DNA of 64,000 bases from Thermosporothrix hazakensis (GTDB lineage: Bacteria; Chloroflexota; Ktedonobacteria; Ktedonobacterales; Ktedonobacteraceae): NCBI RefSeq assembly GCF_003253565.1, contig NZ_QKUF01000001.1, forward strand, positions 825,867 through 889,866. The letters are read 5' to 3'. The first letter of the stretch is position 1. Every line of letters starts with the position of its first letter. A program made the translations under genes and the position numbers. This document shows, piece after piece, positions 1-64,000 of the stretch. The notes beneath the pieces are model-generated. The model made no database searches and was not told the origin of the DNA. It was given only the letters and a program-made list of their open reading frames with translations.

Positions 1-261
1 GGCGGTACATTCTCCATTTCAAATCTTGGCATGATGGATGTGACCGGCTTCCAGGCGATCATCAACCCGCCCGAGGCCGCCATTCTGGCCGTTGCCTCCA
101 CGCGCAAGACCTTTGTCCCGGTTGATGGACAGCCAGTTCTCCGCGACATTATGCCGCTGACAATCTCTGCTGACCACCGCATTCTGTATGGCGCAATGGT
201 TGCTCGCTTCTTGCAGGAAGTGAAACGTCTGTTGCAGAATCCATACTCACTGCTTGGCTAA
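1..261 (+). CDS. Dihydrolipoamide acyltransferase (E2), C-terminal end, partial
   Basis: The window opens inside this gene; 86 codons and the stop are visible. The frame reads GGTFSISNLGMM, then NPPEAAILAV, then SADHRILYG, which are the hallmarks of the catalytic domain of E2 subunits of 2-oxoacid dehydrogenase complexes (pyruvate, 2-oxoglutarate or branched-chain). The DHR..G motif holds the catalytic histidine for acyl transfer from lipoamide to CoA. The substrate cannot be told from the C-terminus alone. The E3 partner (lpdA) lies about 50 kb away rather than next door. A hairpin terminator follows at once, so this is the last gene of its operon. Confidence 0.9.
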   Translation, partial: GGTFSISNLGMMDVTGFQAIINPPEAAILAVASTRKTFVPVDGQPVLRDIMPLTISADHRILYGAMVARFLQEVKRLLQNPYSLLG

Positions 262-275
262 ACAACGATTGCAGG

Positions 276-300
276 GGGGCGCTATTCAGGGCGCCCCTTC
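276..300 (+). terminator. Intrinsic terminator after the E2 gene
   Basis: A 7-bp perfect stem (ggggcgc 276-282, gcgcccc 291-297) with an 8-nt loop starts 15 bases after the E2 stop and is followed by a modest T-rich tail. Confidence 0.6.
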
Positions 301-560
301 TGTCCCCTTTCATGACTCCCTCCCCGGCATCCCTCCCGCTCTTGCCTGCTACCGCTTCTACATGTTACAGTGAGGGAAGGACAGCATGCTATTCTCATAT
401 TTTGAGCAGGGAAAAGAGAGGACACGCTTTCATACACCGCTGGACATTCTCTTCAGGTCAACGTTTATCTATCCTGGAACGTTTTTTTTCTAACCTTTTC
501 CTTCGGTATAGCGTATTAGACAATGAACACGTGTCTTCGCTTAGAAAAGAGGGTATCTCT

Positions 561-1139
561 ATGAGCATACATTCCAATCAAGACCCAAATCAGGACCCTT
601 ACGGCTACGGAGGCTATAGCGGCGGATACAGTTCGCCTTCACAGAACCAGTCCAGTTCTCAGGATCCCTACGGGGGATACGCCAATCAGGAGACGGGAGG
701 ACAACAGCAGCAGCAACAACAGCAGCAGCGGGTGTATCAGCCACCACGCAGCGTCACAGCGCGTCACCAGGCTTACACCTCATCGGCAAGCGGCATGTCC
801 GGGCGCAAGGCTGCCGTCTGGAGTTATGCGCTTGGCCCCTTCTCCGGAATTTACTTTCTGCTTAAGGAGCGGACAAACCAGTTTGTGCGTTTTGCGGCGG
901 CTCAGTCAACCGTTTTCTCTCTGTCAGTCCTTATCATTTACCTTATCCTGACCCTTATTCCAAGCATTCCAGTACTTGGTTTTCTGCTCGGGCCGTTCCT
1001 TGCCTGTGTCACACCGCTCTTCCTGGGCGTTTCGGCGCTCCTGTGGATTCTCTTGATGTTTACATCCTATCGGGGTTCGCAGTTCCGCATTCCCTTCCTG
1101 GCCGATTTTGCCGAACGGTTAGCCGGGCGGCGCAGGTGA
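561..1139 (+). CDS. DUF4870-type membrane protein with Gln-rich N-terminus
   Basis: A 192-residue protein. The first 55 or so residues are low complexity (Gly/Tyr/Ser/Asp, then a run of nine Gln) and probably disordered. Residues from about 75 resemble DUF4870: a short lead-in (RKAAVWSYALGP), the signature KERTNQFVRFAAAQS, two or three hydrophobic helices and a C-terminal FRIPFLADFAERL, all typical of this small integral membrane family of unknown function. The start at 561 is chosen because it has gaggg just upstream; the frame stays open upstream to 312, but that extension looks non-coding. It is a single-gene unit convergent with the next gene, with a shared terminator. Confidence 0.75.
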   Translation: MSIHSNQDPNQDPYGYGGYSGGYSSPSQNQSSSQDPYGGYANQETGGQQQQQQQQQRVYQPPRSVTARHQAYTSSASGMSGRKAAVWSYALGPFSGIYFLLKERTNQFVRFAAAQSTVFSLSVLIIYLILTLIPSIPVLGFLLGPFLACVTPLFLGVSALLWILLMFTSYRGSQFRIPFLADFAERLAGRRR

Positions 1140-1158
1140 GGTTATACCAGAAGAAAAG

Positions 1159-1190
1159 AGGCGAGCCCTTACGAACTCGCCTCCTGTTTT
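1159..1190. terminator. Bidirectional terminator between convergent genes
   Basis: Stem aggcgag (1159-1165) / ctcgcct (1176-1182), with T-rich flanks on both strands (ctgtttt on plus, cttttctt on minus). It serves the DUF4870 gene and the minus-strand pseudokinase gene. Confidence 0.7.
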
Positions 1191-1196
1191 GTTGCG

Positions 1197-2789
1197 CTAG
1201 ACGCTGCAATATTGTTGAAAGGTCTTGGCAAACGCCATCACATTGGGGAAACGATCTTGCGGATCTTTTGCCAGTGCCTTTAACAGGACGGAGTTGACAT
1301 AAGCAGGCACCATCGGATTGAACGCGCTTGGCGGCTGTGGTTGCATGTTCATATGCAGGTGCTTTAAGGTCTGCTCCGAGGTTCCCTGAAACAGAGGGCG
1401 CCCGGTCAGCAGCTCATAGATGATAGCCGCCAGCCCATACTGATCTGATGCCGGGGATGTCTGCCCTAGCCAGCGCTCCGGGGCTATATAGGGATACGCG
1501 TCGGCACTATGCGAGAAGAAAGAGCCATCCTGCGTGATTGCAAAGTCGGCCAGCAAAATATGCATCTTATCCAGGCTCTCGGCCTGCCCGCGAAGGAGCA
1601 AGTTCGACAACTTGAAGTTCTGATACGTCACCTGACGATTATGGACAAATTGTAGCGCATCTGCAAGCTGTAACAGAATCGGCAGAATCTCCTGTGAGGA
1701 GAACATGCGATTCTCCCCTCGCTGCCATAACCATTGTTTCAGCGATCCCTCCGCGCACAAAGGCATAGTTTTATAAATAAATGGAACGCCACTGATATAA
1801 GATTTGCCTGTATTCAACACGGGCAAAATATGCGGATGCTTTAAGGGATCTAGCAACTCTGCTTCCAACTCAAAAATATTGGACTCTTCTAGTTGCCCCT
1901 CCATCATTGCATAAGGAATCGCATTCGTCTGGTATGCCTTCAGCGCAATATCACGTTCCCGCAGGCGATCATAGGTCTGATACACATTTGCCCCTATCAA
2001 TGTTCTGACACGATAGCGGCCCAGATCCTGCCCCTCAAGCGAGAGCGGCTGTATCTGTTTTGGTTGTGGCAACTGCTGACTATTCTCAAAACCAGAACGA
2101 GAGGGAATAGGTGCTGATGGCGTGAAAAGGGGCGCTGCCTCCTGTGTTCCAAGCTGCATGGCATCAGTCGTTACAAATGGCATTTGCTGCGGAAAAAGCG
2201 GCTCTGGTGTGGAGGGGGAAGGCGGCGTCAAGATCGGTGACGACTGCACTGGCATTCCATGCGGCTCCTGCGGACGAATCAACGAGATAGCAGGCGAGAT
2301 CGCATGAAACGAATCCGAGTTCCCTCTGCTGCTTCCCGGTCGAGGTGGGATTGGCACTGTACGTTGAGACCGAAGTGCTGATGGAGGTCCCTGCTTGACC
2401 AGCAGGCGAATCAGGGGCACCTTACGATCATACCGCTGCTCGATCTGAGTCAACAAGCGCTGTAAAAAAAAGCGCTCATTCGCTTCGTCCTGACCTACAA
2501 TCACGGCAAGTGGATTATATCCACCGCGCAAAAAAAGGGTGAAGGCATCGAGCGCCTTCGGGACGAGCACCGGTCGATACCGAGCCATAAATAGAACTCT
2601 TTCGATGTAGCGGGCGCGGGAATCCACTGCATCGATCACCAATACATGTTGTGCCACACTTCCCTGTATGCTTCCCGGCATACTCAGCTCTGTCTGCTCT
2701 ATGCGTTGCAATAGAGAGAGTAAAGGAGTTTGAATGGCTTCAGGTTGCTCAAATGAAAACGGGATCTCGTGCGATTCTAGATTCATCAT
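1197..2789 (-). CDS. Receiver-like domain fused to a probable Ser/Thr pseudokinase
   Basis: A 530-residue protein in three parts. Residues about 47-132 look like a degenerate response-regulator receiver (QHVLVIDAVDS...VIVGQD) with no clear phospho-acceptor Asp. Residues 133-250 are a Pro/Ser-rich linker. Residues about 257-527 follow the protein kinase fold: the ATP-binding Lys is kept (IALK, Lys284) and the APE-like motif is kept (APERWLG), but the glycine-rich loop is lost (LIGANVYQTY), the catalytic HRD Asp is replaced (YQNFKLSN, Asn391) and DFG reads DFA. Catalysis is therefore unlikely, and a scaffold or ATP-sensing role is inferred. The RBS aggag precedes the start. It is encoded alone between terminators. 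Confidence 0.8.
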   Translation of the reverse strand: MMNLESHEIPFSFEQPEAIQTPLLSLLQRIEQTELSMPGSIQGSVAQHVLVIDAVDSRARYIERVLFMARYRPVLVPKALDAFTLFLRGGYNPLAVIVGQDEANERFFLQRLLTQIEQRYDRKVPLIRLLVKQGPPSALRSQRTVPIPPRPGSSRGNSDSFHAISPAISLIRPQEPHGMPVQSSPILTPPSPSTPEPLFPQQMPFVTTDAMQLGTQEAAPLFTPSAPIPSRSGFENSQQLPQPKQIQPLSLEGQDLGRYRVRTLIGANVYQTYDRLRERDIALKAYQTNAIPYAMMEGQLEESNIFELEAELLDPLKHPHILPVLNTGKSYISGVPFIYKTMPLCAEGSLKQWLWQRGENRMFSSQEILPILLQLADALQFVHNRQVTYQNFKLSNLLLRGQAESLDKMHILLADFAITQDGSFFSHSADAYPYIAPERWLGQTSPASDQYGLAAIIYELLTGRPLFQGTSEQTLKHLHMNMQPQPPSAFNPMVPAYVNSVLLKALAKDPQDRFPNVMAFAKTFQQYCSV

Positions 2790-3256
2790 GGTCCTTTGCT
2801 CCTAACGTTCCTTGCTTGCGTCGCAAAATCGTCGGCTCCCCCTGGCTGGCAAATAGATTTGTGTACCCTTTGTCCCTTTCCCTACCTCACCGCACGTACC
2901 GCCCTGTTTTCTCTCCTCGCTTCCATCTCTATACATCAATATACGTCCCTTACGAATGCATTTTCCCCGCTCAACTCCACGCGTTTTCCTGTACAGGATG
3001 ATACAGATAAACACAACATAAAATCAGTATACAATTAAAATCGTGTTTATGCACGTCTATTTATTCAGTTTCCTGATACTTTCTACAAAGTCCAGCTCTT
3101 CCCTCACTACCTATTCTAGTGGTTTAGCCCTTTTCTATTCCGCTCTTTCTTCTTCCCAATAATACCATACATTACCCTTAAATATCCATGATCTTATCAT
3201 CTATAACGAGCTTTTTCCTCTTTAATCACACCCTCTTTTTCATCTACCGGTGCCCG
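2790..3256. other. AT-rich intergenic region, no gene seen
   Basis: This stretch lies between the start of the pseudokinase gene and the terminator of the aldehyde dehydrogenase gene, so it should hold the pseudokinase promoter on the minus strand. Short ORFs here have no family resemblance or good RBS. I could not fix a promoter by eye. Confidence 0.5.
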
Positions 3257-3299
3257 AAAAAGTGGGAGGAGATAGCAAACAGCCATGCACTATCCCCTC
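3257..3299 (-). terminator. Terminator of the aldehyde dehydrogenase gene
   Basis: On the minus strand a stem of gagg-x-gatag type (3266-3275 with 3290-3299, one internal mismatch) is followed by CCCACTTTTT, just downstream of the stop at 3308. Confidence 0.65.
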
Positions 3300-3307
3300 G
3301 TGCATCT

Positions 3308-4792
3308 CTAACGGGTACTGATCCAGACTGTCTTGAGCTGGGTATAGGCATCAAGCACAGCATGGCCCATCTCACGACCATATCCGCTTTGTTTGTAGCC
3401 GCCAAATGGTGCGGCCGCATCAAACATATTGTACGTGTTCACCCAGACCACACCCGCCTTGAGCGTCGCAGCCATTCGATGCGCGATCTTGATATTGTTT
3501 GTCCAGACGCCCGCGGCAAGCCCATACATGCTTTTATTCGCTCGGGCCGCCAGTTCGTCCACACTTTCAAAAGGCAATGCGACAACAACCGGACCAAAAA
3601 TCTCTTCACGCGCAATCGTCATATCATCATGTACGTGATCAAAAATGGTCGGTTGAAGAAAAAAGCCCTTTAACGTCTCGCTTTGTGGGCACTTGCCACC
3701 GGTTAGCAGCGTTGCCCCTTCCTCTTTGCCCCGCTCAATATAGGAGGCGACTCGTTGCCTCTGTTCCTCAGAGACCAACGGACCAAGCTCGGTATCGGGA
3801 GAGATGCCAGGCCCGATTTTCATCTGCTGGGCATACGAGCACAGGCCATCAACAACCTGCTCGTAGACCGATTGATGCACAAATAGGCGGCTCCCGGCTG
3901 TACAAACCTGCCCTTGATTGAAGAAGACCGCATTCATTGCCCCACGAATAGCATACTTCAAATCGGCATCCTGGAAGATAATGTTTGGCGACTTGCCACC
4001 CAGTTCCAGCGTCACCTTTTTCAGGTTACCCGCGCTGGCCTGCACGATCTTTCGCCCGACCTCGGTTGAACCGGTAAAGGCGATTTTATCCACGTCGGGG
4101 TGTGCTGCAAGGGCTGACCCGGCTGTTTCGCCAAAGCCCGGCACAATATTGACGACGCCTTCAGGAAAGCCCGCCGCGCAGATCAATTCACCGAGACGGA
4201 GCGCGGAAAGCGGCGTCTGTTCTGCCGGTTTTAAGACGCAGGTGTTGCCACAGGCCAGCGCCGGAGCGAGCTTCCATGCCGCCATCTGCAAGGGAAAATT
4301 CCAGGGGATAATCTGCCCGATCACGCCAAGCGGCTCACGCAGCGTATAGGTAAACATATTGGGAATAGAGACAGGGATTGTCTCCCCTTCCAGTTTCGTC
4401 GCCCACCCGGCAAAATAACGGAAATGATCCACGGCCAGCGGGACATCAACCGCACGAGCATATTTAATCGGTTTGCCGTTGTCCAGGGTTTCCAGCTCTG
4501 CAAACTCTTCCGCATGCTGCTCCAGCAGATCAGCCAGTTTCCAGAGCAATGCGCCGCGCTGAGAAGGGGTCATCTTCGGCCAGGCCCCGCTTTCAAAAGC
4601 GTTGCGAGCAGCAGCAACTGCACGATTAATATCTTCGCTTTCCCCTTCAGCAACCTCTGCCAGAACCTCACCGGTCGCAGGGTTAAGCGAAGAGAACGTC
4701 TTTCCGCTTGCCGCTTCCACCCATTCCCCACCAATCAACATTTTCACTGGCCTCTGTTGAAGAAATGCGTTTAGCACCTTGCTTGTTGTCAT
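3308..4792 (-). CDS. NAD(P)-dependent aldehyde dehydrogenase
   Basis: A 494-residue, full-length member of the ALDH superfamily, oxidising an aldehyde to its carboxylate in the cytoplasm. Visible motifs in order: PWNFPLQM (nucleotide-binding region), KPAEQTPLSA (cofactor-binding Lys), FTGSTEVG, ELGGKSPNI (general-base Glu), FFNQGQVCTAGSR (nucleophilic Cys), EEIFGPV and the C-terminal PFGGYKQSGYGRE. It is closest in style to the ALDH1/betaine-aldehyde group. The substrate cannot be read from the sequence. The start has agagagg upstream. The gene is divergent from the WD40 kinase gene with about 260 bases between them, and has its own terminator. Confidence 0.93.
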   Translation of the reverse strand: MTTSKVLNAFLQQRPVKMLIGGEWVEAASGKTFSSLNPATGEVLAEVAEGESEDINRAVAAARNAFESGAWPKMTPSQRGALLWKLADLLEQHAEEFAELETLDNGKPIKYARAVDVPLAVDHFRYFAGWATKLEGETIPVSIPNMFTYTLREPLGVIGQIIPWNFPLQMAAWKLAPALACGNTCVLKPAEQTPLSALRLGELICAAGFPEGVVNIVPGFGETAGSALAAHPDVDKIAFTGSTEVGRKIVQASAGNLKKVTLELGGKSPNIIFQDADLKYAIRGAMNAVFFNQGQVCTAGSRLFVHQSVYEQVVDGLCSYAQQMKIGPGISPDTELGPLVSEEQRQRVASYIERGKEEGATLLTGGKCPQSETLKGFFLQPTIFDHVHDDMTIAREEIFGPVVVALPFESVDELAARANKSMYGLAAGVWTNNIKIAHRMAATLKAGVVWVNTYNMFDAAAPFGGYKQSGYGREMGHAVLDAYTQLKTVWISTR

Positions 4793-4955
4793 AGAAGAAC
4801 CTCTCTGTTCTACGCTGATATCCCTTTCTCTTTTCCGATCTCCACAGTGGTACGGAACGCCAGAAACATCCTGCTATGCTTATAACAGATTCAGCCGCAA
4901 AGAGCAAGCGCCAGATCATTCTATATTGCTTTTGCAGCTCGCTCGACAGGCCAGA

Positions 4956-4976
4956 GCAGCATTTTTTGTATGCTGC
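4956..4976. repeat. Perfect inverted repeat in divergent promoter region
   Basis: The arms gcagcat (4956-4962) and atgctgc (4970-4976) flank a 7-nt spacer about 80 bases upstream of the kinase start. It could be an operator or an RNA hairpin; nothing visible decides between these. Confidence 0.35.
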
Positions 4977-5055
4977 AAAACTAACTACTAGATTTTTCTC
5001 ACGAATCTAAGTAAAATAGATAATGCAACCTGAACATGAAGGTAGCTCTTTTTTT

Positions 5056-6942
5056 ATGACAACATCTACGCATCGTTATTGCCCGCAATGTGGCGCGGCC
5101 AATGAGCCGTCAGCAAGCCACTGCTTCGCTTGCAATCACTCACTCATACAGGAACTGGAACGGCCCGAACAGATCGAAAGTAGCGATCATATTGTGTTGC
5201 ACCATCTTTTTAAGGATCGCTATTATATTCTTGAACAGCTCGGGACCGGAGGCTTTGGCGCGGTCTATAAGGCCAGAGATACGCAGCAAGATGACAGGCT
5301 GGTCGCAATTAAAGAGATCAGGCTGGCAGGACTTTCCCCGCAGGAGGTCATCGATGCGACCGACGCATTCAACCGGGAAGTTCAGATCCTCTCAGACGTG
5401 CGGCATCCACAGATTCCCCGTCTCTATGCTCACTTTACCGACCCCTTGAACTGGTATCTTGTCATTGATTTTATTGAAGGGGAAACGATCATTGACCTGC
5501 GTAATAAAATCCCGGAGAAAAGACTACCGATCGAGCAGGTAATTCATATTGGTATTCAGGTGTGCTCTATTCTTGAATATTTGCACTCACAACAACCACC
5601 GATAATCTATCGCGATATCAAGCCAGATAACCTGATTCAGACGCCCTCAGGGACAATCTTTCTCATTGATTTCGGCGTTGCTCGACGCTACAAGCCCGGT
5701 AAGCCTCGTGATACCATCGCCTTCGGCTCTCCCGGCTATGCGGCACCTGAGCAATACGGCAGAGCCCAGACCACAGCCCGCTCTGACCTCTACAGCCTGG
5801 GGGCTACCCTGCACACGCTCCTGACCGGCATCGACCCAGAAGCAAACCCATTTCACTTTACATTGCCAGAGCTTCCCACACAATATGCCGAGCTGGCCCA
5901 CCTGATCGAGCAGCTTGTCTCTCAGGACAGTGAACAGCGCCCCGAAAGCGCGGTAGAGGTAAAAGCGGCGCTGGAAAAACTGGCACAACAGGTACCCGTT
6001 CCCGGCCTGCTCACGCTCTCGACGAGGGGGGTGACCACCTGCATCTATCGACAACATCAGGCAGAGGTTCACGTACTCTCCTGGTCTCCTGATAGCAAGT
6101 ACATCATCTCAGCAGCCAGCGAGGGAGCAGTGCATCTTTGGGAGGCCAACAGTGGGAAGAAGATGTATGAATATAAAGGCCACAGTGATCGCGTTACTGC
6201 AATCGCCTGGTCCCCAACCGGGGACTATATCGCTTCGGCCAGCCTTGACTACACGCTGCATATGTGGGCTCCTTACACCTCGTTCGCTACCTCACTTGCC
6301 CGAATTCTGGGCCTCAAGCGCTTTGTTCTGGAAAAATGGGAGCCCATTACCTGGGCTCTGGCATGGTCCCCGGACGGGAATCAACTGGCGGCAGGCGGAG
6401 AAAGCTGTCAGGTGAAAATCTGGGAGATGTCAGAGCTTAGATTGACCTCAACCTATGAAAAACACGCAGATACCGTGCTGGCTCTCGCGTGGTCCCCGGA
6501 TCAAAGCTATATCGCCTCCGCAGGCAATGACGATACACTGCGCATCTGGTCTCCACACACCAACACGCAGAAATACACGCTTCGGCGTCCTGGCTCCCAC
6601 GTTACTGCCCTGGCCTGGTCTCCCAATAGCCGCTTGCTCGCCTTTGGCTGGCAGCATCATCCCATCACCCTCTGTGACCATATCGGGCAGCAGACATATA
6701 CGCTACCGCATAGCCCTCAGGACGGCGTTAACAGTCTGACCTGGTCGCCTGATGGGCGCTTTCTGGCAGCCAGCACCACGATTGAACGCTTCATTCGGGT
6801 GTGGGACATGACCACAATGCAGCTTATCTATACCTATGATCGGCACAATGGCCCGATTCGCGCCCTGGCCTGGTCTCCCGATGGTCGCTTTGTCGCTTCA
6901 GGAGGGCAGGATAAGCTAATCCATATCTGGCAGGCACACTGA
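5056..6942 (+). CDS. Zinc-ribbon Ser/Thr protein kinase with WD40 propeller
   Basis: A 628-residue protein. It starts with a double-CxxC zinc ribbon (YCPQCG..HCFAC), followed by a complete Hanks-type kinase domain: glycine loop LGTGGFGAVY, AIKEI (Lys86), IYRDIKPDN catalytic loop, DFGVAR and GSPGYAAPEQYG. After residue about 335 come seven WD40 repeats, each with the signature (A/S/T)WSPxxxx and ending in xxW or similar, enough for one seven-blade propeller; the fifth blade lacks the Trp. No transmembrane helix is visible, so it is probably cytoplasmic, with the propeller recruiting substrates. An upstream ATG at 5023 is in frame but has no RBS; gaagg precedes 5056 at a rather long spacing, so the start is moderately sure. 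Confidence 0.9.
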   Translation: MTTSTHRYCPQCGAANEPSASHCFACNHSLIQELERPEQIESSDHIVLHHLFKDRYYILEQLGTGGFGAVYKARDTQQDDRLVAIKEIRLAGLSPQEVIDATDAFNREVQILSDVRHPQIPRLYAHFTDPLNWYLVIDFIEGETIIDLRNKIPEKRLPIEQVIHIGIQVCSILEYLHSQQPPIIYRDIKPDNLIQTPSGTIFLIDFGVARRYKPGKPRDTIAFGSPGYAAPEQYGRAQTTARSDLYSLGATLHTLLTGIDPEANPFHFTLPELPTQYAELAHLIEQLVSQDSEQRPESAVEVKAALEKLAQQVPVPGLLTLSTRGVTTCIYRQHQAEVHVLSWSPDSKYIISAASEGAVHLWEANSGKKMYEYKGHSDRVTAIAWSPTGDYIASASLDYTLHMWAPYTSFATSLARILGLKRFVLEKWEPITWALAWSPDGNQLAAGGESCQVKIWEMSELRLTSTYEKHADTVLALAWSPDQSYIASAGNDDTLRIWSPHTNTQKYTLRRPGSHVTALAWSPNSRLLAFGWQHHPITLCDHIGQQTYTLPHSPQDGVNSLTWSPDGRFLAASTTIERFIRVWDMTTMQLIYTYDRHNGPIRALAWSPDGRFVASGGQDKLIHIWQAH

Positions 6943-6954
6943 TCTATCACTGCC

Positions 6955-6979
6955 GGGAGTGGCGGTGACGTCCACTCCC
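6955..6979. terminator. Hairpin between convergent genes
   Basis: Perfect 8-bp stem gggagtgg (6955-6962) / ccactccc (6972-6979) between two gene ends. T-runs are weak, so termination is likely but not certain. Confidence 0.5.
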
Positions 6980-6991
6980 TGTTCAATATGC

Positions 6992-7405
6992 CTATACAAC
7001 CAGCTTACCCCCGAGTTGCGCCACCCAGTCCAGCGTATCCTGACAGCTCCATAGCTCAACAATTTGTCCATTCTCAATACGCACAAAATCCATCCCGGTC
7101 AGCGTTACCCGACGGCCTGTGGGAGCAAGCCCGGCAAATGATCCCCTATGAAGCGCTTCCAGCCGAAAGCGAAAGGCCACCATATCGCCCTCTCCTATCA
7201 TATGCTCAACCTGATACCGAATGTCGGAGAAGGCGGCACGAAAAAGGCCAAGCGCATGCTTCACGCCAGCGGGTCCTCTCTCCTGTTCAGGGTGCATATG
7301 ATCGATGAAATCGGGGGAAATAACAGTATCAACGATCGCCAGATCAGCGCCATTGTAGAGTTTCAAGTATTGCCAGACAAGGGCCTTATTTGCTTCGATG
7401 CTCAT
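6992..7405 (-). CDS. SnoaL-like / ester-cyclase family protein
   Basis: A 137-residue protein of the NTF2-like SnoaL superfamily. It opens with ANKALVWQYLKLYNGADL, continues with VISPDFIDHMH and GPAGVKHALGLFRAAFSD, and closes with TGMDFVRIENGQIVELWSCQD. This is the usual pattern of bacterial ester cyclase/SnoaL-like proteins, an alpha+beta cone with a hydrophobic pocket. Most bacterial members have no assigned substrate, and none can be assigned here. The RBS ggagg stands 9 bases before the ATG. It is convergent with the WD40 kinase gene and divergent from the following flavoenzyme gene. Confidence 0.8.
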   Translation of the reverse strand: MSIEANKALVWQYLKLYNGADLAIVDTVISPDFIDHMHPEQERGPAGVKHALGLFRAAFSDIRYQVEHMIGEGDMVAFRFRLEALHRGSFAGLAPTGRRVTLTGMDFVRIENGQIVELWSCQDTLDWVAQLGGKLVV

Positions 7406-7623
7406 GTCGGTTATCCTCCCTCATTTCAGAGCTGCTTTCTTCAGCAATTACACGTCCTTGTGATAAAGACATCATAGCGCACTTGCTCCCCCTCTGGCTA
7501 GAGGAGCGACCGGGAATAATCGCGCCCGCCCTATTGTTCTCTTCTATGAAAAAGGCAATATATAAACCGGCATCGTCCGGCTTTTTTATGGAAAAAATTA
7601 TCTTTTCTGGAGGAATATAGAGC

Positions 7624-8754
7624 ATGCAGAAAGGGCAGGAAAAAGCTTCTGAAGAGGTTCTCCCCAAACAGTCTATTCCTCTGCTTTTCCAGCCATTCCA
7701 GCTCCGTGATATTCAACTCCGCAATCGCATTATGGTTGCCCCCATGTGCCAGTATTCGTCGGTTGACGGCTTTGCGAACGACTGGCACTTTGTTCATCTA
7801 GGAGGCTTCGCTATCGGAGGAGCGGCGCTGGTTATGACCGAAGCAACAGCCGTTGAGCCACGCGGGCGCATCTCGCCTCAGGACCTGGGTATTTACAAAG
7901 ATGAGCATATTGAAGGGCTCAGTCGCATTACCCGCTTCCTCAAAGAGCAAGGAGCAGTTCCAGCGATTCAGCTTGCGCATGCTGGGCGCAAGGCCAGCAC
8001 CTACCGCCCCTGGGCCCCGGAATATGGTGCTGTCCCGGAAGGGCAGGGAGGCTGGCAGCCAATCGCCCCAAGTGCTGAAGCCTTCTCAGCCGACCACGCT
8101 TATCCGCATGAGCTTACGCGCGAAGAGATTACTGAGATCGTGCAGGCATTCCAGAAAGGGGCACAACGGGCCCTCGCAGCAGGCTTCGAGGTGCTTGAGC
8201 TTCATGGAGCGCATGGCTATCTTATTCACGAGTTTCTGTCGCCGCTCTCAAACCACCGTACGGATGAATATGGCGGCAGTCTGGAAAACCGCATGCGCTT
8301 CTTGCTTGAAGTGGTTGACGCGACACGTGCGATTATGCCCGAGCGGCTTCCTCTGCTTGTCCGTCTATCCGCGACCGATTGGACAGAGAACGGGCTAACG
8401 GTTGAAGAAACCGCCCAGATCTCCAAAGCGCTAAAGCATCATGGCGTCGATCTTGTTGATGTCTCATCTGGCGGCAACGTCGCGACTGCGAAGATACCAA
8501 CCGCGCCCGGTTATCAGGTTCCGCTCTCTGAGCATGTGCGTCGAGAAGCCGGGATTCCAACGGCAGCGGTCGGCCTGATTACGGAGCCCGAGCAGGCAAA
8601 CGAGATTCTTGTTCAGGAACAGGCCGATATCATTGCACTGGGCCGCGTGCTATTGCGCGATCCTCATTGGCCACTTCGTGCCGCGCACGCCCTGCATTAC
8701 GATATCGCATGGCCGAAACAATACGAACGAGCCAAACTTCCCCTTGTCCCTTAA
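7624..8754 (+). CDS. NADH:flavin oxidoreductase, old yellow enzyme family (YqjM-like)
   Basis: A 376-residue FMN-dependent TIM-barrel enzyme that would reduce activated alkenes with NAD(P)H. Motifs seen: LRNRIMVAPMCQYS (the Cys tunes the FMN potential in the YqjM subgroup), GRISPQDLGIY, IQLAHAGRKAST (substrate-binding His), ELHGAHGYLIHEFLSP, NHRTDEYGGSLENRMRF and, near the end, ADIIALGRVLLRDPHWP. The order and length match YqjM-like ene-reductases. A strong RBS (ggagg) precedes the ATG. It is a single-gene unit closed by a strong terminator. Confidence 0.93.
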   Translation: MQKGQEKASEEVLPKQSIPLLFQPFQLRDIQLRNRIMVAPMCQYSSVDGFANDWHFVHLGGFAIGGAALVMTEATAVEPRGRISPQDLGIYKDEHIEGLSRITRFLKEQGAVPAIQLAHAGRKASTYRPWAPEYGAVPEGQGGWQPIAPSAEAFSADHAYPHELTREEITEIVQAFQKGAQRALAAGFEVLELHGAHGYLIHEFLSPLSNHRTDEYGGSLENRMRFLLEVVDATRAIMPERLPLLVRLSATDWTENGLTVEETAQISKALKHHGVDLVDVSSGGNVATAKIPTAPGYQVPLSEHVRREAGIPTAAVGLITEPEQANEILVQEQADIIALGRVLLRDPHWPLRAAHALHYDIAWPKQYERAKLPLVP

Positions 8755-8762
8755 CAGTGAAG

Positions 8763-8794
8763 GAGCCACCTGACGGCAAAGGTGGCTCTTTTTT
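8763..8794 (+). terminator. Strong intrinsic terminator after the flavoenzyme gene
   Basis: Perfect 8-bp stem gagccacc (8763-8770) / ggtggctc (8781-8788) followed by six T. Confidence 0.9.
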
Positions 8795-8895
8795 CTGCCT
8801 GGCTCCCTTCCCCCTGGATCACATAGCCAATATGGTGATATTTCTGATAGCGCTGTTCCCGCATCAACAGACACGTCCTTGAGTTCTTTCAGATG

Positions 8896-9030
8896 TCACA
8901 ACAATGCCGCTTTCAAGGCCTCAGCAGTCCGCTGCTGATCCGTATATGTCCCGCCGAGGAGTTCCTTCACCAGCTCATCAACAATTCCAGCGTCATACAA
9001 ACGCTTTGTGCTGCTGCTACATGTCCACCA
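8896..9030 (-). pseudogene. Possible decayed C-terminal gene fragment
   Basis: In the 440-base gap between two plus-strand genes, the minus strand has a 44-codon open stretch that ends in TGA and reads like the end of a real protein: LYDAGIVDELVKELLGG, then YTDQQRTAEALKAALL. Upstream the frame is closed at once and no start with an RBS is seen; the neighbouring frame carries DRLVMVDM and a stop. It looks like the tail of a decayed gene. The family was not recognised. Chance is not excluded over so short a stretch. Confidence 0.25.
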
Positions 9031-9194
9031 TCACAAGCCGATCCATACACGGACTCCCACTATTTTGCAATCGATGCCGCATTCACCACTCTTTCCGCCT
9101 CTTCCAATAGGGCAAATGTCCCTTTTCTTTACGCCACAAACAACGTAATATTGAAACAGTACTATCTCTAGAGAAAAACACAGGGTAGCAGACC

Positions 9195-10249
9195 GTGAAT
9201 CAACGCCTATCTATAGCATTTAGCGCCTGGCTCAAAGAGCAACGGAAGAAATACAGGTTGACTCAGACTGAACTTGCCAGACGTATTCATTGTGCATCCA
9301 TTACTATACGAAAAATAGAGGCAGGAGAGCGCCGCCCTTCGGCACAGCTTACGGAGCTTCTGGCCGACTACTTTGCCATCCCCATGCAGGAACGATACGC
9401 CTTTCTGCACTTTGCCCGCACTGATGAGCCACCACACTATTCGCTGCCTGAGCCCCGCTCGCTGCCGTTCTCTGTAGATGCAGCCGCCATCTATTTGATG
9501 GAAGCCAATACCGGTAGCGTCCTTGTCAATCAGAACGCACAGGAACCGCTCCCAATTGCCAGCACAACCAAGATCATGACCACACTGATCGCACTGGAAC
9601 ATGGCGATTTAGAGCAATGCATCACGATCCCACAGGAGACGACCGATCGAGTGCAGCGTTGTGGAGGCTACACTATCGGCCTTCGTGCCGGTGATCAACT
9701 CTCCCTCAAAGAACTCCTCTATGCCTTGATGCTGGCCTCAGGGGATGAGGTCGCCTTGATTATTGGGGAAGCGGTTGGCGGCACCCTCCCCGCATTTGTA
9801 CGCCTGATGAACCAGTACGCCCAGCGCCTCGGGCTCAAAAAAACACACTATCTAACACCGGGGCTATCATTCATCCCGCACTGGCAATGAGCGCCGCCGG
9901 GGAACAGCACTACTCGACCGCCGAAGACCTGGTCCGACTCGCTCGCCATGCACAAACCAACCCGCTCTTCGCCCAGATCGTACAGTTACAGCGCTATCAG
10001 ATCCACGAAACGGCCCTTCACCAAGCTTACACCTGGGAAACGACCAATTCTCTTTTAAGCAGTTATCCGGGAGCCACAGGGATTAAAACCGGCCATTCCA
10101 CCGACGCAGGTTACTGTCTTGTATTCTCGGCAACCAGTGGTAAACATCATCTAATCGGGGCGATATTACAGGCAAGCGCCGGAGAACGCCGTGATCAAGA
10201 TGCCCGGCGGCTCCTTGATTGGGGATTTCATGTGCTCACACAGCCATAA
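9195..10249 (+). pseudogene. Frameshifted XRE-HTH / D-Ala-D-Ala carboxypeptidase (S11) fusion
   Basis: Two overlapping frames together make one protein of about 350 residues. The first (9195-9890, GTG start) begins with an XRE-type helix-turn-helix (LTQTELARRIHCASITIRKI) and then the penicillin-binding S11 domain: Ser-x-x-Lys motif ASTTKIM, then SGDEVA at the SxN position. The second (9887-10249) carries HYSTAEDLVRLARHA and the KTG motif (GIKTGHS) plus the C-terminal strands. The family sequence passes from THYLTP in frame one to HYSTAEDL in frame two, so one base has been gained or lost near the GGGG at 9860-9863. A DNA-binding domain on a peptidoglycan peptidase without signal peptide is unusual. 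It may be an inactive gene or a sequencing error. Confidence 0.75.
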
Positions 10250-10328
10250 ACTATCCTCTGCTTTACAGCAATGGTATGATAAGGGCAATTTATTTTGTTG
10301 TGCCTACAAGTGTAAGAAAGGATAGCAG

Positions 10329-11186
10329 GTGACAGTAGCATCAACCATCTCCCCTGATGCCCCTATTGATTTCCAACTCCATACTATCCATAGTGATGGC
10401 TGGTGGCACCCCGAAGAACTGATTGATTATCTGGTACAGGAAGGCTTTGCCATTGCAGCGATTACCGATCATGACCGTGTGGATACAATCGAGCAGGTTC
10501 AATACCTGGGCGCACAGCGAAACCTTCATATCCTGACAGCCGCCGAGTTCAGTGGTGAATGGAAAGGTATTTCGACAGATGTGCTCTGCTTCGGCTTTGA
10601 CCCGCATAATCCTGCTCTGCGCGAGCTGAGTGATAGCCTACTCCGTCCCCTCTATATGAGGACGCGCCAGGCCTATATGACACTGCTCGAACGCGGCTAT
10701 CGCTTCCCCCGGGAACAGGAGCTTCTGGCAAAGCGTGGCGGCGAGGTGCGCCTGCCAACTGATCTCGGATTGCTTCTCATCAAGCACGGCTACGTCGCCG
10801 ATAAAGCGGAAGGGAGACGGCTTCTCGACGAACTGAACTGCGTCTGGAGCACAGTGCCGGTTGAACAGGTGATTGAAACGGTGCATCAGAGTGGCGGAGT
10901 TTGCCTGCTTGCACACCCGGGACGTGGTGGTGCATCCTTCTACTTTACCGAGGAGGCGCTTGACGAGCTTCGCGCCATTGCCCCTTTTGACGGGCTGGAA
11001 GCATTCTACCCTGCGCATTCCCCAGAAGATACCGCGTTCTTCCTGCGCTACGCTGAAAAGCATCAGCTTCTTGTCAGTGCGGGCTCCGACTCACACAGCC
11101 CGGCAGCACAGATGCCTATCAAATATCAGGCCCGACAGGCACGCGCTCTCCTCGAACGTCTTGGCTTCACATTCAATGCTGAATAG
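10329..11186 (+). CDS. PHP-domain phosphoesterase
   Basis: A 285-residue protein of the polymerase and histidinol phosphatase (PHP) superfamily. Metal-binding motifs are visible in order: DFQLHTIHSDGWW (HxH), ITDHDRVDT (DH), AAEFSGEW (Glu), CLLAHPGRGG (His) and SAGSDSHSP (DxH). The layout is that of RNase AM/3',5'-nucleoside bisphosphate phosphatase-like PHP proteins, trinuclear-metal hydrolases of phosphate esters; the natural substrate is not evident. The start is a GTG preceded by aaagga. It is 79 bases after the frameshifted peptidase gene and may be co-transcribed with it. Confidence 0.88.
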   Translation: MTVASTISPDAPIDFQLHTIHSDGWWHPEELIDYLVQEGFAIAAITDHDRVDTIEQVQYLGAQRNLHILTAAEFSGEWKGISTDVLCFGFDPHNPALRELSDSLLRPLYMRTRQAYMTLLERGYRFPREQELLAKRGGEVRLPTDLGLLLIKHGYVADKAEGRRLLDELNCVWSTVPVEQVIETVHQSGGVCLLAHPGRGGASFYFTEEALDELRAIAPFDGLEAFYPAHSPEDTAFFLRYAEKHQLLVSAGSDSHSPAAQMPIKYQARQARALLERLGFTFNAE

Positions 11187-11224
11187 CTTCACAGAAAGCA
11201 ACGGAGCATAAGGGCAAGATACGG

Positions 11225-11230
11225 TATAAT
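11225..11230 (+). promoter_or_regulatory. Consensus -10 element (TATAAT)
   Basis: A perfect TATAAT about 70 bases before the hydroxyacid dehydrogenase start. No good -35 is seen at 16-18 bases. A transcript from here would carry the hairpin at 11246-11265 in its leader. Confidence 0.4.
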
Positions 11231-11240
11231 ACAAAGACAC

Positions 11241-11265
11241 AAAAAGCCCGGGGATGCTCCCGGGC
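11241..11265 (-). terminator. Minus-strand terminator-like hairpin with no visible minus-strand gene
   Basis: Perfect 7-bp GC stem gcccggg (11246-11252) / cccgggc (11259-11265) with the T-run on the minus strand (five A on plus at 11241-11245). The genes on either side are on the plus strand, so it would stop antisense transcripts, or act as a leader hairpin for the downstream gene. Confidence 0.5.
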
Positions 11266-11299
11266 AAACCAGCATGACAGAAGGAGACCATATCGCCCT

Positions 11300-12295
11300 A
11301 TGACACATCATCCCGCAATCGTCAGCGCGTTTCAATTCACCCCTGCCCAACAGGAGCGCATCCGCAAAGCAACAGGTATTGATATTCATTGCTTTGCCGA
11401 TAACAACGACTATTTGCAAGCCCTGAAAGATGCTGAAATTGCCTGCGGCTTTATGCCCGCTAACGGGCGCGAACTAGCCCCTCGCCTTCGCTGGCTTCAG
11501 ACGCCGTCGGCTGGTGTTGATTGGCTTCTCAAAAGCCCCCTCGCGGCCCCGGACAGCAACGTCATCATCACCACAGCCGCAGGCATTCACGCACAATGTA
11601 TCGCCGAATATGTGTTCGGAAGTATGTTGATGTTCAACCGCTCGTGGCCTTCTCTTGTCATAATGCAGCGAGAACATCGCTGGCCGCCCTACGCAGAGGC
11701 GAACAAGCTCTTCCGTGGGCAGCAAGGTGGCACACCTGAGCTGGCGGACAGCACGCTTGGTATTATCGGTCTGGGAAGTATTGGTCGCCGTATCGCTCAG
11801 CTCGGGCGAGCTTTCGGCATGCATGTGATCGCGCTACGTCATTCTGCGCAACCGGGAACAGAAGATCCCGACGTCGACGAGCTCTATACTGGTGATCAGC
11901 TTCATGAGCTGCTCAGCCTCAGCGATTACGTTGTGCTCTCGGTCCCACTGACCCCCCGCACAGAAGGAATGATCGGTGAGCAGGAGCTCCGCGCCATGCG
12001 TCCTCATGCCTACCTGGTCAATATCGCTCGTGGCAAGGTCATTGACGAAGCAGCCCTGATTCGCGCGCTCAAAGAGGGCTGGATTGCGGGAGCAGGGCTT
12101 GATGTCACTGCACAGGAGCCGCCAGAGAAAGAGAATCCATTGTTTGATCTGCCAAACGTCATCCTGACGCCACATATTGCAGGCTCAACCGATCGCTATG
12201 GGGAGCGCCTTGCCTCGCTCTTCACCGATAATATTCATCGCTATCAGAACGGGCTGCCAATGCGCAACCGCTTCCGGCCTGACCGTAAGTACTAG
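11300..12295 (+). CDS. D-isomer-specific 2-hydroxyacid dehydrogenase
   Basis: A 331-residue NAD(P)-dependent oxidoreductase. The Rossmann motif GIIGLGSIGRRIAQ is clear, and the catalytic triad of the family is in place: Arg in LVNIARGKVIDE, Glu in AQEPPEKENPLF and His in ILTPHIAGSTD. The N-terminal half carries the usual LRWLQTPSAGVDW substrate-domain motif. Closest in style to the glyoxylate/hydroxypyruvate reductase-like group; the exact 2-oxoacid is not readable. The RBS ggag lies upstream of the ATG with a spacing near 12. A TATAAT and a hairpin lie in its leader. Confidence 0.92.
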   Translation: MTHHPAIVSAFQFTPAQQERIRKATGIDIHCFADNNDYLQALKDAEIACGFMPANGRELAPRLRWLQTPSAGVDWLLKSPLAAPDSNVIITTAAGIHAQCIAEYVFGSMLMFNRSWPSLVIMQREHRWPPYAEANKLFRGQQGGTPELADSTLGIIGLGSIGRRIAQLGRAFGMHVIALRHSAQPGTEDPDVDELYTGDQLHELLSLSDYVVLSVPLTPRTEGMIGEQELRAMRPHAYLVNIARGKVIDEAALIRALKEGWIAGAGLDVTAQEPPEKENPLFDLPNVILTPHIAGSTDRYGERLASLFTDNIHRYQNGLPMRNRFRPDRKY

Positions 12296-12718
12296 GCTAA
12301 TCTTCTCAGTCAGCCAGATAGTTCTGCTGGAATTCCAGCACCATGCTACACTGCTTCCAGAAACAGGATTACCCATGCTTTTAGAGCAGGAGAGGAAACC
12401 CCATCTCCTGCCCGCTTTATGGCCGCAGCTTTCCAAAACGATACAGGGTATAGAGATCGAAATACCAGAAAACTGACCGCCTGTGTCCGGGGTCTATGCA
12501 TCACATCAGTGTTGCACACCCACGCGCTTTCTTTTTTCTGATCCCTGGTGAAGGTGGCAGGTACTTTTATTCCAATCTTTACAGGACAAAAGACGGAGTT
12601 CAAGAGAAGAGCTGTTCTATGCCTCCCATATCACAGCAAGAACTGGTATCATAGCATCATGCTCCGGCATAGAAACAGCACTGCCGCCACAAGAAGCGTG
12701 AAGGAGTTTCACATCATC
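12296..12718. other. Intergenic region, no gene seen
   Basis: About 420 bases between two plus-strand genes. Short ORFs on both strands have no RBS and no recognisable family. The plus frame of the next gene is open back to 12548, but the extension looks non-coding. Confidence 0.5.
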
Positions 12719-13327
12719 ATGAAATGGTTCTTGGGAAAGAAGTCAACACCAATCGAGAAACGCCCCGATGGAAGAGATCGCCTTCCTCCCGGTCAGCACT
12801 TGACACGTAAATGGCCAGTCCTAACCTTCGAGAGCACGCCTTCCAGCCTACCTTCTGACTGGCGCTTTCGAGTTTCAGGTCTGGTTGAAAATCCGCTCGA
12901 ACTGACATGGGAAGAGTTCCTGCAACTGCCCCATACAACGGTTACCGCCGATTTCCATTGCGTTACCTTATGGAGCCGCTACAATAACACCTGGGAAGGG
13001 ATTCATATCCGCGAGATCCTCCAACGTGTACGTCCCCTGCCTGAGGCACAGTATGTCATGGCCCACTGCTGGACAGGATATACCACCAATATACCGCTCA
13101 CAGCCCTTGATGACGACGACGTTTTGATCGCGCTGAAACATGATGGCAAGCCTCTGACGCCTGAACATGGGGGCCCGGTCCGGCTAATTGTACCCAAACT
13201 CTACGGCTATAAAAGCGCAAAATGGTTAGACGGATTTGAATTTATGGAGCACGATAAGCCCGGCTTCTGGGAAACCAGAGGCTATCATAACAGTGGCGAT
13301 CCCTGGAAAGAAGAGCGCTACTGGTAA
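12719..13327 (+). CDS. Sulfite-oxidase-like molybdopterin oxidoreductase
   Basis: A 202-residue protein with the SUOX-type molybdopterin-binding fold. Key motifs: WRFRVSGLVENPLELTWEEF, then FHCVTLWSRYNNTWEGI, in which Cys81 is the expected Mo ligand, then GGPVRLIVPKLYGYKSAKWL, which contacts the cofactor, and a C-terminal GFWETRGYHNSGDPW. Length and order match the small prokaryotic sulfite oxidase-like group related to MsrP, without the dimerisation domain. No Tat signal is visible, so a cytoplasmic location is inferred. The start is chosen for aaggag 13 bases upstream; no partner cytochrome gene is adjacent. Confidence 0.9.
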   Translation: MKWFLGKKSTPIEKRPDGRDRLPPGQHLTRKWPVLTFESTPSSLPSDWRFRVSGLVENPLELTWEEFLQLPHTTVTADFHCVTLWSRYNNTWEGIHIREILQRVRPLPEAQYVMAHCWTGYTTNIPLTALDDDDVLIALKHDGKPLTPEHGGPVRLIVPKLYGYKSAKWLDGFEFMEHDKPGFWETRGYHNSGDPWKEERYW

Positions 13328-13637
13328 ACATCCGATAGAGGATCGAGGTTCCTTCCCGGAGCAGCGCAACGCTCAAGTCAGCATGCATACAAGCCGTCAC
13401 GGGGTGATGCCCCATAGCGGCACCTGTCCAGAAGCGTTTAACGAGGGGTACCTGTACATGAAAAGAAGCAAAGCATGGATAGGATCCTCTATCAAGCGGT
13501 ACTCGCGTTCTCTCCTCAGAGATCGCATATGCTCCTTTTATTCCCGGGTATAAGCTCGGGGCTTTCTGAAACATTTCGAGCAATAGACAACATGATAGAC
13601 AACAAAGAGAGTCGCTCAGTCGGCAAAAGGAGATAGC
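13328..13637. other. Intergenic region, no gene seen
   Basis: About 310 bases between two plus-strand genes. I see no terminator with a T-run and no credible ORF; it should contain the hydrolase promoter. Confidence 0.5.
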
Positions 13638-14528
13638 ATGGAGTATCAGAACGTCGACTTTTTGTCCCGGGGGGATCGCTGTGCCGCACGGCTGTATCTC
13701 CCCAACCACACACAACCGCTTCCCTGCGTGATTCTCGGGCATGGGCTTGGAGCGACCAGTGATATGCGCCTTGATGCCTATGCAACACGTTTTGCCACGC
13801 TTGGTCTGGCTGCGCTGGTCTTCGACTATCGTGGGTTCGGGGAAAGCGCAGGCTCCCCTCGCCAGATTGTCGACATCAAGGGGCAACTGGCCGATTGGAG
13901 AGCCGCCATTCGCTACGCACGCAGCAACCTGGCGCTTGATCCAGAACGCATTATTTTATGGGGAACCTCGTTTTCAGGGGGACATGTCCTGCGCATCGCC
14001 GCGGAGGACTCGCGCATTGCCGCCGTCATCAGCCAGATTCCATTCACCGACGGTCTGACAACCCTCACCATGTACAGTCCGCTTCGCTCGCTTCAGTTGC
14101 TCGTGGCAGCTCTTCGCGATTATGGTCACCACATTCTAGGTCGGGAACCGCACTATATCACCACAGTTGGCAAGGTGGACGAGCTGGCCATGCTGGCAAC
14201 CCCGGGTGCATTCGAGCGCTATCAGGAGATGCTACCGGCAGGTTATCGCTATCCCAATCATATCGCGGCCCGTATCAATCTGACCCTGCCGTTTTACCGT
14301 CCGATTCAGCAGGCGCAGCATATCCGCTGTCCGGTGCTTCTCTGTATTTGTGAACAGGATCGCATTACTTCGCCACAGGCCGCGATAAAGACCGCACGCC
14401 GTATTCCTGCCGCCGAAGTCCGCACCTACCCGGGCGACCATATTGACATCTATCACGAGCCACTTTTCTCACAGGTGCTCAATGATCAATGCGACTTTCT
14501 CAGCCGGCATGGGCTGACCACAGCGTAA
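13638..14528 (+). CDS. Alpha/beta hydrolase
   Basis: A 296-residue alpha/beta-fold hydrolase. It shows the oxyanion region LGHGLGATSDMRL, the DYRGFGESAG turn, the nucleophile elbow ILWGTSFSGGH (Ser), an acidic residue in CEQDRITSP and the catalytic His in YPGDHIDIY. The overall style (GHGLGA, YRGFGES, DPERI-x-LWG) matches serine-aminopeptidase/dienelactone-hydrolase-like proteins of unknown substrate found widely in actinomycetes and Chloroflexota. No signal peptide is seen. RBS aaagg. It is convergent with spoVR, with a terminator between. Confidence 0.88.
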   Translation: MEYQNVDFLSRGDRCAARLYLPNHTQPLPCVILGHGLGATSDMRLDAYATRFATLGLAALVFDYRGFGESAGSPRQIVDIKGQLADWRAAIRYARSNLALDPERIILWGTSFSGGHVLRIAAEDSRIAAVISQIPFTDGLTTLTMYSPLRSLQLLVAALRDYGHHILGREPHYITTVGKVDELAMLATPGAFERYQEMLPAGYRYPNHIAARINLTLPFYRPIQQAQHIRCPVLLCICEQDRITSPQAAIKTARRIPAAEVRTYPGDHIDIYHEPLFSQVLNDQCDFLSRHGLTTA

Positions 14529-14536
14529 CAGCGAGA

Positions 14537-14569
14537 CAAAAAGAGGCGCAGCCCCTGTTGCCGCGCCTC
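14537..14569 (-). terminator. Terminator of the prkA-yhbH-spoVR operon
   Basis: Perfect 7-bp stem gaggcgc (14543-14549) / gcgcctc (14563-14569); on the minus strand it is followed by five T. It lies just after the spoVR stop. Confidence 0.85.
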
Positions 14570-14577
14570 TCAGACCT

Positions 14578-17061
14578 CTATTTTTCCAAAGTACTTTTAC
14601 TGTTTCTCTCGCCATCATAGGACAACAGGATACGCTTGCCATCGAACACCGTCTCCAGGTGCACAGGACGGCCCCACAGATGATAGATATGCTGCAAGGT
14701 CTTCTCCGCGTACGGCATATCGAGATCCTGTCCCTCATGCATATGCTTCAGGTAGAGCTCGCGGTTCCCTCGATAGTCCCCATCATCGACCACAATGTAG
14801 GGATACCCGAAGTTCGTCATATTGGAAACGATGGTATCGCGAACCTTGCGCCAGTCCTTTTCAACAATCACCCACTCATCGCCCTCTTTCTTGTAGAGGT
14901 AGAGGTCCAGATCCTTGACCAGATCCTCGGTCAGGTAATTGCGCAAGAACGAGACATCATTATCCAGTTCACGCACCTCGAAGAGCTTCTCACGCCCCTT
15001 GCCGGGCTGGCGACCCAGACGTTCCCGCTCCTCGCGGGTTGGATTATCCCAACGCCGTTCAATATCTTCGAGGATCTTAAAGCCAATATAATAGGGATTC
15101 AGCGACGTTCGTGAGGGTGACAGCACCGAAGAATGCAACTGAGCAAACTCGATCGTCTCCGCATCAGAAATCACGTTTTGCTCTCCCAACGCCCGCATAA
15201 TGCGCGCATGCCAGAAACTATTATGGTGCAACATACCATTTGCAATGTAGCGATGCGACCGCTGTACTGTGATATCATAGACATCTGCCACGGTTCGCTC
15301 GATACGCACTACCTCATCAAATGGAGCTTCATCGGGCGCATTGCGCAGATAGGTTTGAACCTCCTGCACGTGCGTTAGCCCGATTGCCTCCGCGAACACG
15401 CGAGACGAGTTACCGGTTATGCGCAGTATCGCCCCATCACGCCACGAGAGCGCTCCATAGTTGAGCAGGATGCACTGAAGCGTGCGCGCTGCCTGCTCCG
15501 AGGGTGCCGTCAATACAAGCCCTTCAGAAATCTGCCCGGTCAGCGCGAAGCAGGCTTTCAGGAACGCGTTGACTACCAGCCGGGGAGAACGCAGAATGAC
15601 CTCGGGCACCCCGTTCTGCATCTCAAGCGAGTGTACCAGTTCCAGCGCCTCAGGCGAGCGGAAGACACTATACCAGCGATTGGTCTCCGGTCCCGTGAAA
15701 TGAATGGTCTCCGGATCAACCGAGAACAGCGTGGTCACCAGTTCCACATAGCGTCTGGCAACTGCTTCATCCTGACAGGTAAAGCAGACCCGCCCCGTTA
15801 GCGGATCCACCCTGCCGCCATAGCAGAGATAGCCCAGAAACTCGGCAAACCCGGCAGTAACCGTTGTCGGCAGACCGAGAACAGCGGTCTGTGTGCCTCC
15901 TTGCCGAGCGACCAGCCGGGGTGCGCTTCCCGACAGAGCCACCTCTTCCTGTGGCCAGATGTTTTCTCCCACTGCCAGAGGAACACGCTGTCCTACGCGC
16001 ACCGATTGAAGCGACATCCACTGCTCGGGGCCAACACTCAGCTTATGCTCCTCAGCTCCCTCCAGCACCAGCCCACGGCGTGTATGGAGCCGAATGACCG
16101 GGGCATTGCGACGCACATGACGATCAGTGATTCGATCGCAGATGCCCTCACCGCTCGCTACCTGCACCGTTTGCCCCCGAGCGAGGAGCCGATGCAGAGC
16201 ATCATAGCGCATCAGGCCATACTCTGTCTGGACCAGACTATCTGCCACAAGACAGGCCCACCCCTCATTCATAATCTTGGTCTGCATCTGTGGCACAAAG
16301 TACAACATTTCCTGCCGCACGATTTCCAGAATATCGCGCTGCCAGGGCTGCAAGTACGGTGCATGATTGATCAGGAAGAGCATAATATCTTTCTCGGGCT
16401 TCTCAGGGAATCTGGGCGGTTTTCCAGGGCGCATACTGCGCTCTTCCTCGGCCCGTTCGGCCCGCTCATCGAGGTTCCAGAGATCATCATACTCGGTAGT
16501 CCGCATTACAGCATTGCTCGGCTTTGACTCCCCCCCTTCACGGCGCAGGAGCAGGTTATAGTCAACATGCTCCTGAATCGCTAATGCCGCATCGAGGAAG
16601 CGTTCGACCTCTTCGCGTCCATGATCGAACTCATATTTCGCAATCCGTTCAGCATGAATACTGGCCTTATCAATCATGCGCCGTGAGGTATGCTGAAAGT
16701 AGACATTATTCTTGAAGAAGTCGGTATGGCCGAACACGTGTGCGGCAACAAAGGTATTTTGCAGGAGATTGTTCATCTCCATCAAGAAGGCATAACTGGG
16801 ATTGGTGTTTACCACCATCTCATAGATCTTGCTCAAACCGAGGTCATACTGCATCTTCTGACGATAGTATGCCTTCCCGTGTGTCCAGTGACTGAAGCGG
16901 CCCGGCAGCCCATAGGATGCAAACTCATACATGATCGAGGCTGGAACCATCTCAAAATGAGTCGGGAACGGATCAAGTCCGAATTTGTGAGCTTGCTCCC
17001 AGGCAGCATCGATCGCATCACGCAATCGCTCAAGATCGCTATTGGAATCAAAGCCGATCAT
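14578..17061 (-). CDS. spoVR: SpoVR/YcgB family protein interrupted by an intein
   Basis: An 827-residue precursor. Residues 1-269 and 615-827 together give a 482-residue SpoVR protein, the usual family length. Extein landmarks: GHTDFFKNN, the NEGWA|SFWHARIM motif split by the intein, and SLNPYYIGFKILEDIE. SpoVR is needed for spore cortex formation in Bacillus; its wider role with PrkA and YhbH is a conserved stress or stationary-phase module whose chemistry is unsettled. The RBS ggaga precedes the ATG. It is the third gene of the operon, 54 bases after yhbH. Protein splicing must occur to make the normal product. Confidence 0.93.
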   Translation of the reverse strand: MIGFDSNSDLERLRDAIDAAWEQAHKFGLDPFPTHFEMVPASIMYEFASYGLPGRFSHWTHGKAYYRQKMQYDLGLSKIYEMVVNTNPSYAFLMEMNNLLQNTFVAAHVFGHTDFFKNNVYFQHTSRRMIDKASIHAERIAKYEFDHGREEVERFLDAALAIQEHVDYNLLLRREGGESKPSNAVMRTTEYDDLWNLDERAERAEEERSMRPGKPPRFPEKPEKDIMLFLINHAPYLQPWQRDILEIVRQEMLYFVPQMQTKIMNEGWACLVADSLVQTEYGLMRYDALHRLLARGQTVQVASGEGICDRITDRHVRRNAPVIRLHTRRGLVLEGAEEHKLSVGPEQWMSLQSVRVGQRVPLAVGENIWPQEEVALSGSAPRLVARQGGTQTAVLGLPTTVTAGFAEFLGYLCYGGRVDPLTGRVCFTCQDEAVARRYVELVTTLFSVDPETIHFTGPETNRWYSVFRSPEALELVHSLEMQNGVPEVILRSPRLVVNAFLKACFALTGQISEGLVLTAPSEQAARTLQCILLNYGALSWRDGAILRITGNSSRVFAEAIGLTHVQEVQTYLRNAPDEAPFDEVVRIERTVADVYDITVQRSHRYIANGMLHHNSFWHARIMRALGEQNVISDAETIEFAQLHSSVLSPSRTSLNPYYIGFKILEDIERRWDNPTREERERLGRQPGKGREKLFEVRELDNDVSFLRNYLTEDLVKDLDLYLYKKEGDEWVIVEKDWRKVRDTIVSNMTNFGYPYIVVDDGDYRGNRELYLKHMHEGQDLDMPYAEKTLQHIYHLWGRPVHLETVFDGKRILLSYDGERNSKSTLEK
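15220..16254 (-). other. Intein in SpoVR with decayed endonuclease region
   Basis: Residues 270-614 (345 aa) of the SpoVR precursor. Splice junctions are NEGWA|CLVADS and LHHN|SFWHA: Cys at position 1, His-Asn at the end, Ser as first C-extein residue. Block F/G reads YDITVQRSHRYIANG. In block B the usual Thr-x-x-His is Ala-x-x-His (residues 336-339). The two LAGLIDADG-like helices are recognisable but have lost their acidic residues: LGYLCYGGR (409-417) and FLKACFALTG (500-509). Splicing is probably retained while homing is lost; this is inferred from residues only. Confidence 0.9.
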
Positions 17062-17115
17062 AGCATACTCTCCTTACACGATTACCGGGAAGCCTCCCGG
17101 AGAGCCAAAAGTACT

Positions 17116-18258
17116 CTAGCGGGAGGGAACAGGGTCACGTTGAGCAAAGAACTTACGCAAAGCGGGGTAAACATCCTTTTTATCAGAAATGGTTACAGCG
17201 ATAAACTTCTTGTCGTTTATCTTGCTATAAGCCGACATGAGCGTACTGGGAGAACGATAATGGCCTTCACGAATCTCACCATAGCCAAAGATGTTGCACT
17301 GCGCCATCAGGCGCTGCACGAGCTGCACACAGCGGTCATTATCCCAGGGCAGGTTATCCCCATCAGAGAAGTGAAAGGGATAAATGTTCCAGTCCTGCGG
17401 GTTATACCGCTCCTGAATGATCTTCAGGGCCAGTTCATACGCCGAGGAAACCTGTGTGCCGCCACTCTCGCCTTTATGGAAAAACTCCTCTTCCGTCACC
17501 TCACGCGCCTCGGTATGGTGACTGATAAAGACGATCTGTACATTGTTATACTTTGTGCGCAAAAAGCGGACCATCCAGAAGTAGAAGCTCCGCGCAATGT
17601 ATTTCTCAAATTCGCCCATTGAGCCCGAAACGTCCATCATCGCCAGCACGACCGCATTGGACTGATAGCGGATGGTTGGCTCCCAGACTTTAAAGCGCAG
17701 GTCTTCGGTTTTAATATCTTTAAAGCGTGGCTCGCCTTTTGCGGCATTGCGCTTGATGTTTTCCAGGATCGTGCGTTTTTTATCCAGATTGGGCATCGGG
17801 CCTTTTTTACGCACATCAGTGAAGCGAACGGCGTCGGTCTGCATTTCCTGCTGGCGCTTCTCCTCAAGGTTCGGGAGACTCAGATCCTCAAAGATAAGCT
17901 GTGCCAGTTCCTCGATAGAGATTTCCGCCTCATAATAGTCATAGCCAGGATCTTTGCCGGCATCGCCCTTTTTCCCCTTGCCCTGTTTTGGTTCCTGGGC
18001 AACCACATCGCCAACCTTACTCTTTCCGTTCCCCTGCCCGGCATGCGTCTGGCGGCCAGGATCAAAGCGAAAGCGATATTCTTCAAGGGAGCGAATAGGA
18101 ATGCGAACTGTTTTCTTGCCGTCCGAGAGGATGATGCTTTCCTCGCTAACAATCTCCCCCAGATTTTTCTTGACTGCCTCGCGGATCTTCTCTTTATGGC
18201 GCTCCTGATCTACCTGCCCTTTGCGGTGCAAAGACCAATCATGCTGAGAAACAGACAT
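17116..18258 (-). CDS. yhbH: YhbH/YeaH-family (DUF444) von Willebrand A-like protein
   Basis: A 380-residue DUF444 protein, middle gene of the prkA-yhbH-spoVR set. It starts with a charged, glycine-rich region (GNGKSKVGDVV...KGKKGDAGKDPG) and continues with a VWA-like fold holding the MIDAS motif DVSGSMGEFEK, then FISHHTEAREVTEEEFF and GGTQVSSAYELAL. In Bacillus the homologue is a sporulation protein and in E. coli YeaH works with the kinase YeaG (PrkA). An in-frame TTG at 18282 exists, but 18258 is preceded by aaggag at ideal spacing. Unlike its two neighbours, this gene has no intein. Confidence 0.93.
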   Translation of the reverse strand: MSVSQHDWSLHRKGQVDQERHKEKIREAVKKNLGEIVSEESIILSDGKKTVRIPIRSLEEYRFRFDPGRQTHAGQGNGKSKVGDVVAQEPKQGKGKKGDAGKDPGYDYYEAEISIEELAQLIFEDLSLPNLEEKRQQEMQTDAVRFTDVRKKGPMPNLDKKRTILENIKRNAAKGEPRFKDIKTEDLRFKVWEPTIRYQSNAVVLAMMDVSGSMGEFEKYIARSFYFWMVRFLRTKYNNVQIVFISHHTEAREVTEEEFFHKGESGGTQVSSAYELALKIIQERYNPQDWNIYPFHFSDGDNLPWDNDRCVQLVQRLMAQCNIFGYGEIREGHYRSPSTLMSAYSKINDKKFIAVTISDKKDVYPALRKFFAQRDPVPSR

Positions 18259-18348
18259 CGTCTTTCTCCTTCTCAAAAACAAGGAAACGGAGATGAGATG
18301 GCATAGCAGATCCCATGCCGAGGCAACATCAGAGCGGTAGGAAATCTA

Positions 18349-18371
18349 CCCTGCGCTACTGGAACGCAGGG
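18349..18371. other. Intercistronic hairpin between prkA and yhbH
   Basis: Perfect 7-bp stem ccctgcg (18349-18355) / cgcaggg (18365-18371) in the 167-base gap between the two genes. There is no T-run on the minus strand, so it is more likely an RNA-processing or stability element than a terminator. Confidence 0.4.
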
Positions 18372-18425
18372 CAGAACAACCGTATACGATCACAGAGATG
18401 CTATGCACCCACATCTTCGTGCAAC

Positions 18426-21400
18426 TTATCGATTTAAGAGACTACCCACATACTGGAGAATCTCATTTGCGCACACATGACAGTAGCCGTGCTCCGTCAT
18501 CAGGCGGTTAACCACCTCATTGATCTTGCGCAACTGCTCTTTATCCGGTGTGCGTGTTGATGTGGTGATCTTGACGACATCCCGTAAATCAGCAAACAGC
18601 TTTTTCTCGATAGCTTCCTTCAGGCGCTCGTGGCTGGTATAGTCAAAGGTTTGTCCTTTGCGTGCCAGCGACGAAATGCGGATCAGGATCTCTTCACGGA
18701 AGGAGCGCTTCGCGTTTTCCGAGACGCCAATCTGCTCTTCAATCGAGCGCATCAGGTGCTCATCAGGCTCCATCTCTTCATCAGTGATCGGATCGCGCAA
18801 TTTGGTCTTGTTGCAGTACGCCTCGACGTTATCCAGGTAGTTGTTCAACAGCGTTCGTGCCGACTCCTCATAGGAGTAGACAAAGGCTCGCTGAACCTCT
18901 TTCTTCGCCATCTCGTCGTACTCTTTGCGTGCCTCATTGATAAAGTTCAGGTAGCGCTCCCGCTCTTCTCGTGTGATGCTGGTATGCTGATCCAGGCCGT
19001 CACGCAAGGCACGAAGGGCATCGATCGGGTTAATACAGGTGACATTCTGTTTGACCAGCGCATTTGACAGGCGGTTAATCACATAGCGCGGCGAGATGCC
19101 GTCCATGCCTTCGCGAACCGCTTCCTCCTGCAACTCGCGCACATCTTTCTGCTTGAAGTCCTCCATATCCTCGCCGTCATAGAGCTTCAGCTTCTTCATC
19201 AGGCTCATCCCGGCTTTCTTGGAAGGCTCAAGGCGGGTCAGCACGGCGAAGATACTGGCAATACGGAGCGTGTACGGTGCGATATGGACGTTCTTCAAAG
19301 CGCTTTGCTTGAGAAGCTTTTCGTAGATTTTAACCTCATCGGAGACACGCAGGTTATACGGCACTTTGACCAGAATAATGCGGTCCTGCAATGCCTCTGA
19401 TTTCTTATTGCCAACAAATGCCTGATACTCATGCTCGTTGGTATGGCTGACAACGACCTCGTCCGCGTAGATCATACTGAAGCGCCCGGTTTTAATGTTC
19501 TGCTCCTGACTCAGAGTAAGCAGTACATACAGGAACTTTTCATCACAGTTATGATTGACGATACCATTCGCGATAAAGGTATGTGAACCCGGGACATGGA
19601 AATCCCAACACTCAGCTTCACCATCCTCAAGCGCAACAATCTCATCATAAAACAGCGATGGGTTCAGGAGCGCATTCAATCCGGGAGGTGTTTCCACCCA
19701 TCCGTCTAGCTTCCCGAGCATTTTCCGGGCCATATCACGCGTACAGCTATTTGTACCGGTCCGGAGCATATGGAGATTCCTATAATCTTCACCCAGAATC
19801 TGTTGGGCCCCGGTATAATCTACCGCGTGAGAGCTACCAGCGGCCTGCGTTTTTGCAATCGTGACCTGCTGAAGTTCCTGCGAAATGGTAGCCCAGTATC
19901 CAGCGGTATTCGGGATCAGATCAGCTCTCCCTGAGCGAGCCACACCATTGGTACGGGTCTCATAGGCAAGCTGTTTGCTCAGCGGACGCAATGGCATCTG
20001 CTTTGCCAGCATATCAGCATCCACGCCATCAGCCGCAACCACCCAGTAAGAACCGGGCTCTTTCATCTGGGCAGAGCGAGCCTGGACACGTGTTCGGCGA
20101 GCCACCACACCCATGTTGAGCAAGACGACCTGAAGCTGCTTTGCAAGCGTTTCGGAGGCAGTTGTCCATGATAGACGCCCTTTGGCAGTCACTGTTCCGT
20201 CTCCGGCAAAGTAGCCCGAGAGGAATTCCACCATACAGGCATGAGACGATTGGAGCACACTCCAGGGAATTTCTTTGTTGCATGCTCCGCTCTGGAACCC
20301 GATATAAAGCGCAAAGTCAGCCAGTGAAACCGAATTGAGCTGAATGGTATGACGATTCCGCCGAGGAATAATACCAAAAACCTGTTCAGTCAGAGAGGCA
20401 AAATCGTCACGCAGTTCGTCTTCGGAACTGGTAAAACGAACCGTACCATCAGGCCGGATATCACCTTCTGCAACCATATAGCCGAGCCAACGAGCAAGAT
20501 CAGGGGTCATGCGCTCAGGCACCCGGATCCGCTGTGCAAGTTCGGCTCTCTGAGGAGTCCAGCGCAGTTCGACATCCTGACCCCAGAGGTTCTGGCCCTT
20601 TTGCAGCACAAGCCAATCACCGGGCTGGAGTTCATCATGTCTGCGCCAGATCAGAACACCATCCTGATTCACAATCTGAACACGGTGTTCAGGCGTGCCC
20701 TCCTGCGTAAACCCTCTTCGTGTGACCAAACGCCGGGTCTTGCTCTTTCCTGCATAGAACAGCTTGGTCGCAGTCTCCACACCGACACTACTTGCCAGGG
20801 AAAGCTGAATATCACGCGACATACCAGCAGGCTGATCAGGAGATGCAAATGAGTCCAATCGGCGGATTCCGTTAGAAGTGAAGAGCAGAGTATCACCAGA
20901 GAGGCACTTCAAAATCTCAACGAATTCCATAATGCCGCGATTTGCGATATTTAATTCACCGTCGAAACGGTACGCGCGGGGGTCGCTCTCTGAGCCAACT
21001 TCACCGATAGTAGAAAGGTCAATGCCGCCGACCAGCTCGCTGATATCCTGCGTTTTGGGGTCCGAAGGCGTAAAGGTCCCGATACCAGTCCGATACTTCT
21101 CGCTAAAGGTGATACGCTTGACCGGGACGTCTTCAATTCGCCCCTCATATTTGGTATCAACCATATAGCGACAATGCGGGCAGAGCTCACCTTCTATATA
21201 CAGTCCAAACTCGCGCTCGACATCTGGTCGCAACTCCATCGGGATCAGGTGGAGCGGCTCTTCATGCATCGGGCAATCCTTGATCGCGTAGACTGCGCCC
21301 ACAGGTGTGCGGCTATATGCCTCCATTCCACGCTTGAGCAAGGCCACAATGGTTGATTTACCGCCGCCAACAGGTCCCATGAGCAGCAGAATACGCTTGC

Positions 21401-21680
21401 GCACTTCCAGACGTTGTGCAGCCGAGTGGAAGTAGTCAACGATTTGTTGAAGGGGCTTCTCTATGCCGAAGATCTCCTGACTGAAAAAGTTGTAGCGATG
21501 TTCGCCGGTGCGAGTCGTTTCAACGCCCGCATCCATAATCATATGGTAAATGCGTTCGTGCGATAGACGGGCCACTTCAGGCCGCTTCGACGCAATCTCA
21601 AAGTATTGCGCAAAGGTGCCTTCCCATAGCAGCTCTCGCTCTCTATCGCGATATTCTTCCAACCGCTTCACCAGATCCAT
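18426..21680 (-). CDS. prkA: PrkA serine protein kinase/AAA ATPase interrupted by an intein
   Basis: A 1084-residue precursor. Removal of residues 259-711 leaves 631 residues, the length of known PrkA proteins. Visible landmarks: GPVGGGKSTIVALLKRG (Walker A, about 102-110), the CPMHEEPLHLIP and GELCPHCRYM segments typical of PrkA, EFVEILK|CDEKFL split by the intein, YADEVVVSHTNEHEY, and a C-terminal PrkA domain with TGISP-type GISPRYVINRLSNA. PrkA is an AAA-family protein with reported kinase and/or protease activity in sporulation and stress. RBS gagaggg. First gene of the operon; its promoter should lie in the long gap upstream. Confidence 0.94.
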   Translation of the reverse strand: MDLVKRLEEYRDRERELLWEGTFAQYFEIASKRPEVARLSHERIYHMIMDAGVETTRTGEHRYNFFSQEIFGIEKPLQQIVDYFHSAAQRLEVRKRILLLMGPVGGGKSTIVALLKRGMEAYSRTPVGAVYAIKDCPMHEEPLHLIPMELRPDVEREFGLYIEGELCPHCRYMVDTKYEGRIEDVPVKRITFSEKYRTGIGTFTPSDPKTQDISELVGGIDLSTIGEVGSESDPRAYRFDGELNIANRGIMEFVEILKCLSGDTLLFTSNGIRRLDSFASPDQPAGMSRDIQLSLASSVGVETATKLFYAGKSKTRRLVTRRGFTQEGTPEHRVQIVNQDGVLIWRRHDELQPGDWLVLQKGQNLWGQDVELRWTPQRAELAQRIRVPERMTPDLARWLGYMVAEGDIRPDGTVRFTSSEDELRDDFASLTEQVFGIIPRRNRHTIQLNSVSLADFALYIGFQSGACNKEIPWSVLQSSHACMVEFLSGYFAGDGTVTAKGRLSWTTASETLAKQLQVVLLNMGVVARRTRVQARSAQMKEPGSYWVVAADGVDADMLAKQMPLRPLSKQLAYETRTNGVARSGRADLIPNTAGYWATISQELQQVTIAKTQAAGSSHAVDYTGAQQILGEDYRNLHMLRTGTNSCTRDMARKMLGKLDGWVETPPGLNALLNPSLFYDEIVALEDGEAECWDFHVPGSHTFIANGIVNHNCDEKFLYVLLTLSQEQNIKTGRFSMIYADEVVVSHTNEHEYQAFVGNKKSEALQDRIILVKVPYNLRVSDEVKIYEKLLKQSALKNVHIAPYTLRIASIFAVLTRLEPSKKAGMSLMKKLKLYDGEDMEDFKQKDVRELQEEAVREGMDGISPRYVINRLSNALVKQNVTCINPIDALRALRDGLDQHTSITREERERYLNFINEARKEYDEMAKKEVQRAFVYSYEESARTLLNNYLDNVEAYCNKTKLRDPITDEEMEPDEHLMRSIEEQIGVSENAKRSFREEILIRISSLARKGQTFDYTSHERLKEAIEKKLFADLRDVVKITTSTRTPDKEQLRKINEVVNRLMTEHGYCHVCANEILQYVGSLLNR
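19548..20906 (-). other. Intein with LAGLIDADG homing endonuclease in PrkA
   Basis: Residues 259-711 (453 aa) of the PrkA precursor. Junctions are EILK|CLSGDT and IVNHN|CDEKF: Cys1, terminal His-Asn, Cys as first C-extein residue. Block A CLSGDTLLFTSNG, block B GTPEHRV (Thr-x-x-His present) and block F/G WDFHVPGSHTFIANG are all intact. Two LAGLIDADG helices with acidic residues are present: LGYMVAEGD (399-407) and LSGYFAGDG (487-495). The element appears fully competent for splicing and possibly for homing. It shares the segment type GQNLWGQDVEL with the SpoVR intein (GENIWPQEEVAL). Confidence 0.93.
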
Positions 21681-22110
21681 GGCTTACCCTCTCTTTGCTG
21701 TACAGATCGATGACGTATGGACGACCTTCTGAAGCAGTCTCATGAAAGAAACTGATCCCCCTTTACTCACGTCACCGATGAGACAAAAACTACAATTGAC
21801 AGCTAGGGAACCTTCGTACGCGTTCGGGCAAGGACAAAGTTCTACGTTTGTGTGTTTCAAGTTGCAACAGTCTCAATGGACCGCTACACACTCACCCTCA
21901 ACGAGAGGTGAGAGAAGAGCGCAGGTTTCATCACTCGTTCATAGCCGTTCATCAGAACCCCGGAGGTTGTTGTAGCCCATGAACACGAGTAACGTCACCT
22001 TCACACCCTCCTTTCCATTCCCAAACTGCTTGTGATGCTGCGCTGGTAAAGAACGCATCACCTCTCCCCATGCCACAACCTTCGTTCCAGCAGGATACAG
22101 AAGACCGAAA

Positions 22111-22153
22111 GGGCCAGTTTCTCACGCTCAACAAGGCGTGTGAGAACCAGCCC
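22111..22153. repeat. Imperfect long hairpin upstream of prkA
   Basis: The left arm starting gggccagtttctcacgc (22111-22127) faces a right arm gcgtgtgagaaccagccc (22136-22153), with a small mismatch and bulge. A short T-rich tail follows on the plus strand. It could be a terminator or a leader structure. Confidence 0.4.
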
Positions 22154-22213
22154 TTTCCAACGTTTCTATTTTTATATGCTTGATTTTCTACTATAAATCC
22201 AGCCCTTTTTACA

Positions 22214-22306
22214 GGTTGGTTGTAATGGGTTAGAGTTGTCAACTGCATCCGTTTGATGCTCCTACAATATTTCAATGTGTCCTTTCTTAATCCATTGTAA
22301 CCAACC
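22214..22306. repeat. Wide inverted repeat with wobble-compatible changes
   Basis: The arms 22214-22232 and 22288-22306 match at 16 of 19 positions. All three differences would give G-U pairs in the plus-strand RNA, which suggests a selected RNA stem rather than a DNA operator. The 55-base space between holds an 11-nt palindrome, agttgtcaact. Confidence 0.4.
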
Positions 22307-22546
22307 ACTGATGTTCTTCAGACGGTTACGAACATCTCTGCCAACTATTTTTTAACCTCATCTAGAACGTTCTTCCCTCCTATGGGGTTTATCTTCATTA
22401 TAGCATATTTCTCTGCTTACTTCAATTCTAAAATGAAACGATACTGCGCCCTTTAACGCCATTCTACGTACCTTGCCAAACGATCCGGCAACCGTACGAT
22501 TCGACATCCTCGCACAGGCTACTCAGCATTCTCACCATTCTCCTAT

Positions 22547-22576
22547 AAAAAAAGCCGGTATCCAGTCGATACCGGC
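22547..22576 (-). terminator. Strong terminator of the LLM oxidoreductase gene
   Basis: Perfect 9-bp stem gccggtatc (22554-22562) / gataccggc (22568-22576), loop of 5, followed by seven T on the minus strand. Confidence 0.93.
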
Positions 22577-22583
22577 CATCCAT

Positions 22584-23399
22584 TCAGTCTACACGGGGAG
22601 GTCCCTGTCTGATCCGTCGACGCAAGGTCTCGGGATCGCTCGTCGCCCAATCAGATTCCATCCACCACGTTACACCCGCCTCTTGCCAGGGCCGCACCAG
22701 CGCCGCCGCCTTCTCGGGATCATCGCCCGGAGTTGTCCCTTCCCAGACAATCTCAAATGGCGTGTCTGCCACACGATGCTGAACAACATATTCCCTGATC
22801 GCTCGCGTGTCATCGGGCGTCATCTCCGCCCGGGGTTTCGTGGGGATGACGCCATCATAGCGTAACGCCCGCTGCATTGACTTATGATATGGCCAGGCCC
22901 CGATCACCCAGATGGGAATATGGCTCAAAGGAGTAGGCCGAAAGCGCATCTCATCGAGCTGATAGTGCTTGCCCTGATAGGAAAACGGCTCCCCGCTCCA
23001 CAGTCCGGTCAGAATCTCCAGACTCTCATCAAGCAGTTCCGCCCGCTCTTTCAGGTCCGTCACCTCACCCACCTTTGAAAAACCGCCATCATCAAGCGCC
23101 CCCAACCCAACAGAGAGCGTGAAACGCCCCCGGGAAAGATGATCAAGCGTGAGCGCCTCACGCGCGACCTTCCACGGACGCCGCCTTGAAAGCGGGGTGA
23201 CAATCGCGCTAAGACGAATGTGCTGCGTACGCAGAGCCATTGCTGCCATCACAATCCAGGGATCATACACATGTTCCGCTTGCTCGATATAGATTCCATC
23301 CCAGTAGAAAGCGCCATCCCATCCCGCCTGTTCCGCCTCATATGCCAGCTCAGCGACCGTGTGTACATCCCCACAGGAGATGATAAAGCCGTACTTCAT
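22584..23399 (-). CDS. LLM-class flavin-dependent oxidoreductase
   Basis: A 271-residue luciferase-like (F420- or FMN-dependent) TIM-barrel enzyme. The N-terminus MKYGFIISCGDVHTVAELA leads into EAEQAGWDGAFYWDG, then ALRTQHIRLSAIVTPLSRRRPWKVAREALTLDHLSRGRFTLSVGLG, the standard LLM core, and IPIWVIGAWPYHKSM. Cofactor and substrate cannot be told apart from sequence alone. The frame is open upstream to 23480, but the ATG at 23399 is preceded by gaggag at 9 bases. It follows the SAM-hydrolase gene by 83 bases and is closed by a strong terminator, so the two form an operon. Confidence 0.88.
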   Translation of the reverse strand: MKYGFIISCGDVHTVAELAYEAEQAGWDGAFYWDGIYIEQAEHVYDPWIVMAAMALRTQHIRLSAIVTPLSRRRPWKVAREALTLDHLSRGRFTLSVGLGALDDGGFSKVGEVTDLKERAELLDESLEILTGLWSGEPFSYQGKHYQLDEMRFRPTPLSHIPIWVIGAWPYHKSMQRALRYDGVIPTKPRAEMTPDDTRAIREYVVQHRVADTPFEIVWEGTTPGDDPEKAAALVRPWQEAGVTWWMESDWATSDPETLRRRIRQGPPRVD

Positions 23400-23482
23400 T
23401 CCACTCTGCTCCTCTCTAATGCCCATAACAGATTTGCGCTGTTTCCAGCATAGCAGCAGAAGGATGTCATCTCCCGTCATAT

Positions 23483-24298
23483 TTAGCGGGAAAGTGTCAG
23501 CTTCAGGGAGGCGCCCCGCTGGATCCCCAGCGTTGCCGCCGCATTCCCATTCTGGATAGCAACCGCAACAAAACCGGAACTATCTCCGTAGATAAAGGGG
23601 TGAGCCGCACCTCCGGCCTGAGGGGCCGCAAAGGTCGGCCGATACCCTGTCACCCGTACATCGTGCTCGGTAAAGGTCAACTGAGCGGAACGATCGCCAT
23701 CCAGTTCCGGGACCATCGTTAACGGGATATTTGTAATAATATTGCCAAAATGATCGATATGGACTACAGAGCCCTCGATTTCGGCTCCCGCGCGCACCGG
23801 CTCTACAAACTGCAAGCGCTGCAGGGCTTCTGGGGCCAGGGTAGGTCCGAGCTCGGTCAACGCAACGCCACAGGCAAGCGCTGCCGCAGCCGGAGCAAAG
23901 ATATCGCGTCCGTGGAAGGTCGAGCTTACCTGCGTGAGCCGATAAGCGGGATTCTCCAGCACAACAGCCTGATGTATGGGCTGCTGAGCCAGGATATAGC
24001 TGAACAGTCCATTATCGGGGCCGACAAAATACCAGTCGCCGAGGTGCACCGCAATGGGGTGACGCACACTTCCCACGCCCGGATCAACCACACAGAGGAA
24101 TACCGTTCCTTTCGGGAAATAGCGATAGCTGTTCGCCAGGATCCAGGCGCCGGCGGGGACATCCTGTGGCGCTATTTCATGGGTGATATCAACCATTTGT
24201 GCATGCGGCTCGGTATCAAGCATGACACCTTTCATCACGCCAACATAGCCATCAGCAGTACCGAAATCGGTCAGTAAAGCAATAATCGGTTGTTTCAT
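23483..24298 (-). CDS. SAM hydrolase/SAM-dependent halogenase family protein (DUF62)
   Basis: A 271-residue member of the S-adenosyl-L-methionine hydroxide adenosyltransferase family (DUF62), related to fluorinase and chlorinase. Signature motifs: ALLTDFGTADGYVGVMKGV, DITHEIAPQDV, VVDPGVGSVRHPI, FVGPDNGLFSYI, FHGRDIFAPAAA, and VVHIDHFGNIITNI, all used for SAM binding. The water-activating type, which hydrolyses SAM to adenosine and methionine, is the default for such proteins; halide use is not suggested by anything visible. The chosen ATG follows aaggag at a long spacing of about 14. First gene of a two-gene operon. Confidence 0.88.
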   Translation of the reverse strand: MKQPIIALLTDFGTADGYVGVMKGVMLDTEPHAQMVDITHEIAPQDVPAGAWILANSYRYFPKGTVFLCVVDPGVGSVRHPIAVHLGDWYFVGPDNGLFSYILAQQPIHQAVVLENPAYRLTQVSSTFHGRDIFAPAAAALACGVALTELGPTLAPEALQRLQFVEPVRAGAEIEGSVVHIDHFGNIITNIPLTMVPELDGDRSAQLTFTEHDVRVTGYRPTFAAPQAGGAAHPFIYGDSSGFVAVAIQNGNAAATLGIQRGASLKLTLSR

Positions 24299-24455
24299 GT
24301 GTATCTCATTCTCTCCTTGATGGTGATTTTCGCTAAACACACAGTATGGGCAAGTATGGCAAAGGTAGAAATAGGATACCTGAGTTTATGCCTTTCTATG
24401 ACAAGCCCTTCCTACGCATTAAGAAGGGCCTTATATATCATAAGTCATACTTGCT

Positions 24456-24484
24456 ATGACAATGCCAGATAGATGTGCTATACT
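24456..24484 (+). promoter_or_regulatory. Promoter for the pseudo-receiver protein gene
   Basis: ATGACA (24456-24461), 17-base spacer, TATACT (24479-24484), with TG one base before the -10 (extended -10). It lies about 95 bases before the start at 24586. Confidence 0.6.
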
Positions 24485-24585
24485 AGCGGCAATGTAGCCA
24501 TACTTCAAAGAAACTGCGAATAAACACGCTGTAAATCTGTTGGAAATTTATACAAGACGAGCCAGCGACCGGAGCGATACAGGTT

Positions 24586-26622
24586 ATGAATGTCAGTACT
24601 GGTGGACCGCATATTCTACTATTTGAACGAGATCAACAACTGGCGGGATTGCTGACCAGTGAACTTCAGCTTGCAGGCTATGAGTGTCATACGGCACGCA
24701 CCGCAGTTGAGGTATTTGACACCATTGCACATCAGCCAATTCGTCTGATTCTCGTGAACATATCTCAGGCGGCGGCTGCACGTCGAGAGTTCTGGGTGGC
24801 TCTGGATACGCAGCGCCGGGGCCGAGGTATTCAGGTCCTTACATTTAATTGTACAAACATCGCAGGATATGGGGCACGCGAGTTTGAAGATGGCGGTCAA
24901 TCATCCACCGCAGATCTAGAAGTTGACGGCATGATCGGCATTATGAGCCTGGTCGATGCCGTGCGTTCTCGTGTTCCGAATCAGACAGTGTCTGCCCCCT
25001 CTGGTAATTCAACATTGCCACGTGTTCCGAGGGTTCCACCACCACCACCGATGTCGCCTACAACCCCCTCCTCGCCGCGCTCCGTCATGTCAGGTGCGTA
25101 TACAACCAGTACCAATCAGGCTGGCGGTAATACCGCCCAACGCTTCCCGTCTTCACCAGATTATAACCCATACGCACCCCCACGGAGCAACCAGCCTTTT
25201 CCGGGGAATACAGCGGCGTCAGGCAACGATATAGAACATACTGTGCAGACGACCTCTTATACCGACAAAATACGCGCTGTTCTCTATCCCAACCAGCGCA
25301 ACTGGACAACGCAACAGGGCAATGAGCCCGAAACCGAGCCTGTCGACAACAACAAACCTGCTTATGAGTACCAGACGCCTTCAAAGGCAAACGAATCAAC
25401 GATTCTTCAGCGTCTGGCAAGCGGGCAGGAGCCCTCTGATCCCGCCAACGAGTCCGGTCTGGCGCAGCTCTCACGGCTGGTCCAGTCGCGTCAGCCTATT
25501 CCCAATGAGCCGCCCGTTGCACCGGAACCGAGCACCGTTACCTACAACACAAATACACCCTTCAATCAACCGGTACCACCCGCGTTCACCCAACCCGAGC
25601 CACAGCCACAAACGCCTGAAGAGTTTGTGCCATCCGGCTTCCATGCGGTGCAACAACAACAGTCACAGCTTGACCCTTACAATCCTCAGCCCATCGAGGA
25701 GCCGCAGCCTGACACCTTCGTGCAATCGGGCATTCACACCACGCTGACAGGGATGCGCATGCTTCAGTCGAGCGCCGAAGGGGTACGCACCATCAAGCCA
25801 AACGAAGATAGCATCGCCTCGCAGCCGTTACGCGCTGCCCCGATTCAGGATATTCCGGTTGAACGGCCCGGCTCACAGAATCAGCGACGTACCGAGCCAC
25901 AGACTCAACCCGCACCGGCAACCAATACGCCGCTGGCTTCGATCGCCTCGGCAACCGTCGCCTCCAGCACACCGCCCCGTACAACTGCGCAATCTCTCAA
26001 GGTGGAGACAACCGTCAGAGAGGAAGAGGACAACGAGCAAGAGGAGCAGATCTTCCCGATCAGCAAAAACGAGCCCAATACCGAAACAAAGGGCAACAGC
26101 AATCAGGCCCTCGTCGAGCAGATCAAGGCCGAGATCAAAAAGGTTGCCAATGAGCCATTGAACGAGAGTGAGACGTCCAAAGGGCCCAATAATGCTGTGC
26201 TGATGAATATCATGCAGAGCCTGCCGCCCATGCCAGCACCAACCGCTCAGGCTCCCCAGCCACAGGTGCTGAACGGACATGCGACGCGCACACTCAATAG
26301 TGTGTTACTTGAAGGACATCTGGTGCCTGAGAGTCGCCTTCAGGTCGCGCAGAATATCCAGCGTATGCTTCGTGGCGTTGATCTCAACTACCAGCTTGGC
26401 GAAATCCTGTTAATGTTCAAGCTGCTCACACCGGATCAACTGCTTGCCGCTAGCCTGCTCAGTCATGGCCTGATCACCACGGCACAGATCGCTGCTCTTG
26501 GCCGCATTCGGCAAGAGCTCCATTCCATCGGCCTTGAATACGATTTGGAGAACCTGCTGATCCTGTTCAGAATCCTCACACCAGAACAGATTCGCGAAGT
26601 CAAATCAGAATGGCAGGGATAA
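24586..26622 (+). CDS. Pseudo-receiver protein with long disordered linker and duplicated C-terminal motif
   Basis: A 678-residue protein of unknown function. Residues about 8-95 resemble a response-regulator receiver (ILLFERDQQLAGLL...AGYECHTARTAVEVFD), but the strand that normally ends in the phospho-accepting Asp reads LILVNISQ (Asn), so phosphorylation is doubtful. Residues about 125-560 are Pro/Gln/Ser/Thr-rich and surely disordered. The last 110 residues form an all-helical domain with an internal duplication: GVDLNYQLGEILLMFKLLTPDQL is echoed by GLEYDLENLLILFRILTPEQI. No transmembrane segment is seen. It is monocistronic, with its own promoter, and convergent with murA. Confidence 0.7.
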   Translation: MNVSTGGPHILLFERDQQLAGLLTSELQLAGYECHTARTAVEVFDTIAHQPIRLILVNISQAAAARREFWVALDTQRRGRGIQVLTFNCTNIAGYGAREFEDGGQSSTADLEVDGMIGIMSLVDAVRSRVPNQTVSAPSGNSTLPRVPRVPPPPPMSPTTPSSPRSVMSGAYTTSTNQAGGNTAQRFPSSPDYNPYAPPRSNQPFPGNTAASGNDIEHTVQTTSYTDKIRAVLYPNQRNWTTQQGNEPETEPVDNNKPAYEYQTPSKANESTILQRLASGQEPSDPANESGLAQLSRLVQSRQPIPNEPPVAPEPSTVTYNTNTPFNQPVPPAFTQPEPQPQTPEEFVPSGFHAVQQQQSQLDPYNPQPIEEPQPDTFVQSGIHTTLTGMRMLQSSAEGVRTIKPNEDSIASQPLRAAPIQDIPVERPGSQNQRRTEPQTQPAPATNTPLASIASATVASSTPPRTTAQSLKVETTVREEEDNEQEEQIFPISKNEPNTETKGNSNQALVEQIKAEIKKVANEPLNESETSKGPNNAVLMNIMQSLPPMPAPTAQAPQPQVLNGHATRTLNSVLLEGHLVPESRLQVAQNIQRMLRGVDLNYQLGEILLMFKLLTPDQLLAASLLSHGLITTAQIAALGRIRQELHSIGLEYDLENLLILFRILTPEQIREVKSEWQG

Positions 26623-26658
26623 AAAGACAGGAGGGAAAGCGCGCCTTCCCTCCCTGTC
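26621..26658. terminator. Bidirectional terminator between the pseudo-receiver gene and murA
   Basis: Stem gacagg-agggaa (26626-26637) with ttccct-c-cctgtc (26646-26658), 12 bp with one bulge. On the minus strand it is followed by five T, so it mainly ends the FAD enzyme-murA unit. Confidence 0.85.
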
Positions 26659-26668
26659 TCCCGGTTCA

Positions 26669-28012
26669 TCAGTCCTCCGGTGCAATTCGCTCTATCTGTG
26701 CTCCAAGCTGCCGTAATTTCCAGTCGAGATGCTCATAACCTCGCTCGATATGCTCGATGCCATACACCTCGGAAACACCTTCCGCACAAAGCGCTGCCAG
26801 AATGTAGGAACAGCCCGCCCGGATATCAGGGATCAGCAGACGGGTCCCCTTGAGTGGTGTTGGACCGTTGATCACACAGCTATGCCGATGCTCTTTTGAG
26901 CGGAAACGGCAGGGCACCTCACCCAGACATTTGGTAAAGAGGCCGATCTGCGCCCCCATACCAATCAGCGCCTCGGTATAGCCAAAGCGATCTTCGTAGA
27001 TCGTCTCGTGCACCACAGACATGCCTTTTGCCTGCGTCAACAGCACAGTAAAGGGCTGCTGCCAGTCGGTCATAAACCCCGGGTGCACATCGGTTTCCAG
27101 CGCGATTGCAGGCGGCGGCGTCTCACGCCCGATAAAACGAATCCCCTCGTCATCGACCTCGAAGCGAAGCCCCATTTTCGAGAGCGTATTCAGGAAGGTG
27201 AGCAGTGTGTCCTGCTGTGCGCGCCGCAAATAGACATCACCCCGCGTCAGGTAGGCAGCGATTGCCAGCGAGACGGCCTCGTTGCGATCACTGAGCAAGG
27301 TATGCACCGCGCCATGCAGCCGCTCAACGCCTTCAATGACAATACGCCGATCTACCTTGATTTCAATGATCGCGCCCATTTTTTGCAGCAGCTTGATCAG
27401 GTCGATAATCTCGGGCTCAGTCGCAGCATTCTCAATGATGGTCACCCCACGAGCCAGCGAAGCCGAGATCAGGAAGTTCTCCGTTGCCATCACGCTCGGG
27501 AAGGGGAGCTTGATTGTGGTACCGCGTAGTCCGTTGGGAGCGGAACAGAAGTAATGGCCGTCCTTCTCAATAATTACAGCCCCCATCTGGCGCAACCCAT
27601 TGATATGAAAGTCAATCGGGCGTGGTCCGATCCGATCACCTCCGGGAGCCGGAATAGTGACCTCGCCGCGCCGATGGAGCAGGGGACCAAGAGTCAGGAC
27701 CGCAATACGGTTCAGGCCACCCACCTCCGTTGAAATAACCGTCTTCTGCACATCTGGCGTCCGAATCGAGAGCGTATGGTCCTCTAGCGACAGCTCAGAA
27801 CCGATATCCTCGCAGAGCTTCATTGTCAGGTACATATCGCCAAGCAAGGGGACATTGCGCAATATACACTGTTCGTCGGTGAGCAGAGAGGCAATAATCA
27901 TTTTCGTGACGGCATTCTTTGCCCCACTGATGACAACCTCTCCTTCAAGTGCAGTTCCTCCTGTGATCCGATAATACGGCCCACGTTGAGACGATGCAGT
28001 AGTGAGTTCCAT
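26669..28012 (-). CDS. murA: UDP-N-acetylglucosamine 1-carboxyvinyltransferase with Asp at the active-site Cys
   Basis: A 447-residue EPSP-synthase-fold enzyme for the first committed step of peptidoglycan synthesis, adding enolpyruvate from PEP to UDP-GlcNAc. Landmarks: GAKNA (Lys32-Asn33), GPLLHRRGEVTIPAPGGDRIGPRP, GFMTDWQQPF with the general-base Asp, ETIYEDRFGY and PDIRAGCSYILAAL. At the position of E. coli Cys115 this protein has Asp126 (PGGDRIG), the change that makes MurA of mycobacteria and some other bacteria insensitive to fosfomycin. Several other blocks are divergent (SDRNEAVSLAIAAYLTR), so it may be a second MurA paralogue. It lies 28 bases after the FAD enzyme gene in one transcript. 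Confidence 0.9.
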   Translation of the reverse strand: MELTTASSQRGPYYRITGGTALEGEVVISGAKNAVTKMIIASLLTDEQCILRNVPLLGDMYLTMKLCEDIGSELSLEDHTLSIRTPDVQKTVISTEVGGLNRIAVLTLGPLLHRRGEVTIPAPGGDRIGPRPIDFHINGLRQMGAVIIEKDGHYFCSAPNGLRGTTIKLPFPSVMATENFLISASLARGVTIIENAATEPEIIDLIKLLQKMGAIIEIKVDRRIVIEGVERLHGAVHTLLSDRNEAVSLAIAAYLTRGDVYLRRAQQDTLLTFLNTLSKMGLRFEVDDEGIRFIGRETPPPAIALETDVHPGFMTDWQQPFTVLLTQAKGMSVVHETIYEDRFGYTEALIGMGAQIGLFTKCLGEVPCRFRSKEHRHSCVINGPTPLKGTRLLIPDIRAGCSYILAALCAEGVSEVYGIEHIERGYEHLDWKLRQLGAQIERIAPED

Positions 28013-28040
28013 TCAACAACCTTTCTGTTTCATGCACTTT

Positions 28041-29528
28041 TTAATACCGACCGGAGTTCCCGGGGGCCTTATAGAGCCAGCGCAACGCATTGAGCTTTGA
28101 GCCACGCACCGCCATATGCGACCGGCGCGTACGCGCCCGCTCCCGATCAAGCGAGTCCAGCAGGTCCAGAAAATGGTTGACGCTCTGGGCCACGCCCTCA
28201 ACCATCAGGTAACCCGAGGGCTTTACTGCATCGCCAACCAGATACAGTCCCTGTACGTGCGTTTTTGGTGAGACATCTTCTCCCTGTGAGAGACGATTTA
28301 CCGGCCATTCACCCCGATAGGTGCCCATTGTCAGCACCCGGCAGTGCTTCTCAAATGTCTCTCCAAACAGCATGCGGAGATCAGCCAGTGCTAAAGCCTT
28401 TTCCTCTTCCACATTGTGACTTTGAATCACCTGATGCGTAATCAACAGATGTTTTCCAGGAGGCGCCAATGAAGGGTCACTGTTTGTCGGCTGCACGATC
28501 CCGGCAATACGCTTTGTATCCAGGCAATACATAATCCCACGATGCGGGATCAGCGAGACATCACTGAGCACATGTACTTTCAGGCCAACGGCTTCCCTGA
28601 TCGTGGGCTCACCTCTCAGTGGCGCCTCCATTGCCGGATTTTTCAGTTCTTTTAACAATGCTGCCTGCGTGATCCGTCGGTTCTCTAGCAGGGCATCCGT
28701 GGCGCGTGGGCCAATATCACTGACAACCAGCGGAGCATAGACAGTTCGCTCTTCTCCGCTCGTCTTCTGTAAGAAACGCACCCCGGACACCTTGCCCTCT
28801 TCCTGCAGAATCTGGCGCACTTCACAGGAATGCAAGATCTCTCCCCCCTGCTTGATAACATGTTGCTCCAGCCGTTTCGATAGCGCTCCACATCCACCAT
28901 CCACAATCGCTGGCGCACCAAAGCGAAACATATTCTTTGTCGTCTGGATCACTTCAGCAGTGCTGACCTGATGCAGTTCAAGGCTGAGCGCAAAGCGCGA
29001 GATACGCTCGAAAAAGGCGACCAGTTGCGGGTTACGCTTCACGTTGATATGCCGCTCCAGCCAACGATCAAAGGGCAAATCGCGCTCATCTGCGGGCAGA
29101 GGACGGAAAAACATCAACCACCCCAGACGCAGGAACCAGCCAAACTGACGCGGTCCGAGAAAGCGCGATACACCCAGGAGCCCGCGCACACGGTGTTGTT
29201 TGCCATGAACATGAAAGGAACCAAAAACATCGGCATCAAAAAAGCGATAGGGAACGCGCAACCGACTGAGCATGTGCGCCAGAACGCCACTGCTTCCAAA
29301 CGGCACCATATGCACGGCCCCTGTGCTTACCTGAACACCCTGAAAGGTTTTGGCGGTAAAGCGGCCCCCACTATGATTCAGGCGTTCCAGCACGAGCACG
29401 TGCTTGTTCCGCTGAACCAGATGGGCGGCGGCAAGCAAGCCCCCCAGACCCGCGCCGATGACGATAGCATCATAGCGCTCACTGGCCGGGAGGACTGGTG
29501 CGAGATTCTGTGATAGCTGTTCTTGCAT
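28041..29528 (-). CDS. FAD-dependent phytoene desaturase-like oxidoreductase
   Basis: A 495-residue NAD(P)/FAD-binding amine-oxidase/phytoene-desaturase type protein. The dinucleotide motif AIVIGAGLGGLLAAAHL and its continuation VLVLERLNHSGGRFTAKTFQG are at residues about 20-60; DGGCGALSKRLEQ follows in the middle, and the C-terminal FAD motif is GLYLVGDAVKPSGYLMVEGVAQSV. This architecture is shared by carotenoid desaturases and isomerases and by many uncharacterised FAD oxidoreductases. No carotenoid genes are nearby, so the substrate is open. It is the promoter-proximal gene of a two-gene unit with murA downstream. Confidence 0.87.
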   Translation of the reverse strand: MQEQLSQNLAPVLPASERYDAIVIGAGLGGLLAAAHLVQRNKHVLVLERLNHSGGRFTAKTFQGVQVSTGAVHMVPFGSSGVLAHMLSRLRVPYRFFDADVFGSFHVHGKQHRVRGLLGVSRFLGPRQFGWFLRLGWLMFFRPLPADERDLPFDRWLERHINVKRNPQLVAFFERISRFALSLELHQVSTAEVIQTTKNMFRFGAPAIVDGGCGALSKRLEQHVIKQGGEILHSCEVRQILQEEGKVSGVRFLQKTSGEERTVYAPLVVSDIGPRATDALLENRRITQAALLKELKNPAMEAPLRGEPTIREAVGLKVHVLSDVSLIPHRGIMYCLDTKRIAGIVQPTNSDPSLAPPGKHLLITHQVIQSHNVEEEKALALADLRMLFGETFEKHCRVLTMGTYRGEWPVNRLSQGEDVSPKTHVQGLYLVGDAVKPSGYLMVEGVAQSVNHFLDLLDSLDRERARTRRSHMAVRGSKLNALRWLYKAPGNSGRY

Positions 29529-29610
29529 GTAACAAGTCCGAATATATATCTGAATTTCTTGATCGAAAAGAGCGTGTGGTTTGTATCTCCAGAGAGGAAT
29601 TCTAATAGCA

Positions 29611-29640
29611 AAGAGGAGGCACCCGCAAGAGGGTGCCTCT
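29611..29640 (-). terminator. Terminator of the FHA protein gene
   Basis: Perfect 8-bp stem aggcaccc (29617-29624) / gggtgcct (29631-29638); the minus-strand tail is CCTCTTTG, a weak T-run. Confidence 0.7.
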
Positions 29641-29688
29641 CAAGGTTGATTGTTCTTTGTATCAGACTGGAAGAATAGAGCGTCTTCC

Positions 29689-31113
29689 TTAGCCCTGCGA
29701 CTCATCACCGATCATCTTGCGCAACAGCGAATTGCACTCGGCCATTGTGTTCAACACGGCCTGGTGAATCTGGAAGACCTTGTTCAGCTCACGCGCTTTG
29801 CGAGCAAGCTTGGTAACATACTCGATGTCGCGAGGATTGTTCATCACATCTTCCATCAACTGCGAGAGCTCAGCCCATGCCAGCGCCTCACGGCTGCGTG
29901 CGACATCAGCAATGGTGTTATCCATCCGCTCCGAAACGCGGCGAATACCGGAACGAAGCTGATTAGCCACACTGGCAACGTCGCTCTCATGCTTGCGCAT
30001 CGCGTCCTGTGTAGCAACAAACTGATCTTGCAACTCCTTAACCTGACCATCCAGCGAACTCAGGGCAGCGATCACGCTGCTCAGATCCGGCAGTTCCGGC
30101 TGAGAGATAGAAGTCAGGCGACCGAAAGTAACATTGGGATCATTATTGAGGATCGGGGTAGGCGGCACAAGATCGAGCTCAGGAGAAGAGGTCTTCTGGG
30201 TCTTCTCAACCTGCGGCGTATAAACGGGCTTTTCCGGCTCTTCTTCCTGTATAGTTGGTATGTCTTCAACAGGAACAGCAGGCTCCTCGGTTGCGGGCAC
30301 CATCCCCTCCTGATCTGTAAAGGAGTAGGAGTCGGAAGACGAGCCATGCAAAGCATTCGCTTCGGGGTCAGACATCGAGAACGTGGCATACTCCTCCGCG
30401 TCCTCGGTTGTCGGGATGGTGGCATTCGCGTCGGCATTGGTGCGATACGTATGATCGATACTGGATTCATCAACGCTGACAGTCGGAAAGTCAGCGACAT
30501 CATCCGCAACTGAGCCGGGAGCGCGGAAGATCAGTTCATGCTCTCCAATGCCGATATGATCGTTCTCGCGCAGCTGATGCACAGCGTTCTCCTCAAGCTG
30601 CTGTCCGTTGACAAAGGTGCCATTCGCACTGTGCTCATCTCGCAAGAAATACTGACCATTCTCAAAAGTGACCAGTGCATGCCGGCGTGAGGTCAGCTTA
30701 TCTTTCGATAACAATATATCACTATTTGGTGCGCGCCCTATTGTAATTTCAGCTTTATCGAGCACGTATTCCTGAATATCGTGTCCATCCTCGGAGCGCA
30801 GAATAAAGCGAGCAGGCTCCTCAATTTTCTCCATAGTCGCATTCGCGACCGGCGCTGCCTGATAAGCGGGTTCTTGTTCGGAGTTCCCGGAAACAGTCGG
30901 GGCCATTGGATCGGACCAACCACGAGCAGGCACGGTACCCGCCTCCTGTCCAGATGGACTCCATTCATCCTGATTTGCCAGAGTGGGCTCACCTGCGCCC
31001 GCAGGGATTGACTGTTGAGGCACGGCAGGGGTTCCATGCAGGCGATTGCCGCAGTTCAAGCAAAAATTATCCTCTGGCCGCGTATCGGCCCCACAAAAGG
31101 GACACTTATCCAT
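29689..31113 (-). CDS. Zinc-ribbon FHA-domain protein
   Basis: A 474-residue signalling adaptor. The N-terminus MDKCPFCGADTRPEDNFCLNCG is a double-CxxC zinc ribbon. A Pro-rich stretch leads to an FHA domain at about residues 110-200, with the phosphothreonine-binding signature ITIGRAPNSDILL, LTSRRHALV and the SANGTFVNG turn. An acidic, Thr/Glu/Pro-rich linker follows, and then a C-terminal coiled coil of about 120 residues (LDGQVKELQDQFVATQDAMR and onward). FHA domains bind phosphothreonine made by Hanks-type kinases, such as the WD40 kinase in this window; that pairing is an inference. Start chosen for ggagg 11 bases upstream. Confidence 0.88.
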   Translation of the reverse strand: MDKCPFCGADTRPEDNFCLNCGNRLHGTPAVPQQSIPAGAGEPTLANQDEWSPSGQEAGTVPARGWSDPMAPTVSGNSEQEPAYQAAPVANATMEKIEEPARFILRSEDGHDIQEYVLDKAEITIGRAPNSDILLSKDKLTSRRHALVTFENGQYFLRDEHSANGTFVNGQQLEENAVHQLRENDHIGIGEHELIFRAPGSVADDVADFPTVSVDESSIDHTYRTNADANATIPTTEDAEEYATFSMSDPEANALHGSSSDSYSFTDQEGMVPATEEPAVPVEDIPTIQEEEPEKPVYTPQVEKTQKTSSPELDLVPPTPILNNDPNVTFGRLTSISQPELPDLSSVIAALSSLDGQVKELQDQFVATQDAMRKHESDVASVANQLRSGIRRVSERMDNTIADVARSREALAWAELSQLMEDVMNNPRDIEYVTKLARKARELNKVFQIHQAVLNTMAECNSLLRKMIGDESQG

Positions 31114-31812
31114 GATAAAAGTTCCTCCCATTCGTTGCACGCAATGATTTCGCAACGTACGCGCACAAAAACTTCTGTCATTATATCAAAAGTACAAGTT
31201 AAGAGTCGAGGGCGACGCGACTGATCCCGCATGAAAACAGCCAACATGACAGACTACAGAGTAGTTCATATCCTTCTAGAGAGTAAAACGAAACATTCGC
31301 CCTGTATCGTGAACACACCCCATGAAGGAAGTGGAGGTTCCCATCACCTCGGTCTTTATAGCACTTCTGCTTTTCACTTTCTTGTACGGGTCGACAGGGA
31401 GAAAAGAGTACCCCTCTCTTCCCTTCTTCCCACAGAAAAGATTACTATTATGAGCAATGTAGACAAAAGCAGGGAGTACTATTCTCCCCTTTTTGCAAAA
31501 AGTATACTCTTTACAAACGGGCCAAACTATGAAATAGTTCTCATCCCGTTCTGATGGCAGGGGACTTTACAGCAGCCAGATTTAATGCTACCATTACAAT
31601 TCACCAACGACGAAATAGACATGAGAGCCTTTTTTACCTTTCTTGGCACATAAGTGAGGGGGGTGGCGGGGAGGACGACAATACAAACAAGCGCTCAGTT
31701 TCAGAAACAACGAGAGAGCCACCCATCTGGTGAACAACAAAGCCAGTATTTTTCTTTTCAAGAGAGATTAGTTGAAGCAAACGAGAAGAGAGGGGCCTTC
31801 TGTGCCATAGAT
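31114..31812. other. Intergenic region upstream of dnaA
   Basis: About 700 bases between the divergent FHA gene and dnaA. It holds a 14-bp palindrome and a short GC stem with T-run, but I see no cluster of DnaA boxes (TTATCCACA type) that would mark an origin. The dnaA frame is open upstream to a GTG at 31654. Confidence 0.45.
31489..31502. repeat. 14-bp perfect palindrome cttttt-gc-aaaaag
   Basis: A perfect palindrome directly after gggag...ctccc (31473-31488) and before a second palindrome, agtatact. Together they could be a terminator in the dnaA leader or an operator. Confidence 0.35.
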
Positions 31813-33372
31813 ATGAATGCAAAACAAATCTGGCAAACAGCAATAGAACGTCTACAAGCAAAAGTACCCCATAATATTTTTACGACGTGGTTTCAGGGTA
31901 CCACCGGGCTTTCTTTTCAGGATGGCGTCTTTACCGTTGGTGTCTCCACCCCTTTTGCAAAATCACATCTGGAACACCGCTTTGCTGACCCCATCCGTTT
32001 CGCGCTCGGCGAAGTGATCGGGAACCCGGTCGAAGTACAAATCGTCGTAGCCAAAGAACGCCCACAGACGGAAGCTACAACCGATATCCTTTTCTCTCCT
32101 CCCCGACGGCCTCACCGCCTGGGGAAACATCGTCCGTCCCTGGTACAGCGCGAGAAACATCTTGCTGAGACGGGGGCTAACCCAAAGGGGTTCATTCTTC
32201 CGCTCCAGCGCCTGAACAAAGACTCGGTCAACCAGCCTGCTCAGGAGCAGACCTGGGACGATGAGCCGCCTGCCCGCTCGCCGATTCAGATCCCGGCAAC
32301 CCCTGGACTTAAAACGGTCAAATCGTCAACACCCTATACCGGAGAAAGCCAACTGAACCCACGCTATACCTTCGACGCCTTTATTGTGGGGAAATCAAAT
32401 CAGCTTGCCCATGCAGCCTCAAAGGCCGCAGCAGAGAAACCCGGGCAGATCTATAATCCACTCTTCCTGTATGGCGGAGTCGGCCTGGGCAAAACTCACC
32501 TGCTCCATGCTGTTGGACATGAGGGAGAGTCCAAAGGCCTGACTGTCCTGTATGTTACCTCTGAAAAATTTACCAATGAGATTATTAATGCCATTCGGTA
32601 TCAGAAAACAGAGGAGTTCCGGGCCAAATACCGCCAGATAGATATCTTGCTGGTCGATGATATTCAGTTCATCGCAGGCAAAGAGTCTACAGAAGAGGAG
32701 TTCTTTCATACCTTTAATACCCTGCATAACGCAAACAAGCAGATTGTTGTCACCAGCGACCGTCCCCCTAAAGCGATTCACAGTTTGCAGGATCGCCTGC
32801 GCTCACGCTTTGAATGGGGTCTTCTGGCCGATGTCCAACCACCAGAATATGAGCATCGATTGGCAATTCTTCGCTCTAAAACCGAGCTTCTGCATTTCCC
32901 CGTCCCAAATGAGGTGATAGAGTATATTGCTCGGCCCGAACGCGCAAATGTGCGTGAGCTGGAGGGCGCTTTGAATCGCGTGATCGCCTACGCCACGCTG
33001 CACAACGTCGATATCACAACTCACATCGCCGAAGCTGCGCTGGAAAACCTCTATACGGAACGAAAGCATACTCCCATCAAGCTAACGGTCGAAGAGGTAT
33101 TGGAGGGCGTCTGTCGCTACTATAATGTCGAGATAGAGCGGATTCGCAGTAAACAACGCGATCGCGAGATTGCCTGGCCCCGGCAGGTGGCAATGTATTT
33201 GATGCGCGAAGAGACAACCGCTTCCTTGCAGCAAATCGGCGCGGCTCTTGGCGGACGCGACCATACCACCATTATGCACGGGTGGGAAAAGGTCCAGGCT
33301 GAGATCAAAAACAATGAGCGCGTGCGCCACGAGATCGCTGCCGTGCTGGAATCCTTGCAACACAGGCCGTAA
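31813..33372 (+). CDS. dnaA: Chromosomal replication initiator DnaA
   Basis: A 519-residue DnaA with all four domains. Domain I starts MNAKQIWQTAIERLQAKVPHN and contains the TTWFQGTTGLSF segment; domain II is a variable linker of about 110 residues. Domain III is the AAA ATPase, with FLYGGVGLGKTHLLHAVG (Walker A), ILLVDDIQFIAG (Walker B), sensor motifs and RLRSRFEWGLL with its Arg finger. Domain IV holds the DNA-binding signature AALGGRDHTTIMHGWEKV. It binds DnaA boxes and opens the origin. The start is uncertain because no good RBS is seen. No dnaN, recF or gyrB follows, unlike the usual origin cluster. Confidence 0.95.
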   Translation: MNAKQIWQTAIERLQAKVPHNIFTTWFQGTTGLSFQDGVFTVGVSTPFAKSHLEHRFADPIRFALGEVIGNPVEVQIVVAKERPQTEATTDILFSPPRRPHRLGKHRPSLVQREKHLAETGANPKGFILPLQRLNKDSVNQPAQEQTWDDEPPARSPIQIPATPGLKTVKSSTPYTGESQLNPRYTFDAFIVGKSNQLAHAASKAAAEKPGQIYNPLFLYGGVGLGKTHLLHAVGHEGESKGLTVLYVTSEKFTNEIINAIRYQKTEEFRAKYRQIDILLVDDIQFIAGKESTEEEFFHTFNTLHNANKQIVVTSDRPPKAIHSLQDRLRSRFEWGLLADVQPPEYEHRLAILRSKTELLHFPVPNEVIEYIARPERANVRELEGALNRVIAYATLHNVDITTHIAEAALENLYTERKHTPIKLTVEEVLEGVCRYYNVEIERIRSKQRDREIAWPRQVAMYLMREETTASLQQIGAALGGRDHTTIMHGWEKVQAEIKNNERVRHEIAAVLESLQHRP

Positions 33373-33403
33373 GAGCGATAGGGCCTGTGTTGCCCCCCTT
33401 TTT
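33358..33403 (+). terminator. Terminator overlapping the end of dnaA
   Basis: Perfect 11-bp stem caacacaggcc (33358-33368) / ggcctgtgttg (33382-33392), then CCCCCC and five T. Its left arm includes the last codons of dnaA. Confidence 0.9.
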
Positions 33404-33529
33404 CAAGAAGCGCTAAAGTGCGCTGGAACTTGCCTTCCCCTTCAAGCGTAGATGGAGCAGATAGCATTCTCTACTCTTCTAAAAGCTTTCTTGCAGCGGA
33501 ATACTGTAGCCTTTCCCCTCGCTGGACAC

Positions 33530-33535
33530 TATAAT
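33530..33535 (+). promoter_or_regulatory. Consensus -10 element before the poly-Gln membrane protein gene
   Basis: Perfect TATAAT about 40 bases before the start at 33577. No clear -35 at 17 bases. Confidence 0.4.
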
Positions 33536-33576
33536 AAGGCTGCAAACCATACCAAATTTTCGGGTAGGAGACTTGT

Positions 33577-34155
33577 ATGCAACAGCAACAACAGCAGCAA
33601 TATGGAGATTTTGACCTTCTGGCTGTATTTCGCGATGAGAGCCAGGCAAATACAGCCATTGAGAAATTGTATAAAGCTGGCTTCGACAAAGACGAAGTTC
33701 ATCAGCTCAGTGAAGGATCATATGGAGCAGGCGAGTTTCGCGTCCACGGGCCACAGGATCGAAGCGAAATGTTTCGTCAGGTCACGGTAACACGCCCGAA
33801 TCCCGTGCTTATTATCGTACTCGCCGTTATCTTTGCCGTGGTCCTCGGGGCGCTGGCCTTTGCCGCTACCTTTGCCCTGCCCTCGATTCCCGCGCCGCTT
33901 CTGATTACCATCGGTGTGGTGCTCGGTGTGGTGATTGGTGCGCTTATTGGCTTTACCCGCCGCAAAACCGTTGGCGCAATCGGACAGAAGACAGCACAAC
34001 CCGCACCGTCCCCAACTCGTGCAAATGGCAAGGCGAAGAACGTCGTTGCCCTGCGCTTCCATGAGCCCGTCAATATCAGCCGCAAGTCGAAGGCCAGAGC
34101 CATCCTGTTGAACAGCGAGGGCAAAATAGACCGCAGCGTTGGCCGTCAGGAATGA
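33577..34155 (+). CDS. Membrane protein with N-terminal stress-protein-like region, function unknown
   Basis: A 192-residue protein. After a run of seven Gln, residues 10-50 read FDLLAVFRDESQANTAIEKLYKAGFDKDEVHQLSE, like the start of GsiB/YflT-type general stress proteins that also begin with a small alpha/beta module. Two hydrophobic helices follow (about 72-97 and 102-125), the second glycine-rich (TIGVVLGVVIGALIG), suggesting a helical hairpin in the membrane. The basic C-terminus would be cytoplasmic. No enzyme motif is visible. RBS ggag and a -10 element precede it; a strong terminator follows. Confidence 0.65.
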   Translation: MQQQQQQQYGDFDLLAVFRDESQANTAIEKLYKAGFDKDEVHQLSEGSYGAGEFRVHGPQDRSEMFRQVTVTRPNPVLIIVLAVIFAVVLGALAFAATFALPSIPAPLLITIGVVLGVVIGALIGFTRRKTVGAIGQKTAQPAPSPTRANGKAKNVVALRFHEPVNISRKSKARAILLNSEGKIDRSVGRQE

Positions 34156-34170
34156 GCAAACCACGACTCC

Positions 34171-34203
34171 CCCGCCTGAGAGCAGTCAGGCGGGACTTTT
34201 TTT
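34171..34203 (+). terminator. Strong intrinsic terminator
   Basis: Perfect 9-bp stem cccgcctga (34171-34179) / tcaggcggg (34186-34194) followed by seven T. Confidence 0.95.
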
Positions 34204-34441
34204 GGTCCGGATAAGGCGTTCGGGCTAGTCCCGGAAAGGGGTTTCAGGGCCATTCCAGGCGCTCAAGCAGCCGCACGAAGCGAAGGAGAGCAGAAGAAAG
34301 GCAGTTGAGAGTGAATTTTCCACACTTCTCCTAAGAAAGGGGCCTGCCCACTGGCAAAATAAAAAAGACTTGTTTACAATAGTCTATAGCATGCTTAGTG
34401 TTCCAGCTACGTGTTAATCGAGGAAAACGGAGAGTTGTAGC

Positions 34442-34750
34442 ATGCCCCAGGATGTGGGTTTTTCACCCCTCAACTCGCTCAATCCAGAAGAGATAGTGCG
34501 GGAAAGAGTACAACTGCTTCCCCCGTACAAGGTTATCCTGTTCAATGATGACCATAACGATATGATGCACGTCGTGTATGCGCTGCTCGAAACCGTCAAC
34601 TCGTTGACGATGAAAGAGGCAACGCATATTATGCTCACTGCGCATCTCACCGGGCAAGCGGTTGTTGTTGTCTGTCCGAAGGAATTAGCTGAGTTTTATC
34701 AAGAACGCTTGATCGATTACGGCTTAACCGCAACGATTGAGCCAGATTAG
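34442..34750 (+). CDS. clpS: ATP-dependent Clp protease adaptor ClpS
   Basis: A 102-residue protein with the ClpS core PPYKVILFNDDHNDMMHVVYALLE, in which the NDD segment helps recognise N-terminal degrons, followed by MKEATHIMLTAHLTGQAVVVVCPKELAEFYQERL. ClpS delivers N-end-rule substrates to ClpA or ClpC for degradation. The length and both halves match the family. No Clp ATPase gene is in the window. RBS ggagag is well placed before the ATG. It is a single-gene unit with a short terminator. Confidence 0.93.
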   Translation: MPQDVGFSPLNSLNPEEIVRERVQLLPPYKVILFNDDHNDMMHVVYALLETVNSLTMKEATHIMLTAHLTGQAVVVVCPKELAEFYQERLIDYGLTATIEPD

Positions 34751-34763
34751 CTGTAGTGTTCCA

Positions 34764-34792
34764 GGCGGCCTCTATCGGTCGCCTTTTGCTTT
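34764..34792 (+). terminator. Terminator after clpS
   Basis: 7-bp stem ggcggcc (34764-34770) / ggtcgcc (34777-34783) with one G-U pair, followed by TTTTGCTTT. Confidence 0.75.
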
Positions 34793-35063
34793 GTACCGAT
34801 TGCGACGGGCAGTAACGGGAAAGATGTACAACATCTCCATACTTCGAGCGTATAAATAAAGAGGAGAGACGATTAAGACGCTGTAGTCTGGAACAGAGAG
34901 GAAAATAATACAGGTGGACTGCTCCATTGACTCAGAGAAGCGCCGGTATTACAATCCTGTAGGACACAAACCCGACAAGCGAGCTTGCTGACATTGCAGG
35001 AACTCACTCTACCGGGTAGTCAATGATGCTGTTTTATCATGCTCCACCAGGAGGAAATCTATT
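34793..35063. other. Intergenic leader of the universal stress gene
   Basis: Together with the clpS terminator this makes a 313-base gap. No ORF or clear promoter pair is seen; a strong RBS (aggagg) stands at its end. Confidence 0.4.
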
Positions 35064-35570
35064 ATGGTTCACTTATGGGGTTCCCGCGCCAAAGAAGAGA
35101 CGGTGATGAGCAAATCTGCTCTAGGTGAGGGTGCCACCGGGGATATAGAAGTTGTAATCTGCGGCGATAAACTCGATTACAACCTTGTCTACCTGGCCTG
35201 TCAAATGGCGAAAGGAGCCAAACGTAAGGTCCATCTTGTTCATGTGATTGAGGTTCCACGAGCACTGCCCCTGAAAGCTGTTCTCACTGAGGAGTCTGAA
35301 CGAGCTGACAAACTACTCAATTCTGCAATGGAGATCGCCCAACGCGTGGGATGTGAAGCAATACCCGAGATAGTCCAGGCTCGCGATGCGGGACCGGCTA
35401 TTGTTGATGAGGCCAGAGACCATCACTGTGCACTGATCCTGATTGGACTGGTACGTAACAGTAATCGTACAGATCTGGGCAAAACGGTTCCCTATGTACT
35501 GGCAAATGCGCCCTGCCGCGTCTGGCTGGTGCAGGACCCGGCACCGCAAAAGGTGATGGCTCAGGTCTGA
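35064..35570 (+). CDS. Universal stress protein family (UspA-like)
   Basis: A 168-residue UspA-fold protein. The first strand is DIEVVICGDKLDYNLVYLACQMAKG, and KVHLVHVIEVPR follows. The ATP-type tail motif G-x2-G-x9-G is not preserved (LIGLVRNSNRTDLGKTVPYVLANAPCRVWLV): the end resembles Usp proteins but with a shortened glycine motif, so nucleotide binding is uncertain. A role in stress or energy sensing is assumed from the family only. RBS aggagg before the ATG; an internal ATG at 35106 is possible. Terminator downstream. Confidence 0.82.
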   Translation: MVHLWGSRAKEETVMSKSALGEGATGDIEVVICGDKLDYNLVYLACQMAKGAKRKVHLVHVIEVPRALPLKAVLTEESERADKLLNSAMEIAQRVGCEAIPEIVQARDAGPAIVDEARDHHCALILIGLVRNSNRTDLGKTVPYVLANAPCRVWLVQDPAPQKVMAQV

Positions 35571-35582
35571 TCTCTACATCAA

Positions 35583-35607
35583 AAAGAGAGGCTCCCCCTC
35601 TCTTTTC
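35583..35607 (+). terminator. Terminator after the universal stress gene
   Basis: 7-bp stem agagagg (35585-35591) / cctctct (35597-35603) followed by TTTTCCC. Confidence 0.7.
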
Positions 35608-35792
35608 CCACAATAAAAAAAATGGTAAGAATGGCTCTATGAGCGTTACCACAGAGTCGCTCTTTGTGGTATATTGCATGCTTTTCTTCCCGGACTGAAT
35701 ACGTGTGCTACAATAAAAGCGTGTTACTAGTATCATCGCGCTATTGTTTTCTTGAAAGACACACTTTTCTCAGTCGTCCGGGGAGAGATTGT

Positions 35793-36392
35793 ATGCACAC
35801 TGACGCCAATACAACTAATGTTCCGCGCCGCTCACATAAAGATTATTACACTGCGCTCTATCAGGCCGCACTGACCTTTACTTCCAGCCTTGAGCTTGAT
35901 CAAGTGCTGCAAAGTGTTGTGACCAGCATTACTGAAGCCATGCAGGTTGATGCCTGTGTCCTTCGCCTATTTGATCAGGAAACTGGTCAACTGCACTTGA
36001 GCGCCGTTTATGGCCTGAGCGGCCAATACCTTGCAAAAGGCCCTGTAGATATCACCCATAGTGCGATTGACAGTGAAGCGCTTGCCGGAGCCCCCGTCTG
36101 CATCACTGATGTTCGTGTAGATAAACGCTTCCAGTATCAGCATGCCGCCAGAGACGAAGGGCTTGTCTCGCTCCTCTGCGTTCCCCTGGAGGTTCATGGA
36201 GAGGCGATCGGTGTCTTGCGCGTGTATACAAAACACGAGACCGACTTTAATGAGGATGATATCCAGTTCCTTTCTGTCCTGGGCAGTCTGGCCGCGTTGG
36301 CTATCGAAAATGCCCGCTTATATGAAGGCGTCAGGAGTTCCTATCAGGGCGTGATCGGTGCCCTCTGGGGAACACCTTTTACCTCTATGTAG
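35793..36392 (+). CDS. GAF-domain sensor protein
   Basis: A 199-residue protein made of one GAF domain: LYQAALTFTSSLELDQVLQSVVTSITEAMQVDACVLRLFDQETGQLHLSAVYGLS, then SLLCVPLEVHGEAIGVLRVYT and FNEDDIQFLSVLGSLAALAIENARLYE. GAF domains bind small ligands such as cyclic nucleotides, haem or chromophores; no cysteine or His arrangement here points to one. There is no output domain, so it probably works with a partner. The start is the ATG at 35793 with ggggagag just upstream; the frame is open upstream to 35664 but without an RBS. Confidence 0.85.
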   Translation: MHTDANTTNVPRRSHKDYYTALYQAALTFTSSLELDQVLQSVVTSITEAMQVDACVLRLFDQETGQLHLSAVYGLSGQYLAKGPVDITHSAIDSEALAGAPVCITDVRVDKRFQYQHAARDEGLVSLLCVPLEVHGEAIGVLRVYTKHETDFNEDDIQFLSVLGSLAALAIENARLYEGVRSSYQGVIGALWGTPFTSM

Positions 36393-36424
36393 TGACATAC
36401 AGGTATATATGCTATCAGGAAAAG

Positions 36425-36465
36425 CAATGAGGGGAGCGCTGGCTGTTTCAGTGCTCCCCTCATTG
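36425..36465. terminator. Strong bidirectional terminator
   Basis: Perfect 13-bp stem caatgaggggagc (36425-36437) / gctcccctcattg (36453-36465) between convergent genes. Confidence 0.8.
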
Positions 36466-36471
36466 TAAGCC

Positions 36472-36813
36472 TCACCGAAGCAGCAATTGCGCCGCCTGCT
36501 GTCCCTGATTATGCAGGGCAACAATCTGTTCTATCTCGGCAGGCGTACAGGCGAGCAACAGCTTGATCTCGCTATCTCGTTTCAACATATCTACACAACA
36601 GAGGAGCGCCGTCACATGTCGCTCCTCCAGACTTCCCACCCAGACGTCAACACCCTGCCCATCACCCGATGTGGTGCCCGCCAGATATCCATAGTCCAGC
36701 GGATAGACCATAGAAGCATAGCGCGGATGCTTGCTCCCCTTTGGCCTGTCAATGACCAGTTCCGTTGTCGAAACCAGCTCATCCAGATAGTGCCAGAAAC
36801 GTTCTTCGCTCAT
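36472..36813 (-). CDS. Inorganic pyrophosphatase-like protein
   Basis: A 113-residue protein with the soluble family I pyrophosphatase core in shortened form: VIDRPKGSKHPRYASMVYPLDYGYLAGTTSGDGQGVDVWVG, which keeps the Lys, Tyr and Asp positions around the metal site. It is shorter than classic enzymes of about 170 residues and lacks the second metal-binding DxxxD block, so activity is uncertain. The ATG at 36813 has aaggag 5 bases upstream; a GTG one codon earlier is too close. It follows the DUF711 gene by 9 bases, so the two are translated from one message. Confidence 0.8.
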   Translation of the reverse strand: MSEERFWHYLDELVSTTELVIDRPKGSKHPRYASMVYPLDYGYLAGTTSGDGQGVDVWVGSLEERHVTALLCCVDMLKRDSEIKLLLACTPAEIEQIVALHNQGQQAAQLLLR

Positions 36814-36822
36814 CACTTCTCC

Positions 36823-37986
36823 TTATATCAGGGCAGTCGTGAGATGGGGCGAACTGAAGCAGGCGCGCTCACCGCGTTGCTTCCCGGGAACAGGAAACAG
36901 ACGCGCCGAGAGTTGTTTCCGCCAGCGCAGTGCCAGAGCCGCGACATCAAGCAGAATATGCGCGATCTCTTCCTGCGTACAATCACCCGGCAAGGGCACG
37001 GTATCAAGCCCGGTTCCACAGACGCTTGAGTAGAGTAACAACGAATGCAGGTGCACTTTCCGCTCGCTCCAACGCCGCCCCAGAAGCGTATCTTCCAGTA
37101 CCGGCAACATCAGTCCGTTATATCCACATAGCGGCAACTCGATCGATTGCAATGCAGTAGTCATGGCCGCCGTGACCGCCAGCGACCCGGCAGACCCAAG
37201 CTCGCCATAGCCACACGCCTCAATCGCCTCCGCAATACTCTCGTCGGCCATCGGCGCTGGTGAAAGGTCAATGCCACCAAAGCGAACACCAGCCTCCTGT
37301 GCCAGCTCCTGACCAAGTGTCACCATTGGAGCCGCTGCCGCATAGCAGCTATTGCGTACCAGCTCTGTGATCTGTACAGGAGTCAGCACCCCCTTCGTTT
37401 CGGCCTGCGCTCGCTTAATGGCATCCCTGACCAGACCGGCCCCCTGAACGCCAAGCGTGATGTTTGTCGGCCCCGCATGATAGGCCGCAGGAAAGAACGG
37501 TCCTCCCGGTTTTACGCAGGCAAGCAACGCAAAGCGGAAGTTCCCAAAACCCTCGTCGGTCTCAAGCGCCAGCCGCCGCATCACATGCGCCGTCAGCATC
37601 GCTGCCTGATAGGATAACTCCCGTTCGACAAGCACCGTAGCACTGAGCGCCGTAGTCGTGATCAGCATATCAGCCAGTGTATCAAAGCTGGCGGTCGCTG
37701 CTTCCTCGGCACGGAGAGGCCCAATCGAGCAATACTCAATTCCCTCTTTCTCTAACAACCGCTGTAGCTCCTGTGCATACGCTTGAATCTGTGCAATTGA
37801 CCAGCCTGTAAGATCATCAAAGAGCGGGCGCGTTGAGAACCGCAGCGTCTGTACTGTATAGCCCTGCTCCTGAAACTGTTGCCCGATACGCCGGACTAGC
37901 GCCGCGGCACGCTGAATCTGCTGCTCCTTGAGCGGATGAGCCTCTGAAATACCAAGCGTAATAGCACGAATAGGTGGGTATGGCAT
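36823..37986 (-). CDS. DUF711 family protein
   Basis: A 387-residue DUF711 (UPF0210-like) protein of unknown biochemical function. Recognised by FGNFRFALLACVKPGGPFFPAAYHAG, GGIDLSPAPMADESIAEAIE, GYNGLMLPVLEDTLLG and YSSVCGTGLDTVPLPGD, which are family-typical glycine- and acid-rich motifs. Related PFL-associated proteins exist, but no pyruvate-formate-lyase gene is seen here. No signal peptide or membrane segment. It is the first gene of a two-gene unit with the pyrophosphatase-like gene, and divergent from the Dna2-like gene. Confidence 0.85.
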   Translation of the reverse strand: MPYPPIRAITLGISEAHPLKEQQIQRAAALVRRIGQQFQEQGYTVQTLRFSTRPLFDDLTGWSIAQIQAYAQELQRLLEKEGIEYCSIGPLRAEEAATASFDTLADMLITTTALSATVLVERELSYQAAMLTAHVMRRLALETDEGFGNFRFALLACVKPGGPFFPAAYHAGPTNITLGVQGAGLVRDAIKRAQAETKGVLTPVQITELVRNSCYAAAAPMVTLGQELAQEAGVRFGGIDLSPAPMADESIAEAIEACGYGELGSAGSLAVTAAMTTALQSIELPLCGYNGLMLPVLEDTLLGRRWSERKVHLHSLLLYSSVCGTGLDTVPLPGDCTQEEIAHILLDVAALALRWRKQLSARLFPVPGKQRGERACFSSPHLTTALI

Positions 37987-38157
37987 TGCTTTTTCCTCTT
38001 TTCTTTGCTTGCTCTTGAATTACAAGATAGGTACTTACACGCCCTTTGCACGCGATAGGGAAGTCTCCCTTTATCTGCCCAGTATACAGAGGCAGGATTG
38101 ACGGGCGCAAGCATACCGACTACACTTGAGCTAGAATGCGATGGAGGGGAGTTTTGC

Positions 38158-41154
38158 TTGAACGTTATGCACACGAATGAACACCTTGCCGATGGACAGC
38201 CTGATTGCTTCCTTTGTACCCTGGATAGAAGCAGCCATGCGTTCCATGAAACCCAGATTGAAGGACGGATACTCAGCGCACAGGAAACAAGCTATCAGGG
38301 AGAACGTTTCGCAACATTTTTTCTGGACACCGGGAGCCGCTACATTGCCCTTCATCTCTCCCACAGCTACTATCGCAGTCTTGTACAGGCACTGCGTGAG
38401 CGACGTGAGGCCATCCGAAAAGCACCACTCAATCTACGTGCCTATCATCTCCCCGCAGAGCCCGAGCCGATAGAACAACAGGGTGTGAGCTGGTATCATT
38501 ACTTCGGGAATCAATACTCACTGGCGATTCTGGAACCGGACACACTGCTGAACATCACCGACCTGAATCAGGCAGAATATTGCCCACGTCAATATCTTCT
38601 GCAACGGCTGCTCCCCTCTCCCTCCTCCATCGAGGCCATACGCGGAAATCTGGTGCATTATTGCTTTAAAGAGCTGCTGAAAGAGCATGACCGCAACCCG
38701 GACCCGGGACCGGCCCTGGATATTCTGCAACAGCACCTGGAAGAGGCACTGAAGCTTTACAGTATTGATATCGCTCTGGCACAGTTCACGCCGGATGCGC
38801 TCCGTGCCGAGGTACAGCCGCATCTGGAAAGCCTTGCCCGCTGGTATGAGAGTGAACGCACCACCCTGTGGGATCTGGCAACACCCTCCAACGGGCAACA
38901 GGTACGCGCTGAAACCTTCCTGCTGGCGCCCGAGATCGGGCTGCGCGGTCGGTTGGACCTGTTCTGGCAACAGGGAGAGCGGCAGCGCCTGCTTGAGTTA
39001 AAAACTGGCGGAGCGAATGGAAAGCTCCCGAAGACAGCGCATCGCTGGCAGGTGCTTGGCTATCATGCCCTGCTGGCAGTTCGCCGCGACTCCAAAATGA
39101 AGCGCGCTCTCGGTACCCTGCTCTACAGCGGCACACCGGGCCAGGCTCAGACTTTTGGCATTCCCTCAACAATTCGCGAGTTGCAACGCGTTGTAGAGAC
39201 GCGCAACATCCTTGTCCTGCATCAGATCAGCGCCATTCCCTCACCACCACCCGAGCGCCGCTGCCCGCGCTGTAGCCTGCGCCACGAATGCAACACGATC
39301 TCTTCTTTGCTGCAATGGGAACCACCAGATCTCACCGATGATCCGCTTGACGCTGAATCTCCTTTTCCCAACGTTCGAATCAATGAGGAGCGTCCCTTCT
39401 TTGCGCACTATTATCACCTGCTCCAACTGGAAGGTAGAGAGGCGGAGAAACAGCAGGCGCAACTCTGGCAGGCTCCCGTTCTGGAACGGATCGAGCGCGG
39501 TGTGGCCCTCAGGGGACTGGAACCGCTGGGCGAAGCCAGGGCCGAAAAAGACGGCTGGGAACAGACCTTCCGCTGCATCAATACCTCTGAACTACGCGAG
39601 GGCGACGAAATCCTGCTCAGTGACGGCGACCCGATTCGCGGTGAGGTGGTCAGCGGCACGATCCTGAGAATCAGCGCCGAAGAGGTCACGGTCTGGACTC
39701 GTGAGCTGATCGCGCATCCGCACCTGATCGACCGCTACTCAAGTGATCTCGTCCATACTCGCACCCTGCAAAATCTAACCCGCTGGCTTCAGGTCGAGCC
39801 GCATCTGCGCGATCTGGTTGCCGGAAAGGTTCGGCCCCGCTTCTATGAGCGCCACGTTGAAGGTCGTCCTGAATTCAACATCGAGCAGAACCTTGCGGTG
39901 ACCCGTGCCCTGCAAATGCGCGACTATCTACTTGTGCATGGTCCTCCAGGAACCGGCAAAACCAGTGTTATTGCGGAGATCGTCAGACGCCTCTGTGCTG
40001 AGGGCAAGCGCGTGCTCCTGGCAGCATTTACCAATCAGGCCGTTGACAACATCCTCAAGCGCCTCGAAAAAGAGGGCTTCACCGATTACATTCGCCTGGG
40101 GCACGAACGGAGCATCGATCCACAGGTGCAGCATCGCCTGTTGCAAACGCTGGTCGACGATCCTGCAAGCGTACATGAGGTGTTGCAACGCATGCCCGTT
40201 ATCGCTTCAACCACCGCCACATGGTCATCAGACAAGTATGGTGAAAATGGCCTGCACTTTGATGTGGCCGTCATTGATGAGGCCGGACAACTGACGATTC
40301 CCGCAATTCTGGGAGCGCTTCGCTTCGCCAAACGCTTTATCCTTGTTGGGGATGAAAAGCAGCTCCCGCCGCTGGTCCAGAGTCAGGAAGCAGCCGAGCT
40401 TGGTTTGAGCGAATCGCTCTTCAGCCAGCTCAAGCGGCTGGATGACGAGTATATGCAACAGGCGCCACAGGCGATCAGCGCTTGCGTGCCGTTACGGGTG
40501 CAGTATCGTATGAACAAATGGATCTCTCACTTCGCCTCGCGGGTCTTCTATCAGGACCAGCTTGTAGCAGCACCAGAGATCGCAAACCAGCGCCTCCGCT
40601 TCACCAGAAAGCCCGAAAAGCTGTCCGAACCAGAACCAGCCTTTGTCGTCCCGATGCTCGTTCCCGGTCATCCGCTCGTTTTTCTGGATGTGCCGGGCAA
40701 CGAAGACGAGCACAAAATCAGTACGACAGAGGCACAGGCAGTTAGAGCATTGGTGGGTGGGCTGCTGGCCCGAGGCGTTGCGCCGCAGGATATTGGCATT
40801 ATCGCCCCCTACCGCGCTCAGGTAGCGCTGCTCAGGCGAACCCTGCTTCAGCCAGATATCAGCTACGAATGGGAGGGAACACCAGACATCAGCATAGATA
40901 CCGTCGATCGCTTTCAGGGAGGAGAGCGCCCGGTCATTATTATCTCGTTTGCGACCGCACGAGAACCGGCCCGCGACACCCTCCGCCGCGATTTCCTGGT
41001 TGATCCGCACCGTCTGAATGTCGCTCTAACCCGGGCACAACAGAAGCTGATGCTGGTTGGCAGCGTAGCAGCACTGGAAAACCTGCCCATTTTCAACCGC
41101 CTGATAACCTATTGCCGCAGCATGAAAACGATCACACCCTATCATCCTTCCTGA
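38158..41154 (+). CDS. Dna2-like nuclease-helicase
   Basis: A 998-residue fusion. The N-terminal half is a Cas4/Dna2-type PD-(D/E)xK nuclease: AEYCPRQYLLQ (first Cys of a 4Fe-4S cluster), IRGNLVHYCFKELL (His), GLRGRLDLFW (Asp), RLLELKTGG (Glu-x-Lys), and CPRCSLRHEC with the other three Cys. The C-terminal half is a superfamily 1 helicase: LVHGPPGTGKTSVIAEI, AAFTNQAVDNIL, VAVIDEAGQLTIP, LVGDEKQLPPL, VQYRMN, TVDRFQGGERPVII and NVALTRAQQKL. This is the domain order of eukaryotic Dna2, which trims flaps and resects breaks. The TTG at 38158 is chosen because gaggggag stands 6-8 bases upstream; TTG 38098 and ATG 38167 are alternatives. Confidence 0.9.
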   Translation: MNVMHTNEHLADGQPDCFLCTLDRSSHAFHETQIEGRILSAQETSYQGERFATFFLDTGSRYIALHLSHSYYRSLVQALRERREAIRKAPLNLRAYHLPAEPEPIEQQGVSWYHYFGNQYSLAILEPDTLLNITDLNQAEYCPRQYLLQRLLPSPSSIEAIRGNLVHYCFKELLKEHDRNPDPGPALDILQQHLEEALKLYSIDIALAQFTPDALRAEVQPHLESLARWYESERTTLWDLATPSNGQQVRAETFLLAPEIGLRGRLDLFWQQGERQRLLELKTGGANGKLPKTAHRWQVLGYHALLAVRRDSKMKRALGTLLYSGTPGQAQTFGIPSTIRELQRVVETRNILVLHQISAIPSPPPERRCPRCSLRHECNTISSLLQWEPPDLTDDPLDAESPFPNVRINEERPFFAHYYHLLQLEGREAEKQQAQLWQAPVLERIERGVALRGLEPLGEARAEKDGWEQTFRCINTSELREGDEILLSDGDPIRGEVVSGTILRISAEEVTVWTRELIAHPHLIDRYSSDLVHTRTLQNLTRWLQVEPHLRDLVAGKVRPRFYERHVEGRPEFNIEQNLAVTRALQMRDYLLVHGPPGTGKTSVIAEIVRRLCAEGKRVLLAAFTNQAVDNILKRLEKEGFTDYIRLGHERSIDPQVQHRLLQTLVDDPASVHEVLQRMPVIASTTATWSSDKYGENGLHFDVAVIDEAGQLTIPAILGALRFAKRFILVGDEKQLPPLVQSQEAAELGLSESLFSQLKRLDDEYMQQAPQAISACVPLRVQYRMNKWISHFASRVFYQDQLVAAPEIANQRLRFTRKPEKLSEPEPAFVVPMLVPGHPLVFLDVPGNEDEHKISTTEAQAVRALVGGLLARGVAPQDIGIIAPYRAQVALLRRTLLQPDISYEWEGTPDISIDTVDRFQGGERPVIIISFATAREPARDTLRRDFLVDPHRLNVALTRAQQKLMLVGSVAALENLPIFNRLITYCRSMKTITPYHPS

Positions 41155-41287
41155 TCTGCAAGCGTTATTGCAAAGATCTATTGCAGCCTGCTACAACTAT
41201 AGTGTATGCTCAAGAGTATCTACAGAAATGGAGTGTGCGAGCAGAAGATCAAGGGTAAAAGGAGCAGCTCAAACAGAGGAGGATAGA

Positions 41288-42235
41288 ATGAAGCAGGGCT
41301 CAATTCTTGTTGCTGGTAGCTTGAATATGGATCAGGTAGTACGCGTTCCTCGCATCCCCGCGCCAGGCGAAACATTGCTCGGGGCCGGTTCCTTGAAACT
41401 CATCCCGGGCGGTAAGGGGGCCAATCAGGCTGTTGCAATGGCCCGACTGGGAGGCTCAGTCAGCATGGCCGGACGAGTAGGGAGCGATCCCTTTGGCAAG
41501 CAATTGGTAGCAGAGCTTCACAAACACTCGATTGACACTGAATTGATCGTCACAGATCCTATAGAATCAAGCGGCGTTGCGTTCATCTTTCTATTGCCCG
41601 AAGGCGAAAATTCGATTGTTGTTGCAGGCGGGGCCAATATGCAGGTCGGACGAGATGAACAGCACTTTGCAGCAATTCAAGAGGCACTTCCTCAGGCAAA
41701 GGCCCTCGTACTACAAATGGAAATCCCTATCGAGACGGTCACCCGCCTGATCGAAGCTGCCCATAAGGTTCACGTTCCCGTTATTCTCAATCTGGCCCCG
41801 GCGCATTCCCTGCCACGAGAGGTCTTACAAAAGGTCTCTGTGCTGATCCTCAACGAAACCGAGGCCAGCCACCTCAGCGGCCAGCAAGTGAACACGACGG
41901 AGGATGCACAGGTTGTCGCCACGGTCCTACAGGGATATGGCATTCAGACGGTTGTTATCACCCTGGGAGGCAGAGGAGCTGTGTTGGTCACCCGAAACGA
42001 GGAGCACAAACCACGCTGCGTCTATCAGGCGGCCCCCCGCATCCAGATTGTGGACACAACAGCCGCCGGGGACTGCTTTGTAGGCGCATTGACCGTTGCC
42101 CTTGCCGAAGGGAAGCAGGCAGAGGAGGCGCTGCGCTTCGCAGTCTATGCCGGCTCGCTCAAAGTAACGCGGTTTGGCGCTCAATCGGGCATGCCAACAC
42201 TGGAAGAAGTGCTTGCCTCATATCCCTCACACTGA
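41288..42235 (+). CDS. rbsK: Ribokinase
   Basis: A 315-residue PfkB-family sugar kinase that phosphorylates ribose at O5 with ATP. Motifs: VAGSLNMDQVVRVPRIPAPGETLLG (first PfkB signature region), PGGKGANQAVAMARLGG, ILNLAPA and the second PfkB signature DTTAAGDCFVGAL with the catalytic Asp. NETE (LNETEASHLSG) is also typical of ribokinase. The ATG at 41288 has gaggag upstream; the open frame before it is non-coding in style. It is convergent with a nucleoside hydrolase gene whose product would release ribose, which supports the role in nucleoside salvage. Confidence 0.92.
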   Translation: MKQGSILVAGSLNMDQVVRVPRIPAPGETLLGAGSLKLIPGGKGANQAVAMARLGGSVSMAGRVGSDPFGKQLVAELHKHSIDTELIVTDPIESSGVAFIFLLPEGENSIVVAGGANMQVGRDEQHFAAIQEALPQAKALVLQMEIPIETVTRLIEAAHKVHVPVILNLAPAHSLPREVLQKVSVLILNETEASHLSGQQVNTTEDAQVVATVLQGYGIQTVVITLGGRGAVLVTRNEEHKPRCVYQAAPRIQIVDTTAAGDCFVGALTVALAEGKQAEEALRFAVYAGSLKVTRFGAQSGMPTLEEVLASYPSH

Positions 42236-42243
42236 GCGTCGGT

Positions 42244-42278
42244 GAGTAGTCTCCAGATCTTCGCACTGGAAACTACTC
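42244..42278. terminator. Bidirectional hairpin between ribokinase and nucleoside hydrolase genes
   Basis: 13-position stem gagtagt-c-tccag (42244-42256) / ctgga-a-actactc (42266-42278) with one mismatch. T-runs are poor. Confidence 0.55.
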
Positions 42279-42290
42279 ATGCTCCCTTTG

Positions 42291-43208
42291 CTAGCGGACC
42301 GCCCGATGCAAGAGCTGCACAAAGCGCTCATGGGATGCGGTCAGAACAACCTCTACGTTTGGCTCACGCTGAAGAACATTCCCGATATCCACAATAGTCT
42401 GGCCACGAGTTAACGAATCGGTCGCGACATCGACAAAGAAGCGGCCCGTCTCGGTTGCCGTTTCTGGCTCAAGCGCGATCGCCATTGTCAGCGGATCAGC
42501 CAGCACAATGCCCCGTTGTAGATTCTTCTGACTGACTTCCCGCGCCACCCGCTGAATATCGACACAGAACGTGGCCAGCGACGTGCCTTGTGCCTGAAGC
42601 TGACCTTCTTCCTCGGGAGTCAACATACCATAGCGACTTGAAAGCTGCCAGTCAACCAGCTTGATTGGCATACCCGAAGCGAACACGATTTTCGCTGCCT
42701 CAGGATCGACCCAGGCATTATATTCCGCAACCGGGGTTACATTACCACCAGAGACTGAGCCCCCCATCACAATACACTCTCGAACCAGAGACGCCAGTTC
42801 CGGTTCAAGCGTGAGAGCAAGCGCTAGATTGGTCAGCGGCCCCAGGGCCACCAGCGTGATCTCAGAGGGATAGCGCCGAATCGTTTCACGCAACACATCA
42901 ACCGCATGGCGCTCCGCGGGCACTCTTCCGCTCAAGGGCAACCCGATATCTCCCAGACCATCCTGTCCATGATAATCGTGAGCTGCCTCCAATGGCCGCA
43001 ATAACGGTGCAACCGCCCCGGGATAGACCGGCACCTGCTTGCCACACAACTCAACCGTGTAGAGCGCGTTCTGTACCCCCTGCTCAAGTGGCATATTTCC
43101 GCATACCACCGTGATCGCCTCAATCGTCACATCAGGATATGTCAGCGCCATGACCAGCGCGACTGCATCATCACTGGCTGTATCTGTATCGATAATAAAA
43201 CGCCGCAT
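42291..43208 (-). CDS. Inosine-uridine preferring nucleoside hydrolase
   Basis: A 305-residue nucleoside N-ribohydrolase, splitting nucleosides into base and ribose. The calcium-binding N-terminus IIDTDTASDDAVALVMAL is present, followed by GADG-like YHGQDGLGDIG, LVALGPLTNLALAL, IVMGGSVSGGNVTPVAEYNAWVDPEAA, and LADPLTMAIALEP with the second metal ligand Asp. Length and motif order match the IunH family. Its leader contains a perfect 56-bp tandem duplication with a hairpin in each copy. Placed end to end with ribokinase, it forms a ribonucleoside salvage pair, although the two are on opposite strands. Confidence 0.93.
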   Translation of the reverse strand: MRRFIIDTDTASDDAVALVMALTYPDVTIEAITVVCGNMPLEQGVQNALYTVELCGKQVPVYPGAVAPLLRPLEAAHDYHGQDGLGDIGLPLSGRVPAERHAVDVLRETIRRYPSEITLVALGPLTNLALALTLEPELASLVRECIVMGGSVSGGNVTPVAEYNAWVDPEAAKIVFASGMPIKLVDWQLSSRYGMLTPEEEGQLQAQGTSLATFCVDIQRVAREVSQKNLQRGIVLADPLTMAIALEPETATETGRFFVDVATDSLTRGQTIVDIGNVLQREPNVEVVLTASHERFVQLLHRAVR

Positions 43209-43318
43209 AGAATACTCCTTACAAAAGCCTTATTATCTATCACCCATATTGATAGTAACAGAATAGAATACTCCTTACAAAAGCCTTATTATCTATCACC
43301 CATATTGATAGTAACAGA
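43207..43318. repeat. Perfect tandem duplication (2 x 56 bp) in the nucleoside hydrolase leader
   Basis: Copies at 43207-43262 and 43263-43318 are identical. Each contains, on the minus strand, the RBS taaggag and a 6-bp inverted repeat ctatca-N7-tgatag. The copy at 43207 carries the real start codon context. The duplicated inverted repeat could be a doubled operator. Confidence 0.95.
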
Positions 43319-43346
43319 TATAATAAGAGGACGATGCAAGTCGCTT

Positions 43347-43375
43347 TTGACAATTGCCCGGAAATACAGTATATT
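43347..43375 (+). promoter_or_regulatory. Near-consensus promoter for the MIP18-family gene
   Basis: TTGACA (43347-43352), 17-base spacer, TATATT (43370-43375), about 60 bases before the start at 43438. Confidence 0.8.
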
Positions 43376-43437
43376 ACAAGAGTATATTCCGACCTTTTTA
43401 CTCGGATTAAACAGGAGCAAAATCAAGGAGCCGATGA

Positions 43438-43749
43438 ATGGCACAGATTAACGAAGCAGAAGTACTGGACGCCTTACGCGAATGCTATGATCCAGAGATA
43501 CCGGTCAATATCGTCGATCTCGGGCTGGTGTACGGCCTTAACATAAACCAGGAAGAAGGGCACGTAGATGTCACCATTACCCTGACAGCTATTGGTTGTC
43601 CGATGGCCGGAGAGGTGATGGAGGAGATCGACATGCGTGTACGTCAGGTCGAAAACGTGAAAAGCTGCAAAGTCGACCTCACCTTCGATCCTCCCTGGTC
43701 TCCTGAGCGGATGACAGAAGACGCACGGTGGGAACTGGGTCTTGTCTAA
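43438..43749 (+). CDS. MIP18/DUF59 family Fe-S assembly protein
   Basis: A 103-residue DUF59 (MIP18/PaaD-like, SufT-like) protein: EVLDALRECYDPEIPVNIVDLGLVYGLNI, then VTITLTAIGCPMAGEVMEEI and CKVDLTFDPPWSPERMTEDARWELG. The DPE(I)PVNIVDLGL and CP motifs and the PPW near the end are standard. Family members help mature Fe-S proteins; the Cys in GCPM is conserved. It stands alone with its own near-consensus promoter; no suf genes are adjacent. The RBS is weak (gga) but the ATG at 43438 fits the family start. Confidence 0.92.
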   Translation: MAQINEAEVLDALRECYDPEIPVNIVDLGLVYGLNINQEEGHVDVTITLTAIGCPMAGEVMEEIDMRVRQVENVKSCKVDLTFDPPWSPERMTEDARWELGLV

Positions 43750-44073
43750 GCAGAAAACACAATGGGTGGGCTGGTTCCATGACAGAGCCAGTTCATCCAT
43801 ATTTTCCACCTCTCTTTCTCCTTTCCTCATCCCTCACTCTCTTCTCCACTTTTCCTTCTGAATTTACCCTATCACCTGAGTAAAGTCAATCATAGCAAAG
43901 CACTTCCATCCCTCGCTATCGAGCCTCTCGCATGGTATGATAGGGTGCGAGAAGTACTGCGAGACTGCCAACTTGGCACAACCGAGAAAGAATGGTATGC
44001 TAGTAGGACCTTATCCTGTACGGCACTTTCTTGCGTTCTATCTGTACTTATCTGGAGTTCTCGGAGTTTTTGC

Positions 44074-45504
44074 ATGCAATATTGTATTAACTGCGGCCAG
44101 CCTTTGCGACCAGGGGCCTCGTTCTGCACCAATTGTGGCTATCAGAACCCTGGTACGCCGAGCACACCGGGCTTTAGCAGCAATGACTACTCGGCACAAA
44201 CGGTAGCCAGCCCGCCGCCGGTTGCTCAGCAAGATTTTCCGGCTCCTCCTCCCCTCTCACAACCGCCTTCTTCTCAGGGCTCAGGAGCCAACCATCAGCC
44301 GCTACACGAAACCTATTCAACAATCCCTGCGCCGATTGATTCCAATCAGGCGTATCAGGAAACGGCCTCTTCCTATGCGACCGAGGCAGCATACGGGAGC
44401 TCACCCAATTACCCGAATGTTCAGGCTCCCAATCAGTTTGGCTCTGCCGCAAACTACCCGCAGCAGACTCCCAATCACCCTGGCTCTGCCGCGAACTATC
44501 CACAGCCAACACCCAGTCAATTTGGCCCTGTCGCCAGCTACCCGCACCATACCCCCGGGCAATTTGGTTCTGCCGCGAACTATCCGCCGCAACAGTTTTC
44601 CGGTTCCAGCCCCTACAACGCGCCATCGCAGGGTAGCTTTCCTACCCCCCCACAACCGCCAAAGAAGAAGAGAACCGCACTGATCGCTATTTCAGCAGCG
44701 CTTGCTCTGCTACTCATTCTCGGCGCAATTGTAACGTTTGGCGTCATTATTCCGAACCAGGTTCAGGCCGACCAGACCGCGACAGCCCAAAAAACGGTGA
44801 CAGCCCAGAATCAGGCCACGGGAACTGCAAACGCACAGGTGACAGGAACATCCGTCGCGCAAGCACATGCAACTTCGACTGCTCAAGCACAGGCGACAGC
44901 GAACGCTGTTGCCACACAAACGACACTTCAGAGTCTCTATACGCAGGCCACAGGAGGGAAGCCCGTTCTCTCGTCGCCACTGGCAGCAAACGATAGCGCG
45001 AACTGGAACGTGGGTAAAACCAATGATGGAGGCGGATGCAACTTTAGCGATGGCCAGTATCATTCGACGCTGAACAAAGAGAAATATTTCCTGACCTGCT
45101 ATGCCCAGAAAACCGACTACGCCAACTTCGCCATTGAGGTCGAGATGACGATTGTAAAAGGCGATGCAGGTGGTCTGGTTCTGCGCGGCGATGCAAAAGG
45201 CGGGAATGCCTATCTCTTCTCGTTTAAGAGCGACGGCACCTATGCAGTCCATGTCGAGAAGAACAGCAGCTTTAAAGGTTCAATCCTGACTAACCATACC
45301 GATATGATGCGCACTGGCTCCGGCGAGACAAACACAATCACTGTTATCGCTCAGGGTGACACCATGTATCTCTACATCAACAAACGTTATGTTGATAGCG
45401 TGGTCGATAGTACCTACAGCAGCGGACAGGTCGGGGTATTCTGCGACGCGGAGTCACAGCCTACAGACGTTGCGTTCAAAAACTTCAAAGTCTGGAATCT
45501 CTAA
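44074..45504 (+). CDS. Zinc-ribbon membrane protein with LamG-like extracellular domain
   Basis: A 476-residue protein. A zinc ribbon starts it (YCINCGQPLRPGASFCTNCG). A long Pro/Gln/Ser/Asn region follows, including four 14-residue repeats of the type PNQFGSAANYPQQT (residues 119-174). A single transmembrane helix lies at about 208-232 (ALIAISAALALLLILGAIV), then an Ala/Thr/Gln-rich stalk of about 60 residues, and a C-terminal concanavalin-like domain (WNVGKTNDGGGCNF...FAIEVEMTIVKGDAGGLVLRGD...YLYINKRYVDSV) like DUF1080/LamG folds that bind glycans. Topology predicted: zinc ribbon inside, sugar-binding domain outside. Start chosen for cggag 8 bases upstream. Confidence 0.82.
   Translation: MQYCINCGQPLRPGASFCTNCGYQNPGTPSTPGFSSNDYSAQTVASPPPVAQQDFPAPPPLSQPPSSQGSGANHQPLHETYSTIPAPIDSNQAYQETASSYATEAAYGSSPNYPNVQAPNQFGSAANYPQQTPNHPGSAANYPQPTPSQFGPVASYPHHTPGQFGSAANYPPQQFSGSSPYNAPSQGSFPTPPQPPKKKRTALIAISAALALLLILGAIVTFGVIIPNQVQADQTATAQKTVTAQNQATGTANAQVTGTSVAQAHATSTAQAQATANAVATQTTLQSLYTQATGGKPVLSSPLAANDSANWNVGKTNDGGGCNFSDGQYHSTLNKEKYFLTCYAQKTDYANFAIEVEMTIVKGDAGGLVLRGDAKGGNAYLFSFKSDGTYAVHVEKNSSFKGSILTNHTDMMRTGSGETNTITVIAQGDTMYLYINKRYVDSVVDSTYSSGQVGVFCDAESQPTDVAFKNFKVWNL
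44428..44595 (+). repeat. Four in-frame 42-bp repeats
   Basis: Four consecutive 42-bp units, each starting ccc and encoding 14 residues ending in YPxxx. Diverged copies point to old duplication by slippage inside the disordered region of the zinc-ribbon/LamG-like gene. Confidence 0.8.
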
Positions 45505-45511
45505 GCAGCAA

Positions 45512-45546
45512 AGAGCAGTCTCCCGGGAGGCTGCTCTTCCCCTTTT
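45512..45546 (+). terminator. Terminator before the serS unit
   Basis: Stem agagcag-t-ctcc / ggag-g-ctgctct (45512-45537) followed by TCCCCTTTT. Confidence 0.75.
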
Positions 45547-45558
45547 ACCTCATAAGGG

Positions 45559-45587
45559 TTGACAAAGCGCAAACCCAGTGTTATTCT
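45559..45587 (+). promoter_or_regulatory. serS promoter
   Basis: TTGACA (45559-45564), 17-base spacer, TATTCT (45582-45587). Transcription would start near 45594, at the head of the T-box leader. Confidence 0.8.
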
Positions 45588-45593
45588 CGATAT

Positions 45594-45852
45594 ATCAGTT
45601 CAGCACAACAAAATATCAAGCGATGAACGGGATAAGTACCTGTTGGGTGATCTCAGAGAGCTGCGGGATGGTGCAACGCAGCGATACACCTTCAGCGAAA
45701 TCCACCCGGGAGCCTGCGCGAACAGCGTTTACGGTTCGTCCCCGTTACCGGACAACAACGAGGTTCACTTACAGGTGAATAAAACAAGGTGGCACCACGA
45801 TAGAGCATATTCTGCGTCGTCGTCCTGAAAGAAAAGGACACGGCGTTTTTTT
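45594..45852 (+). promoter_or_regulatory. T-box riboswitch of serS (specifier UCC)
   Basis: Stem I starts with the conserved AGCGATGA (45619-45626); the AG-rich bulge agaga precedes the distal stem gctgcg/cgcagc with an 11-nt loop. The specifier TCC (serine) is at 45701-45703, ten bases before the end of the ggagc motif. A short stem III ttcac/gtgaa precedes the T-box aaggtggcaccacg (45786-45799); its variable base is C, which would pair with G73 of tRNA-Ser. The terminator (45815-45845, one bulge) ends in seven T. Uncharged tRNA-Ser should favour the antiterminator and raise serS expression. Confidence 0.93.
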
Positions 45853-45878
45853 ATTGTCTGAAAAGAGGAGTTTGACAG

Positions 45879-47165
45879 ATGTTAGATCTTACCTTTATCC
45901 GAAACAATCCGGATCTCGTGAAAGAGGCGGCACGACTGAAAAACAACCCGATCGATATCGACGCGCTGCTTGAGCTTGACCGGCAGGTTATCAATATGCA
46001 GCAGGAAGTTGACCAGACCCGCGCTCAGCAGAAGCAGCTCTCGAAGCAGATTCAGCAAGCTGCGAAAGAGAAGAATGTGGAGCTGCGCACTCAACTTATT
46101 GCCGAAGGGAAACAGCTCTCGGAGCGCCTGAAAGCACTGGAGCCAGAACTGACCCGCTTACAGGACGAGCGCTATCAGATGCTCCTGCTGGTCCCCAATA
46201 TTCCCGATCCAAGCGCCCCGATTGGCAAAGATGAGGATGACAATGTGCCCATTAAGTACTGGGGCGAAAAACCACAGTTCGACTTCGAGATGCGCGATCA
46301 TTATGAGCTCATGCAGCATCTTGATCTGATCGATATCGAGCGCGCGGTCAAGGTTGCCGGAACCCGCAGCTACGCCTTGCGGGGCGACGCAGCCCGCCTG
46401 GAACTTGCCCTGATTCACTTCGCTCTCGATCGTCTGGCCAAAGAAGGTTTCATGCCGCTTATCGTGCCCTCAATGGCCCGCGATTTCGCCTTTATTGGCA
46501 ATGGACAATTCCCAAAAGGACGCGATCAGGTATACGAGGTTGAGGACGAGGATCTGTTCCTTGTTGGCACTGCCGAGGTCTCGATCACCGGCATGTATAA
46601 AGATGAGATCCTCAAGGCCGAAGAGCTGCCACTGCGCTTTGTTGGCTATAGCCCCTGCTACCGTAAGGAAGCGGGAACGTACGGCAAGGATACACGCGGC
46701 GTCTTCCGTGTCCACCAGTTCAATAAGGTCGAGCAGTACATTATCTGCAAAAACGACCATGAGGAATCGGTTCGCTGGCATGAGCAGCTTCTGAGAAACG
46801 CGGAAGAGCTGGTGCAGGCGCTTGAGCTCCCCTATCGCGTGGTCAACGTCTGTACCGGAGACATGGGTGATGGCAAGGTCGGCATGTATGATCTTGAATG
46901 TTGGGTGCCGAGCGAGAACCGCTACCGAGAGACCCATTCGTGCTCATACCTGCATGACTGGCAAGCCCGTCGCGCTAATATCCGCTATCGCGACGAAGAT
47001 GGGAAGCTGAAGTTCGTTCACACACTGAATAACACTGCCATTGCCTCGCCACGCATCCTGATCCCGCTGCTGGAAAATCACCAGCAGGCGGACGGAAGCG
47101 TACGGATTCCCGAGGCACTCCGCCCGTATATGGGTGGTCAGGAGTACATTCACCCGAAACAATAA
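45879..47165 (+). CDS. serS: Seryl-tRNA synthetase
   Basis: A 428-residue class II synthetase that charges tRNA-Ser. The N-terminal coiled-coil arm, which grips the long variable arm of tRNA-Ser, spans about residues 30-105 (QVINMQQEVDQTRAQQKQLSKQIQ). Motif 2 reads FVGYSPCYRKEAGTYGKDTRGVFRVHQFNKVEQ and motif 3 GSGLAV-like NNTAIASPRILIPLLENHQ; TAEVSITGMYKDEIL is also typical. The length is standard. It is regulated by the T-box directly upstream, whose terminator ends 27 bases before the ATG; RBS gaggag is well placed. Confidence 0.97.
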   Translation: MLDLTFIRNNPDLVKEAARLKNNPIDIDALLELDRQVINMQQEVDQTRAQQKQLSKQIQQAAKEKNVELRTQLIAEGKQLSERLKALEPELTRLQDERYQMLLLVPNIPDPSAPIGKDEDDNVPIKYWGEKPQFDFEMRDHYELMQHLDLIDIERAVKVAGTRSYALRGDAARLELALIHFALDRLAKEGFMPLIVPSMARDFAFIGNGQFPKGRDQVYEVEDEDLFLVGTAEVSITGMYKDEILKAEELPLRFVGYSPCYRKEAGTYGKDTRGVFRVHQFNKVEQYIICKNDHEESVRWHEQLLRNAEELVQALELPYRVVNVCTGDMGDGKVGMYDLECWVPSENRYRETHSCSYLHDWQARRANIRYRDEDGKLKFVHTLNNTAIASPRILIPLLENHQQADGSVRIPEALRPYMGGQEYIHPKQ

Positions 47166-47174
47166 AACCCCTGT

Positions 47175-47212
47175 GCGCGTCTGCCGGGAAGCAGCAGACG
47201 CGCCTTTTCTTT
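47175..47212 (+). terminator. Terminator after serS
   Basis: Perfect 10-bp stem gcgcgtctgc (47175-47184) / gcagacgcgc (47194-47203) followed by CTTTTCTTT. Confidence 0.92.
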
Positions 47213-47238
47213 GAGTATGGAAGGAGCAAAGACCCCTT

Positions 47239-48276
47239 ATGGACCCCATCAACGTCTTTGATTACGAGAAGCTGGCCCGCGAGAAACTGGATCAGTTAGC
47301 CTGGGACTACTACAATGGCGGCAGCGACGACGAAGTGACCCTGCGCGCCAATCGTAGCGCCTTTGAGCGTATTCGCATCCGTCCGCGCATGCTCGTTGAT
47401 ACGAAGAATCTCGATATGCGTACCACCGCACTTGGCACGCCGATCAGCATGCCCGTCATTGTCGCACCTACCGCAGCCCACTCAATGGCTCATCCCGACG
47501 CTGAAATTGCCACAGTGCAGGCCACAGGCAACTGTGATACCATTTTTACCGCCAGCACCGCGGCCTCACGAAATGTGGTTGAAATTGCACAAGCCGCTAC
47601 CGGGCCAATCTGGTTTCAGTTATATACGCATCGCAACCTCGACTTCAGCCGGACGCTGGTTCAGCGGGCCGAGCAGGCAGGCTATCGCGCGATTGTGTTT
47701 ACCGTCGATATGCCACAACTTGGACATCGCGAACGTGACCTGCGCAACAACTTTGACCAGCTTCAGCAGCTTCCTACCGCAAATTTCCAGCTCTCCGAAG
47801 GCTTTCTCAATCCAACCGAACGCCATAAGATTGATACATGGGAAACGGTCGACTGGCTCAAAAGCGTGACCAGCCTGCCCATTCTGTTGAAGGGCATTCT
47901 GACCGCTGAAGATGCGCTGCTGGCCCTGGAACATCACGTCGATGGAATCATTGTTTCCAATCATGGCGGTCGTCAGCTTGATGGGGTTATGGCCGGCATT
48001 GAGGCACTGCCAGAAGTGGTTGAAGCTGTCGCAGGCCGCTGTGAGGTCTACATGGATGGTGGTATCCGACGCGGCACCGATATCCTCAAGGCGCTGGCGC
48101 TTGGCGCTCGCGCTGTACTGGTAGGTCGTCCTGTGCTGTGGGGACTAGCCGCAAACGGAGCTCAAGGTGTACGCGGCGTGCTGGAAATCTTGCGTTCTGA
48201 ACTGGCACTGGCGATGACACTGGCTGGTTGCCCGAACCTTGCCAGCATCACGCCCTCATTGGTGAAGATTCTATGA
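47239..48276 (+). CDS. FMN-dependent alpha-hydroxyacid oxidase/dehydrogenase
   Basis: A 345-residue FMN TIM-barrel enzyme of the glycolate oxidase/lactate oxidase/LldD family. Motifs: DYYNGGSDDEVTLRANRSAFERI, PVIVAPTAAHSMAHPDAE, FTASTAASRNVVEIA, WFQLYTHRN, VFTVDMPQLGHRERDLRN, and the catalytic SNHGGRQLDGV with its base His and Arg. C-terminal DGGIRRGTDILKALALGARAVLVGRPVLWG binds the FMN phosphate. Soluble oxidase-like length; substrate among short L-2-hydroxyacids is not resolvable. It ends 6 bases inside the end of a convergent phosphoesterase gene. Confidence 0.92.
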   Translation: MDPINVFDYEKLAREKLDQLAWDYYNGGSDDEVTLRANRSAFERIRIRPRMLVDTKNLDMRTTALGTPISMPVIVAPTAAHSMAHPDAEIATVQATGNCDTIFTASTAASRNVVEIAQAATGPIWFQLYTHRNLDFSRTLVQRAEQAGYRAIVFTVDMPQLGHRERDLRNNFDQLQQLPTANFQLSEGFLNPTERHKIDTWETVDWLKSVTSLPILLKGILTAEDALLALEHHVDGIIVSNHGGRQLDGVMAGIEALPEVVEAVAGRCEVYMDGGIRRGTDILKALALGARAVLVGRPVLWGLAANGAQGVRGVLEILRSELALAMTLAGCPNLASITPSLVKIL

Positions 48277-48768
48277 GGCAAGCGGAATAATTTCTCCGCG
48301 CACCGACAGCGCTTCATCATCGATATACAACATGCCGATACTACAGGTTGGCTGGCGACGACGATCTGTAGCGCTTCCAGGATTAAAGAGCAGCAGCCCA
48401 TCCTGCTCTTTATTGTAGGGTACATGGCTATGTCCGAAAACGACCACCCGGGCCCGGGGAAATTCTACTAGAGCATTACGTGCATAATATTTTGAATCAC
48501 CCAGAATATGCACAATGCCAATACGACAAAAGCCAACCTGTATCTCTCGCTTGATGGGAAGCGCCTCTACCACCTCATCATATTCGACATTCCCCTGCAC
48601 TGCGACAACAGGTGCGATCGTTTCCAACTCCGAGAGCACCGAGAGTACCGAGAGATCACCCGCATGGATAATCTGCTCTACATCAGCAAAATGCTCCCAG
48701 AGAGCCTCTGGAAGCCGCTTAAACCTGGGAAGGTGAGTATCAGAAAGAACTCCTACTTTATGGACCAT
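48271..48768 (-). CDS. YfcE/MJ0936-family metallophosphodiesterase
   Basis: A 165-residue calcineurin-like phosphoesterase of the small YfcE type. Metal-binding motifs are complete: VGVLSDTHLPRF (DxH), IIHAGDLS (GD), VAVQGNVEYD (GN), VVVFGHSHVPY (GHSH) with LLFNPGSAT after it. Such enzymes hydrolyse phosphodiesters in vitro; the physiological substrate is unknown. The ATG at 48768 has ggagg 12 bases upstream. It is divergent from another phosphoesterase gene (143 bases between starts), and its last codons overlap the end of the hydroxyacid oxidase gene. Confidence 0.92.
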   Translation of the reverse strand: MVHKVGVLSDTHLPRFKRLPEALWEHFADVEQIIHAGDLSVLSVLSELETIAPVVAVQGNVEYDEVVEALPIKREIQVGFCRIGIVHILGDSKYYARNALVEFPRARVVVFGHSHVPYNKEQDGLLLFNPGSATDRRRQPTCSIGMLYIDDEALSVRGEIIPLAS

Positions 48769-48911
48769 ACTATTTCGCTTCCTCCCTGGATGTGCTATTA
48801 CGCTAGTGGTACGTTGCCGGGCTATACTGAAGAAAGAGCCCCTTTCAATGAGTCCGAGACCGGTACCAAAAAAAACGATGAGAAAACCTACTTCCAGGAT
48901 ACATAACATTT

Positions 48912-49622
48912 ATGCGTATCGCTATTATATCCGACATTCATGGGAATCAGGTAGCGCTTGAAGCAGTGCTGCACGATCTTTCCCAACAGGCGCCAGTCGA
49001 TCATCTGGTGATTGCTGGTGATCTCTGCCTGAACGGGCCTCGACCCAAAGAGGTCCTGCAACTGATCCAGAGCCTTCAGTGTCCGGTCATCCAGGGAAAT
49101 GTGGACGTTGACACCATCACAGGAGCTCCCACGAAAAGTCCGAAGAAACGCCGCATCATCGCCTGGACACAGGAACAGATCGGGCAGGAAGGCATCGACT
49201 ACCTGTCCGCTCTGCCCTTCTCACACCTGATTACCAACCCGCATGGGAGTAACGCCTTGATTGTCCATGCAAGCCCCCGGACACAGAACGAGGCCATTTT
49301 CCCCACAGCCTCAGATGAGACGCTGGAAGAGCAACTCGGCTCGCTTAATGCCACTATTGGAGCGCTCGCCTTTGGACACCTCCATATTCCGTATGTTCGA
49401 CACTGGCGACAGCTCCTGTTAGTCGATGTCGGCAGTTGTGGTCTGCCCCGAGACGAAGATGCACGTGCTTCCTATGGCCTGTTAACATGGCAGGATGGAA
49501 GCTGGCATGCCGAGATCCGACGCGTTTCCTATGATATCGAGCAGGTAGTCAGGCAATTGCGCGAGTGTGGCATTCCTCATGCCCGCAGCCGCATCAAGAT
49601 CCTGACGACCGCGAAATATTGA
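48912..49622 (+). CDS. Metallophosphoesterase (YfcE-like, longer form)
   Basis: A 236-residue calcineurin-like phosphoesterase. It shows IAIISDIHGNQVALEAVL (DxH), LVIAGDLCLNGPRPKEV (GDxx-G), VIQGNVDVDT (GN), LIVHASP (H) and ALAFGHLHIPYVR (GHxH), ending LLVDVGSCGLPRDED. This is the DUF4854/YmdB-unrelated bacterial group annotated as metallophosphoesterase family protein; substrate unknown. It is divergent from the shorter phosphodiesterase gene. No clear SD precedes the ATG, so the start is taken from the conserved MRIAIISDIHGN beginning. Confidence 0.9.
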   Translation: MRIAIISDIHGNQVALEAVLHDLSQQAPVDHLVIAGDLCLNGPRPKEVLQLIQSLQCPVIQGNVDVDTITGAPTKSPKKRRIIAWTQEQIGQEGIDYLSALPFSHLITNPHGSNALIVHASPRTQNEAIFPTASDETLEEQLGSLNATIGALAFGHLHIPYVRHWRQLLLVDVGSCGLPRDEDARASYGLLTWQDGSWHAEIRRVSYDIEQVVRQLRECGIPHARSRIKILTTAKY

Positions 49623-49634
49623 TCTGTTGGCAGA

Positions 49635-49674
49635 CAAAAAAGAAGAAGCCCCGCCGAAGAAGCGGGACTTCTTC
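49635..49674. terminator. Terminator shared by convergent genes, strong on the minus strand
   Basis: 13-position stem gaagaagccccgc (49642-49654) / gcgggacttcttc (49662-49674) with one mismatch. The minus-strand side is followed by six T, which supports real minus-strand transcription of the small gene at 49688-49936. Confidence 0.85.
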
Positions 49675-49687
49675 CCTCAGCACCCTA

Positions 49688-49936
49688 TCACCAGGACATA
49701 CAGTTATAATGCTGCATGTTCAAATGGCAGGGACATTCGTACAATGTATCTGCAAGCAGCGGTGACTGAGAGGCTCCGGCCTTCTCCGAAAGCTCGCCAG
49801 TCGGCCCGGTTAATTGTTCCAGCGCTGGAAAATCGTCCTCACCATAGAGTTCCTCACCAAAGTAACTGACAGCGTCCCCGATGTCTACTAACTCCAATTC
49901 CTCAATAATTGCACGTAATTCGCTTGTAGAAGTCAT
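49688..49936 (-). CDS. Small acidic protein with Cys-rich tail, possible peptide precursor
   Basis: An 82-residue protein of unknown function. It begins MTSTSELRAIIEELELVDIGDAV, a strongly acidic helical leader-like stretch (SYFGEELYGEDDFPALEQL), then a Gly/Ser/Thr segment, and ends YECPCHLNMQHYNCMSW with three Cys in the last 16 residues. Acidic N-terminus plus short Cys-containing C-terminus is the layout of ribosomal peptide precursors, but no modification enzyme or transporter gene is adjacent, so this is an inference only. A gggggt lies 7 bases before the ATG. A strong minus-strand terminator directly after the stop argues that the gene is real. Confidence 0.55.
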   Translation of the reverse strand: MTSTSELRAIIEELELVDIGDAVSYFGEELYGEDDFPALEQLTGPTGELSEKAGASQSPLLADTLYECPCHLNMQHYNCMSW

Positions 49937-50509
49937 AGTAGAACCCCCAATAAAAAAACGAAGCGGTCAAATCAGTCCTCCTCCACCTTGCCCCTCGGCC
50001 CCAGACCTTGCCTGGACGCCCTGTACAGGATCACTGATCCCCTTTTTCAAAGCGGGTCCGCGTACTGCGCTCAGCCTCCCTTGCAAGACGCCTCACGCAA
50101 TCTGAGTAAGTGTTAGCAGGACAAAAACAAAAGCATAATGAAAACATAGCTCTATCAGTAGAAACGCCTCACCGGGGCAAGTCGAGCCAGAAAAAGCTTT
50201 CAATAGGCCAAAAAGGCCAGTCCTTGTGGATGAGTCTATGATGATAACAGGTAGCGCTGCAACCCCTTCAACCGAAAACTCGACCGCATAGCCCTTGCCT
50301 GCTCAAACGTGATATACTGACATGGACAAAAAAGGCTTCCAGCGAGGCGGAGCGTTCAAGCTGCTCTCTCTTACGCTTGAGGAGTACCCGGCAGACAAGT
50401 GTACAAGCAGGTCAAACACGCTCCCGTTTACGACTGGCTGACACGAGGAAAGCAATCGAAGCTGTCAGCACACATGCAAATAGATTATTCACTTGCAGGA
50501 GTTTTCTTT
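49937..50509. other. Intergenic region before lpdA
   Basis: About 570 bases. Small palindromes are present (ctgtacag near 50019, ggatca-c-tgatcc near 50026) upstream of the minus-strand small gene. A TATACT at about 50313 may be the lpdA -10. No credible ORF. Confidence 0.4.
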
Positions 50510-51934
50510 ATGGCAAGCAAAAACTATGATGTAGCAGTGATTGGTGCAGGACCAGGCGGCTACGTCGCCGCTATCCGTGCCGCACAACTTGGTGCCAGTG
50601 TCGCGATCGTGGAAAAACAATATCTGGGCGGAACCTGCCTCAATGTCGGTTGTATCCCTTCAAAAGCCATGCTCCACATCGCAGAAGTACTGCACAACAT
50701 GGAGTCACTGGATGATCTGGGTATTAGCCTTCCCGAGCAACCTACCCTCGATATGCGCAAGGCGGTTGCCTATAAAGATAAAGTGGTAAAGCGCATGACC
50801 AGCGGCGTCGGCCAACTGATGAAAGCAAATAAAATCGATGTCTTTGAAGGCAAGGCAAGCGTTGACGCCTCCCGCTCTATCAGCATCGAAAAGAATGATG
50901 GCTCTCAGGAAACCATCAGCGCGGACAAGATCATTCTGGCAAATGGCTCCGTCCCCTTGATGCCGCCTATGCCGGGTATCGACGGGCGCAATGTGATCAA
51001 CAGCGATACCTGCTGGAATCTGCCCGCTGTTCCAAAGAGCCTGATCTGTGTCGGCGGTGGCGTAATCGGCGTCGAGCTGGCCTGCATGTTTAACGCGATC
51101 GGCACAAAAGTGACCATTCTGGAAATGCTACCGAATATCCTGGCTCCCGTCGATGACGAGGTACGCAAGCTGCTGGTCCGTATCCTGAACAAGCGTGGAA
51201 TCGAGATTGTGACCGGCGCAAAGGTTGAGGCAATCGAGGATGATGGCGACCAGAAGAAGGTTATTACCACCACCGACAAGGGTGAACAGTCCTTCAATAG
51301 CGAGTACGTACTGATGGCTGTCAGTCGCCGTGCCAATACCACCGGCCTTGAGCAACTGATTGAACAGGGCCTTGATATGGATCGTGGCCGCGTTCGTGTC
51401 AACGAGAAGATGGAAACCAACCTCCCCGGCATTTATGCGATTGGTGACCTGACGAAAGGTGCCGGTCTCGCTCACGTAGCCTCAACCGAGGGTGAGGTTG
51501 CCGCTGAGAACGCGATGGGCCATCAGACAACAATGGAATACGATGTTGTCCCCAATCCTATCTTCACATTCCCGGAAATTGCCTTCGTCGGCCTGACCGA
51601 GGCACAGGCCAAAGAGAAATACGACGAGGTTCATGTGGAGCGCTTCCCCTGGGCAGCAATTGGGAAAGCAGTCGCTATCGGCGAGATGGATGGCTTCACC
51701 AAGATTATCACAGGCAAGTATGGTGAGATTCTGGGTGCCCATATTATCGGCCCCGATGCCACAAACCTGATCAGCGAGTTCTCGATTGCTATGCGCGGCG
51801 AACTGACAGTTGATGAGATCATCGACACGATTCACCCGCACCCAACCCTGAGCGAGGGCATTCACGAAGCCGCTCTTGCGGTCGAAGGTCGCCCCCTTCA
51901 TATTGGGCCCAAACGCCAGCCCGTTCGCGCTTAA
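50510..51934 (+). CDS. lpdA: Dihydrolipoyl dehydrogenase (E3)
   Basis: A 474-residue FAD disulfide oxidoreductase that re-oxidises dihydrolipoamide in 2-oxoacid dehydrogenase and glycine cleavage complexes. It has the FAD motif VIGAGPGGYVAAIRAAQLGA, the redox disulfide GGTCLNVGCIPSK, the NAD motif CVGGGVIGVELACMFNAIGTKVTILE, the second FAD motif GIYAIGDLTKGAGLAHVASTEG, and the C-terminal HPHPTLSEGIHEA with catalytic His and Glu. Full length. The ATG at 50510 has aggag at 8 bases; the longer open frame (from 50399) lacks an RBS. It is monocistronic, apart from the E2 gene at the window start. Confidence 0.96.
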   Translation: MASKNYDVAVIGAGPGGYVAAIRAAQLGASVAIVEKQYLGGTCLNVGCIPSKAMLHIAEVLHNMESLDDLGISLPEQPTLDMRKAVAYKDKVVKRMTSGVGQLMKANKIDVFEGKASVDASRSISIEKNDGSQETISADKIILANGSVPLMPPMPGIDGRNVINSDTCWNLPAVPKSLICVGGGVIGVELACMFNAIGTKVTILEMLPNILAPVDDEVRKLLVRILNKRGIEIVTGAKVEAIEDDGDQKKVITTTDKGEQSFNSEYVLMAVSRRANTTGLEQLIEQGLDMDRGRVRVNEKMETNLPGIYAIGDLTKGAGLAHVASTEGEVAAENAMGHQTTMEYDVVPNPIFTFPEIAFVGLTEAQAKEKYDEVHVERFPWAAIGKAVAIGEMDGFTKIITGKYGEILGAHIIGPDATNLISEFSIAMRGELTVDEIIDTIHPHPTLSEGIHEAALAVEGRPLHIGPKRQPVRA

Positions 51935-51968
51935 AAACGCATCGAGCATATCTGAATATCAATCCCCT

Positions 51969-52006
51969 GGGTCGTTCCGTCAGTATGGGACGGCCCTTCT
52001 TCTTTT
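51969..52006 (+). terminator. Terminator after lpdA
   Basis: 10-bp stem gggtcgttcc (51969-51978) / gggacggccc (51987-51996) with G-U pairs, then TTCTTCTTTT. Confidence 0.8.
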
Positions 52007-52253
52007 GAAACGCCTGGTCCCCCCTTTTTTCCTAGCAGAGCTTCTTCCCGCTACAGAAGCCCACCCACTACGTCTCTATATCCAGAAGCTGTAAACACTA
52101 GAGAGGTAAGCCACTTATCAGTATACCGTAGCAGTATGCTAAAAGTATACCCATTCTCTTTTGCATTCAGGCTATCAATGCACCTGCTTTTTTTCCAAAT
52201 ATCGACGTGCTTTTCAATCACGTGCAAGTCAGCAAACCAGAAAGAGCACTTCC

Positions 52254-53801
52254 ATGATGTATGACCACAAGACCAGTTTTGAAAGCGCGGGCAGGCAAAC
52301 CGGTATAGAGAATACTCCGTTCCCGACGGCCTTCCCGGAACTACCAGGACAGAACGAAGAGCTAATACAGGACTTTGTTGCCTATTCGCGTCAGCAACCA
52401 TTCCAGGTAGAAAGAGCACCTGAAGTTGCTTCCAGGCAACCTGATCCGCCTCCATTCACTCGGCCGACAATACCTCCCGTCATGCACTCACGCAGACGTC
52501 CGCTCTGGCTTCCCCTGGTGATCTCATTGATCGCGCTTGTTGTCGTCTTCGGCGGCGTCCTGGGTTATACTGCGACTCTCTCTAATAAAGGAGGGTCAGC
52601 CTCCCCGAACACACCACAACTCACCGCACAACAACAGGCGCATAAGGTTGCAGAACAATTTATGACGGCCTTCAAGGCAAAGGACTATCAAAAGCTCTGG
52701 TCTCTGCTTCATCCCGAGATTCAAAAACAATGGAAGAATCAGGCGGCCTATGTTGCCTTCCAGCAAGCTCGCTACAATGCCTATACCTTTCATAGCTATA
52801 CGTTCGGCAAGGAGGAGCAACGAAAAACCTGGATCAATCCCGAAACCATGCAGAGCTACTCGAACGTGTTGCACATACCCGTCTCGCTCAAGCTCGATCT
52901 GACCGAGCCACCAGCCGATACAACGCTGCTTGCCGATGACGTTCTGCATCCTTCCCGGATCTTCCAGAATCTGCCTTTGATCATCCAGGAAATGACGCTC
53001 AAAGGGAAAGAAAAGCAGTGGCGCGTGCTGGCAGGAGGCCCCGCGGATCCAGAGGCACCTGTACTGCCCCCGTTACAGCCACCAGCACAACAACTCGCAG
53101 TGCCAATTCTGATGTATCATCACATTCTTGAGCTTCCCGCAAGCGCAAGCGCTCTTGATCTCAGTCTGGCCGTCTCGCCACAGCAGTTTGAAGAGCAATT
53201 GAAATATCTCAAGCAGCGAGGCTACCATGCAATCACCTTCAATCAGCTATTTAACGCGCTCTATTTCGGCGCTTCACTGCCAGAGCACCCGGTGATTCTG
53301 ACGTTTGACGATGGCTACACAGATGCATACACAAACGCCTATACACTGCTCAAAAAATATGGCTACACAGGAATGTTCTATATTATTACAGAAAAGATTG
53401 GCTGGGAGGGTCAGGCAACCTGGAATCAGCTCCGTGAGATGCTCGCCAATGGCATGCAGATAGGCTCTCACAGCGTCCACCATGTCGATATGGGAGTCAC
53501 CTATCTCTCCTCGCCCGATCAGGCATTCAGGGAGCTTCAGGAATCCCGTGCGACACTAGAAAAGAATCTCAAGGTACCAATTCAGCAGTTCTGTTATCCT
53601 GCCGGCGAGCCGTTCCGAAGCGGAGCGCTGAGTACACAGCAGGCCGTCGTCGCACAACTGAACAAGGCTGGCTATGTCGGCTCGACGATTGCCCCGGGTG
53701 AAACCGGCATCATTCAGGACAGCCAGCAACCGCAAAAGCTCTTCCGTATTCGGGTAGATGGCCGGTACGGGCTTGATGTCTTTACTGCCAGCATTCCCTG
53801 A
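52254..53801 (+). CDS. Membrane-anchored polysaccharide deacetylase (NodB domain)
   Basis: A 515-residue type II membrane protein. A Gln/Pro-rich cytoplasmic tail of about 80 residues precedes one transmembrane helix (LWLPLVISLIALVVVFGGVLGY). An NTF2/DUF-like extracellular linker (AEQFMTAFKAKDYQKLWSLLHPEIQ) follows, and then a NodB deacetylase: PILMYHHI, ILTFDDGYTDAYTNAY (catalytic Asp pair), GSHSVHHVDM (HxxxH metal ligands) and QQFCYPAGEPFRSGA. The enzyme should remove acetyl groups from cell-wall or capsule glycans outside the cell. The ATG at 52254 is followed at once by a second ATG; gaaagag lies upstream. Confidence 0.9.
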   Translation: MMYDHKTSFESAGRQTGIENTPFPTAFPELPGQNEELIQDFVAYSRQQPFQVERAPEVASRQPDPPPFTRPTIPPVMHSRRRPLWLPLVISLIALVVVFGGVLGYTATLSNKGGSASPNTPQLTAQQQAHKVAEQFMTAFKAKDYQKLWSLLHPEIQKQWKNQAAYVAFQQARYNAYTFHSYTFGKEEQRKTWINPETMQSYSNVLHIPVSLKLDLTEPPADTTLLADDVLHPSRIFQNLPLIIQEMTLKGKEKQWRVLAGGPADPEAPVLPPLQPPAQQLAVPILMYHHILELPASASALDLSLAVSPQQFEEQLKYLKQRGYHAITFNQLFNALYFGASLPEHPVILTFDDGYTDAYTNAYTLLKKYGYTGMFYIITEKIGWEGQATWNQLREMLANGMQIGSHSVHHVDMGVTYLSSPDQAFRELQESRATLEKNLKVPIQQFCYPAGEPFRSGALSTQQAVVAQLNKAGYVGSTIAPGETGIIQDSQQPQKLFRIRVDGRYGLDVFTASIP

Positions 53802-53810
53802 GCAAAGGCA

Positions 53811-53839
53811 GAGGTGACGAGAGCGCGTCCCGTCACCTC
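53811..53839 (+). terminator. Hairpin after the deacetylase gene
   Basis: Perfect 9-bp stem gaggtgacg (53811-53819) / cgtcacctc (53831-53839); outer pairs gcag/ctgc extend it. The T-run is weak. Confidence 0.6.
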
Positions 53840-53897
53840 ACTCTGCCCCACTTTTCCCCGGAAAATGGCGAATTTTCAAAAATCCTGGCAAAAGGTC

Positions 53898-53926
53898 TTT
53901 ACAACTTCCACAGAGTATGGTATTAT
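53898..53926 (+). promoter_or_regulatory. Promoter of tRNA-Ala(CGC)
   Basis: TTTACA (53898-53903), 17-base spacer, TATTAT (53921-53926). Start of transcription near 53933, just before the tRNA. Confidence 0.8.
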
Positions 53927-53937
53927 CTAATCCGCAA

Positions 53938-54013
53938 GGGGGTGTAGCTCAGTTGGGAGAGCGCGACAATCGCACTGTCGAGGCCAGGGGTTCGAATCCC
54001 CTCATCTCCACCA
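53938..54013 (+). tRNA. tRNA-Ala (anticodon CGC)
   Basis: A complete 76-nt cloverleaf including encoded CCA. The acceptor stem gggggtg/catctcc contains the G3-U70 pair that identifies tRNA-Ala. The anticodon stem cgaca/tgtcg holds loop atcgcac with anticodon CGC at 53971-53973 (reads GCG). The T arm is aggggttcgaatcccct. No terminator follows, so read-through into the leuS leader is possible. Confidence 0.95.
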
Positions 54014-54044
54014 GGAAGATTGGTTGAATTGATGAGAAAAAGGC

Positions 54045-54073
54045 TTGCAAATCGCTGACGGATGTGGTATAGT
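54045..54073 (+). promoter_or_regulatory. Promoter of the leuS T-box leader
   Basis: TTGCAA (54045-54050), 17-base spacer, TATAGT (54068-54073). Transcription would start near 54080, immediately before stem I. Confidence 0.7.
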
Positions 54074-54209
54074 AAATACCGCCAAAGAGGAAGCGATGAG
54101 CAGGAGTAGTAGGTTTCTCGTCCAGAGAGTAGCCGGGTGGTGCGAGGCTACATCAGTAAACCGAACTCGCCTGGGAGCTACAAGTGTCAACAGGATATCC
54201 TGGTAGCGC

Positions 54210-54238
54210 TTGTCGGGACGCCCGTTATAGCGTAAAAT
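54210..54238 (+). promoter_or_regulatory. Possible internal promoter within the leuS leader
   Basis: TTGTCG (54210-54215), 17-base spacer, TAAAAT (54233-54238). A transcript from near 54245 would start with the extended stem III and the tRNA, skipping stem I. It overlaps T-box structural sequence, so chance is possible. Confidence 0.35.
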
Positions 54239-54245
54239 GAGAGTA

Positions 54246-54380
54246 AGTTCAAGGTAAGTGTACCAACACGATTTACAGAACATGGGCCTGTAGCGCAGTT
54301 GGGAGAGCGTCTCCATGGCATGGAGAAGGTCAGGGGTTCGAGTCCCCTCAGGTCCACCAACAAATTTGCTTACCTGAACT
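54246..54380 (+). repeat. Extended stem III arms enclosing tRNA-Ala(GGC)
   Basis: Left arm agttcaaggtaag (54246-54258) and right arm cttacctgaact (54369-54380) pair perfectly over 12 bp with one bulged A. The loop is a 25-nt linker, the 76-nt tRNA and a 9-nt linker. The right arm ends 8 bases before the T-box. Confidence 0.9.
54284..54359 (+). tRNA. tRNA-Ala (anticodon GGC) embedded in the leuS T-box leader
   Basis: A complete 76-nt cloverleaf with encoded CCA. The acceptor stem gggcctg/caggtcc has the alanine G3-U70 pair. The anticodon stem tctcc/ggaga holds loop atggcat with anticodon GGC at 54317-54319 (reads GCC and GCU). The T arm is aggggttcgagtcccct. The D stem gcgc/gagc has one odd G12-A23 pair. 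It lies in the loop of stem III of the leuS leader, on the same strand. Confidence 0.95.
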
Positions 54381-54497
54381 GAAAAATCAGGGTGGTACCA
54401 CGGAAAGCCTTTCGTCCCTCGCGGATGGAAGGTTTTTTTGTTGTTCCCTTCCCTGCTCTTCGTCATTCCTCGGTTCACGTTTGAGCCAGGAAGCTCA

Positions 54498-54526
54498 GGC
54501 CGTTTCCGCCAGAAACGGCCCTTTTC
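54498..54526 (+). terminator. Second terminator in the leuS leader
   Basis: Perfect 9-bp stem ggccgtttc (54498-54506) / gaaacggcc (54512-54520), 5-nt loop, followed by CTTTTC. It is about 270 bases before leuS, so leuS needs either read-through of two terminators or a further promoter. Confidence 0.8.
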
Positions 54527-54710
54527 AGCAGTGTGGCGATGCTCAGAGCTTTTCCTGATTGCTTGAAGTTCTTGTAATTCTGGACCTTATCGCTGTATCC
54601 CAGATATGTTTGAGGTTGGTTTCATAAAAGTCTTCACATGCTTTCATGGATTACTCAGCCCGGGGCACTGACGATTATCCATGATAAGAACAATGAAAGC
54701 TACAGCCACT

Positions 54711-54755
54711 GCTCACCTACGCTGGTGAGCCTTACAGCAGTCCTTTGAACTGCTG
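54711..54755 (+). other. Two perfect hairpins just before the leuS RBS
   Basis: gctcacc/ggtgagc (54711-54717, 54724-54730) and cagcagt/actgctg (54735-54741, 54749-54755). They end about 20 bases before the RBS ggggagg and may affect translation or stability of the message. Confidence 0.6.
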
Positions 54756-54786
54756 CGGAAAGAAAGAATTTCGGGGAGGACCGTAC

Positions 54787-57258
54787 ATGATTACGCGCAC
54801 AAAATACGACCCCAAAGAAATAGAACAGCGCTGGCAGGCCAAATGGGAAGCAGATCAAATCTATCATGCGCCGGATGAGTCGCCAAAAGAGAACTTCTAT
54901 CATCTGGTCATGTTCCCATATCCTTCCGGTGATCTGCATATGGGGCACTGGTACAACTACTCTGCACATGACGCCTTTGGTCGACTCAAACGCATGCAGG
55001 GCTATAATGTGATGCAGCCCATTGGCTTCGATGCCTTTGGCCTGCCCGCCGAAAATGCCGCGATCAAGCGCGGCATCCAGGCCCGGGACTGGACACTCGC
55101 CAACATTGAACGCATGCGTGATCAGCTCAAAGCAATGGGCGCAGGCTGGGACTGGCAACGCGAAGTAGTCACCTGTCTGCCAGAATACTATAAATGGACA
55201 CAGTGGCTCTTCCTGCAATTCTACAAGCATAATCTGGCTTATCGCACGAAAGCGCCCGCGAACTGGTGTCCGAGCTGTAACACCACGCTGGCAAATGAGC
55301 AGGTGCTGGCTGATGGCACCTGTGAGCGCTGTGGCAGCATCGTCGAACGCCGCGAGATCGACCAATGGCTGCTGAAGATCTCTGCCTACGCCGAGGAGCT
55401 GCTAAAGTTCGAGGATATTGACTGGCCTGAAAAAACGGTCACCATGCAGACTAACTGGATCGGTCGCAGTGAGGGCGCAGAGGTCCGTTTCACCGCTGAG
55501 ATCGAGGGCAAAACCGAAGCAATCTCCGTCTTTACAACACGCCCGGACACGATCTATGGCGTGACCTTCTTCGTTCTGGCACCAGAACACCCCTGGGTTG
55601 AGAAGCTCACTACTCCCGACCGGCGCGCCGACGTCGAGGCCTACATTGAACAGGCTCGCCGCGAAAGCGAGATCGAGCGCATGAACACCGAGAAAGAGAA
55701 AACCGGTGTCTTCACCGGCGGCTATGTCACCAACCCCGTCAGTGGCGAACCGGTTCCCGTCTGGATTGCCGATTATGTGTTGATGGGCTATGGTACTGGC
55801 GCGGTTATGGGCGTGCCCGCTCACGATCAACGCGACTTCGAGTTCGCACGGAAATTCGGTCTGCCTATTCGTCAGGTCATTTGTGCCGAAGACGAAGAGC
55901 CCTCCGATCCCGCGACCTGGGATTCAGCAAAGGCAGCCCTGGGCACAATGATCAATTCCGGACCGTTCAACGGAACCCCCGCCAGCGAGTCTAAAGCGCG
56001 TGTCATCCGCTACCTGGAGGAAAAGGGAATCGGGAAGGCAACCGTGAGCTACCGCCTGCGCGATTGGCTCATCAGTCGTCAGCGTTACTGGGGTTGTCCG
56101 ATCCCGATTGTGTACTGTGACTCCTGTGGCATGGTGCCGGTTCCTGAAGATCAACTGCCTGTGCGCCTGCCCGAATATGTCCAGTTCAAGGCAACCGGTG
56201 AGTCTCCGTTGCGCTACGAGAAGGATTTCCTGAACACCACCTGCCCGAGCTGTGGCGGCCCGGCAACCCGCGAAGCAGATACAATGGACACCTTTATCTG
56301 CTCATCCTGGTACTACATGCGCTATACCGATCCGCACAACAACGAGGAAGCATGGAGCCAGAAACGCATCAAAGAATGGATGCCGGTCGATCAATATGTA
56401 GGCGGTATCGAGCATGCGATCCTGCATCTGCTCTACTCGCGCTTCTTTACGAAAGCGCTGCGCGATATGGGTCATCTGCCCTTCGGTGAGCCGTTCAAGC
56501 GCCTGTTCCATCAGGGCATGGTCCTCGGTCCCGACGGCCAGAAGATGTCAAAATCACGTGGCAACGTCGAGGCGCCAGACCGTTATGTTGAAAAGTACGG
56601 TGCCGATACGGTCCGTAGCTACCTGATGTTCCTCGGACCGTTCGATGCTGGCGGCTCCTTTAAAGCGGAGAATCTGGAAGGCGTCTGGCGCTTCCTGAAT
56701 CGCTTCTGGACACTGGTCACAGAGAGCTGGAACGATAATCCAACCAATGAACAGAACGCGGAAACCCGCGCGATCGAGCGTCTGCGCCATAAGACAATCA
56801 AGCGCGTCACAGAAGATCTGGAGAATTTCCACTTCAATACGGCCCTGGCCGCGCTGATGGAGTGTAACAATGCGCTGATCAAGCAGCAGAAGAGCCCGGT
56901 TGCCAATAGCGCCGAGTATCGCAAGGCGTTAGAGACGATGATGCAGCTACTGGCCCCGATGGCCCCTCATATCACTGAGGAGCTCTGGCACCTGACCGGC
57001 CATCAAGGAAGCATCCACCTGAGCGAGTGGCCACACTATGATGAGGCCAAGACCCAGGATGAAACCTTTACGTTGGTCATTCAGGTCAACGGCAAAGTCC
57101 GTGAGCGCCTTGAGGTTCCCGCTAACATCAATGAAGGCGAGGTTCGCCAACTGGTGCTGGCAACGCCAAAGGTACAATCATTCATCGGCGATGCCACCAT
57201 TCAGAAGTTCATCTATGTTCCCGGTCGCCTTGCAAACGTTGTTGTTCGCAAGGGATAA
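54787..57258 (+). CDS. leuS: Leucyl-tRNA synthetase
   Basis: An 823-residue class I synthetase, full length for the bacterial type. HIGH motif as [20 protein letters not shown] motif as [17 protein letters not shown]. The CP1 editing domain is present between, with [22 protein letters not shown] and the [21 protein letters not shown] segment that hydrolyses mischarged tRNA. A zinc-ribbon-like [13 protein letters not shown]...CERCG and a second [18 protein letters not shown] are seen. The start at 54787 has ggggagg at 8 bases. Expression is controlled by the unusual T-box leader upstream. Confidence 0.97.
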
Positions 57259-57302
57259 CAAAACGCGCTTGAAACTACGTGAAAAAAGAGTTCACAAAAA
57301 CG

Positions 57303-57340
57303 GCATCCTGGTGTACAATAAACATCGGGATGCTGTTTTG
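57303..57340 (+). terminator. Probable terminator after leuS
   Basis: 6-bp stem gcatcc (57303-57308) / ggatgc (57328-57333) with a 19-nt loop, followed by TGTTTTG. Weak. Confidence 0.45.
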
Positions 57341-57368
57341 TATGTTTTCTCGTAGTTGCGTTCAGTGT

Positions 57369-57391
57369 AAAAAAAGACAGGGAAGCCTGTC
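57369..57391 (-). terminator. Minus-strand terminator without an assigned gene
   Basis: Perfect 6-bp stem gacagg (57376-57381) / cctgtc (57386-57391), 4-nt loop, with seven T after it on the minus strand. No recognised minus-strand gene lies upstream of it for about 1 kb, so an unannotated antisense or small RNA could end here. Confidence 0.5.
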
Positions 57392-57785
57392 ATACTGTGT
57401 GTTACCAACCAAAGCGTTAAACCACCTGCCATAAGCTTTTTTTGATAGTCTGGGATGGAAGAAAAAGGGCAATCTCCTTGTTGTAATTGAGGAATCCCGC
57501 AAGCTCGCGCAACAGTATGATGCGATGTGGCGTTGTGGAGAAGAAAGGGTTCGGTTGTGTGTGGGAAAGAGCGGAATTATGTTCGCGACGAGTCATAACC
57601 CCGTAGGACGATGGGGGCTCGAAGCCGCCGGAAAAGCCCCATCACACTGGACTAATGGTCCTGGGAACGGAACGTTTTCGCATTCTCAACCGTATATAAT
57701 CTTAGAGAGCTCATACAGGTCGCTTGCTCTCCCGTATGGAGAAGGGCCTTTTGAGCGGATTTCGCGTAGTCTCTTTCTGGAAAAG
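57392..57785. other. Intergenic region with no recognised gene
   Basis: A plus ORF at 57525-57854 has no family resemblance or good RBS. The segment around 57601-57680 can form several short hairpins (for example ggac/gtcc). No known non-coding RNA family was recognised. Confidence 0.4.
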
Positions 57786-57826
57786 TGTGAACTACTTCAC
57801 AAGAAAAGTGTCAGACTGACTATAGT
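57786..57826 (+). promoter_or_regulatory. CRP/FNR-type site plus -10 element (class II spacing)
   Basis: TGTGA-N6-TCACA at 57786-57801 is an exact match to the CRP core consensus. A TATAGT lies at 57821-57826. The site centre is about 40 bases before the expected start near 57833-57835, the class II activator position. The next gene downstream is the small CDS at 58067. Confidence 0.55.
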
Positions 57827-58066
57827 AACTACGCCGATTTCCGCTTATCCTTAAACTATCAGGAAATATGTAGCAGGGGAGGTGTTAAAGGAGGTGCGTT
57901 TTCCAGAAAAATTTGTATTTGAAAAAGTGTTGTGGCGGACGTCTAAATCAATAGAAGACTGATTGGGTCGATTCTTCTTCATTGGTTTGTCCAGAGCAGC
58001 ACATGAGATTGAGGATGAGTGCAGTGGCGGCTCGCCATAAATCGGCGTAGGTGGAAGGATATACAC

Positions 58067-58285
58067 ATGAATACGAATACACGACCTTTGGAAGCGTATA
58101 GCGGCGTCGATCATGCAACCTCTGAAACAGACGAATTAACCAGATGCGGCTTCTCAACTGATGAGATTATTTCCCTGCACTGGTTGCGCCAGTGGTATCA
58201 GAATGGTGGAAGTGATAGGGTTGAGGTAATTCGTCACCTGGAGTTTCTTAAACTCCTCTATATGAATGGGAAGTTGAATTCGTAG
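58067..58285 (+). CDS. Small protein of unknown function
   Basis: A 72-residue protein, not recognised. It reads MNTNTRPLEAYSGVDHATSE and then TRCGFSTDEIISLHWLRQWYQNGGSDRVEVIRHLEFLKLLYMNGKL, a compact, probably all-helical C-terminal half with good hydrophobic spacing. Reasons to accept it are the RBS gaagg about 10 bases before the ATG, a strong terminator 75 bases after the stop, and a candidate CRP-type promoter upstream. An in-frame start at 58019 is possible but less likely. No signal peptide or membrane helix. Confidence 0.6.
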   Translation: MNTNTRPLEAYSGVDHATSETDELTRCGFSTDEIISLHWLRQWYQNGGSDRVEVIRHLEFLKLLYMNGKLNS

Positions 58286-58359
58286 GTATTTTGAGAACTC
58301 GTAGTGCAAGAAGGTATGACGATTCATACCTGTGTGCAATGTAGATATATCTTTTGCGA

Positions 58360-58392
58360 GGAGCCCACTCTCTGGTGGGCTCCTTCGTTTTT
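58360..58392 (+). terminator. Strong terminator after the small gene
   Basis: Perfect 9-bp stem ggagcccac (58360-58368) / gtgggctcc (58375-58383) followed by TTCGTTTTT. Confidence 0.92.
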
Positions 58393-58502
58393 CTATGCTC
58401 CAACCTTTTTCAAACCAGGGCGGCTTTTCCTACGTACATGTAAGTAAATCAGATCAAGAACTCGACTCTTAAGAGCTAGAGACTGCAAAATAAAGGACTT
58501 CT

Positions 58503-59690
58503 ATGCGCATTATTCTTTATCTTGGCAAAGGCGGCGTCGGCAAAACCACCATCTCAGCCGCAACAGCCGCACGCTCTGCCGCTCTGGGAAAACGCACCCT
58601 GGTAGTCAGTACAGATCTCGCCCATAGCCTGGCAGACTGTTTTCAAACCACACTGACCAATGAACCCCAGCAGCTAGCGCCCAATCTCTACGCCCAGGAA
58701 GTAAACGTGCTCGATGAGATGCGGCGCGGTTGGGGCAAGCTTCAGGAGAAGATGGCAAATGCCCTTCGCAAACAGGGCATGGATGACGTGATCGCTGAAG
58801 AACTGGCACTGGTTCCCGGCATGGACGAGATTGTCAGCCTGGTGAACATCTATCGCAATGCCCAACAGGGCAACTTCGAGGTTGTGGTCATCGATGCCGC
58901 CCCTACTGGTGAGACGGTTCGCCTGCTCAGTATGCCCGATACATTCCAGTGGTACGTGAACCGTATCTCCGGCCTACAAAGTGTGCAGAATGCATTGAGC
59001 TTTGCGCGTCCCTTTATCAAGAAAGTGCTCCCCTCCACCGAAATTATGACCGAGGTACAGCGCCTCAGTGAGCGCGTTCAGATCCTACGCGAGGTACTGA
59101 GCAACCCGGACATAAGCTCGTATCGACCCGTCGTCAACCCGGAAAGAATGGTCATCAAAGAAGCGTTACGTGCCGAGACCTATCTTGCGCTCTTTGGCTA
59201 TCCGATTGATAGCGTGATGTGCAACCGTGTACTTCAGCCTGGCACGTACCAGGACGCCTTCATGCAGGAGATGTTCCAGAGTCAGGAGAAGCTTCGCACG
59301 TTTATCCACGATACCTTCTCGCCGCTGCCCGTCTGGGAGGCCCCCTACTACCCACGCGAGATTCTGGGTGTTGACGCACTGACCCAACTGGCACAGGAGA
59401 TCTTTGGCGAAGAGGATCCCACCCGAGTCTTTCATCGAGGACCAGTTCAGGAGATCGTCCGTCAGGGTGAAAGCTATGTGCTGCGATTGCCCCTCCCTCA
59501 TATTGAAATGAACAAGGTGGTCATGACAAAGAAGGGCGACGAGATCATTATTGAGATTGGCAACTTCAAACGCGAAATCACGCTCCCGTCCGTCCTTGCT
59601 CATCAGGAAGCGACTCGCGCCCGGCTGGCAAACAATGCTCTTGAGATTCACTTCACTGCCCCGGCAGAAGCAAGCGACAAATCAGCGTAA
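58503..59690 (+). CDS. ArsA/GET3-family ATPase
   Basis: A 395-residue P-loop ATPase. The deviant Walker A LGKGGVGKTTISAATAARSA starts the protein, STDLAHSLADCF is the switch I region, and VVIDAAPTGETVRLLSMPD the switch II/Walker B region. The last 75 residues (VLRLPLPHIEMNKVVMTKKGDEIIIEIGNFKREITLP) form a small-heat-shock-like (CS/alpha-crystallin) domain, common in bacterial ArsA-like proteins. Family members include arsenite-pump ATPases and tail-anchored protein chaperones. No ars genes are nearby and the metal-binding Cys trio is not evident, so an arsenic role is not supported. Confidence 0.9.
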   Translation: MRIILYLGKGGVGKTTISAATAARSAALGKRTLVVSTDLAHSLADCFQTTLTNEPQQLAPNLYAQEVNVLDEMRRGWGKLQEKMANALRKQGMDDVIAEELALVPGMDEIVSLVNIYRNAQQGNFEVVVIDAAPTGETVRLLSMPDTFQWYVNRISGLQSVQNALSFARPFIKKVLPSTEIMTEVQRLSERVQILREVLSNPDISSYRPVVNPERMVIKEALRAETYLALFGYPIDSVMCNRVLQPGTYQDAFMQEMFQSQEKLRTFIHDTFSPLPVWEAPYYPREILGVDALTQLAQEIFGEEDPTRVFHRGPVQEIVRQGESYVLRLPLPHIEMNKVVMTKKGDEIIIEIGNFKREITLPSVLAHQEATRARLANNALEIHFTAPAEASDKSA

Positions 59691-59700
59691 GGAGTTTTCT

Positions 59701-59728
59701 GAGAGCAGAAGTAGCTCTTTCTGCTCTC
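59701..59728. terminator. Hairpin between convergent units
   Basis: Perfect 10-bp stem gagagcagaa (59701-59710) / ttctgctctc (59719-59728) between arsA-like and the decayed sigma gene; no long T-run on either strand. Confidence 0.45.
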
Positions 59729-59731
59729 ATG

Positions 59732-60190
59732 CTACTCCTGGATGCTTGCCAGACAACGCAACGTTTTCGGCTCAAAGAAAAAGAGCAACTTGCTTGCACT
59801 CTTCTGATCGGTCAGGCAGAAACGCAGCGCTGGCAGCCCGTTATACACAACCAGACGCGGCTCGAAACACGAAAAGGGATGATTCAACCAAAACGCGATA
59901 ATCTCCTGAACAAGGAGCCCAGATATATCGTAGAAGAATTTGCCTTCCGTCGACACACATACTGCAAACAGAGATTCCGACAGATGCCGCTTAACCACGC
60001 CTCAAAACGCTCAGGATCTCGAAGCTGATGCAGCCTTCCAGGCCGCAATCAGTGTTTCCTGTACCACATCCTCTGCCTGTTCATCAATTATCCCGAAGGC
60101 ACGCGTCTGACGCAGCAACCAGGGTCTACTTCTCTGTAACGCCGTATCCAGTTCAGCTTCAGGAACGCATAATATATTCTTTCTTACCAT
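59732..60190 (-). pseudogene. Decayed ECF-type sigma factor gene
   Basis: The ATG at 60190 has gaggag 9 bases upstream. The frame reads LDTALQRSRPWLLRQTRAFG and then AEDVVQETLIAAWKAA, which is sigma-70 region 2 of ECF factors. It then stops, but a neighbouring frame continues without loss: DPERFEAWLSGICRNLCLQYV, the region 2/3 linker. A one-base shift near 60025 explains this. Later sequence (PRLVVYNGLPALRF and LLFFFEPKTLRC) resembles a C-terminal SnoaL-like tail as in ECF41-type factors, but region 4 is missing. It follows the decayed MFS gene by 20 bases on the same strand. Confidence 0.65.
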
Positions 60191-60210
60191 ATGATTTGTC
60201 TCCTCTTTTC

Positions 60211-61458
60211 TTACTCTACACCACAGGCTTTCTCTTCTGTAACATGTCGTACCTCTTCGGCAGTATGCAGTGAAACATCACACAGGAAGTATGGAGCAAG
60301 CAAGGTGGCAGAGATAAGCACCAATACAGATAGCAGCAGCGCAGGCACGATTCCGAACCTCTCACCGCACCAGCTTCCGTTAACCAGGCTGAGTACATAG
60401 ACAGCGATTGATGCAACGTTCCCTGCAGCAAAGACTCTCCCTTACTGCTCACCACGTACCCGTTGCTGGATCAAAGTAGAAGAGATAATACCGTGAACAG
60501 GGTTAAATAGCCCTTGAATCGTCATCAAACCGACAACAAGAGGCAGAAACGGAAAACAGCATATCAGCACAGTGCAGAACGCCAGACAGAGCGTTGCAGC
60601 GGCCATCCAGCTTCCCGGCTTAAGCCAGCCACTGACCTTCGGCATAAATAGCGAACCGATGAGTGCGCCAATGCCAAGCGCGTTCATGATCCAGCCAACC
60701 ACCAGCGTATCACCATGCAACACTTGCAGCACAAAAGGCAACAGCAAGACATTCTATGCTCCGCTCCCAAGCCGCACCAGCATCAATACAATGATCAAGC
60801 CTATAAGCACTCGATCCTCCCGAATCAGGCGTACACCTTGCAGCAACTCTCCGGCTAGCTTCTGGCCTCGCTCAACAGGGACACGCTCGCTCACGGGCAC
60901 TCGGAACAGTAACAGCATCAAGGCCGAAAAGAGATACCCACCTGACTCAAGCAGCAACACAGGTTGCAAGCCAAGCAGGACAAATAGTGCTCCTCCTACC
61001 ACTGGATCAATAATACGGATCAGTGCCTCACTGGTCGATACCAGCGAGTTCATTGCCACAAGCTGTTCATTCTCAACCAGTTGCGGGATAAACGCACGTG
61101 AGGCGGGGTTAAAAAACAGGCCAGAGAAGGACTGCACCAGATAAACGCCACAGATCAGCCAGATCATTGCACCACCTTGCAGGAACAACAACGACAGCAC
61201 CGCAGCAGCACTACAGAGCTCACAGCCGATCAGCACTTTTCATCTGTCCAGCCGATCAACCAGTAGGCCTGCCACAGTGCCGACAAGTATTTCAGGTAAG
61301 AAGCTGATCAGCATCATCTATCCCATCGACAGCACCGAACCAGTAAGCTGCAAGACCAGAAGGGGCAAAACAATGCCTGAGGTTGAACCTGCCAGATTGG
61401 CAACAAAGCGCCCCAGACGAAACAGCAAGACATCACGTCGAAATAAGAGTGAGAACAT
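60211..61458 (-). pseudogene. MFS exporter pseudogene with four in-frame stops
   Basis: One reading frame of 416 codons, with no indel, reads as a complete 12-helix major facilitator of the MFS_3/macrolide-efflux type: start FSLLFRRDVLLFRLGRF, AGLLVDRLDR*KVL, FFNPASRAFIPQLVENEQLV and *GRVFAAGNVASI. It is broken by stops at codons 47 (TAG, 61318-61320), 73 (TGA, 61240-61242), 235 (TAG, 60754-60756) and 339 (TAA, 60442-60444). The RBS gaaggag is intact. The neighbouring intact MFS gene is a paralogue and shows sense residues at these places. Presumably a recently inactivated gene. Confidence 0.85.
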
Positions 61459-61517
61459 ACTATCTCCTTCGCTCGTTTTCTCACTCTCTAGTGACTCTTA
61501 TTCGCTTCAGGTTACAT

Positions 61518-61553
61518 AAAAAAATGTGGCTACCATCAGCGACTGGCAGCCAC
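61518..61553 (-). terminator. Strong terminator of the intact MFS gene
   Basis: 10-bp stem gtggctacca (61526-61535) / tggcagccac (61544-61553) with one wobble, followed by A and seven T on the minus strand. Confidence 0.92.
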
Positions 61554-61585
61554 ACCTCATTCAGAGTAGAAGACAAACGGGGAAG

Positions 61586-62845
61586 TTATTCAACGACAGG
61601 GACCCTCTCGGCTCCGGATAGAGTTGCCTCCTCTGAGAAACGCGCAGAGCGCAGCAACCACAGCGACACAAGCGCGGCAATAACCGCCAGTGCTCCGTTT
61701 GCCGCAATAAGCGGTGCTGGCCCGACCCGATCACCAATGCCACTCGAAGCCAGCAGACCAACCAGCATCGTTAGAGAAATGATCGTTTCAAAAGAGCTAA
61801 ACACTCTTCCCCGATATCGCTCATCCACGGATATCTGAAGCAAGGTCTGAATCGAAACCATACAACCAGCCAGCAAAACCCCTATAATCGCGATGGCCCC
61901 AAGCGCAAGCCATAGATTCGGAAAGAATGCTAACAGCAGCATCGTACAACCAGTTGAGATCAGCCCTAGAGAGACGAGGATAACCGGCTTCACCTTCTTC
62001 GTAAGCGTACTCACCAGGAGGGCCCCGAGCAGCGTTCCAGCTCCCTGAGCAGTGAGAAGCCAGCTAAACGCCATCGCATCAGCATGGAGCATCTGTTCAA
62101 TAAAGGGAACCAACATCACATTCATCAACCCCTGACCAACCATCATAATGCCCATAATCACAAAGATACCCACCACAACCTTACTTTGTTTAATCGCAAC
62201 CAGCCCCTCAAGCAACTCGCTCCAGAGCCGCTTTAGCGCATTGCCAGAAGCAACAACCGCCTCCTGTCCTTTCGAGGTGCTCTGCACTGCCATCAGCATA
62301 ATACAGCATGCGGAAAACAGGTAGGTCACGCTATCAGCAATCACGACGCCACTCAGGCCAAGTAAGGCCAGCATCGCCCCACCCAGCGGAGGACCGATGA
62401 GCCGCGTCACCGACTCACTAAAGGATGAAAGGGCATTTGCTCCAATCAGTTGCTCTTTTTCGACCAGCATAGGGATAAGCGCCATTGAAGCTGGAACAAA
62501 CAGTTGCGCCATCACCGCCTGCAAGATAGTCACAACATAAATGATCCAGACGAAATCAGCCGAGCGCACCAGTAACATCAACAGCAGAATAACCGCTCGC
62601 AGCAGATCGGTGATCATCATTATTTTGCGCTTATCCCAGCGGTCGAGAAATACGCCGACAACTGGCCCGAGTAGCACCCGCGGTAACAATTCAACAATAT
62701 ACATAATGCCAGTCTGAAGCACCGAACCAGTCAACTGATAAATGTAGAATGGCAGGGCAACGACAAGAAACCAGTCTCCTATCATCGAGACAACCTGACC
62801 TAACCACAAGAGTGTATAATTCTTTTTCGCTAAGGCGGCAAACAT
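61586..62845 (-). CDS. MFS transporter (MFS_3, drug-efflux type)
   Basis: A 419-residue inner-membrane exporter with 12 predicted helices. Family marks: the N-terminal NYTLLWLGQVVSMIGDWFLVVALPFYIYQLTGS, the loop 2-3 motif GVFLDRWDKRKIMM, FVPASMALIPMLVEKEQLIGANAL, and the loop 8-9 segment ISVDERYRGRVFSSFETI. Close relatives include macrolide and enterobactin exporters; the substrate is unknown. The ATG at 62845 is chosen for ggagg 10 bases upstream. A paralogous pseudogene lies just downstream, separated by a strong terminator. Divergent from the epimerase gene at the window end. Confidence 0.9.
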   Translation of the reverse strand: MFAALAKKNYTLLWLGQVVSMIGDWFLVVALPFYIYQLTGSVLQTGIMYIVELLPRVLLGPVVGVFLDRWDKRKIMMITDLLRAVILLLMLLVRSADFVWIIYVVTILQAVMAQLFVPASMALIPMLVEKEQLIGANALSSFSESVTRLIGPPLGGAMLALLGLSGVVIADSVTYLFSACCIMLMAVQSTSKGQEAVVASGNALKRLWSELLEGLVAIKQSKVVVGIFVIMGIMMVGQGLMNVMLVPFIEQMLHADAMAFSWLLTAQGAGTLLGALLVSTLTKKVKPVILVSLGLISTGCTMLLLAFFPNLWLALGAIAIIGVLLAGCMVSIQTLLQISVDERYRGRVFSSFETIISLTMLVGLLASSGIGDRVGPAPLIAANGALAVIAALVSLWLLRSARFSEEATLSGAERVPVVE

Positions 62846-63183
62846 ACGTTCTCTTCCTCCATTAAAAAGTAACTTTTCTCGGTAGAATTTTTCCATCTTT
62901 ATAGAGAAATTTTTTGCTTCATCGGAAGGATACCATAGATATCAGCAAAAATCAACATGAATTCGCCTGTAAATTGCAAATTAATTGCCAAAATTCTCCA
63001 AAAGAAAAACATTTCTTTCTGGCTTCCCCAAAACAGGTCACTGAATCCCGGGTTGGAAACACCTGTTCCGCATCATTCGTACTAGAAAAAGGAGAGTATT
63101 CACGCTTCTTTCTGGTGGGCAGGGCCAGGGAACGAAGAGAAGCAAAACACAGGGACATTCCAACCTGCACGAAAGGAACACAC
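62846..63183. other. Divergent intergenic region between MFS and SDR genes
   Basis: About 340 bases, AT-rich next to the MFS gene. It contains the short symmetric element ttgcaaattaattgccaa near 62976, which could be an operator. No gene is seen. Confidence 0.4.
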
Positions 63184-64000
63184 ATGAAAATAGGCATTGC
63201 AGGCTCAACCGGCGTCCTCGGTCGTGCATTACTTCCTCTTCTGCTCCAAAAAGGATACATTGTACGTACAGTGGCACGAACTCCTGAACAAGTTCGCGCC
63301 CTTGAATTAGCGGGTGCAGAGGTCATGCAAGGCGACTTACTGGACCCGGGAACCATTGCCAGATTGCCCCAATTGCTGAAAGGGTGTGATGTCGTCATCC
63401 ATATCGCGGGCGCGGTCCCCCCTGACCCGGGCGCCACTCAGGATCAGATCCAGGTCAGACGCGTGTTAACCGAGAGCACGCGTGCCCTTCTTGAGATCTC
63501 GCTTGCGGTCGGAGTTAAGCGCTATTTACAGCAGAGTATAGTGATGGGGTATCAGGACAGTGGGGACAACTGGATTTATGAGGGTGCGCCGTTCGATACT
63601 ACACCACAACGGCTCTTTATCAGTCAGCCAATCAGTGAAATGGAGGAACGGATTCGCGCCATCCCTCCCGAGAAACTGCACTGGTGCACCCTGCGTGGTG
63701 GACAGTTTGTCGGCCCAGAAACAGATCAAGAACAACAGCTCACTCTACTTCGTCAGGGAAGGTTGGCGGTTCCCTGCACAGGACGCCACTTTCTCTCGCC
63801 AGTGCACGTCCATGATATGGCAACAGCATTTGTTGCCGCGCTGGAAGCTGCACCAGCCGGCTCAACGTTCAACATTGTTGATGAGCCTATACGATGTGGT
63901 GAATACTTTGATCGCCTGGCAGACCTGTTAGAGGTCCCGCATCCGCCCCGACAGCCGATGAAGCCCTGTCCGCCCTCACAACGGTGCAGCAATCTTGCCG
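63184..64000 (+). CDS. NAD(P)-dependent epimerase/SDR family protein, partial
   Basis: The frame is open from the ATG at 63184 to the window end (272 codons), so the 3' end is missing. It starts MKIGIAGSTGVLGRALLPLL, the GxxGxxG Rossmann motif of extended or atypical SDRs, followed by QGDLLDPGTI and CDVVIHIAGAVPP. The catalytic Tyr-x-x-x-Lys is not visible: VMGYQDSGDNW and FISQPISEMEE occupy the region, as in atypical (NmrA/complex I-type) SDRs. VPCTGRHFLSPVHVHDMATAFVAALE follows. The RBS aaagga lies upstream. The specific reaction is not assigned. Confidence 0.88.
   Translation, partial: MKIGIAGSTGVLGRALLPLLLQKGYIVRTVARTPEQVRALELAGAEVMQGDLLDPGTIARLPQLLKGCDVVIHIAGAVPPDPGATQDQIQVRRVLTESTRALLEISLAVGVKRYLQQSIVMGYQDSGDNWIYEGAPFDTTPQRLFISQPISEMEERIRAIPPEKLHWCTLRGGQFVGPETDQEQQLTLLRQGRLAVPCTGRHFLSPVHVHDMATAFVAALEAAPAGSTFNIVDEPIRCGEYFDRLADLLEVPHPPRQPMKPCPPSQRCSNLA

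What the first reader, a model, noticed from the sequence alone, without database searches (positions are those of the whole stretch)
54080..54439. A complete tRNA-Ala(GGC) gene sits inside stem III of the leuS T-box riboswitch
The leader has a standard stem I with specifier CUC and a T-box with UGGU, both consistent with tRNA-Leu sensing. Where the serS T-box in the same window has a 5-bp stem III (ttcac/gtgaa), this one has a 12-bp stem (54246-54258 with 54369-54380) whose loop is a whole tRNA-Ala with encoded CCA. RNase P and 3' processing of that tRNA would cut the aptamer (stem I) from the antiterminator. This would couple maturation of one tRNA to sensing of another, or release tRNA-Ala only as a by-product of leuS leader transcription. 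I know of no described T-box with this layout.
Basis: partly seen in the sequence, partly recalled or inferred. Interest (0 to 1): 0.95.

Follow-up and report, generated by a model that had tools for sequence, protein, structure and literature searches.

The report
Alanine tRNA gene inside leucine T-box
The leader of a leucyl-tRNA synthetase gene is a predicted leucine-tRNA-sensing RNA switch with a complete alanine-tRNA gene inside one of its stems; the same nesting recurs in several bacterial phyla, it is the only copy of that tRNA gene found in most genomes checked, and the tRNA would likely be cut from the transcript whether or not the switch turns the synthetase gene on.

Summary
Confirmed. 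The leuS leader scores as a T-box (RF00230, 94.0 bits, threshold 93), and tRNA-Ala(GGC) sits at the apex of its stem III. leuS follows in 86 of the 94 that show an ORF. Both modules are maintained: the RRRxG-stem III-AA frame closes around the tRNA with covariation (84 of 96 loci against 16.5% of swapped pairings), and 96 of 96 tRNAs keep G3:U70. The nested gene is the only tRNA-Ala(GGC) found in 27 of 30 carriers tested and in the window's genome. Best reading: one transcript, two outputs; tRNA-Ala from every transcript, leuS mRNA only after antitermination. A promoter-like element inside the T-box, conserved in the window's family, is an open caveat. No expression data exist here; ten paper searches found no description of the layout.

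The parts
54045..54073 (+). promoter-like element before stem I, TTGCAA-17-TATAGT with TG before the second hexamer
   Evidence: the same element in nearly all family members
54087..54422 (+). T-box leader, Leu specificity
   Evidence: RF00230, 94.0 bits
54166..54168 (+). specifier codon CUC
   Evidence: sequence; CUC in 91 of 96 relatives
54210..54238 (+). promoter-like element inside the T-box, TTGTCG-17-TAAAAT; overlaps stem II and the stem IIA/B region
   Evidence: conserved in the window's family only
54239..54243 (+). RRRxG purine string GAGAG before stem III
   Evidence: sequence; motif as described in PMC7583486 (passages)
54246..54259 (+). stem III, 5' strand (A54252 bulged)
   Evidence: covariation in relatives
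54284..54359 (+). tRNA-Ala(GGC) with encoded CCA; anticodon 54317-54319
54368..54380 (+). stem III, 3' strand
54383..54384 (+). AA after stem III
   Evidence: sequence
54390..54422 (+). T-box sequence and antiterminator region, UGGU 54393-54396
54402..54438 (+). intrinsic terminator, competes with the antiterminator
   Evidence: paired in the family consensus
54787..57258 (+). leuS
   Evidence: TIGR00396, 1028.8 bits, cut-off 548.4
53938..54013 (+). tRNA-Ala(CGC), own promoter-like element 53898-53926, no terminator-like site found between it and the T-box
   Evidence: a tRNA-Ala(CGC) stands upstream in 26 of 26 family loci

Best explanation
This is a predicted leucine-sensing T-box leader of leuS whose stem III carries a complete tRNA-Ala(GGC) gene, so that one transcript would likely yield the alanine tRNA whether or not it reads on into leuS. 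Shown by sequence and comparison: the T-box parts; the tRNA and its place at the apex of stem III, between the RRRxG string and the AA; covariation of that stem across phyla; conserved Ala identity of the tRNA; leuS downstream; a promoter-like element before stem I; and the nested gene as the only tRNA-Ala(GGC) found in most carriers tested. Inferred and untested: transcription starts before stem I; uncharged tRNA-Leu(GAG) pairs with CUC and UGGU and favours the antiterminator; the switch decides soon after the tRNA has been made; RNase P and 3' trimming then release tRNA-Ala from both the short (terminated) and the long (leuS) RNA. The terminated leader, waste in an ordinary T-box, would then be a tRNA precursor; leuS would answer to leucine starvation and tRNA-Ala would not; and excision would take the aptamer off the leuS messenger. 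Persistence is best explained by lock-in: without a second gene the leader cannot be lost, while stem III tolerates an insert that lets its base close.
For: T-box and tRNA models both score. Pattern scan that does not specify the tRNA: 99 of 120 rows hold tRNA-Ala(GGC); pattern in 35 of 400 Chloroflexota-side genomes, reversed-pattern control 0, and in 24 of 299 of the phylum of Syntrophomonas. leuS next in 86 of 94. Specifier CUC in 91 of 96. Stem III anchored between RRRxG and AA: score 5 or more in 84 of 96, against 16.5% of 1,920 swapped pairings; all four Watson-Crick pair types at each of the first six positions. tRNA: G3:U70 and A73 in 96 of 96, anticodon stem 5 of 5 pairs in 96 of 96. 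Only GGC copy in 27 of 30 genomes; in the own genome none among 56 other tRNAs resolved out of 57 other hits. Promoter-like element before stem I scoring 9 or more in 41 of 42 Bacillota rows, an internal one in 4 of 42. tRNA-Leu(GAG) with A at the discriminator position is present.
Against: No expression or processing data. An internal promoter-like element scores 9 or more in 26 of 38 Ktedonobacteria rows and could make tRNA-Ala apart from the T-box. Before stem I a score of 9 or more is reached in only 1 of 20 other Chloroflexota and 9 of 13 Thermomicrobiota rows. Many relatives fall under the Rfam threshold: 7 of 14 family loci reach it, 2 of 7 elsewhere, L048 73.1 and L053 31 bits. Stem III scored under 5 in 12 of 96. 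Eight of 26 family genomes hold a second tRNA-Ala(GGC) of 89% identity or more. The nesting is dispensable: the tRNA can stand before the T-box (L260, L287), or before leuS without one (L261 and six of family f4).
Confidence: 0.72

Rival explanations
1. In the window's family tRNA-Ala is mainly made from its own promoter inside the T-box (TTGTCG-17-TATAAT type). Such RNA would lack stems I and II, would always stop at the terminator, and would leave the T-box to regulate leuS from the outer promoter. Two overlapping units, then, not one transcript with two outputs.
For: 54210-54238 matches 9 of 12; score 9 or more at this place in 26 of 38 Ktedonobacteria rows.
Against: Absent in the Thermogemmatispora-like rows, in families f2 and f3 and in nearly all Bacillota rows (4 of 42), so it cannot explain the layout at large. 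The hexamers overlap stem II and the IIA/B region, which are conserved for another reason. The outer element is there too.
Confidence: 0.2
2. Processing is part of the regulation: RNase P cuts the nascent leader before or during the decision and so limits the time in which tRNA-Leu can act, or tRNA-Ala folding helps or hinders the discriminator.
For: The tRNA sits in the domain that senses aminoacylation (motif from PMC7583486 passages); in several relatives stem III runs to within 0-2 bases of the tRNA.
Against: Cousins with the tRNA outside and a plain stem III (L260, L287) keep the T-box parts. Nothing measured.
Confidence: 0.15
3. Pure passenger: tRNA and T-box merely share a neighbourhood, the T-box no longer works.
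For: The tRNA stays next to leuS where the T-box is absent (family f4); many relatives score under the Rfam threshold.
Against: Specifier CUC, RRRxG, AA, UGGU and terminator are kept, and stem III covaries.
Confidence: 0.06
4. The tRNA is a non-functional structural or regulatory element.
For: Its place in a regulatory stem.
Against: Only tRNA-Ala(GGC) found in 27 of 30 genomes; G3:U70, A73 and a paired anticodon arm in 96 of 96.
Confidence: 0.02

Closest known systems
T-box riboswitch, RF00230 (e.g. the serS T-box at 45614-45830 of this window)
   Same: stem I with AGAGAG and specifier, stem II, RRRxG-stem III-AA, UGGU, terminator, synthetase gene downstream
   Different: there stem III is a short hairpin without a gene
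leuS T-box with tRNA-Ala(GGC) outside it (L260, L287)
   Same: same specifier, gene and tRNA, same strand
   Different: the tRNA stands before stem I and stem III is a plain hairpin
Bacterial tRNA-mRNA co-transcripts, such as the E. coli tRNA-tufB operon (recalled, from no call)
   Same: a tRNA is cut from an RNA that also carries a message
   Different: there the tRNA is not part of a regulatory fold
Insertions in stem III and helix A2 of translational T-boxes (PMC7583486, passage)
   Same: stem III can take extra sequence
   Different: the passage speaks of insertions, not of genes

Membership tests
T-box riboswitch (RF00230) | model score at or above the gathering score | tested here: met
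   94.0 against 93. Relatives: 7 of 14 family loci, 2 of 7 others
T-box riboswitch (RF00230) | specifier codon that fits the downstream gene | tested here: met
   CUC before leuS; CUC in 91 of 96 relatives
T-box riboswitch (RF00230) | RRRxG-stem III-AA of the discriminator | tested here: met
   GAGAG 54239-54243, stem III, AA 54383-54384 (one A-G mismatch near the base); 84 of 96 relatives
T-box riboswitch (RF00230) | UGGN that fits the tRNA end, and a competing terminator | tested here: met
   UGGU; tRNA-Leu(GAG) has A at the discriminator position; terminator 54402-54438
T-box riboswitch (RF00230) | uncharged tRNA causes antitermination | not testable with these tools
   needs a transcription assay
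tRNA-Ala gene | cloverleaf, GGC anticodon, G3:U70, A73 | tested here: met
tRNA-Ala gene | mature, charged tRNA made from this locus | not testable with these tools
   needs Northern blot or tRNA sequencing
Bacterial tRNA-mRNA co-transcript | tRNA and message on one RNA from one promoter | tested here: inconclusive
   promoter-like element before stem I, but an internal one as well in the window's family

The most novel reading that the evidence does not exclude
An ancient two-output switch: the discriminator stem of a leucine T-box is built on the cell's only tRNA-Ala(GGC), so every firing of the leuS promoter makes an alanine tRNA, and its excision by RNase P dismantles the switch after one use, fixing the leuS decision and tying the supply of one tRNA to the promoter of another amino acid's synthetase.
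Probability: 0.3. Interest if true: 0.93.

Novelty: new variant of a known kind. Interest (0 to 1): 0.86.

Why it matters
A riboswitch that holds a working gene inside its sensing domain, kept across phyla, is not described in the papers that could be searched here. If the reading is right, attenuated leaders can be productive: the 'off' transcript is a tRNA precursor. It also means that in these genomes the only tRNA for GCC alanine codons depends on the promoter of leuS, and that T-box function must be compatible with RNase P acting on the same RNA. It gives natural comparisons (tRNA inside, before, or without the T-box) for testing what stem III does.

Tried and rejected
Rejected: chance neighbourhood (conservation); assembly artefact (present in isolate genomes such as Ktedonobacter robiniae, Dictyobacter, Tengunoibacter and Syntrophomonas by record title); dead tRNA; tRNA output controlled by termination (the tRNA lies before the terminator). 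An idea that the GCC after the specifier pairs with the GGC anticodon was dropped: 6 of 96 have A in place of that G and R-CC is usual in T-boxes.

Led nowhere or weak: a stem search without anchors preferred spurious helices (54 of 128 with both motifs; swapped pairs reached the observed median in 15%) and was replaced by the anchored test. The anchored test allows one mismatch. Its pool of 128 loci left out three family loci (L026, L030, L036) with a variant T arm, and 96 remained after removal of near-copies and short rows. The LeuS tree (FastTree, 109 rows, sample rich in nested cases) puts nested rows among both Bacillota and Chloroflexota relatives and needs 13 changes of the nested label (shuffled mean 29.8); it shows an old, patchy trait, not whether gain or loss or transfer made the patches. 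Four rows labelled 'none' there (L105, L129, L137, L182) carry a nested tRNA before another gene. In one search the Ktedonobacteria rows include some genomes twice (two collections), and its shuffles keep base content only.

Counts to be read with care: the scan stopped at 120 rows. Of the 21 rows without an ARAGORN tRNA-Ala, two (L079, L149) are tRNA-Ala(GGC) leaders cut by the end of the stretch, four more (L074, L082, L133, L157) and L136 were looked at, and the other 14 were not inspected; L136 (tRNA-Arg) showed no T-box parts I could name. In one search three matches with a broken T arm (in G413, G417, G421) were dropped by eye before the copy count.

Full report
What is there. In the window, a promoter-like element (54045-54073) is followed by a leader that the Rfam T-box model scores at 94.0 bits, just over its threshold of 93. 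It has AGAGAG, the specifier CUC (54166-54168), a stem II, CCGUUA, the purine string GAGAG (54239-54243), stem III, AA (54383-54384), UGGU (54393-54396) and a terminator (54402-54438), then leuS (TIGR00396) 350 bases on. At the apex of stem III lies tRNA-Ala(GGC) with encoded CCA, 54284-54359. Stem III here has 13 pairs with one bulge.

The own genome. Of 18 T-box hits only this one has a tRNA in the stretch held around it. The tRNA model has 59 hits; two lie in the window, and ARAGORN resolved 56 of the other 57: tRNA-Ala(UGC) twice, no tRNA-Ala(GGC). With the window's CGC gene, the nested gene is the only tRNA-Ala(GGC) found. tRNA-Leu(GAG), which would read the specifier, is present and has A at the discriminator position, as UGGU asks.

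Relatives. In the class, the leader with its tRNA is found in 26 of 29 genomes of the same family, each with a tRNA-Ala(CGC) just upstream (26 of 26). The family f2 genome and five f3 genomes also have the tRNA before a T-box sequence, with weaker model scores (L048 73.1, L053 31 bits). In six f4 loci and in L261 the tRNA stands before leuS without a T-box. Eight of the 26 family genomes have a second tRNA-Ala(GGC) of 89% identity or more.

Beyond the class. The pattern GGTTCGANTCC-N(30-60)-GGGTGGTACC asks for a tRNA T arm before a T-box sequence but not for any amino acid. In genome contigs it stopped at 120 rows. ARAGORN finds tRNA-Ala(GGC) in 99 of 120: Bacillota 45, Chloroflexota 33, Thermomicrobiota 13, Atribacterota 4, Armatimonadota 1, a MAG titled Proteobacteria 1, unassigned 2. 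Seven rows hold other tRNAs; the one of these that was inspected, L136, showed no T-box parts I could name. The same pattern is in 35 of 400 genomes of the window's phylum, with a reversed-pattern control of 0 (one of the 35, in G359, reads like a tRNA-Ser), and in 24 of 299 of the phylum of Syntrophomonas. The exact pattern misses some: L273 and L276 are nested too. Of 30 genomes I picked from those two phyla (29 without the exact pattern), leuS is preceded by neither in 18, a T-box alone in 6, a nested tRNA in 3, a tRNA before the T-box in 2 and a tRNA alone in 1.

The gene downstream is leuS in 86 of 94 rows that show an ORF; five more rows have none in the stretch. The other eight look like ilvE (4) and acyl-CoA synthetase (3) by eye, and L151, where the longest frame was a wrong one and a leuS was found later.

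Both modules are under selection. For 96 loci left after near-copies were removed, a stem anchored between RRRxG and AA scores 5 or more in 84, against 16.5% of 1,920 pairings of one locus's 5' side with another's 3' side (Mann-Whitney p about 1e-41; loci are related, so the p is not literal), and all four Watson-Crick pairs occur at each of the first six positions. Twelve of 96 score lower. The tRNAs have G3:U70 and A73 in 96 of 96 and five paired positions in the anticodon stem in 96 of 96; CCA is encoded in 65 of 96. GGC itself is not a test there, as rows were kept for being tRNA-Ala. The specifier is CUC in 91 of 96, CUG in 2, UUA-like in 1, not found by that filter in 2.

Copy number. 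A tRNA-Ala(GGC) signature with up to three mismatches, searched in 30 carrier genomes, finds the nested copy in 30 of 30 and no other in 27; the exceptions are Tengunoibacter, Ktedonobacter robiniae and Dictyobacter aurantiacus with two. Draft genomes may lack some tRNAs.

Promoters. Before stem I, a score of 9 or more of 12 is reached in 41 of 42 Bacillota rows (16 of them perfect by my count of the listing), 36 of 38 Ktedonobacteria, 4 of 6 other rows of the order, 9 of 13 Thermomicrobiota and 1 of 20 other Chloroflexota. Between the specifier and the tRNA it is reached in 26 of 38 Ktedonobacteria, 4 of 42 Bacillota and 0 of 39 rows of those three other groups. So in Bacillota the tRNA seems to depend on the promoter of the leader; in the window's family a second start inside the T-box is possible.

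Mechanism. Because the tRNA lies between aptamer and terminator, it is in both RNA products. I therefore read the locus as one transcript with two outputs: tRNA-Ala always, leuS on antitermination. The start site, the response to tRNA-Leu and the RNase P cut are inferred. Whether excision matters for the switch is open; in this window 13 pairs of stem III flank both cut sites and could hold the halves together, while many relatives have only about 4-8 pairs.

Known or new. Ten paper searches found no such layout. I saw passages of PMC2494555, PMC7778990 and PMC7583486, and otherwise search listings only. The older T-box surveys by Vitreschak and by Gutierrez-Preciado (recalled) were not seen, and most subscription papers are not in the library, so an earlier mention cannot be excluded. 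I rate it a new variant of a known kind: a T-box by each sequence test made on the window, with a gene in its sensing domain.

Noticed in passing
53938-54013: tRNA-Ala(CGC) with its own promoter-like element stands just before the T-box; the same in 26 of 26 family loci, and CGC copies lie a few hundred bases upstream in several other Chloroflexota.
   Followed up: partly
54498-54525: A second G+C-rich hairpin followed by CTTTT between the T-box terminator and leuS, not listed by the terminator scan.
   Followed up: no
L051, L052 (family f3), after the T-box terminator: A short ORF followed by an inverted repeat lies between the T-box and leuS; it looks like a leader peptide with a second attenuator.
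   Followed up: no
L129, L137, L162, L182: The nested T-box stands before an ilvE-like gene in place of leuS.
   Followed up: partly
L073, L105, L108: In Desulfallas and relatives the nested T-box stands before an acyl-CoA synthetase-like gene.
   Followed up: no
L260, L287: tRNA-Ala(GGC) stands before a leuS T-box with a plain stem III; in L287 it has a terminator-like hairpin of its own after it.
   Followed up: partly
L148: A nested leader in which the specifier is followed almost at once by the stem III purines, as if stem II were missing.
   Followed up: no
54270-54293: In this one sequence the tRNA 5' leader (UUUACAG) can pair with the acceptor and D-arm strand (CUGUAG), an alternative fold that might slow processing.
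   Followed up: partly
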